Positions 1-33,422 of a stretch of 33,422 nt of DNA are shown here, piece by piece (position 1 is the first letter of the stretch; every line of letters starts with the position of its first letter). The notes under the pieces are model-generated. The model did no database searches, was not told the origin of the DNA, and saw only the letters and a list, made by a program, of their open reading frames with translations. The DNA is from Thermodesulfovibrionales bacterium (GTDB lineage Bacteria; Nitrospirota; Thermodesulfovibrionia; Thermodesulfovibrionales; Dissulfurispiraceae), in assembly GCA_026415695.1 (NCBI GenBank), contig JAOAGP010000122.1, positions 1-33,422 of the forward strand. The letters are read 5' to 3'. The position numbers and the translations under genes are program-made.

Positions 1-11
1 AACTACAAAAT

Positions 12-27
12 TGTAGAATAACTGACA
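12..27. promoter_or_regulatory. candidate NifA upstream activator site
   Basis: The bases fit TGT-N10-ACA exactly, the established NifA upstream-activator consensus, and lie about 100 bp upstream of the sigma-54-like element before nifH. That is a usual distance for an enhancer site. The left half overlaps a perfect inverted repeat (CTACAA-AA-TTGTAG, 3-16). Only six positions are fixed, so a chance match is possible; the position and the neighbouring promoter make it credible. No nifA gene is in the window. Confidence 0.5.
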
Positions 28-122
28 AATATGTAGTTTAATTCAGGTAGTCAATGTTTAACCTATAAAAATAAGTGTTTGATAAATAATGTTATATCAA
101 GTGTGCATCGGGAATTTTTGTT

Positions 123-139
123 TTGGCATCAGTCTTGAG
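123..139 (+). promoter_or_regulatory. sigma-54-like (-24/-12) promoter of nifH
   Basis: TTGGCATCAGTCTTGAG keeps the -24 block (TTGGCA), the GG-N10-G spacing and the TTG of the -12 block. It deviates from YTGGCACGRNNNTTGCW by A for the C of the -12 GC, and by TC for CG after the -24 block. Transcription would begin near 150, giving a leader of about 45 nt before nifH. Inferred role: nitrogen-regulated transcription of the nif operon. Confidence 0.55.
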
Positions 140-164
140 TAGTAACATTACAAAACAGATTTAG

Positions 165-1034
<870 letters not shown>

Positions 1035-1042
1035 ATAGAGCG

Positions 1043-1120
1043 GAAGTTAGGTAGCATGGAAGTTGGTAAGTAGATTTCCGATTACTGGGCTGCATAACTT
1101 CTGGACTACGGTAGAAGTTA
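1043..1120 (+). promoter_or_regulatory. nifH-nifD intercistronic hairpin region
   Basis: TAACTTCT (1095-1102) and AGAAGTTA (1113-1120) form a perfect 8-bp stem around a 10-nt loop. An upstream GAAGTTA (1043-1049) could pair with the same TAACTTC strand, so two stems would be mutually exclusive. A third GAAGTT lies at about 1059. There is no U-tract, so this is not a simple intrinsic terminator. A role in stabilising nifH mRNA or lowering nifDK expression is inference only. Confidence 0.4.
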
Positions 1121-1156
1121 ATTAATTAAATCAAAACATTCAAACAAGGAGGAACA

Positions 1157-2584
1157 ATGAGTTCACTAATAAAGCAGTCTCAAAAGATGATTGAGGAGGT
1201 CTTGGAGGCATATCCTGAAAAGACCAGAAAAGACAGGGCAAAACACCTTGCAGCAAATGACCCTACGGGTAGTTGTTCAACCTGTCAGGTCAAGTCAAAT
1301 ATAAAGTCTCGCCCCGGTGTCATGACCGTTAGAGGGTGTGCCTATGCAGGTGCAAAAGGTGTGGTTTGGGGTCCTGTCAAAGACCAAGTGACAATCAGTC
1401 ATGGTCCTATTGGTTGTGGACAGTATAGCTGGTGGTCAAGGAGAAATTATTACAATGGTATCACAGGTGTTGATACCTTTGGCACGATGCACATAACGAC
1501 GGACTTTCAAGAAAAAGACATTGTTTATGGTGGTGATAAAGGACTCCATGCAGCACTTCATGAACTCAAACAACTCTTTCCACTTGCAAAGAGCATGGGG
1601 ATACTTTCTGAGTGTCCTGTTGGTCTTATCGGTGATGACATTGAGGCTGTAGCAAAGAAGGCATCAAAGGAATTGGGCATCCCCATAGTGCCTGTAAGAT
1701 GTGAGGGTTTTAGGGGTGTTAGTCAGTCATTAGGACATCATATTGCTAATGACACAATAAGGGATTACATACTTGGCAAGGGTAAGTTAGAAGACTCAAC
1801 ACCCTATGATGTAGCCCTCATTGGAGATTACAACATTGGTGGTGATGCGTGGGCATCAAGAAAGATTCTTGAAGAACTTGGCTTGAGGGTCATTGCCCAG
1901 TGGACAGGTGATTCATCAATAAATGAACTTGGTATTGCCCATAAATCAAAACTCAATCTCATTCATTGCTATCGTTCAATGAATTATATATGTAGACACA
2001 TGGAAGAGGCTTACGGAATCCCATGGGTTGAGTTTAACTTCTTTGGACCAACGAAGATTTATCAGAGCATAAGGAAGATTGCGAGTTACTTTGATGATAG
2101 GATTAAGGAGAATGCAGAGAAACTCATTGCCAAATACAAGCCCGAGATGGACAAGGTGATTGAGGAATTTAGACCTCGTTTAGAAGGTAAAAAGGTGATG
2201 CTCTATGTAGGTGGTCTCCGTCCAAGACACACAATAGGTGCTTACGAGGATTTGGGCATGGAGGTCGTTGCAACTGGGTATGAGTTTGGACACAATGATG
2301 ACTACAAGAGGACATATCCCGAGATGCCAGAGGGTTCAATAATAATGGATGATGCAACCTTGTATGAACTTGAGGAGTTTAGCAGGAGATTAAGACCTGA
2401 CTTGGTTGGTTCTGGGATTAAGGAGAAGTATTCATATCATAAATTGGGCGTGCCGTTTAGACAAATGCACTCTTGGGATTATTCAGGACCTTATCATGGT
2501 TTTGATGGCTTCCCTGTGTTTGCAAGGGACATGGACATGACGGTCAATAGCCCAACATGGAAACTAATAAGGAGGAAGAGATGA
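1157..2584 (+). CDS. nifD: nitrogenase MoFe protein alpha chain NifD
   Basis: This is the alpha subunit of dinitrogenase, carrying the FeMo cofactor and half of the P-cluster. P-cluster cysteines are C61 (RGCAYAG), C87 (GPIGCG) and C153 (SECPVG). The FeMo-co ligands are C271 (IHCYRSMNY) and H447 (SGPYHGFDG). The Q190 and H194 equivalents of the substrate-site residues Gln191 and His195 are present. At 475 residues it is close to the Azotobacter-type length and lacks the large insertion of clostridial NifD. A strong AAGGAGG site precedes the ATG. The stop codon overlaps the nifK start in an ATGA arrangement, implying coupled translation of the two subunits. Confidence 0.99.
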
Positions 2585-4095
2585 GCAGATTGAATGTTTT
2601 AGACCACAATGACTTGTTTATAAAGGATGAATACCTGAAGCAGTTTGAAGACAAAAAGGTCTTTGAAAATTGTCCAACTGCAGAGGAGATTAAAAAGATT
2701 GAAAAATGGACAAAGAGTGAGGAATACAAAGAGTTAAACTTTAAGAGACAACACATAAAGATAAATCCTCACAAGGCATGTCAGCCACTTGGTGCGATTT
2801 TCTGTGCTTCAGGATTTGCAGATACATTGCCTTTCGTGCAAGGGGCGCAGGGATGTGTGGCATACTTTAGGAGCCATTTGAGTAGGCACTTCAAAGAGCC
2901 TATGGCTGCAGTGTCAACATCTATGACTGAAGATGCCGCTGTCTTTGGTGGGCTAAATAACATGCTTGAGGGTCTTGAAAATGCCTATCAACTCTACAAA
3001 CCAAAGATGATGGCAGTATCTACGACCTGTATGGCAGAGGTTATTGGGGATGATTTAAATGCCTTCATCAAACAGGCAAAGGACAAGGGAGTTGTGCCAA
3101 AAGACTTGCCCATCCCCTTTGCCCATACACCGAGTTTTGTGGGTTCATACCTTACAGGGTATGACAACATGATGAAGGGCATCTTGTCTTACATCTCTAC
3201 TGGTAAAAAGAGTTATCCCACAGGGAATATAAACTTTATACCCGGTTTTGATACCTACACAGGCAATTACAGGGAACTAAAGAGACTTATGCACATGATG
3301 GGTGTAAGACACACTATTTTAGCCGATGTGAGCAATGTCTATGACTCACCAAATGATGGACGCTATCTACTGTATCCGGGTGGCACACCGCTTGATGAGG
3401 CAGCAAATAGTGTAAATGGTTCAGCCACGATTGCACTACAGAGGTATTCAACTATTAAGACGCTTGAATACATCGGCAAGGAGTGGGTGCAGGCTACAAA
3501 GGTGATAAGACCAATAGGTATAAAGAACACGGATTTATTCCTTGAGGAGATTAGCAAGATTTCAGGCATACCCATACCTCAATCCATTGAGGATGAAAGG
3601 GGTAGGGCAGTAGATGCCATGATTGACTCCCATCCCTATGTTCACGGAAAGAAGTTTGCCATAGTTGCAGACCCTGATATGGCGATTGGTCTGTGCAACT
3701 TTATCATGGAGATGGGAGGAATTCCAGTGCATGTAGTTAGCACAAATGCAGATAAGAAGTTTCAAGAGGAGATTGAGGAGATACTTGCTCAAGACCCATT
3801 TGGCAAGGAGGCAAAGGTCTATGCAGGCTATGACATGTGGCACTTGAGGTCTTTGCTCTTTACAGAACCAGTGGACTTTCTCATAGGCAATTCATATGCG
3901 AAGTTTCTATGGAGAGATACAGGGACGCCACTAATAAGGATAGGTTTCCCCCTCTTTGACAGACATCATCTTCACAGGTATCCGATAATCGGGTATCAGG
4001 GTGCTATCAATCTACTAAACTGGATTGTCAACACAGTCCTTGATGAGCTTGATAGAAAGACGATGCACACTACGAGTTTTGATGTGATTAGATAA
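2581..4095 (+). CDS. nifK: nitrogenase MoFe protein beta chain NifK
   Basis: This is the beta subunit of dinitrogenase and shares the P-cluster with NifD. P-cluster ligand cysteines are C67 (HKACQPLGA), C92 ([10 protein letters not shown]) and C150 (STTCMAE), numbered from the ATG at 2581. I chose this start because GGAGG at 2571-2575 is correctly spaced and the ATG overlaps the nifD TGA. An in-frame ATG at 2557 would add eight residues but has no ribosome site. The protein of 504 residues is the long beta-chain type. The closing segment rich in GFPLFDRH and [14 protein letters not shown] is characteristic of NifK. Confidence 0.99.
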
Positions 4096-4107
4096 AAGGA
4101 AGGAGCC

Positions 4108-6732
4108 ATGTTTAGCACAGAAAAGGTTTATAAAGAAGGCTGTTTGCCAGAGACAAAACAGGGTGTATGTCGCAGTAGGGGAGGCGAGTCATGTGCCTTT
4201 GATGGTGCGATGATTGTCCTTCAACCACTTGCAGACTGTGCACATATTGTCCATGGACCTATTGCGTGTTGTGCTAATTCATGGGAAGGCAGAGGCACAC
4301 TTTCAACCCATGGTGATTTATACAAACATGGGTTTACAACGAGCATGACTGAATTAGACATCATTTACGGGTCAGAGGGGAAACTCTACGATGCCATCAT
4401 CCATACGGTTAAAAAGGTAAATCCTGAAGCTGTATTTGTATATGCAACCTGTGTGAGTGGATTGATTGGCGAGGACATTGAAGCTGTGTGTAAAAGGGCA
4501 GAGACGGAAACTGGCAAAAGGATTATACCGGTGAATGCACCGGGTTTTGTAGGACCAAAGAACCTTGGAAATAGACTTGCCGGTGAGACCCTTCTTGAAT
4601 ATGTCATAGGCACTGCTGAATTTGACGGAGAGTTTGAGCCAAATACAGCCGTAATAAATCTCATCGGTGAATACAACATTGCTGGTGATTTGTATGATGT
4701 TGAACCTGTGTTAAAAGAGGCTGGCATAAACATACTTTCAAGGATGACAGGCAACGGGACATTTAAGGAGATTACCTATGCACATAGGGCACATCTCAAT
4801 GTTGTGGTCTGTAGCAGGGCATTAATAAATGTTGCAAAGGTGATGCAGCGGCGATATGGCATCCCGTATGTTGAGGCATCCTTCTTTGGCATGACCGAGA
4901 TGGCAAGGACAATGAGATTGATTGCTCAGGAGATAAAAACAACAAGACCAGATATTGATATTACTGAGCGAGTTGAGTCTGTTATCAACAGGTATGAGGC
5001 AATCACAAGGGATAGGCTTAATGCCTTTACAACATTAAAAGGCAAGAGGGCAATACTTTATGGCGGTGGTGTCAAGAGTTGGTCATACATAAATGCGTTG
5101 AGGGATTTAGGTATTGAGCCAGTAGCGGTGGCTGTAAAGAAAAGCACATATGAAGATGAGCAAAAGGTCAAGGAACTATTAGGAGATAAAGCACTCATTT
5201 TTGAAGACACAACTGCAAAAAACATCAAGAGGATTTATAAGGAATACGATGCACATATGCTAATAGCAGGAAGCAGAAATCTATACATTGCAGTAAAAGA
5301 GGGCTATCCCTATGTGGATATCAATCAGGAAAGGCATATCTCTTACGCTGGTTACAATGGGCTTGTAAATTTAGCAGAGCAGATTGATGCAGGGTTGAGA
5401 TTTTATGGGGTTAGTAATCAGGTAAGACCTCATACCGTTACACTCAAGCATAAGGAAAACACCAAGATTGAAATAGACCCATTGAGACATTCTCAATCTA
5501 TGGGGGCTATTATGGCTATTCAGGGCATTGACAGGGCAATGCCGATACTTCATGGAGGACAGGGGTGTAGTTTCTTAAGTAAGGTGCTGTTAATCAAGCA
5601 CTTTAGAGAACCCATTGCATTGTCAGTCTCAAGGCTGTTTACTGAGGATGTAGTGATGGGAAGTGAGGAAAAACTCCAAAAGGTGATTGAGGATACAATA
5701 AGCAAGCAGAATCCTGATTTGATAGCCGTGTTATCAACTGCACTGTCTGATGTAAAGGGTGATGATATAAGTAGGGTCATAAAGGATGTGAAGGGGTTAC
5801 CAAATTCAAGTGGCACGACTATTTTAAGTGTAAGCACCCCTGATTACGAAGGGGGGCTACAGGATGGATACATGAAGGTATTAAAGGCATTATTGGTAGA
5901 GACCATGCCTAAATACCCAATATCACAGAAGGATAAGATAAGTGGTCAGATAAATATCATTGCAGGTAGTCATCTCACTCCAGCGGATTTTGTTGAGATT
6001 AGGGAGATAGTAGAGGCATTTAGATTAAAGCCCATATTCATACCTGATTTAGGTTGTTTAGATGGTAGCAGAAAAGGGTTTTCAGCCCTAACTTCTGGGG
6101 GGACTACTATGGCAGATATTAAGAATGCCTGTGCCTCTGAATTTAGCATCGTCATTGGGTCGTCTTTGGGTAATTCATCAGATAGCCCAGCGAGGATGAT
6201 TGAGGACTTGTGTGCGATAGGTTTTGTCACCTTTGAGGGACTCCAGAGCCTTTCTGAGATAGACAGGTTTTTTGACACCTTGAGAATGATTAGTGGCAGG
6301 GATATACCGCAGAGGTATCAAAGACAAAGGGCAAGGCTGATTGATGGAATGAGGGATGCACATTTTTATCTTTCATCAAAGAGGGCAATCATTGCCCTTG
6401 AGAGTGACCATGCAATACAAATCTCACGGTTACTTGAGGATATGTCAATGCAGACGGTATTAACAGTCGTTCCGTTGTTAAAAGACGATGCAGATAAGAT
6501 TGTGACAAGAACAATTATGCAAGGTGATTTAAATGATATTGATGAGAGGGCTGATGTAATAATCTCCAACTCTCATGCAGAGCAAAGGGCAAGATTATTG
6601 GATATCCCGCTTTATCAAATAGGTTTTCCGTCATACAAGTTGATAGGAATGACACACAGGGAGACTATTGGATACAGAGGGATGCTTAATTGTATTAACG
6701 ATTTGGTAAATCTAATTCATGGAGGTCACTAA
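4108..6732 (+). CDS. nifEN: fused FeMo-co scaffold protein NifE-NifN
   Basis: One uninterrupted 874-residue frame contains a NifE homologue (about 1-437) followed by a NifN homologue (about 440-874). NifE and NifN normally form a separate-subunit alpha2beta2 scaffold that receives NifB-co and matures it to FeMo-co. In the NifE half, C29 (ESCAFDG), C54/C55 (GPIACCANSW) and C115 (YATCVSG) lie where NifE holds its [4Fe-4S] cluster. The NifN half keeps the QGC cysteine (C487) in LHGGQGC and a C-terminal GYRGML segment. The junction near nt 5425 has almost no linker. An AAGGAAGGAG site precedes the ATG, 12 bp after nifK. The fusion would force 1:1 stoichiometry. It could alternatively reflect a sequencing fusion, but the frame shows no scar. 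Confidence 0.96.
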   Translation: MFSTEKVYKEGCLPETKQGVCRSRGGESCAFDGAMIVLQPLADCAHIVHGPIACCANSWEGRGTLSTHGDLYKHGFTTSMTELDIIYGSEGKLYDAIIHTVKKVNPEAVFVYATCVSGLIGEDIEAVCKRAETETGKRIIPVNAPGFVGPKNLGNRLAGETLLEYVIGTAEFDGEFEPNTAVINLIGEYNIAGDLYDVEPVLKEAGINILSRMTGNGTFKEITYAHRAHLNVVVCSRALINVAKVMQRRYGIPYVEASFFGMTEMARTMRLIAQEIKTTRPDIDITERVESVINRYEAITRDRLNAFTTLKGKRAILYGGGVKSWSYINALRDLGIEPVAVAVKKSTYEDEQKVKELLGDKALIFEDTTAKNIKRIYKEYDAHMLIAGSRNLYIAVKEGYPYVDINQERHISYAGYNGLVNLAEQIDAGLRFYGVSNQVRPHTVTLKHKENTKIEIDPLRHSQSMGAIMAIQGIDRAMPILHGGQGCSFLSKVLLIKHFREPIALSVSRLFTEDVVMGSEEKLQKVIEDTISKQNPDLIAVLSTALSDVKGDDISRVIKDVKGLPNSSGTTILSVSTPDYEGGLQDGYMKVLKALLVETMPKYPISQKDKISGQINIIAGSHLTPADFVEIREIVEAFRLKPIFIPDLGCLDGSRKGFSALTSGGTTMADIKNACASEFSIVIGSSLGNSSDSPARMIEDLCAIGFVTFEGLQSLSEIDRFFDTLRMISGRDIPQRYQRQRARLIDGMRDAHFYLSSKRAIIALESDHAIQISRLLEDMSMQTVLTVVPLLKDDADKIVTRTIMQGDLNDIDERADVIISNSHAEQRARLLDIPLYQIGFPSYKLIGMTHRETIGYRGMLNCINDLVNLIHGGH

Positions 6733-7134
6733 ATGAAGGTAGCCTTTGCAACGACTGATGAAAAGACGATTAATGAACATTTTGGTAGGGCAGGCAAGTT
6801 TGTGGTCTATAGCCTCACACCTGAAAGATACGATTTTTTGGAGGTAAGGGTCTTTGCAGATGGAAGGGATAAGGAGATTGAAGAAACAAAGGGCATGGGA
6901 AGTATTCATGATGAGAGGGTTGAGGCAAAGGTGGATAGGCTTTCAGATTGTAAGATTATTTACCTCACAGAGATTGGAGGACCTTCGGCAGCAAGGCTTG
7001 TAAGGAGGGGGATGATGCCAATTAAGGTAAAGGAAGGAGTGGGTATTGAGGAGTCTCTCATTAAACTACAGGAGACACTTAAGACATCACCACCACCTTG
7101 GCTAAAGAAGGCAATGATGACAAATGGAAATTGA
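6733..7134 (+). CDS. nifX: NifX/NifB-C-terminal-type cofactor-binding protein
   Basis: This 133-residue protein belongs to the dinitrogenase iron-molybdenum cofactor family (NifX/NafY/VnfX and the C-terminal domain of long NifB). Known members bind NifB-co or the VK-cluster and shuttle precursors between NifB and NifEN. Family hallmarks are the opening MKVAFATTD, the NEHFGRAGKF loop with a likely cluster-binding histidine (H16), and the later GGPSAARLVRRGMMPI segment. It starts directly after the nifEN stop with a GGAGG site inside the end of nifEN, so translation is probably coupled. The NifB of this cluster lacks this domain, so NifX supplies it as a separate protein. Confidence 0.88.
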   Translation: MKVAFATTDEKTINEHFGRAGKFVVYSLTPERYDFLEVRVFADGRDKEIEETKGMGSIHDERVEAKVDRLSDCKIIYLTEIGGPSAARLVRRGMMPIKVKEGVGIEESLIKLQETLKTSPPPWLKKAMMTNGN

Positions 7135-7172
7135 GATTTTCTCAAAATAAACATCAAGGAGGAATAAAGACT

Positions 7173-7490
7173 ATGAAGATGATTAGGGCTTTTGTAAGAC
7201 CAGAAAAGGAACAGGAGATAGTCCTTGCACTTGAAGGGGCAGGGTTTCCCTCATTAACCAAGATGCCTGTATTTGGTAGGGGTAAACAGAAAGGGTTACA
7301 GGTTGGACCTGTGCATTATGATGAGTTGCCAAAGACACTTCTTATGATGGTAGTTGATGACGAAGATGTAAAGAAGGTTGTATCCATCATAACTGAAAAG
7401 GCAAAGACGGGCTTTATCGGTGATGGAAAGATATTTGTTAGTCCTGTAGAGGCAGCATACACAGTAAGGACAGGGGAGGCAGTCCTATGA
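7173..7490 (+). CDS. nifI1: GlnB-like nitrogenase regulator NifI1
   Basis: This is a PII-superfamily protein of 105 residues. In methanogens and many anaerobes NifI1 works with NifI2 to bind and inhibit dinitrogenase on ammonium addition, relieved by 2-oxoglutarate and ATP. Visible signatures are the opening MKMIRAFVRPEK, the GRGKQKG motif before a shortened T-loop, and the GDGKIFVSPVE block with a following TVRTGE. The ATG at 7173 is chosen over an upstream TTG at 7098 because AAGGAGGA at 7156-7163 fits it, and family members begin here. The gene ends in an ATGA overlap with nifI2. Confidence 0.93.
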   Translation: MKMIRAFVRPEKEQEIVLALEGAGFPSLTKMPVFGRGKQKGLQVGPVHYDELPKTLLMMVVDDEDVKKVVSIITEKAKTGFIGDGKIFVSPVEAAYTVRTGEAVL

Positions 7491-7903
7491 AAGAGATAAC
7501 AGCGATTATAAGAAGGGATAAGGTTCCAGAGACAAAGACTGCCCTTTCAGAGATAGGCTTTCCATCAATGACCCTTCAGAGTTGTGAAGGCAGGGGCAAG
7601 CAAAAAGGTGCAATGTGTGCAGAGATGGACTCTGAGATGCCTGATAGTTTTTGCACCGTTGTTAAGTTAAAACCTACTCCTTCAACCTATGCACTTGAAC
7701 ATACGCTTCCCAAGGTTGCTATGTTTGTGCCAAAGAAGATGATAACGATGGTTGTGCCAGATGATAAGGTTGATATCATAGTAGATACCATTATCAAGAC
7801 AAACCAAAGTGGTCAGAGAGGGGATGGAAAGATATTTGTCTCTCCAATAGATTCTGCCTTAAGGGTAAGGACTGGGGAGAGAGACTGTGATGCAGTTAGA
7901 TAG
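7487..7903 (+). CDS. nifI2: GlnB-like nitrogenase regulator NifI2
   Basis: This is the 138-residue partner of NifI1 in post-translational nitrogenase control. It opens with MKEITAIIRRDK, typical of NifI2, keeps GRGKQKG, has the longer T-loop insert of NifI2 (around residues 40-75), and ends with the GDGKIFVSPIDSALRVRTGE block. It overlaps nifI1 by four bases. In most genomes nifI1I2 sit between nifH and nifD; here they follow nifX. Neither NifI shows the ELYRGAEY-type T-loop in which classical PII is uridylylated, so the nearby GlnD probably acts on another PII protein (inference). Confidence 0.93.
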   Translation: MKEITAIIRRDKVPETKTALSEIGFPSMTLQSCEGRGKQKGAMCAEMDSEMPDSFCTVVKLKPTPSTYALEHTLPKVAMFVPKKMITMVVPDDKVDIIVDTIIKTNQSGQRGDGKIFVSPIDSALRVRTGERDCDAVR

Positions 7904-7915
7904 GGAGGTAAAGTT

Positions 7916-8191
7916 ATGGCAATAGTTGGTTATACAAGGGGTGGTGATACATGGACACCTAAATTTATAGAATTTATTGATGTTGAGAAGTGTATTGGCT
8001 GTGGAAGGTGCTATAAGGTATGTGGCAGGGATGTATTGATGCTCATAGAAAAGCCCTTTGAAGGTGAAGACGAATATGGAGATGACATGGGTAATAAGGT
8101 AATGTCAATCAGTAATCCGATGAATTGTATTGGCTGTGAGGCATGTGCAAGGGTCTGCACTAAAAAGTGCCAGACCCATGTAGAAATTTAA
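7916..8191 (+). CDS. nif-associated 2x[4Fe-4S] ferredoxin (FdxB/ferredoxin III type)
   Basis: This small soluble electron carrier has 91 residues and two full CxxCxxCxxxC motifs: C26-C29-C32-C36 and C71-C74-C77-C81, with a further C85. The opening with TRGGDTWTPKFI and the insert between the clusters match the nif-specific ferredoxin III family (FdxB) found in many nif operons. Its likely role is feeding electrons to nitrogenase or to cofactor-assembly enzymes. GGGAGG lies 7 bp before the ATG, 12 bp after nifI2. It is the last gene before the palindromic element. Confidence 0.9.
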   Translation: MAIVGYTRGGDTWTPKFIEFIDVEKCIGCGRCYKVCGRDVLMLIEKPFEGEDEYGDDMGNKVMSISNPMNCIGCEACARVCTKKCQTHVEI

Positions 8192-8204
8192 TGCCATATA
8201 CCAA

Positions 8205-8523
8205 AACCCCAGAGACACAGAGAGTAGTTGTGATGATTGTTTTTACAGGGGTGCCTAAAATAAATTGATTTATTTTAAAAAAGGGGGATAAATCTGAATA
8301 AACAAATAACGACCCCTTATAAAAAGGCTTAATGGGATAGAGTGAAAAAAATTTTTTACTAAAAAAAAACAAGTTGCAGCCATAAATATCCTGTTGATTT
8401 ATTTGTTTATGAAGATTTATAACCCTTTTGATAAATATTTTTTTGACAAATATGGTTTCAGGTATTAAATAATGAAGTGGATTATGAAACTCGTTTATTT
8501 AAAATCTCTGTGTCTCTGTGGTT
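8205..8523. mobile_element. MITE-like palindromic element, no ORF
   Basis: This fills most of the 370-bp gap between the ferredoxin gene and nifB. The ends are inverted repeats matching at 18 of 19 positions, with core CAGAGACACAGAGA at 8210-8223 and its reverse complement at 8505-8518. Inside are 31-nt arms at 8279-8309 and 8399-8429 pairing at 27 of 31 positions. There is a perfect 10-bp hairpin with a 2-nt loop at 8256-8277 and an AT-rich central hairpin at 8341-8360. There is no coding frame of note. CAGAGACACAGAG-type repeats occur between genes in many bacterial genomes (recollection, not checked). No clear target-site duplication is seen. It could equally be a transcribed structured RNA. 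Confidence 0.6.
8279..8429. repeat. internal 31-bp inverted repeat with 89-nt spacer
   Basis: The left arm (8279-8309) and right arm (8399-8429) pair as blocks of 7, 8 and 12 bp separated by two 2-nt mismatches. The spacer (8310-8398) is AT-rich and holds a hairpin at 8341-8360. The centre of symmetry is within about 10 bp of the centre of the outer inverted repeats, so the element is one nested palindrome. Confidence 0.8.
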
Positions 8524-8561
8524 AATCCTGTTGGTAAAATAATTTTTGTGGAGGTATTTAC

Positions 8562-9431
8562 ATGAAAAATAAAATCATAGCCAAGCATCCTTGCTTTACA
8601 GCCTCTGGTCATGGAAAGTTTGGTAGGATACACCTACCAGTAGCACCAAATTGTAATATACAATGTAACTATTGTGATAGACGGTATGATTGCGTAAACG
8701 AATCACGCCCGGGAATTACAAGCAAGATACTAACACCTGCAGAGGCAGTTGACAGAGTAAGGTTACTGTTAGAAAAGAATAGAAACATCACAGTCATTGG
8801 TATTGCAGGTCCCGGCGACCCCCTTGCAAACGAACAAACCTTTGTTACCCTTCAGATGCTAAACAGGGAATTTCCGGACATCATCTTGTGTTTGTCAACA
8901 AACGGTCTTGTTCTTACAGAAAGACTACAGGACATCATAAGATGTGGTGTGCAAACTATTACAGTAACTATCAATGCTATAAAGATACAAACCGCACTCA
9001 AGATATATAAGTGGATATATTTTAGAGGGAAGGCATATAAAAATGACGACAGGGCTTCAATATTGTTATCTCAGCAGTGGAGAGGAGTAAACAACGCAAT
9101 AGATGCTGGATTAACGGTCAAGGTCAATACTGTGTATTGTAGCGGTATCAATGATGAGGATATCCCCTTAATAGCTCAGGAATGCTCATGTTTAGGTGTG
9201 GATGTTATGAATATAATACCTCTGATACCTCAAGCAGATTTTAGCAATCTAACACCAGTGTCTCAAGATATGCTTCATGAAATGAGATTAAGATGCTCAC
9301 AACACATAAACATTATGACACACTGCAGACAGTGCAGGGCTGACGCATGTGGCAGTCTAAATGAGGATATAGACATGGAGTTGGAGTTATTATACGACAG
9401 GATTCAGGAAGAATACTGTGATAGTATTTAA
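8562..9431 (+). CDS. nifB: FeMo-co core synthase NifB (radical SAM), single-domain form
   Basis: This radical SAM enzyme fuses [4Fe-4S] units and inserts carbide to make NifB-co, the precursor of FeMo-co. The SAM-cluster motif CNIQCNYC gives C31, C35 and C38, followed by the NifB-specific RRYDCVNESRPG with C44. H24 and C11 lie in the conserved N-terminal stretch. GIAGPGDPLAN is at about 86. The C-terminal HCRQCRAD (C255, C258) supplies ligands for an additional cluster. At 289 residues it lacks the NifX-like C-terminal domain of proteobacterial NifB, as in archaeal forms. GGAGG precedes the ATG. It is cut off from the rest of the nif operon by the palindromic element. Confidence 0.97.
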   Translation: MKNKIIAKHPCFTASGHGKFGRIHLPVAPNCNIQCNYCDRRYDCVNESRPGITSKILTPAEAVDRVRLLLEKNRNITVIGIAGPGDPLANEQTFVTLQMLNREFPDIILCLSTNGLVLTERLQDIIRCGVQTITVTINAIKIQTALKIYKWIYFRGKAYKNDDRASILLSQQWRGVNNAIDAGLTVKVNTVYCSGINDEDIPLIAQECSCLGVDVMNIIPLIPQADFSNLTPVSQDMLHEMRLRCSQHINIMTHCRQCRADACGSLNEDIDMELELLYDRIQEEYCDSI

Positions 9432-9464
9432 AAAAACAACCGTTATGCTAAACTCCTTGCCCAT

Positions 9465-11942
9465 ATGGAATACAAAGACACTATCGTAGATAGCACAATC
9501 AAGATGCTTCAAACCACACGGTGTGGTTTCTTGACATCCCAGCATGTCACATCAGTAGTAGATGAGATTATCACACAGGAATTTATTAACCATGCACATG
9601 ATGATATAGCCTTACTTGCTATTGGGGGATATGGTAGGAGGGAATTGGCACCATTTTCTGATGTTGATTTGATGTTTTTGTGTAACAAAAAGGATCAATC
9701 AGTATCAGAGACCATAGAAAAGATACTATACAGTCTTTGGGATATAGGGATGGGAATAAGCCATTCTGTTAGGACTATACAAGAAACTATTCAAGATGCA
9801 TCGGCAGACCTGCAAACACGCACCGCATTGCTTGATAGCAGACTGATATGTGGTAGCAGCAAGATATGGAATGAGTATAGAAGGGAAGTATATCCAAAGA
9901 TTGTAAGAAGTAAGAAGGAGGTTTTTATATCAAGTTTACTATCAGAGGTCTCAAGGAGGTATAAAACATATAGTCTTTCGCTTTACCAGTTAGAACCAAA
10001 CATAAAAGAGGGTAGAGGCGGACTCCGTGACATGCATACAATACAGTGGCTCTTGAAGGTATCAAGTAATTTAGAAAGGTTTGAAGACATTAAGGGTTTT
10101 TTGCCTTCTTTAGACTTTAAACAGTTTAAACGGGCTTGCGAGTTCATTTTAAGAAGCAGGATTTGCCTCCATATTGTTTCAGACAGAAAAAATGAACTTC
10201 TCTCCTTTGATTATCAAGATAAAGTGGCAACAATGATGGGGTTCAAAAAGACACAGAGATTTTCAGCATCTGAGATATTTCTTAGGGTTTACTATAGACA
10301 TACGAGGATGGTGATGGAAACGCTTAACAGGATTTCAAGACTCTGTGCAAAGAAGATGTTTAGGTTTTTCCCTACCTTTTTAAAAAAGCAGATAACTCAA
10401 AACTACTTCTTGTTTAATAACGAGATTGTGATGAAGGATACAACATTGTTATCAAGACCAGATGTTCTCATTGAGGCATTTTTATCGTATGCAATCTCAA
10501 GAAGGGATTTTAGCATCAATCTTGAGAATGAGATAAAGAGGGTTGTTAGAAGGCTAAAAAGAACAAGGCAGGTTGCCGTTATCATGTCAAATATCTTTTT
10601 AAAGATACTGCAAACAACGAGGGTATATGAAACCCTGTATGAAATGCACAGGTTGGCAGTACTTGAGATAGTTATTCCAGAATTTAAAGGGCTTAGATAC
10701 CTTGTTGTGCATGAACCATATCACAGATACACAGTAGATGAGCACACACTTAGATGTATTAAGCATCTTGAGAATATAAAAAATGGTATCAATACAAGAT
10801 ACAAGGTTTTGCAGGATATTACAAAGGAACTTGATATTAGACCCATATACATTGCCCTTTTACTGCATGATGTTGGTAAGGGTGTATTTGGCAGCAGACT
10901 AAGACATGAGGGAGAGGGATATAAGATTATCAAGGGCACATTAGAGATGTTTGCATTGACCAGACAGGAAAAGTGTTTGATAGAGTTTCTTGTTATGAAT
11001 CACCTTGTCTTATCAAGGGATGCTTTAAAAAGGGACATAGAAGACCCAAACACAGTTTTTTGGCTTACCGATATTGTTCAAGATGAGTTAAGACTAAAAG
11101 CCCTACTGCTAACAACATTTGCAGACATGTCTGCAGTAAAGCCTGATTTTTTCAGTGAATGGAAGGCACAGATACTGTTTGATTTGTATTCCATGGCATT
11201 GTCAAAGATTAGAGGGGTTGACCGTGTATCCATAAAATCTGACTCTGATGAGATCAGGAGATTTCTCTCACTGATGCCTGAGAGATACGAGATATCAACA
11301 TCATTGGATGATATTAATAAGGACTTTAGTTTGTTTAAAATAGCAAATATCAAAGGGATTGCAATAGATATCAGAAACACAAATACTGATATCGTTGAGG
11401 TTGTAGTATCAACCTATGACTCCAAGGGACTATTTTTAAAGATAGTTGAGGTAATAAGTAGTTTTGGATTAAACATCGTAAAGGCTCGCTTATACCCTGT
11501 AAAAAACTCAATGATAATTGACAAGATATACATCTCTAACTGGCAATATGTGGCATGGGATGGTTTTGAACAAAACTTTGTTGAGGATTTAACTAAAAGT
11601 ATTGTAAGTGAGATGAGAATTGGCAAACCTGATGCTGGGTTGAGAAAAACTAATGAATACGCAGTCAAAAGACATCTGATGAACTTCGAGCCATTTGTTG
11701 AGTTAGACAACGAGATATCTGATAACAATACAATGATAGAGTTGTTTGCATCTGACAGGGTGGGACTTCTGTTTGATATATCCAAGATATTGGTTGCCTT
11801 TGATGTTGATATCATTTCCGCCATTATCAACACAGATGGAGACATTGCCCATGATGTTTTTTATGTTCAACACAGAGGAGAGAAGATTTTAAACTCAAAT
11901 GCTATAAGGCTTATGAAATCAATCTATGATGTGGTAGGTTGA
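9465..11942 (+). CDS. glnD: bifunctional [protein-PII] uridylyltransferase/uridylyl-removing enzyme GlnD
   Basis: GlnD senses glutamine and adds or removes UMP on PII proteins. Domains in order: nucleotidyltransferase with GGYGRRELAPFSDVD at 54-68; the PII-uridylyltransferase helical domain; an HD hydrolase domain with LLLHDVGKG (H468, D469); and two C-terminal ACT domains near 645 and 758 (the latter around FASDRVGLLFDISKI). At 825 residues it is slightly shorter than enteric GlnD but complete. It begins 33 bp after nifB, so is probably co-transcribed. No clear ribosome site is visible before the ATG. Its 3' end overlaps the convergent histidine kinase gene by 19 bp. No glnB/glnK or amtB is in the window. 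Confidence 0.95.
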   Translation: MEYKDTIVDSTIKMLQTTRCGFLTSQHVTSVVDEIITQEFINHAHDDIALLAIGGYGRRELAPFSDVDLMFLCNKKDQSVSETIEKILYSLWDIGMGISHSVRTIQETIQDASADLQTRTALLDSRLICGSSKIWNEYRREVYPKIVRSKKEVFISSLLSEVSRRYKTYSLSLYQLEPNIKEGRGGLRDMHTIQWLLKVSSNLERFEDIKGFLPSLDFKQFKRACEFILRSRICLHIVSDRKNELLSFDYQDKVATMMGFKKTQRFSASEIFLRVYYRHTRMVMETLNRISRLCAKKMFRFFPTFLKKQITQNYFLFNNEIVMKDTTLLSRPDVLIEAFLSYAISRRDFSINLENEIKRVVRRLKRTRQVAVIMSNIFLKILQTTRVYETLYEMHRLAVLEIVIPEFKGLRYLVVHEPYHRYTVDEHTLRCIKHLENIKNGINTRYKVLQDITKELDIRPIYIALLLHDVGKGVFGSRLRHEGEGYKIIKGTLEMFALTRQEKCLIEFLVMNHLVLSRDALKRDIEDPNTVFWLTDIVQDELRLKALLLTTFADMSAVKPDFFSEWKAQILFDLYSMALSKIRGVDRVSIKSDSDEIRRFLSLMPERYEISTSLDDINKDFSLFKIANIKGIAIDIRNTNTDIVEVVVSTYDSKGLFLKIVEVISSFGLNIVKARLYPVKNSMIIDKIYISNWQYVAWDGFEQNFVEDLTKSIVSEMRIGKPDAGLRKTNEYAVKRHLMNFEPFVELDNEISDNNTMIELFASDRVGLLFDISKILVAFDVDIISAIINTDGDIAHDVFYVQHRGEKILNSNAIRLMKSIYDVVG

Positions 11943-13048
11943 GATACAAGTGGTAGATAGATATAAAATGTGCTTCCTTCGTTTACCATCGATTCAGCAG
12001 TAATAATACCTTTATGAGCCTTGATGATAGAATAAGCTGTAGACAAACCCAATCCTATACCCTTCCGATAATCCATCTTTTTAGATGTAAAATAGGGGTC
12101 AAATATCCTTGCTAATACCTCCTTTTCCATTCCCTTTCCTGTATCCCTAATGGTTATCTTTATATAATTAGTTTTGTCTGAAGACACATTGATAGTAGTA
12201 TTTTCCAACACATTACCCTCAACGCTGATAAATAGTTTTCCACCGTTGGGCATCGCCTCGCACGCATTCTTTATGATATTGCTTATACACTCGTAGATTA
12301 GACCCGAATCAACCTCAACGATGTATTCATCCTTCATATCAAAGTGACAATCTACATTTGGGCTAACATTGTGTTGTATTGCATCCTTGATAATTCCACC
12401 TATATTAATAGGAGTTTTGTATAAATCAACACCCTTTGAAAAGGACATGAACTTCTTGATTAGTTCTCTTGCCTGTTCTGCAGATGTCTCGGCATTTTGT
12501 AGATAATTATAAATCTTGTCATCCTCAGATATGATGGACTTTGCAAGAGAAATGTTGCCCAATATTGGGGTTAAAAGATTATTAAAATCATGGGCAAACC
12601 CAGATGCTAATAGACCTATAGACTCCAACATCCTTTCCTTTTGATATTCATTCTCAAGCAGTCTTACTCTTATGAGTTTGTTTACTAATTCCAGCATCTC
12701 CTTGTATTTAATCGGTTTTATTAAGTATCCATCTATGCCAACCTCAATGGCTTTGAGTAGATATTTAGTATCGCTAAATGCTGATGTGATGATTATAGGG
12801 GTATTTGGATTTATCTTTTTTATCTCTTCAGACATAGTAAGACCATCCATTTCTGGCATCTGGATGTCTGTTAGAACTAAAACAGGAGACCTTTCCTTGA
12901 ATAGATTTAATCCTTCTAAACCGTTGGTAGCAAGTAAGACATTTGTGAACCCCTTTTTCTTAAAGGTATGCAATACCAGCTCACTTGATACTAACTCATC
13001 CTCCACATAAAGTATCAAGGAATCCTGTATTTCTTTATCTCTAATCAT
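11924..13048 (-). CDS. receiver domain-histidine kinase hybrid (NtrB-like transmitter)
   Basis: This is a 374-residue cytosolic signalling protein with no membrane segment. The N-terminal receiver domain (about 10-125) has acidic residues E16/D17, phospho-acceptor D61 (LTDIQMPEMDG), T88/S89 and K111 (KPI). The transmitter follows: HisKA-type H-box GFAHDFNNLL with H153, N-box NIIKNACEAM, and ATP-lid blocks DTGKGM, FDPYFTSK and GIGLGLSTA. Receiver-first architecture implies it takes phosphate from, or is allosterically set by, another kinase. No DNA-binding partner is adjacent. Being next to glnD does not by itself show a role in nitrogen control. Its 3' end overlaps glnD. Confidence 0.92.
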   Translation of the reverse strand: MIRDKEIQDSLILYVEDELVSSELVLHTFKKKGFTNVLLATNGLEGLNLFKERSPVLVLTDIQMPEMDGLTMSEEIKKINPNTPIIITSAFSDTKYLLKAIEVGIDGYLIKPIKYKEMLELVNKLIRVRLLENEYQKERMLESIGLLASGFAHDFNNLLTPILGNISLAKSIISEDDKIYNYLQNAETSAEQARELIKKFMSFSKGVDLYKTPINIGGIIKDAIQHNVSPNVDCHFDMKDEYIVEVDSGLIYECISNIIKNACEAMPNGGKLFISVEGNVLENTTINVSSDKTNYIKITIRDTGKGMEKEVLARIFDPYFTSKKMDYRKGIGLGLSTAYSIIKAHKGIITAESMVNEGSTFYIYLPLVSQPTTS

Positions 13049-13140
13049 GTATTTGGGGTTATAATTGTTTTAAAAATGGACTATATTTTATCATTTCAGT
13101 GTTATGATTACAAACAACAACTTTGTTGGTGATAAGTAGA

Positions 13141-16100
13141 ATGAAACCTAAAAAGGCTCTTTTAATAGTCTTCATCCTTATCCTCATTGCACTTTCTTTT
13201 GTCATTCCTAAATTACCGTTTATCCAAGAGCCTGTCAAGGCAGCATTACTAAATGAACTAAAAAGATCTACAGGGATTGAATTCACCATCAAGGATATAT
13301 CATTAAATATCTTACCTCTATTTGTTTGTGCTGAAGGGATAAATGGGGCATCAGAAAACACCACTATAAAGGTCAAAAAGGTTAAGGCTTATCTTGACTT
13401 AACTGATATTGTTCATAAAGAGATAGCAATCAATAAGCTGGTCTTAAGGGAAATATCTTTAAATGGTGAGAGAGAAGAGATTGAAAAGATTATAAGGCAT
13501 GTAGAGGATTACTTAAAAAGGGATGAAGAAAAGACTTTGAAGGTAATTGTAAGGTCAGTTGATGTTGAAGGGGGTAATCTTTTTATCAAGGATAAACAAA
13601 ACATCCTATCCATTGAGGCAATAAACACAAGTATAAAACCAACCAAAGACCTTAAGGCAAGCGTTTTTTTGGAAGGGGTAATGCTAAAAAACGAATTACT
13701 ACAAGACTTGCGGTTTAATCTGCGAGGCAGTCTGACATACAAGGATGGAATTATTGATATTGCAAGGTTGCTCTTATCCGTTGATGAGGCAAAAGGTAGC
13801 AGCAATGTATCAATAAAGGGTGGCATCAATAAGGATTTTGTATCATCTGCCCTTGAGATATACGCAAGGATACTTTGGCAGGATGTAAAAAAGATATTTG
13901 GTTTAAAAAATAAGGGGGATGGATGGATAGAGGCAAAAGGACATCTAAATATTGATAAGGCAGATGACATACTTGACAGACTGTCGGTTAGCATTGATGT
14001 AAATGGTGAGTTTTTTTTAGAGACATTGATGGAGTTGCTGAAGGTAAAGGAACCCCTTTATGGCTATATCTCGCTATCTGATGCAAAGATATGGGGTAAG
14101 ATTAGGGATTTAGAGGGTAAAGGCACTGCGAGATTAATACAGGGAAATATCTTTGATGTAAAGGTAGATAGCCTTTCAACTGATATCGTTTATAAGAAAG
14201 GGGCAATGAGATTTACAAATGGCAAGGGCTCAATATATGGTGGTTTTGCCGATGTAATGGTAATGATATCACTTCCGGTTGTTAACTATTTTGAAGTGGA
14301 TGTAAAGGTAAAAGACATTTCAAGTAAAGGGCTTTTTAGTCTCATCAAATGGGATCCAAAGATCTCAGAGGGAAAGGTTTCTGGTAATCTGACCTCTAAA
14401 GGTAGGCTCTTTAACCCTCAAGGACACCTTACATATACAAATCACAAGACAGGGAAAGACATACTTGAAAAGATTAAAAAGATTGATACTGACTACTCAA
14501 TGAATGACAATGTCTTAACGCTTAAGAACCTTAAGATAGAGTCACCTCTTACCGCAGTAGATGCAAATGCAGTGGTTGATATTAAAAAAGGGGTTTTAGA
14601 CATTGAAGGTAATGGTTTTAGTTCAGATGTTGTAGAATTGACAGCACCTTATTTTAAGTCCGTTTTTGGAAGATTGGATTTTGATTTTAGTGTATTGGGC
14701 ACATTAAAAGACCCAATGATAAGGATGAATCTATTACATAAAAACGGCAGATTACTGACAGGTGAGTTAGGGATAAAGGATGTTCTTTTAAGTAAAGACA
14801 TCCCCATTAAGACCTCATCAGGACAGATACAGTATAAAAAAGACAGATTGACCATCAAAAACCTTGAGGTATCAACAGACATAGGGATATTTTCAACAAA
14901 AGGGGATGTGTATTTTAAGGATGCCAAGATGTTATTTGATCTAAAAAGACCATATTATGATTTGGCTTTAGATGTAAGAAGGCTAAATGTAAATGCGTTT
15001 AGTGGACTATTTAAAAACTCACCAAATATGGCAGGCATAGCAGATTCCAGATTCTCATTAAAGGGCAAGCCTGAGACCATCACCTTAAAAGGAAGGCTTT
15101 TGATTGATGATTACGGATACGAATCATTTAAGATATCAACGCCCATATCTTCTTATTTTGAATACAAGGATAGGATATTTACATTCTCCAACATCTCTGA
15201 CAACAAAAAATCTCTCACAGGCAATGGGAGTATCTCCATTGACAAGGAATTTACCCTAACACTCAAGACCGAAAGTTATAACCTAAGCGAACTTTTTTTT
15301 GATGATAGACCTTATCTAAAAGGGATAAGTCTTACAGACCTTTCTATAAATGCAAGAGGCTCTATTGACAAACCAGATGTTGATATAATCTCAAAGATAC
15401 AGATGTCAACAAAACACAGCCGTTATACAATTAGGGGAAACATAATTGGCAAACTTAAGGATGATGTTTTAACTGTAAGGTCTAACCTGCTTGATAATAA
15501 ATTATCGCTTTACCTTGAGGCTGATGTAAAGGATAAGATTAAATGGCATCTAAAGGGGGATATCAAGACTACCAGATATGATTTCTTTATAAGTCATTTC
15601 TTAAAGGAGGTGCCAGATGATTTAGTTTTAACCCTAAATGGCAACCTTGAGATGTGGGGCGATAGGGACAAACTCAATGCAAGGGCAAGGTTTAACAGGC
15701 TCTATTTCAACATCTATGGCAATGGTCTTTCAAACAAAGGGGATATTGCATTTACCATAAACGATAATCACCTACATATTGAGAACTTTATTTTGTTTAA
15801 CGATACATCGGAATTTAAGGTAAGTGGTAATGCCCAGATACAAAAAAGGTTAGAACTTACAATTGAAGGAAAATCATCACTATCTCCACTAAAGGCGTTT
15901 TCAACTAATCTTGATTCCCTTAAGGGTGATGCGGATTTTGTAGTCTCAATAAGTGGAGATTGGAAAGAGCCAAAGATAAATGGCGGCATTGATATAAAGG
16001 ATGGCTCTGTTGGGCTAAAAGACTTGTATTACAAGTTGACCTCTGTAAATGCTTACATATACTTTGATGAAGACAGGATTGTAATATCAAATGCAAAAGG

Positions 16101-17121
16101 GAGGATGGCAAATGGAGACATAACCCTCTCTGGCAATGCGGGGATAAGGGGATTTAAGATTAATAGGTTTTTCATAGAGACGAGGGTTGTAAATGCACAT
16201 GTTTCACCCTCAAGGGATTTTTGGATAAACTTTGACGGTGATGTCATTTTAAAGGGGGATTTGTCTTCACAGCAATTACAGGGGGAGGTAAAGGTAAAAA
16301 GAGGTAGGTATGCAGAGAGGATTGATTGGAAGACATGGCTTATAAGCGCAAGAAAGATAGAAAAGAAGAGGATTGAATCAAAACGGTTTGAAAACATGAA
16401 TGTGAATCTCAAGGTGACAGGTGCAAACCTTGTTGTTGACAACAACCTTGCAAACTCAACAATAAGTTTTGATGTCTTGTTAAGAGGCAAGATAAACAAC
16501 ATAATACCAATCGGGAAGGTAGAGACAAAGGAGGGCACTGTATTCTTTAGAAATAATGAGTTTAGGATCATCAAGGCAAATGTTGATTTTGCAAACATGG
16601 AGGAGGTAAAACCATACTTCAACATTGTGGCAGATACAAAGGTGCAAAACTACAATATTAGGCTAACACTTGAGGGTTTTACAGACCAGTTTAATCTATC
16701 ACTGACATCAGACCCATATTTACAAGAATCGGATATTTTAGCCTTGTTGACCGTAGGGCAGACAGGTAAAAGTCTCAAGGGATTAGAGGCTGGAATTGGG
16801 GCAAGCGAGGCGACATCGTTTCTTACTGGCAAGCTTCAAGATGTGTTTGAGGAAAGGGCAAAGACTATTACTGGCTTTGATAGGATTCAGATAGACCCAG
16901 CGATATCAAAGACGACCTCAACTGTATCACCGAGGGTTACTGTCTCAAAAAAGTTGATGGGGGATAAGCTATATGTTACTTACAGTGCCTCGATAACAAC
17001 AGGAGAAGAGCAGGTTTGGAAACTTGAGTATTTCTTGGATAAAAACTTTTCATTAATAGGTGTTAGGGATGAAAGAGGTGGTTTGGGTGCTGATATTAAA
17101 TACCGTTTTCAGTTTAAGTGA
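13141..17121 (+). CDS. tamB: TamB/DUF490-family AsmA-like envelope protein
   Basis: This large inner-membrane-anchored periplasmic protein (1326 residues) has an N-terminal transmembrane helix (about 5-24). A long run of beta-rich AsmA/TamB repeats follows, then the diagnostic TamB C-terminal domain with SDPYLQESDILALLTVGQTGKS and a closing ADIKYRFQFK. TamB-type proteins bridge the inner and outer membranes for outer-membrane protein assembly and/or phospholipid transport. I chose the ATG at 13141; a TTG six codons upstream is possible, and neither has a good ribosome site. It is followed after 194 bp by an Omp85 gene, the usual tamAB-type pairing. The symbol is assigned by family, not by proven function. 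Confidence 0.9.
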   Translation: MKPKKALLIVFILILIALSFVIPKLPFIQEPVKAALLNELKRSTGIEFTIKDISLNILPLFVCAEGINGASENTTIKVKKVKAYLDLTDIVHKEIAINKLVLREISLNGEREEIEKIIRHVEDYLKRDEEKTLKVIVRSVDVEGGNLFIKDKQNILSIEAINTSIKPTKDLKASVFLEGVMLKNELLQDLRFNLRGSLTYKDGIIDIARLLLSVDEAKGSSNVSIKGGINKDFVSSALEIYARILWQDVKKIFGLKNKGDGWIEAKGHLNIDKADDILDRLSVSIDVNGEFFLETLMELLKVKEPLYGYISLSDAKIWGKIRDLEGKGTARLIQGNIFDVKVDSLSTDIVYKKGAMRFTNGKGSIYGGFADVMVMISLPVVNYFEVDVKVKDISSKGLFSLIKWDPKISEGKVSGNLTSKGRLFNPQGHLTYTNHKTGKDILEKIKKIDTDYSMNDNVLTLKNLKIESPLTAVDANAVVDIKKGVLDIEGNGFSSDVVELTAPYFKSVFGRLDFDFSVLGTLKDPMIRMNLLHKNGRLLTGELGIKDVLLSKDIPIKTSSGQIQYKKDRLTIKNLEVSTDIGIFSTKGDVYFKDAKMLFDLKRPYYDLALDVRRLNVNAFSGLFKNSPNMAGIADSRFSLKGKPETITLKGRLLIDDYGYESFKISTPISSYFEYKDRIFTFSNISDNKKSLTGNGSISIDKEFTLTLKTESYNLSELFFDDRPYLKGISLTDLSINARGSIDKPDVDIISKIQMSTKHSRYTIRGNIIGKLKDDVLTVRSNLLDNKLSLYLEADVKDKIKWHLKGDIKTTRYDFFISHFLKEVPDDLVLTLNGNLEMWGDRDKLNARARFNRLYFNIYGNGLSNKGDIAFTINDNHLHIENFILFNDTSEFKVSGNAQIQKRLELTIEGKSSLSPLKAFSTNLDSLKGDADFVVSISGDWKEPKINGGIDIKDGSVGLKDLYYKLTSVNAYIYFDEDRIVISNAKGRMANGDITLSGNAGIRGFKINRFFIETRVVNAHVSPSRDFWINFDGDVILKGDLSSQQLQGEVKVKRGRYAERIDWKTWLISARKIEKKRIESKRFENMNVNLKVTGANLVVDNNLANSTISFDVLLRGKINNIIPIGKVETKEGTVFFRNNEFRIIKANVDFANMEEVKPYFNIVADTKVQNYNIRLTLEGFTDQFNLSLTSDPYLQESDILALLTVGQTGKSLKGLEAGIGASEATSFLTGKLQDVFEERAKTITGFDRIQIDPAISKTTSTVSPRVTVSKKLMGDKLYVTYSASITTGEEQVWKLEYFLDKNFSLIGVRDERGGLGADIKYRFQFK

Positions 17122-17315
17122 AGTTGGTTTTGCAAATGCTCTAAGATTGATTTTGGGTTGTCATCCTTGATAAATCCAAAGACCACTGTTAAAAGACTTT
17201 TTGCATCAGCGATTTTAATGATATTGGATAATTATTATCTTTCAACAAAGCGGGTATGATTTTTGACGAATAAACGGGAAACACCATTTGTTTTAACAGG
17301 AAGGTAACGGTAATT
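17122..17315. other. tamB-Omp85 intergenic region
   Basis: This 194-bp spacer is AT-rich. I see no ORF, no terminator hairpin and no convincing promoter; a TATGAT hexamer is present but has no good -35 partner. Readthrough from tamB is plausible. Confidence 0.4.
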
Positions 17316-20006
17316 ATGCACATAAAGATAGCGAGTGTAATCTTTCTAACAATCCTTTTGTTCCACAACCTCGTTTATGCTTACGCAGATTGCATAAAGG
17401 TTGAACGGATTGAAATAACAGGGGTATTAACATTATCGGAGGATGAAATAAGACCACTACTTGACATAAAGATAGGTATGCCTCTTAACAGACAGGCGGT
17501 GTCATCTTCAATAAAAAGACTTTTTCTTAAGGATATATTCCAAGACATCGTTGTTAGTCAACAGATGCAAGATGACTCAAACTGCATAGTAAAGATAGAG
17601 TTTGTTGAAAGGATGATACTTGATTGCATTACTGTAAATGCAACTCTATTAAGCCCATCCTTTGTATTTAGAAACATCAATATCCAGACAGGCTTAAGGG
17701 TAAACGAACAGGAGATAGCAAATTCTATAGATCATCTGCAATCAATTGTATGGGATAGCGGGTATCCAAATGCTGTTGTTAAGTATCAATTGATACCCAA
17801 AGATAAGATAAAAGCCGAATTGAGAATTGACATAGATGAGGGTGAGCCTTTGGTAATCAAAGACATCAAACTTGATGACCCATCAGGGATACTGCAAAGA
17901 TTCTTGCCATTTCGCATTGGTGATACCTTTAACAAGTTAGAGATGCAACGCACAGAAAGACAGATTAGGGGCTTTATCAGAAGAAATATGTTTCTGCAAA
18001 CCCCAATAAACTACTCTTTTAGCGATGGTGTCCTTGAGGCATCCTTTAGAGTTGGTAAAAAGATAAACCTCCAGATAATTGGAAATGAGTTTATAAGCAC
18101 TGGGAGTATACTCAAGGAGATACCTTTGATGGAGATTCGCCAGATTAACCAAGAGTTAGTAGAGGAATTAACAAAAAGGATAGAGTTACTATACAAGCAA
18201 AAAGGCTTTACATTTGTGCAGGTGTTACCAGCCATTGAGGAAAATGATACAGATATACTGCTAAACTTTTTCATTTACGAAGGGCAAAGGTTCTTGATTA
18301 AGAATATTGTGTTTCAGGGTAATTCCGTTGCCTCTGATAGATTACAGGCTGTTATGTCTCAACGCATAGACACGCCATACAATCAAGTAATGCTTGAGGA
18401 TGATATAGAATCATTAAAGGAGTTTTACTCTTCACTTGGTTACCTTGATGCAACAATTGAACATAACAAATCTTTGTTTTTAGAGGATAGTGTAGAGATT
18501 GTGATATCTATCAATGAAGGCAAGAGGTATCTTATAGATGAGATTCATTTTAGCGGTAATAGTATATTTACATCAGAAAACCTCATGACTTTTTTAACGG
18601 TAAAGGCAGGAGACCCCCTTAATGATATAGAGATTTCTAACTCAAGACGCAATATTGTGGATAGATACAGGAAATTAGGGTTTGCAAATGTTCAGGTTGG
18701 GGTAAAAAAAGAGACACAGATGGGTAAGAATAACATTCATTTCTCAATCAATGAGGGAGAGAGATTCCTTTTTGGTAAGACTGTTTTTAGAGGCAATGTA
18801 AAGACAAGGCATCAGGTGCTCTTAAGGGAGATGCTTCACAAAGAGGGATATTTCTTTCAAAACTCAACAATCCTACAAGAAAGACAAAGGTTGTATAGGA
18901 CTGGGCTATTTTCGGACATTGATTTAGATGTCTCTAATCCATATACACCGTTCTATGAAGGGGCTGACAGCATTAAGTATGTGGATGTTGTTTACACTGT
19001 AAATGAGGCGCCTGCTGGTTCTATGGAGTTTGGGGTGGGTTATGGTGAGTATGAAAGATTTAGGGGATTTCTTGAGGTGGGGTATAAAAATCTGATGGGT
19101 ATGAACAGACAGGGTAGCATACGAACAGAGATTAGTAGCATTGAAAAGAGATACATCCTTTCATACTTTGATCCATGGTTTTTTGGAGAAAACCTTCCAC
19201 TTAAAGGTCTCTTGCTACACGAAAGGAAGGTGGAAAGGAGTATTGATACCAAAGAAACGAGATACAGATTGAAAAGGACTACAGCGAGTGTGGGTATTGA
19301 TAGGAAATTCACCAAAGAGGTTAATCTTGAGATATACTACGACTTTTCTGTGGTCAATACCTATGATGTAAAACCAGATATAATAATAACCAAAGAAGAC
19401 ACAGGCACACTTATTATCAGTGCTATTAGACCGGGTGTTATCTACGATACAAGGGATAGTCCCTTTGAACCCACAGAAGGCATCCTTGCAGGTGCAACTG
19501 CCAAGTTTGCAACATCCTTACTACTGTCTGAAACAGATTTTGTGAAGTTCTCTTTTTACATTAACAAATACCAATCCATATCAGATTCTATGGTGTTGGC
19601 AGGTTCTATAAGGGGTGGTATTGCAAGGGGGTTTAAAAATACACAGGAGTTACCTTTGGTGGAGCGGTTTTTTTTGGGTGGCAGGACAACTGTAAGAGGA
19701 TACGAGCAGGACACCCTTGGACCTAAAGGCAGTGACGGAAACCCCACAGGTGGGAATGTATTTGCAATGACGAATCTTGAGTTGAGAACAAACATTGGTA
19801 AGGGACTTGGGGTAGTAACCTTTTTGGATGCTGGAAATGTGTGGCAAACAACAGCAAATCTTTCAAATCTGAAATACACCACTGGTTTAGGATTGAGATA
19901 CAACACCCCTGTAGGACCTTTTCGTATTGATTATGGTTATAAACTAAACAGGGATAAAGGAGACAGCAAAGGGGAACTACACTTCAGTCTTGGTCATGCA
20001 TTTTAG
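17316..20006 (+). CDS. Omp85/BamA-TamA family outer-membrane assembly protein with about seven POTRA repeats
   Basis: This 896-residue outer-membrane protein has a signal peptide (about 1-24, cleavage after AYA). About seven POTRA-like units follow between residues 27 and 560, several ending in the typical INEG or YEG turn, and then a C-terminal surface-antigen beta-barrel (about 565-896). The barrel has the lumen-loop VRGYEQD motif, a variant of VRGF, and the GPFRIDYG strand. It ends in phenylalanine (GHAF) as a beta-signal. BamA usually has five POTRAs and TamA three. Its place after tamB suggests a TamA-like partner, but size and POTRA number are nearer BamA. The weak AGGAAGG site precedes the ATG. 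The 3' end overlaps larC by 23 bp. Confidence 0.92.
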   Translation: MHIKIASVIFLTILLFHNLVYAYADCIKVERIEITGVLTLSEDEIRPLLDIKIGMPLNRQAVSSSIKRLFLKDIFQDIVVSQQMQDDSNCIVKIEFVERMILDCITVNATLLSPSFVFRNINIQTGLRVNEQEIANSIDHLQSIVWDSGYPNAVVKYQLIPKDKIKAELRIDIDEGEPLVIKDIKLDDPSGILQRFLPFRIGDTFNKLEMQRTERQIRGFIRRNMFLQTPINYSFSDGVLEASFRVGKKINLQIIGNEFISTGSILKEIPLMEIRQINQELVEELTKRIELLYKQKGFTFVQVLPAIEENDTDILLNFFIYEGQRFLIKNIVFQGNSVASDRLQAVMSQRIDTPYNQVMLEDDIESLKEFYSSLGYLDATIEHNKSLFLEDSVEIVISINEGKRYLIDEIHFSGNSIFTSENLMTFLTVKAGDPLNDIEISNSRRNIVDRYRKLGFANVQVGVKKETQMGKNNIHFSINEGERFLFGKTVFRGNVKTRHQVLLREMLHKEGYFFQNSTILQERQRLYRTGLFSDIDLDVSNPYTPFYEGADSIKYVDVVYTVNEAPAGSMEFGVGYGEYERFRGFLEVGYKNLMGMNRQGSIRTEISSIEKRYILSYFDPWFFGENLPLKGLLLHERKVERSIDTKETRYRLKRTTASVGIDRKFTKEVNLEIYYDFSVVNTYDVKPDIIITKEDTGTLIISAIRPGVIYDTRDSPFEPTEGILAGATAKFATSLLLSETDFVKFSFYINKYQSISDSMVLAGSIRGGIARGFKNTQELPLVERFFLGGRTTVRGYEQDTLGPKGSDGNPTGGNVFAMTNLELRTNIGKGLGVVTFLDAGNVWQTTANLSNLKYTTGLGLRYNTPVGPFRIDYGYKLNRDKGDSKGELHFSLGHAF

Positions 20007-21168
20007 ACAGCAATTGTCTTACATGTCTTTCAATGAAAAACAATGGCAGGGAGTGAACCCTTGATGCCTTAACCAAATCACTATATTCAATCGTCTGTCT
20101 TTTGATGGTATTATCCCCGTCTTTAATGGTCTTAATCCTCATGTCTCCAAACTCTGTTTTGAGTGTAGAGATCTCCCGGTGCAGTTTCTGTCTAAACATT
20201 TCATGGAATCTCAATCCTATGGTGGTGGTGTGTGTAAATAGGGTATCACAAATGGTTTGAAGTTTTTGGTGATTGGTAAGTATGGTTATCTTAATGGCTG
20301 GTCTTGACCTTTTCATGATGATATGTTCTAAATACACATCTAAAGCACCCTTTTCAAGCAGGATATCCATTACATGCTCAAAGTATTGAGGATTCATGTC
20401 ATCAATGTTTGCCTCTACGACATAGATCTTTTCGTCAATCCTGATGTCATCTGCTTCTGATATGACAAGCCTCAACACATTCGGCTGTTGATTAAGATCA
20501 CGGCTACCGGCTCCGTATCCAATAGACCTCGGGATGTAATGGATAATATCTCTTTGTTTTGCAATGGTTGATAGTATTGCTGCACCTGTGGGTGTGGTGA
20601 GCTCAATCGGTATGTTAGATTTATAGCATCTGAATCCTTTTAATAATTCAAGGGTTGCAGGGGCTGGTACGGGTAAGATGCCGTGTGCGGTATTTACAAA
20701 ACCACTACCAAGATTGATGTCTGATACAAGGATATCATCAATACCTAAATAATCAAAACCAGCTACAGTGCCAACAATATCAACAATACAATCAATTCCC
20801 CCTAATTCATGCAGGTGGACATTCTCAAAGTCCTCTCCATGAACTCTTGCCTCTGCATGGAATATATTTCTAAAGATTTCAAGTGATGTTCTTTTAACCT
20901 TATCCGTTAATTTAGATGTATCAAGCAGATGAAAAATATCTGCCCATCTAACATGATTATGAGATTGGTTAAATATCTCCACATCAACCTTTGTTGCATC
21001 TATCCCACACCTATTTACCTTAAGTTGAGATATATTGTATCCATCAATGGAAATCCTTTGTATTGTTTCCTTAAAAAAAGACAGAGGGACACCTATATCA
21101 ACCAGTGCACCTAATAGCATATCGCCACTTATTCCAGAGAAACAATCAATGTATGCAAATGCCTTCAT
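19984..21168 (-). CDS. larC: nickel-pincer cofactor biosynthesis protein LarC (DUF111 family)
   Basis: LarC is a CTP-dependent cyclometallase that inserts nickel into the pincer nucleotide used by lactate racemase and related LarA enzymes. This 394-residue protein is a single continuous chain; in Lactobacillus it needs a ribosomal frameshift. Typical blocks are the start AYIDCFSGISGDMLLGALVD, a metal-site-like NHVRWADI, VHLHELGGIDCIVDIVG, SGFVNTAHGILPVPAPAT and TTPTGAAIL. The ATG follows directly on the TAG of the upstream molybdopterin-binding gene, so the two are almost certainly co-translated. larA, larB and larE are not in the window. Its 3' end overlaps the convergent Omp85 gene. Confidence 0.93.
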   Translation of the reverse strand: MKAFAYIDCFSGISGDMLLGALVDIGVPLSFFKETIQRISIDGYNISQLKVNRCGIDATKVDVEIFNQSHNHVRWADIFHLLDTSKLTDKVKRTSLEIFRNIFHAEARVHGEDFENVHLHELGGIDCIVDIVGTVAGFDYLGIDDILVSDINLGSGFVNTAHGILPVPAPATLELLKGFRCYKSNIPIELTTPTGAAILSTIAKQRDIIHYIPRSIGYGAGSRDLNQQPNVLRLVISEADDIRIDEKIYVVEANIDDMNPQYFEHVMDILLEKGALDVYLEHIIMKRSRPAIKITILTNHQKLQTICDTLFTHTTTIGLRFHEMFRQKLHREISTLKTEFGDMRIKTIKDGDNTIKRQTIEYSDLVKASRVHSLPLFFIERHVRQLLSKMHDQD

Positions 21169-22272
21169 CTATTTACCAAAAGGACAAAGGGGATATCTGC
21201 ATTCCCTACAATTTAGACATAGTCCACCGTGCCCTAACATTGCAAGTTCGTTTCTACCAATCTTTTCTCCTGCAAGAACCCTTGGCAGTATGATATCAAA
21301 TATCGTTATCTTGTGATACATCCCACAGGCTGGGATTCCAATTATGGGGATTAAATCATTAGAAAGAGTATCCTCTTTTTTTATGTAGCCTATGAGAAAC
21401 ATTGCACCGGGCAGCACACTTGAGCCATAAGTGATATCAAAAGCCCCAATGTTTTTTATAGCAAACCTTGTAACATCATCAGGGTCAACCGACATCCCAC
21501 CCGTTGTAATCAATAAATCTGCACCTTTTTTGATGAGGTTTTTGAGGTTACTTTCAATAATATCAACATTATCAGGGGCAATGTGTATGTCAATGATATC
21601 GCCGTCCATAGCCTCAATCTTTGAACTGATGATATCACTAAATGCATCCTTCTTTCTCCCATAGTAAATCTCGTTACCTGTGATGACAATTCCGGCTTTA
21701 GGTCTTCTTAACCTCTTGACCTCAATTACTGACTTTTGTTTTCCATTATTTGCACCTCTACAGATCTTTTCTGCATCCTCAACCATTGCCCTTTTTACAA
21801 TCAAAGGGATAGCCCTCGTGCCTGCAACGACTTGTCCTTCTTTAACTATGGTGTTGTTATGCAGTGTGGCACACATAACCTCTCCAAGCTGATTAAATGC
21901 AAACAACCTTTTCTCATCAATCTTTAGTAGTCCTTTGTAAGAGGCGGTGAGATTTATCCTACCTTCTTTGGGTTCAGAAATTGTTATCCCCTCTCCACTA
22001 AGTGCTATTGCCAATCTCCATGCAGCATCGTCTTCATGGATCTCATCAGGTTGTAGGGATAGCACAAAGAGTCTTTCCTTGCCAAGTCTTAAAAGGTGGT
22101 CAATGTCCTCCTCTTTAACGACATGCCCCTTTTTAAATGCCCTTCCCTTGAAACCTCCTGCCTCAATCTCGGTAATGTCATGGGCAAGGATACTACCAAC
22201 TGCATCAAAAACCGATATTGTTTTTAAGAAACTATCACTCACTGGTTTACTACATACAACATCCTCACACAT
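21169..22272 (-). CDS. MoeA-like molybdopterin-binding protein with C-terminal four-Cys motif
   Basis: The 367-residue protein has a MoeA-like N-terminal region (AVGSILAHDITEI, FKGRAFKKGHVV, about 25-60). A central domain follows, then a MoaB/MogA/MoeA molybdopterin-binding domain (about 195-335) with GIVITGNEI and TTGGMSVDPDD. The tail has CLNCRECRYPLCPFG, giving C352, C355, C358 and C363, which could bind a metal or an Fe-S cluster. Canonical MoeA inserts Mo into adenylated molybdopterin; this variant is shorter and has the Cys tail, so its exact reaction is unknown. A GGGGGT site lies before the ATG, 5 bp after the modE-like gene. The tight operon with larC is notable. Confidence 0.85.
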   Translation of the reverse strand: MCEDVVCSKPVSDSFLKTISVFDAVGSILAHDITEIEAGGFKGRAFKKGHVVKEEDIDHLLRLGKERLFVLSLQPDEIHEDDAAWRLAIALSGEGITISEPKEGRINLTASYKGLLKIDEKRLFAFNQLGEVMCATLHNNTIVKEGQVVAGTRAIPLIVKRAMVEDAEKICRGANNGKQKSVIEVKRLRRPKAGIVITGNEIYYGRKKDAFSDIISSKIEAMDGDIIDIHIAPDNVDIIESNLKNLIKKGADLLITTGGMSVDPDDVTRFAIKNIGAFDITYGSSVLPGAMFLIGYIKKEDTLSNDLIPIIGIPACGMYHKITIFDIILPRVLAGEKIGRNELAMLGHGGLCLNCRECRYPLCPFGK

Positions 22273-22277
22273 TCTTG

Positions 22278-22616
22278 TTACCCCCTTAAATCAAAGACTT
22301 GTTTAAATACCTCATCTGCATATTGAACTATCTTGCCCTCAATAATCTCGTATTTACTTATGAAATCTCTTGCATCCTTTGTAAGCATAGCCCCTCCACC
22401 ATTGATCCCCCCCGCTTGCCTTTGCACAAGGTCTATGCCTAATCTGTCCTCCATAATCTTGATATAACTCCATGCCTTACGATAGGAGATGTTTATCTCC
22501 TTTGCAGCCTGATTTATAGAGCCAAATCTTTCAATCGCCTTTAGAAGTTGCATCCTGCCTCTACCAAATACAGGCTCACCCTCTACATCAATCCAGACCT
22601 TTGACTTAATCTTCAT
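22278..22616 (-). CDS. ModE-type winged-helix regulator lacking Mop domains
   Basis: The 112-residue protein is the N-terminal DNA-binding domain of ModE. It has GRGRMQLLKAIERFGSINQA, the helix-turn-helix around AAKEINISYRKAWSYI, and the wing segment with QRQAGGINGGGAMLT. The C-terminal TOBE/Mop domains that bind molybdate in enteric ModE are absent, as in many bacterial stand-alone forms. How it senses molybdate is therefore unclear. A GAGG site precedes the ATG. A ModE-box-like palindrome lies 20 bp upstream of the start and overlaps the expected transcription start, which points to autoregulation of this gene and the two genes after it. Confidence 0.9.
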   Translation of the reverse strand: MKIKSKVWIDVEGEPVFGRGRMQLLKAIERFGSINQAAKEINISYRKAWSYIKIMEDRLGIDLVQRQAGGINGGGAMLTKDARDFISKYEIIEGKIVQYADEVFKQVFDLRG

Positions 22617-22635
22617 AGATGTTTCCTCACATGGT

Positions 22636-22658
22636 CGTTATTGCAAATTTGCATAACG
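22636..22658. promoter_or_regulatory. ModE-box-like operator
   Basis: The site reads CGTTAT-N11-ATAACG. The inner bases also pair (GCAAA/TTTGC), giving an 11-bp inverted repeat with one extra T. The half-sites CGTTAT and ATAACG are those of the E. coli modA operator, which has a spacing of 12. It sits 20 bp before a gene whose product is a ModE DNA-binding domain. The position relative to the promoter suggests repression. Confidence 0.75.
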
Positions 22659-22659
22659 A

Positions 22660-22689
22660 AGTATAAAAAAATATCTACACAATTTACAA
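22660..22689 (-). promoter_or_regulatory. candidate sigma-70 promoter of modE-moeA-larC operon
   Basis: On the minus strand TTGTAA (22684-22689) and TATACT (22660-22665) are 18 bp apart. The -35 overlaps the fmdE stop codon. Transcription would start near 22653, inside the ModE-box palindrome, so a bound regulator would block initiation. Confidence 0.45.
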
Positions 22690-23271
22690 CATCGTGTAGT
22701 ATCCTCCTCCTTCAGCACAGTATTTGCACATTATTTTATCATCTATTGCTACTTCTCGCATGTCTTGTATTGCCTCACCGCAACTATCACATAAGACCCT
22801 TCTTAATGGTCTACCGGGCATGTCTTGAGGTTTGATATCAACCTTTACAGGCATGGTATCAAACAGTTCTTCATCAGACATCTCAATGTAGGCTTGAAGT
22901 TGTGCCTTGTATTTGTCTTCAATTTCGGGCATCTTTTTTTCAGCCCAACCTCTTGCCTCTTCTTTAGCAATGATTCTTACAGCATGGTTGTTTTTAAGGT
23001 TTACAAATGTGGCAGCCATCTTGCCATAGTCAATGTATTTGAGAGTTCTTCTTCCAAGGCTGCAGCCTGTGACAGATTGAATTGCATCGGTTGCGCATCT
23101 GTCCATCTCTACAAAAACGATGAGGTTCTTCCTGTCTATGCCTTTAGGGTCGTTGATACCAATTAACTTGAGTCCTAACATTGCCATCTTAACACCTAAT
23201 ACCTGCCCTGGACATAGATGTCCGTGTAATCTTACCGACTCTTTAAGGTAATCATCAAATGAGTTGAGCAT
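22684..23271 (-). CDS. FmdE-family protein with C-terminal zinc-ribbon-like motif
   Basis: The 195-residue protein has the FmdE core motif HGHLCPG (H16, H18, C20) and MDRCATDAIQSVTGC (C59, C70), a metal-binding site of the family. The C-terminal pair CDSCG (C161, C164) and CKYC (C182, C185) resembles a zinc ribbon or DksA-type finger. FmdE was named from a co-purifying subunit of archaeal formylmethanofuran dehydrogenase, but bacterial members are widespread in organisms lacking that pathway and often lie beside molybdopterin genes; their function is unsettled. Here it is upstream of the modE-like gene on the same strand, 67 bp away, and divergent from a TonB-dependent receptor gene. Confidence 0.88.
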   Translation of the reverse strand: MLNSFDDYLKESVRLHGHLCPGQVLGVKMAMLGLKLIGINDPKGIDRKNLIVFVEMDRCATDAIQSVTGCSLGRRTLKYIDYGKMAATFVNLKNNHAVRIIAKEEARGWAEKKMPEIEDKYKAQLQAYIEMSDEELFDTMPVKVDIKPQDMPGRPLRRVLCDSCGEAIQDMREVAIDDKIMCKYCAEGGGYYTML

Positions 23272-23368
23272 AGTATCAAGAATTATATATCATAATGGGG
23301 TAAATTTTCTGTAAATTGCACACATAAACACACAAAAAAATCTTTAGAGTGAAAAAGGAGTGAATGCT

Positions 23369-25132
23369 ATGATATTTGTGTTTTTTTGCTTTTTTTTATT
23401 AATCACAACCTCTACCTTTGCAGAGGATAGGTTGCCTGAAATAGTCGTAAACGCTCCACTTTATGGTTTAGATGCACACAATGCAACAAGACACATTGAG
23501 ATAGTATATCAAGAAGAGATCCTTTCAAATCCAGTTCATTCTGTAGCAGAGATACTAAAATACATTAGCAGTGTAGATGTGATGCAAAGAGGTCCCTTTG
23601 GTGTTCAGTCAGATGTAGGGATAAGAGGGGGTGGATTTGAACACACGCTCATACTCCTAAACGGTATGCGAATTAATGACCCACAGACAGGTCATCACAA
23701 CCTAAACATACCTTTAGGCTTAAACGATATTGAGAGGATTGAGATTATTCCATCAGGTATGGGGCTACTTTACAGTGCGGGAAGTTTTGGAGGCGTTATA
23801 AACATTGTTACAAGATCAAGGTCTGATAAGACATTTGAGGGCATGTTTTCATTGGGTAGTAATAGTTTTATTGATGCAAATGCCTCCATATATGCAAAAA
23901 AGGGTGATATGAGTGTAAACATGTCTATTAGCGGGCAGAAGTCAGATGGATATAGACTAAACACTGATTTCAACATCAAGTCCATTCAATTAAATATAGA
24001 TACAAAGGATGTAGGGTTATTCAGTGGATATACTGACAAAAGATTTGGGGCTAATGGTTTTTATAGTCTTAAATACCCATTACAATGGGAAAACACAAAG
24101 ACATTTTTCCTATCAGGCAGGCTTAAAACAAGGATTGAGGATATAAGATTTGAGCCATCCATTCTGTATCGTCATGGGTATGACTACTACATACTTGATA
24201 GGACAAACCCAGATTTTTATAAAAATACACACAATACTCAACTTGTAAATATCATTTTACCCATACAATACGAGCAAAACAACCAAGTTATGACAGGCGG
24301 TCTTGACCTTTCTTTTGATGACATTGATAGCACAAGATTAGGTAAACACAATAGGAATAGTCAGGCATTTTTTGTTGGTTTAATAAATAAAGGTAAGATA
24401 TCAACTTCAACCTTAGACTTAAGGCTTGATAGATTTTCAAAATTGGATAGAATAGAAGTTTCTCCTTCCTTGTCATTATCATACAGGTTGTCTGATTATA
24501 TGAAATTGAGGGCGGCTTTTAATCGTTCATTCAGGTTGCCAAGTTATACAGAACTTTATTATACATCACCAATCCATCAGGGCAATGACAAACTGAAACC
24601 AGAGATTTCTTATAATTTAGAAGGAGGCATAGATGTATCAAAAGACTTCTTAAACACTAAATTTACCATATTTAAGAGATGGGGCAGGGATGTAATAGAC
24701 TGGATAAAAAAGGGTGATATATGGGTATCCGACAATATTGACAATCTTGATACAATCGGCATAACTATAAGCACTTTTTTATACATGAAGGAAGGTAGTA
24801 GTTTGAAACTTGACTACACATGGTTAAACCAGCAAAACGACACACTATCAAATGCATATGGTAGATATCTTAGACACAAGATAAACTCTATTTTTTCGTA
24901 TAAGTTATCAAACAGCATCAACAGTAATCTTGTAGTCTCATACCAAAAAAGGGTCAGCCAATCCTCTTATGTGTTGGTTGACATGAAGTTGATAAAAAAG
25001 GTAGATATTGACAATATAAAGGTGAATCTATTTGTTGAAGGTAAAAACCTCCTGAATAAAGGCTATGAGGATTTCACTGGATTGCCGATGCCCGGAAGGA
25101 GCCTGTTTTTAGGTATGAATATGGCTTTTTAG
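23369..25132 (+). CDS. small TonB-dependent outer-membrane receptor
   Basis: The 587-residue protein has a signal peptide (about 1-18, cleavage near TFA), then a possible TonB box (EIVVNAP). A plug domain follows (about 35-150, with DVGIRGGGFEHTLILLNGMR and GSFGGVINIVT), and then a beta-barrel with TonB-receptor signatures (RAAFNRSFRLPSYTELYY, KPEISYNLEGG) and a terminal LGMNMAF ending in phenylalanine. The size resembles BtuB-like receptors. The ATG at 23369 is preferred over a GTG at 23360 because AAAGGAG is 8 bp upstream and the signal peptide begins there. The substrate is unknown. Its divergence from the Mo/Ni-cofactor group makes a metal or cofactor chelate a reasonable guess, no more. 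Confidence 0.92.
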   Translation: MIFVFFCFFLLITTSTFAEDRLPEIVVNAPLYGLDAHNATRHIEIVYQEEILSNPVHSVAEILKYISSVDVMQRGPFGVQSDVGIRGGGFEHTLILLNGMRINDPQTGHHNLNIPLGLNDIERIEIIPSGMGLLYSAGSFGGVINIVTRSRSDKTFEGMFSLGSNSFIDANASIYAKKGDMSVNMSISGQKSDGYRLNTDFNIKSIQLNIDTKDVGLFSGYTDKRFGANGFYSLKYPLQWENTKTFFLSGRLKTRIEDIRFEPSILYRHGYDYYILDRTNPDFYKNTHNTQLVNIILPIQYEQNNQVMTGGLDLSFDDIDSTRLGKHNRNSQAFFVGLINKGKISTSTLDLRLDRFSKLDRIEVSPSLSLSYRLSDYMKLRAAFNRSFRLPSYTELYYTSPIHQGNDKLKPEISYNLEGGIDVSKDFLNTKFTIFKRWGRDVIDWIKKGDIWVSDNIDNLDTIGITISTFLYMKEGSSLKLDYTWLNQQNDTLSNAYGRYLRHKINSIFSYKLSNSINSNLVVSYQKRVSQSSYVLVDMKLIKKVDIDNIKVNLFVEGKNLLNKGYEDFTGLPMPGRSLFLGMNMAF

Positions 25133-25147
25133 CAATTATTGTAATGA

Positions 25148-25177
25148 CTGAAAAACAATATTCATTAATGATATAAT
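25148..25177 (+). promoter_or_regulatory. sigma-70 promoter for the HDOD/GGDEF operon
   Basis: CTGAAA (25148-25153) and a perfect TATAAT (25172-25177) are separated by 18 bp. They lie about 30 bp before the GTG start of the first gene, in the 75-bp gap after the TonB receptor gene. Confidence 0.55.
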
Positions 25178-25207
25178 AGCATCTAAATAATCACAAGGAG
25201 GGACTCT

Positions 25208-25510
25208 GTGGCAAAGGTTCCTGTTACAAACTTAAAGGCAGGTATGAAACTCATCAAGCCTGTAGTCAATGAGGCAGGCATGGTGATGCTTGGTGAAGGG
25301 ACTGTTTTAACAGACCAGATGATTAATAAGATTAACAACATGAATATTGCCGCAGTTTTTGTTGAGGGGAGTCAACAGAGGACAAAGTCAAAAGAAGAGA
25401 CTATAAAGGAGATAGAGGAAAGGTTTTCTAAATCGGCTGATACCGAACAGATGAGACTGCTAAAAAGGATCATGCTTGAACATGTTGAGGAGATATACAA
25501 AGAACAATGA
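25208..25510 (+). CDS. small protein resembling the N-terminal domain of HD-GYP proteins
   Basis: The 100-residue protein is soluble. Its first 55 residues (VPVTNLKAGMKLIKPVVNEAG, then LGEGTVLTDQMINKI) match the small beta-rich domain commonly found in front of HD-GYP or related signalling domains. The rest is a charged helix (about 58-100). The start is GTG with AAGGAGGG upstream. It ends in an ATGA overlap with the HDOD gene, so the two proteins are likely made in equal amounts and may work as a split two-part protein. The function is not known. Confidence 0.75.
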   Translation: MAKVPVTNLKAGMKLIKPVVNEAGMVMLGEGTVLTDQMINKINNMNIAAVFVEGSQQRTKSKEETIKEIEERFSKSADTEQMRLLKRIMLEHVEEIYKEQ

Positions 25511-26346
25511 TAGATACAAAAAATCTAAGAGCACAGATTGAAAAGATAGATACATTACCAACTATTCCAAGTGTGTTAAAGAAACTGCTTTCTGTGATTG
25601 AGGATCCTAAAGTATCACTTAACGATATCGGAAGTTTCATATCAAATGATCCTGTGCTCACATCAAGGGTCATCAAGGTAGTAAACTCACCGATTTATGG
25701 GTTTCCGGGTAGGATATCATCAGTGAATCAAGCCCTGATTCTACTTGGTTTAAATGTGGTCAAGGGCATGCTTTTAGGTGTTTCGGTTTTTGAGGCGATG
25801 CAGAAGACAATGGCTGGTCTTTGGGAACATTCTATTGGGTGTGCTGTTACTGCAAGGATTATCGCTACAAAAAAGGGTATAGGTGATGTAGAAGAGGTAT
25901 CAGTGGCTGGGATCTTGCATGATATTGGTAAGGTTGCGTTAGGTCTCAAGTTTCAAGAAGAATACAAGGCATTGATAAAGATGTCTGTTGATAAAGGGAA
26001 GTTGTTGATGGACTCTGAACGGGAACTCTTTTTTGTGACCCATGCAGACACAGGGGCGTGGATTGGTAATAGATGGAATTTCCCTAAAAACCTACTTGAG
26101 ATAATAGAATATCATCATAAGCCTCAACTTTCAAAAAACTTTGCTATCCAGACTGCCATAATACACATCGCAGATATTCTTGTGAGGGCAAAGGGGTTTG
26201 GCTTTGCAGGAGACTACCTAATACCTACTATAAATCCGATAGCATGGCAGACCTTAAACCTAAAGGATGATGAGATAAAGGACATACTTATGGAAATGGA
26301 GGATTCTCTTACGGAGTCAAGTAGTTTCAGTTTGGATGATGATTAA
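25507..26346 (+). CDS. HDOD-domain signalling protein
   Basis: The 279-residue soluble protein is almost wholly one HDOD domain (about 14-215). Conserved features are LPTIPSVLKKLLSVIEDP, NDPVLTSRVIKVVNSPIYG, the GILHDIGK segment, and the EYHHKP helix near 200. HDOD proteins are non-enzymatic or poorly characterised HD relatives often linked to chemotaxis, motility or c-di-GMP circuits. The gene overlaps both neighbours (4 bp upstream, 11 bp downstream). The operon therefore links an HD-associated N-domain, HDOD and GGDEF proteins. The tail (LTESSSFSLDDD) is short and acidic. Confidence 0.9.
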   Translation: MIDTKNLRAQIEKIDTLPTIPSVLKKLLSVIEDPKVSLNDIGSFISNDPVLTSRVIKVVNSPIYGFPGRISSVNQALILLGLNVVKGMLLGVSVFEAMQKTMAGLWEHSIGCAVTARIIATKKGIGDVEEVSVAGILHDIGKVALGLKFQEEYKALIKMSVDKGKLLMDSERELFFVTHADTGAWIGNRWNFPKNLLEIIEYHHKPQLSKNFAIQTAIIHIADILVRAKGFGFAGDYLIPTINPIAWQTLNLKDDEIKDILMEMEDSLTESSSFSLDDD

Positions 26347-27265
26347 GAATAAGACTATTGCGATTATCACAAACAATTCCGTTACGAAAAACATCCTCAA
26401 TCAGAAATTAGACTCGCTTTATAATGCATTGTATTTTTCAAAGGTTCATTTTGCCCTTGATTATATATACAACTCTCTTCCTGATTTGATTATACTTGAC
26501 ACAATAGAGCATGACAGCATTTCACTATCAATCGTTAAGGACATAAAAAAAGACCCAATATTTGCACAAATACCGATTATCTACATAGTTCCTTTAGATT
26601 ATGTTTTAACACAAGATGATTTTGCTATCTTTGATGATTACATCAGGTATGACTACTTAGAAGACGAGATCTTACCTCTGACGACGCTCTGTCTTAACAG
26701 GGCGGAGCGTGTTGTAGAAACCAACCCATTATCAAGACTCCCCGGCAATATTACTATTGCTAAACAAATACAAAACAGATTAGACAGACAGGAAGTATTT
26801 GCAGTTGCTTACACAGACCTTGATTTCTTTAAACCTTACAACGATAAGTATGGTTTCAGTAGAGGGGATGAGGTTTTAAAGATGCTTGGCAGATTAATCC
26901 TCAACACAGTAAGACAATGGCAACCCCAAGACAGTTTTGTAGGACATATTGGAGGAGATGACTTTGTGTTTATCTGTAGTGTTGACAAGGTTGAAGGGCT
27001 TGCCCAAGAGATAATACAGACCTTTAGAAAGATAGTGCCTACCTTTTATGACTCCGAAGATAGATTTAAAGGATATATTGATTCAATTGATAGAGAAGGC
27101 GTTAGAAAGAAGTTTCCAATCATGGGGCTTTCAATCGGGATTGCTACAAACCAACATAGAAGTTTTACCCATTATGGTGAGATAGCCGAGGTGGCATCAG
27201 AGATGAAGAAGTATGCGAAGGTAAGCGGTGGAGATTGTTATAAGATTGATAAGAGAAAGGGATAA
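26336..27265 (+). CDS. receiver-like plus GGDEF-domain protein (GGDDF signature)
   Basis: The 309-residue protein has an N-terminal receiver-like region (about 5-120) keeping only D55 clearly (LIILDT), with no obvious conserved lysine, so phosphorylation is doubtful. The GGDEF domain (about 130-305) keeps the metal-site D161 in AYTDLDFFKPYNDKYG and the FSRGDEVL stretch. Its signature at 206-210 is GGDDF instead of GG[D/E]EF. It may be a diguanylate cyclase, a weak one, or a GTP/c-di-GMP sensor. ATGs at 26336 and 26339 both lie inside the end of the HDOD gene. The 3' end is 7 bp from a convergent kinase gene. Confidence 0.85.
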   Translation: MMIKNKTIAIITNNSVTKNILNQKLDSLYNALYFSKVHFALDYIYNSLPDLIILDTIEHDSISLSIVKDIKKDPIFAQIPIIYIVPLDYVLTQDDFAIFDDYIRYDYLEDEILPLTTLCLNRAERVVETNPLSRLPGNITIAKQIQNRLDRQEVFAVAYTDLDFFKPYNDKYGFSRGDEVLKMLGRLILNTVRQWQPQDSFVGHIGGDDFVFICSVDKVEGLAQEIIQTFRKIVPTFYDSEDRFKGYIDSIDREGVRKKFPIMGLSIGIATNQHRSFTHYGEIAEVASEMKKYAKVSGGDCYKIDKRKG

Positions 27266-27272
27266 AATAACA

Positions 27273-29168
27273 TCAATTATTAGCAGGTAAATATATCTTG
27301 AAAGTAGAACCCTCACCAACAGTGCTTTGCACCTCAATATGCCCGTTGTGATTCTTTACTATAGTGTATGATTGGGTAAGTCCTAATCCCATATGGGTTA
27401 TATAACTCTTTGTTGTAAAGAAGGGATCAAATATCATAGTGAGTTTATCTGCATCAATGCCATGTCCTGTGTCTGATATACTTATACAAACATACTTGCC
27501 GGGTTTTAAGGGCAGATTGTCTTCATTTTTGATATTTATATTTTCTGCCTTGATAGTCAGAGTGCCACCATTATCTTGCATTGCCTCTTTAGCATTTATA
27601 CAGATATTCATGATTGCCTGTTTAATATTTACTGGATCAGCCTTTATAGACCACAAATTATCAGGTGTTTGTAAGTTTATGATTATGTTTGATGGGAAGA
27701 CACCATGGATGATATCCCTTATTTCATAAATAAGTTCATTTACTTCCAATGTTTCCTCGTTATACTCTTGCCTTTTAGCAAACCCTCTAAGGTGTTTTAT
27801 CAAATCAGATGCCCTTTGTGCTGACTGCTCTATTACATTTAGATATTTATTGTATTCCTCTGCCTTTTGACTATCAAGTTCTGATGAGAGTCTAATCCTT
27901 ACTAATCCAGCATAACCAAGCACTCCTACAAGAATATTGTTGAAATTATGAGACAATCCAGCCAACAAGTTAGAGATAGACTGAAATCTCTGTGATTCAA
28001 TCAAGAATTGCTCTATCTTCTTCTTTTCAGTAATATCTAATCCTGTTACTATAAGATATGTGTTGTTTTCAGATATCTTACTTATTGTTATTTGCCATAT
28101 GATATTTTTTTCTTGTCCAATTGGTGTCTTAAATATGGATTCAAATATTCTGTTTCCTGACTTTTCCTCAAATGTGCTGATTAATTGTTTTTCCTCATCG
28201 TTAAAGAAAGGCATGTCAGATAGTGGAAACCCCACCACCTCACTCCTACTATATCCTAATATCATCTCAGCAGTTTTATTGAAGATTATGACCTTTTGTG
28301 ATCTGTCAAAGACAATAATCAAAACGCCCACCGTGTTGATTATGTTATCAAAAAAGTCCTTTTGTTCGTTTATCTCATCTACCAACCTATTGAGTCTCTG
28401 TGTCCTTAACATAACCACTTCTTCAAGATTCCTTGAATATGCCATCATCTCCTGCTGTGCCTGATCTAATCTATCAATCATCAGATTGAAGTTTTGAGCA
28501 AGCAATCCAAACTCACCATCGTATTCATTCTTAATCTTTAAATTTGCTTCACCAAATGTTACCTTTGATAAAACTTCAGCAATCGTCTTTATTGGATTGG
28601 TAATTATATGGGAGAATAGTACGACTATTAATATGAATACAACACAAAACACGGCAGAAACGATTTTTATAAATAAAGTCTCACTGTTAATTGAGTCTTG
28701 TAAATCTTTATCAGAATATGCAAGTATGAGTAGGTAGTTTGCAGTAATGACCTTGTCATTTAGCGTGGCTTTTTCTTTGTTGATATTAAATGGATAGACA
28801 ACGGTAAGATGAAGTCCATTCCATTTTAGCATTGGCTTATCAGTGTTTAATAATTCAGTTGGCGGCATCTTGTGTGGTTGTTTTGTTGGATATACAGTGT
28901 TAGTTTCTTTTTCGTAGATAAAAATATCCGATATGCTTTTAAAATCAAGTGATATTTTTTTAAAAATGGCATCAATATCCTTTTTATCAGTTAGGTTAAC
29001 TAAAGCACTTACGAGGGTTGCAGTTTGTAAGGCGTTTTTTTCAGCGGATAGTTGTTGATTAGACTTTATTCTCTCAGATGCTAAATAGCAAAACAAAAAC
29101 CAACCTACTACAACCAAAACAGTACATGATAAGGCAATTCTATTTTTAATGGTTAAACTTGGCATCAT
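27273..29168 (-). CDS. membrane PAS histidine kinase (NtrB-like transmitter)
   Basis: The 631-residue sensor kinase has TM1 (about 11-30), a periplasmic sensing region (about 31-165), TM2 (about 166-187), HAMP (about 189-240), coiled coil (240-270), PAS (about 271-385), HisKA with H407 in GLSHNFNNIL, and HATPase_c (about 500-629). The HATPase_c has NICINAKEAM, DTGHGI, FDPFFTTK and MGLGLTQS. The transmitter subtype is the same as in the receiver-kinase at 11924-13048. No response regulator is adjacent, so the partner is elsewhere. It begins 9 bp after the upstream phosphorylase gene on the same strand; ATG ATG gives a choice of start one codon apart. Confidence 0.93.
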   Translation of the reverse strand: MMPSLTIKNRIALSCTVLVVVGWFLFCYLASERIKSNQQLSAEKNALQTATLVSALVNLTDKKDIDAIFKKISLDFKSISDIFIYEKETNTVYPTKQPHKMPPTELLNTDKPMLKWNGLHLTVVYPFNINKEKATLNDKVITANYLLILAYSDKDLQDSINSETLFIKIVSAVFCVVFILIVVLFSHIITNPIKTIAEVLSKVTFGEANLKIKNEYDGEFGLLAQNFNLMIDRLDQAQQEMMAYSRNLEEVVMLRTQRLNRLVDEINEQKDFFDNIINTVGVLIIVFDRSQKVIIFNKTAEMILGYSRSEVVGFPLSDMPFFNDEEKQLISTFEEKSGNRIFESIFKTPIGQEKNIIWQITISKISENNTYLIVTGLDITEKKKIEQFLIESQRFQSISNLLAGLSHNFNNILVGVLGYAGLVRIRLSSELDSQKAEEYNKYLNVIEQSAQRASDLIKHLRGFAKRQEYNEETLEVNELIYEIRDIIHGVFPSNIIINLQTPDNLWSIKADPVNIKQAIMNICINAKEAMQDNGGTLTIKAENINIKNEDNLPLKPGKYVCISISDTGHGIDADKLTMIFDPFFTTKSYITHMGLGLTQSYTIVKNHNGHIEVQSTVGEGSTFKIYLPANN

Positions 29169-29177
29169 ATTTTTTAA

Positions 29178-29963
29178 TCACAAAAAGGCACCTTCCAAGG
29201 ATTTATTACAGGCACATTCAGTAGATACATCACATAAAGAGATTATCCTCTTTAAAAGCTTATTGATCTTGTCGTTTGATATCTTCATAGTATCAATGAC
29301 TTCAGTGGTTGTTAGTCTGTTTTTTGTGATGCCTGCTGCCATGTTCGTAACTACTGCTAATGAAGAAAAACACATCTCTGCTTCTCTTATTAAAGATGCC
29401 TCTGGCATGAGAGTCATGCCAACAACGGATGCACCTATTTTTGAGAAAAACCTTATTTCTGCAGCCGTTTCAAGACGAGGGCCGTTTACACATACATAAG
29501 TGCCTGTGTCTATTAAATCAATATGTTCATCTATGGAAGATATTTGTATTATCCTTCTTATCTCATCACAAAAGGGATTGGTAAAATCAATGTGTGCAAC
29601 CTCAGGGCCATCAAAGAAGGTTGAAGACCTTGCACCAAATGTCATGTCAATAATCTGGTCTAATAATACGATATCACCCGGTTTTAGTGTTGTATCAATT
29701 GCGCCAACAGCATTAATAGAGATAATCTTTTTTACTCCTAACTCCTTAAATCCCCATATGTTTGCCTTGTAATTTACCTTATGCGGTGGAATGTTGTGTC
29801 TTAATCCATGCCGAGACAAGAAAAATACATTTTTATCAGAAACATTTGTTGAGATATATGGTGATGATGGAAAGCCATATGGAGTATCTAAAGTTATTTC
29901 TTTATGGTCGGTGGTTAAGCCTTGATTGTAAATACCACTACCACCAATCAACCCAATTGACAT
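29178..29963 (-). CDS. MTAP/PNP-family nucleoside phosphorylase (probable S-methyl-5'-thioinosine phosphorylase type)
   Basis: The 261-residue trimeric-PNP-fold enzyme cleaves a (methylthio)purine nucleoside with phosphate. Family motifs: IGLIGGSGIY at the start, SRHGLRHNIPPHKVNYKAN (about 50-68), and VGMTLMPEASLIREAE. In human MTAP the purine site reads T-D-Y-D, and D220 selects 6-aminopurine. The aligned residues here are T-N-M-A, resembling the Asn243 of 6-oxopurine PNPs. I therefore expect methylthioinosine or another 6-oxopurine nucleoside as substrate. It is the first gene of a two-gene unit with the kinase downstream. The start has no ribosome site, and the predicted promoter places transcription start almost at the ATG. 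Confidence 0.85.
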   Translation of the reverse strand: MSIGLIGGSGIYNQGLTTDHKEITLDTPYGFPSSPYISTNVSDKNVFFLSRHGLRHNIPPHKVNYKANIWGFKELGVKKIISINAVGAIDTTLKPGDIVLLDQIIDMTFGARSSTFFDGPEVAHIDFTNPFCDEIRRIIQISSIDEHIDLIDTGTYVCVNGPRLETAAEIRFFSKIGASVVGMTLMPEASLIREAEMCFSSLAVVTNMAAGITKNRLTTTEVIDTMKISNDKINKLLKRIISLCDVSTECACNKSLEGAFL

Positions 29964-29972
29964 AGTATAATA

Positions 29973-30002
29973 ATTTTATTTTAATGGTGTAAAAAAAATC
30001 AA
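29973..30002 (-). promoter_or_regulatory. candidate promoter giving a leaderless phosphorylase mRNA
   Basis: On the minus strand TTGATT (29997-30002) and TAAAAT (29973-29978) are 18 bp apart. Only nine bases separate the -10 from the ATG (29961-29963), so the expected start point falls 0-3 nt before it. No Shine-Dalgarno is present, which fits a leaderless transcript. The region is AT-rich, so a chance match is possible. The rest of the 130-bp gap (29964-30093) shows nothing else. Confidence 0.35.
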
Positions 30003-30093
30003 AATTTCACAATATGGTTTCAGTTGTATTGTTTTGTTCATGTTGAGTTAAACAGTAGATTTGAAATGAACATAACATAGTAAATGAATGTCG

Positions 30094-30870
30094 TTACTGC
30101 AATTCCTCTGGATACCACTTTTTACGAATACCTTTGTAATTTGGTGAGTTTATCAACTTATTCACTGCATCATCAATTATACCAAGTAGCCATGCCTTAT
30201 CCTTCCTTATAGCAATAGCCCTATTTACCACGCCTACTGGTTCACCAACTGACTTTACACTACCATGAGTATTTGTTTCTTTTAGTAACCCTGAAACCCT
30301 TGCAGCACTTGCACAGTAGGCATCTATCTCTTTTTTTAATAGTGCCATGTGCACTTCTTGATAGGTTGAGTATTGTTTCAACTCAATATCCTTGTGAGCC
30401 ATTAGATACCTTACCGCAGCACTTGCCTTGACTGCACCAACCTTTATCTTTGGGATTATGCCACTAATAGAATCTTCTGATGCCTTAACAAAAAGTAATA
30501 GAGGGGTTGATTCATAAGGTTTAGAAAAGACAAAATGCCTTTTTCTTTCTTCACTTATGGCTATTGATGGAGTAATGTCTGCCTTGTTGTCTAAAAATAA
30601 TTTAAGTAGATCATCGTAGTTCTTAGCAAAGACATATTCAAACCTTAAGCCCGATAACTTTCCAATCTCGGTCATAATATCAAAAGAAAAACCACTTATC
30701 TGATTGTTTTTTTCATCAATAAATCCAAGTGGTCTGCCATAGTCTTGGATAACAACTATGTAAGTATCATGTTTAGTTTCTGCATTGACTGTCTTAGAAA
30801 AAGTGAGCAAGCAAAAAACCAAGCACACAAAAAGCCATGTCTTATTTTGCTGAAACCTGTTTTTACACAT
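30094..30870 (-). CDS. periplasmic family-3 solute-binding protein
   Basis: The 258-residue protein has a signal peptide (about 1-30, ending KTVNA) and one SBP_bac_3 domain. Visible family features are the early DYGRPLGFIDEKNNQISGFSFD segment, DITPSIAISEERKRHFVFSKPY (about 100-125), and the closing YKGIRKKWYP. Such proteins bind polar amino acids or similar small solutes. No permease or ATPase gene is adjacent and there is no kinase fusion, so it may serve a distant transporter or sensor. GATGAGG precedes the ATG. It lies 30 bp after the restriction endonuclease gene on the same strand and may share its transcript, without any obvious functional link. Confidence 0.88.
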   Translation of the reverse strand: MCKNRFQQNKTWLFVCLVFCLLTFSKTVNAETKHDTYIVVIQDYGRPLGFIDEKNNQISGFSFDIMTEIGKLSGLRFEYVFAKNYDDLLKLFLDNKADITPSIAISEERKRHFVFSKPYESTPLLLFVKASEDSISGIIPKIKVGAVKASAAVRYLMAHKDIELKQYSTYQEVHMALLKKEIDAYCASAARVSGLLKETNTHGSVKSVGEPVGVVNRAIAIRKDKAWLLGIIDDAVNKLINSPNYKGIRKKWYPEELQ

Positions 30871-30900
30871 TATAGCCTCATCATAAAAAAAGCTAAAATT

Positions 30901-32160
30901 CTATGTCTCAACTGCACACAAAAACTGGATCAAATCACCCAAATATTCTTTCTTGTCTTTTCCCGATGGGATTAATTTATCTTCAAAGACATTTTTATAG
31001 TTTAAAAGCAAATAGTTAATAATATTTGTCAGCATGTTTTCATCCACCTCCGTATCAATTAAGTTGTCAAACATGCCTCTTAACTCATTATCTCTTTTTA
31101 ATAAGTCCAAAACGATAGTAAAACAATTTTTTTTATACTTAAGTAAAATTGCCCTTTCTTCAATAGTTATTAACAGTGATAACCAAATATCATCATATCT
31201 TAATAAAAGTAGATCAGAAATAGGGAATGCCTTTCTAAAAAGCTTAAAGGTAATATCATCGCCATATAACGCACCAATCTTTATTTTCAATCCTGAGTAT
31301 GTCAGATTAAATTGCATTTGTAGGTTATCAGTGTCTGCTGTGATTATTTGCACAGTTTGACCTTGTGCCAATTTTTTCAAAAACTCAAACCCTTGTTTAC
31401 TTGAAGAGTAAAAACCATTAGTCTTATCAGCTTGTAGTGTTGCAGGATTATCACCTTTATCAAACAAGACACCAATATATATTTCAAGTGTGTTAATGTC
31501 AAAATCTTTAAGCAACTCTGCCAAAGAAAAATCCTTGTCACCTTTTCTAAATAACTTTTGATTTGTCTTTAGATACTCAACAAAAATTCCAAACTTTTCT
31601 GATGTCCATATTTCCCTTCTCCCAGCAGTCCCACCACTATCTATCCTGTTTTTAAGTTCAACTAAGACGATAGTCTTTTCATCTTTTATGATGCTACCAA
31701 CATCAGTAGTTACATCCCTATTTCCTAACCAATCCCATTGACTCAATCTTAAGGTTTTCTTCTCTTCTGGTAATAAACCTTGCTGGGTAAATAGTCCTTT
31801 CTTTTTATGCAAATCAGGGTATTCTAACCAAAGTGGTAGTTTACTTAATTCTATATCAAGGGTGCATGTGTCAAATGATGAGGCAATCTTTTTTTCAATA
31901 TATTTCCCTCTGCCTCCTTGACTATGATGATAATAAGAAGTTACTCCTAACAAAGCCTCATAATATTCTTGTATATCTTTAGGGACACTTAAGAGTCCAT
32001 CATAAACCTTGCTAATTGGATCAAAATCTTTTGCATTTATGTTTGTGCATAGTTCTCTGAGATTCAATAAAATATTTTTGTATGGCTCGTAAAGTAAGAC
32101 ATCTCCTAAATCCAAGCTCTTTTTAGGTCTTACACAAAGTAAGTTTCTTTTTACGATCAT
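30901..32160 (-). CDS. probable type II restriction endonuclease (PD-(D/E)XK)
   Basis: The 419-residue soluble protein is encoded 2 bp after a DNA methyltransferase gene. The candidate nuclease core is D153 in TTDVGSIIKDE followed by E168 and K170 in VLVELKNR, which fits D-X14-E-X-K. After it comes SGGTAGRREIW. Upstream, GRGKYIEKKI (about 83-92) resembles the conserved helix preceding many type II nuclease cores. I do not recognise the specificity subfamily, so the recognition site is unknown. The C-terminal half has no recognised motif and may contact DNA or form the dimer. The assignment rests on motif plus neighbour. Confidence 0.75.
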   Translation of the reverse strand: MIVKRNLLCVRPKKSLDLGDVLLYEPYKNILLNLRELCTNINAKDFDPISKVYDGLLSVPKDIQEYYEALLGVTSYYHHSQGGRGKYIEKKIASSFDTCTLDIELSKLPLWLEYPDLHKKKGLFTQQGLLPEEKKTLRLSQWDWLGNRDVTTDVGSIIKDEKTIVLVELKNRIDSGGTAGRREIWTSEKFGIFVEYLKTNQKLFRKGDKDFSLAELLKDFDINTLEIYIGVLFDKGDNPATLQADKTNGFYSSSKQGFEFLKKLAQGQTVQIITADTDNLQMQFNLTYSGLKIKIGALYGDDITFKLFRKAFPISDLLLLRYDDIWLSLLITIEERAILLKYKKNCFTIVLDLLKRDNELRGMFDNLIDTEVDENMLTNIINYLLLNYKNVFEDKLIPSGKDKKEYLGDLIQFLCAVET

Positions 32161-32162
32161 CT

Positions 32163-33422
32163 TTACTTCTCACATATAATTACACTTTCTCCCCTTATCG
32201 CCCTGTTGCGTGTGCCTAAAAGGGGGTTGAATATTAGCCTCTTAAACTTGAATCCTACTTCTTCGCAAAACCTTTTTGTAGCCATAGTAGTAGGTATCTT
32301 CTTACCATTTACAGTGCTGTCGCCTATGATTATAGCTAACTTCCCTCCTTTTTTTAATGCCCAATAGATGTTTTTGATTGATTCCTTTAAATCCTCATAA
32401 TATTTTGCAACTTTTATTGGCAAGCCGTCGTAAATGTTAAGGGGTTTGCTTTGTTTCATCCCAAGATATTTTGATTCAATCTTTCTCATGTCAATGCCGA
32501 GATAATCGTAAGCAATCTTGTCTTTGCCAACATAGTCTATTGAGAAATAATAAGGTGGACTTGTAATACAGGCATCAAAACTTTCTCGCAAAGAAACATT
32601 ATTTGTTATCTCTATCACATCCCCTTCAATGATATTAGCCTTCTCAAAGTGAAGATTATATTTGTCTTTAATTTCCATTGTTTTCTTATAGCAATCCTTT
32701 ATGTAGTTGAGTTTTTCAATAAATAAAGAAACTTTGCCTTTTTTGTTGTATCTTGAAGTCCTTGAAAATGCATCCACAGTATCAAAATACACCGCAAGCA
32801 TTAGTTTGTGTATCAGTGGGTTGCTGTGCTTCCAGTTGTTATTTTCAATATCATCTAATATCTCTTGTAATTGACCTATGCTAAAGTTTAAATCACTTAA
32901 ATTGGCAAAAAGTAGTTGGTTTTTTAATTCTGCTAACACAATCCCCATAGGCGTAACATCAATTCCAGTGCTTTTAATACCCATTAACGATGCCTCATGT
33001 GTAGTAGTGCCAGAGCCATTAAAAGGATCCAATAGCATGGCATGGTTATTTAAGTTAAAGGCATTAATGAGTGTTCTCACAACCCTTGGATAAAACTTGC
33101 CTTTGTAAGGATACAAATTGTGGAAGGCATAGGCATTAGTATCGCCAAATTTATCAACAATATCAGTATAGAGTGTTGTTTTGCCTTTAACCTTTTCTAA
33201 ATGTGCTACCCTCATCCTTAAATATTCAGCATCGCCTTTAAATTCTACTGACCTATTTATAGAGTCAATCGTGTATTCATCAGTAAGTCCTTTAAGTTCT
33301 AAATCCAAAAACTCTAAATCTGCGAGTGTTTGCATCCAAAATCCAAAGGTGGTATCCCCTTTAGGTTGTATGTATTCTGAAAATTCCTTTGCGTAAGCCT
33401 CCAATATCTCCTCATAAGATGG
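32163..33422 (-). CDS. DNA N4-cytosine/N6-adenine methyltransferase, 5' end beyond window
   Basis: This is the modification partner of the restriction enzyme downstream. Motif I DPFNGSGTT is at 126-134 and the catalytic TSPPYY at 281-286, numbered from a TTG at 33404. The order, with motif I first and a 150-residue stretch before motif IV, differs from beta-class enzymes and leaves room for a target-recognition region between them. SPPY is most usual in N4-cytosine enzymes. The reading frame stays open upstream of the TTG to the edge (PSYEEI precedes it), so the true start is outside the window and the gene is partial here. The stop is 2 bp from the next ATG. Confidence 0.9.
   Translation of the reverse strand, partial: PSYEEILEAYAKEFSEYIQPKGDTTFGFWMQTLADLEFLDLELKGLTDEYTIDSINRSVEFKGDAEYLRMRVAHLEKVKGKTTLYTDIVDKFGDTNAYAFHNLYPYKGKFYPRVVRTLINAFNLNNHAMLLDPFNGSGTTTHEASLMGIKSTGIDVTPMGIVLAELKNQLLFANLSDLNFSIGQLQEILDDIENNNWKHSNPLIHKLMLAVYFDTVDAFSRTSRYNKKGKVSLFIEKLNYIKDCYKKTMEIKDKYNLHFEKANIIEGDVIEITNNVSLRESFDACITSPPYYFSIDYVGKDKIAYDYLGIDMRKIESKYLGMKQSKPLNIYDGLPIKVAKYYEDLKESIKNIYWALKKGGKLAIIIGDSTVNGKKIPTTMATKRFCEEVGFKFKRLIFNPLLGTRNRAIRGESVIICEK

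Follow-up and report, generated by a model that had tools for sequence, protein, structure and literature searches.

Two independent palindromic elements, one nested in the other, separate fdxN from nifB in a Thermodesulfovibrionales genome

In this work, we examine the 319-bp insert that lies between the nitrogen fixation genes fdxN and nifB on a contig of a Thermodesulfovibrionales bacterium, of which a stretch of 33,422 nucleotides (hereafter the window) was analysed. This insert consists of two elements that are nested and independent of each other. The inner one belongs to a repeated family that we call R1, and the outer one is a hairpin whose arms carry the repeat CACAGAGA. We consider it likely that the insert is a composite of two mobile-type palindromes, in which R1 came to be nested within the CACAGAGA-arm hairpin.

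The nif operon of the window runs in the order nifH, nifD, nifK, nifEN, nifX, two PII-type genes, fdxN, the insert, nifB and glnD. The insert (8205-8523) is flanked by fdxN (7916-8191, plus strand), which encodes a nif-specific ferredoxin III (TIGR02936), and by nifB (8562-9431, plus strand), the 289-aa product of which covers positions 8-286 of the 441 of the TIGR01290 profile, that is, the radical SAM part alone; this NifB has no NifX-like C-terminal domain. The operon also contains an apparent fusion of nifE and nifN in a single 874-aa gene (4108-6732), and its two PII-type (nifI-like) regulator genes stand after nifX and before fdxN (7098-7903). The initial annotation had described the spacer as a 319-bp, ORF-free insert rich in repeats, and indeed no ORF of at least 100 aa lies between the end of fdxN (8191) and the start of nifB (8562). 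The end repeats that it had reported, matching at 18 of 19 positions (95%), were found again at 8205-8223 and 8505-8523, as were the perfect 10-bp hairpin (8256-8265 with 8268-8277) and the central AT-rich hairpin (near 8343-8357). The inner arms are also present, but they are longer than the 31 nt first given, since they extend over 39 nt (8271-8309 with 8399-8437) and match at 82%. The folding of the gap as RNA, which had been proposed as a check, gives -87.2 kcal/mol for 8200-8530 (z = -5.6), and the predicted fold is closed by the outer arms.

The inner element spans about 205 bp (8250-8454, plus strand, ends approximate), as delimited by full-length family matches and by a copy in the same genome with which it shares 83% identity (G000:C61:293-502). 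That copy was found by searching the assembly of the window as DNA (2.2 Mb in 123 contigs); it has other gene neighbours and lacks the CACAGAGA arms, and it brings the number of R1 copies in this genome to two. A weak match in G040, a genome of the same order but of a different family, has two conserved blocks in collinear order, and the changes in its stems compensate each other. A covariance model built from three sequences and run on 296 Nitrospirota genomes detected about 70 full-length matches. These are spread over 23 of the genomes, the richest of which holds 10 copies, and all the R1-bearing genomes of this set fall in the order and class of the window. An exact two-part R1 motif, searched in 84,980 species genomes, gave 12 stretches, all of them in Nitrospirae or Thermodesulfovibrionales assemblies; the same motif had no match in viral contigs, where a 16-nt motif gave 118 unspecific matches, and the phage records searched gave none. 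The initial annotation had suggested a search for copies, and held that a sequence present once, with no empty-site allele in relatives, would argue against a mobile element; R1 is multi-copy, and the gap has other contents in relatives.

The R1 copies of one genome are alike up to their ends and divergent beyond, and R1 is amplified in relatives. The copies are mostly intergenic, with neighbouring genes in all directions and no orientation bias. Those that we group as class A are bounded by the terminal inverted repeats TGTCCAAAATA and TATTTTGGACA. In the window copy, comparison with the multi-copy relatives reveals degenerate forms of both, GGTGCCTAAAATAAATT on the left (8250-8266, plus strand) and AAATATTTTTTTGACAAATATGG on the right (8433-8455, minus strand). 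No consistent direct repeat was seen at the ends of the aligned copies, and a limited search of long TGTCCAAAATA pairs among the TGTCCAAAATA sites of three genomes (G098, G057 and G088) showed no autonomous partner with a transposase. The last of these genomes instead revealed a separate palindromic repeat of about 224 bp with these same ends (CTGTCCAAAATA), which has about 80 end matches in 1.7 Mb, several of them at contig ends (L397-L403). A scan of the window and 20 loci (19 R1 loci and the C61 copy) against Rfam gave nothing at threshold, and no description of R1 was found in the literature searched, which included few subscription papers and no preprints. Judged from its sequences, R1 is a new family of structured, MITE-like repeats that, within the reach of the searches, occurs only in Nitrospirota of the Thermodesulfovibrionales type.

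The structure of R1 finds support in strong covariation. The core recognised by the model (8278-8429, plus strand, 163.6 bits) comprises an outer stem, a GA-rich internal loop (8294-8297/8411-8414), a further stem (8298-8309/8399-8410) and a CGAC/GTTG pairing (8310-8313/8393-8396) that encloses a variable centre. In 32 matches from 30 loci, two loci of the window's genome being counted on both strands, all of the 31 modelled pairs have changed on both sides and 94.6% of the cells are paired, in an alignment that was fitted to the model and that counts only copies found by it. The covariation score is 0.74, against 0.09-0.18 for slid structures. The stems vary freely, while the GA-rich internal loop and the strands CGACACCTTATAAAA and AATATCCTGTCGAT are nearly fixed. 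A resemblance of this loop to integron attC sites or to K-turns was considered and not retained. The idea of a structured element is supported by this covariation in the inner stems, but covariation is no proof of RNA, and imperfect palindromes can also acquire it through templated correction. One may still ask if R1 is a family of functional non-coding RNA genes, the copies of which would be paralogous genes rather than mobile repeats, as such covariation around fixed internal loop strands is what usually distinguishes structured RNAs. We find this improbable given the patchy presence of R1, its copy number of 1 to 10, the lack of orientation bias, the near-identical intergenic copies at unrelated sites and the terminal repeats that bound the class A copies.

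The outer hairpin is formed by a pair of CCACAGAGACACAGAGA repeats, which are dispersed in the genome of the window. Its left arm, AACCCCAGAGACACAGAGA (8205-8223, plus strand), is made of two CACAGAG-type units at 8-nt spacing and belongs to a family dispersed in the genome and in the phylum; its right arm, TCTCTGTGTCTCTGTGGTT (8505-8523), reads on the minus strand as an exact CCACAGAGACACAGAGA. Since 7 of 500 block shuffles of this AT-rich stretch reach the outer-arm match of 18, the weight of that match comes from the genome-wide evidence: with at most one mismatch, CACAGAGA occurs at 21 sites of the assembly, against 2 for a reversed control pattern. These arms often form convergent pairs, about 60-330 bp apart, which contain short loops or GGAAGT-type palindromes, and they are often adjoined by CCCTTGAACC repeats. 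The genome has no GxxExxY gene. Its sole gene for an S23-type four-helix-bundle protein (G000:C1:1054-1377, L443) stands between convergent GGGTTCAAGG arms and has co-directional neighbours. Neither for the outer hairpin nor for R1 did we find a target-site duplication, a precise empty site or a transposase.

The initial annotation had recommended a comparison of the gap in sister strains. In one species of the same genus (G002), the gap between fdxN and nifB contains CCACAGAGAAATAGAGA and TTCTCTGTG, which enclose a repeat of about 200 bp that is unrelated to R1 and recurs in that species, with about 45 matches. Nowhere else in this genome does CACAGAGA match as well as in the gap itself, all other matches being at control level, and no arms were found within 80 bp of 20 other copies of the repeat (19 in the same genome and one in G001). 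In G001, also of the genus, the gap is without the arms, and insert-free gaps of about 11-60 bp occur in other members of the order. The statement that the element splits the nif operon holds in part: the insert lies between genes, and relatives with insert-free gaps exist, but a precise empty-site allele was not found. Because the CACAGAGA arms of G002 lie in the same gap around an unrelated repeat, the outer hairpin is probably ancestral, and was then invaded independently by unrelated palindromes in each lineage. The arms of the two species could also have been gained separately, since the remaining parts of the two gaps show no alignment. At two other loci of G002 (L094 and L106), the repeat of about 45 copies follows or interrupts an R1-like 5' hairpin arm, again a palindrome within a palindrome.

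The location of the insert also raises the question of nifB expression. It was first thought that the element might terminate or re-promote transcription, and more broadly the insert could be a regulatory boundary selected for the control of nifB-glnD, acting as a terminator, a processing site or a promoter. Its placement exactly at the fdxN-nifB junction would fit such a role, as would the TGGCAC...TTGC-like sigma-54 motifs seen by eye just upstream of nifB in several relatives, in which nifB is therefore often a separate unit. However, no intrinsic terminator was found in the gap, its sigma-70 promoter-like sites do not exceed chance (3 found against 3.9 expected), and a simple scan of positions 1-12000 of the window gave no sigma-54-like site. 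The insert-free gaps of the order and the unrelated inserts of the two sister species also argue against selection for such a boundary, and we regard it as unlikely.

Hardly tenable is the view, taken in the initial annotation, that the whole insert is one mobile, self-complementary element of which the outer arms form the terminal repeats. The concentric layout and the fold closing on these arms may evoke it, but it is contradicted already by the inner part standing without arms at C61 and in relatives and by the arms found around other contents. Of the nested, MITE-like architecture first proposed, the nesting stands, and so does the MITE-like character for the inner part, which is multi-copy in relatives, non-coding and palindromic, with degenerate terminal repeats; the concentric repeats do not, however, make one element.

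We thus return to the composite of two palindromes, for which the following course of events can be proposed. An ancestor of the genus would have gained, between fdxN and nifB, a hairpin whose two convergent arms are CACAGAGA repeats, and R1 would have come to lie inside it in this species, as the unrelated repeat did in G002; both steps have support. The outer hairpin probably belongs, as its non-coding form, to a class of small elements found between genes, the coding forms of which carry GxxExxY or S23-type genes between such arms, and its arms would be set by their mutual complementarity, with no need for a fixed sequence. In the nif transcript, the arms are expected to close a stem over the insert, which the cell most likely tolerates as a stem-loop at the fdxN-nifB junction, and this outer stem-loop is probably cut by RNase III, as in rRNA intervening sequences. 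R1, for its part, probably moves via its folded form, be it DNA or RNA, because its stems covary while its loop strands stay fixed. For the cell, the most likely effect would be neutral, or a mild uncoupling, at the mRNA level, of nifB-glnD from the nif genes upstream.

The link to GxxExxY and S23-type genes comes from the wider set of genomes. Of the 296 genomes, 42 have GxxExxY genes (TIGR04256), 39 have CACAGAGA when up to one mismatch is allowed, and 22 have both, where 5.5 are expected (p = 8e-12, kinship ignored). Significant convergent arms were found near the gene at 25 of 29 GxxExxY loci, with units that are 7-mers at 8-9 nt spacing (CACAGAG, CGCAGAG, CACGAAG, CGCAAAG, CGCAGAT), and at 27 of 30 loci of S23-type four-helix-bundle genes, with varied unit sequences, against 0 of 27 NifB control loci. 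Both kinds of genes tend to lie in sense with co-directional neighbours (21 GxxExxY loci out of the 27 for which the genes on either side are called, and 22 of 27 S23 loci). Outside Nitrospirota, CACAGAG arms also flank GxxExxY on plasmids of two Bacteroidota, Bernardetia and Bacteroides finegoldii; arms of this kind enclose small, seemingly selfish genes in several phyla. On a plasmid of Sphingomonas parapaucimobilis (L462), GxxExxY lies in sense between fabD and fabG, with a GCGAAG-type repeat upstream only. The nuoJ-nuoK gap of another family (f23, L150-L158) holds CACAGAGA-GxxExxY in four genomes, a GGAAG hairpin in one, a GCAAAATG hairpin next to a CTCTGTGG end in another and nothing of the kind in two; one site therefore accepts interchangeable contents. 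In the literature searched, of which few subscription papers and no preprints were part, we found no description of this association of arms and genes; nothing was found on the octamer repeats, nor on flanking repeats in work dealing with GxxExxY and TIGR02436.

These observations lead us to a broader proposal, which we make tentatively and with rather more doubt than conviction, that a single broad class of mobile elements, defined by their structure, includes both the GxxExxY and the S23-type proteins. Such elements would have matching arms of tandem 7-9-mers that are free in sequence, would enter operons in sense, would act through an RNA or single-stranded hairpin and would serve as landing pads for R1, the G002 repeat and GGAAGT hairpins, the fdxN-nifB insert being a doubly nested, gene-less example. 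Three loose observations would be linked in this way, namely the orphan S23 and GxxExxY genes, the octamer-repeat hairpins and the structured MITEs, and a testable hypothesis results, in which self-complementarity sets the ends, operons are entered in sense and elements nest. GxxExxY is an annotated protein family with scant mention in the literature searched, and the frequent matching inverted arms around it offer a handle on its function. R1, as a new and strongly covarying family, provides a clear signature for the annotation of Nitrospirota genomes.

Several known systems can be compared with these elements. REP/BIME palindromes, which are mobilised by RAYT transposases, are likewise intergenic hairpins that nest and cluster, and the G002 insert has a REP-like GC-rich hairpin; R1, however, is longer and AT-rich, with conserved internal loops. 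MITEs are non-autonomous derivatives of DNA transposons, and R1 resembles them in being short, non-coding, palindromic, AT-rich and multi-copy at unrelated sites, with terminal inverted repeats in the class A copies. It differs from them in that a limited search found no partner transposase and no target duplication was found, and in that its stems covary between genomes while the loop strands are fixed, which is untypical for MITEs. As for the outer part, the rRNA intervening sequences (IVS) with an S23 protein, for example those of Coxiella burnetii, are small elements with complementary ends (PMC4990558). The outer arms are also complementary (18/19), with one long stem-loop predicted in the transcript, and the S23-type genes of Nitrospirota have arms of this style around them. 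In contrast to the IVS, the insert of the window lies between fdxN and nifB, outside 23S rRNA, it carries no S23-type ORF and its arms are CACAGAGA repeats. We do not class the outer part as an IVS, because the rRNA location and the S23 ORF are both missing; by analogy, it is best placed as a non-coding member of an IVS-like class of elements.
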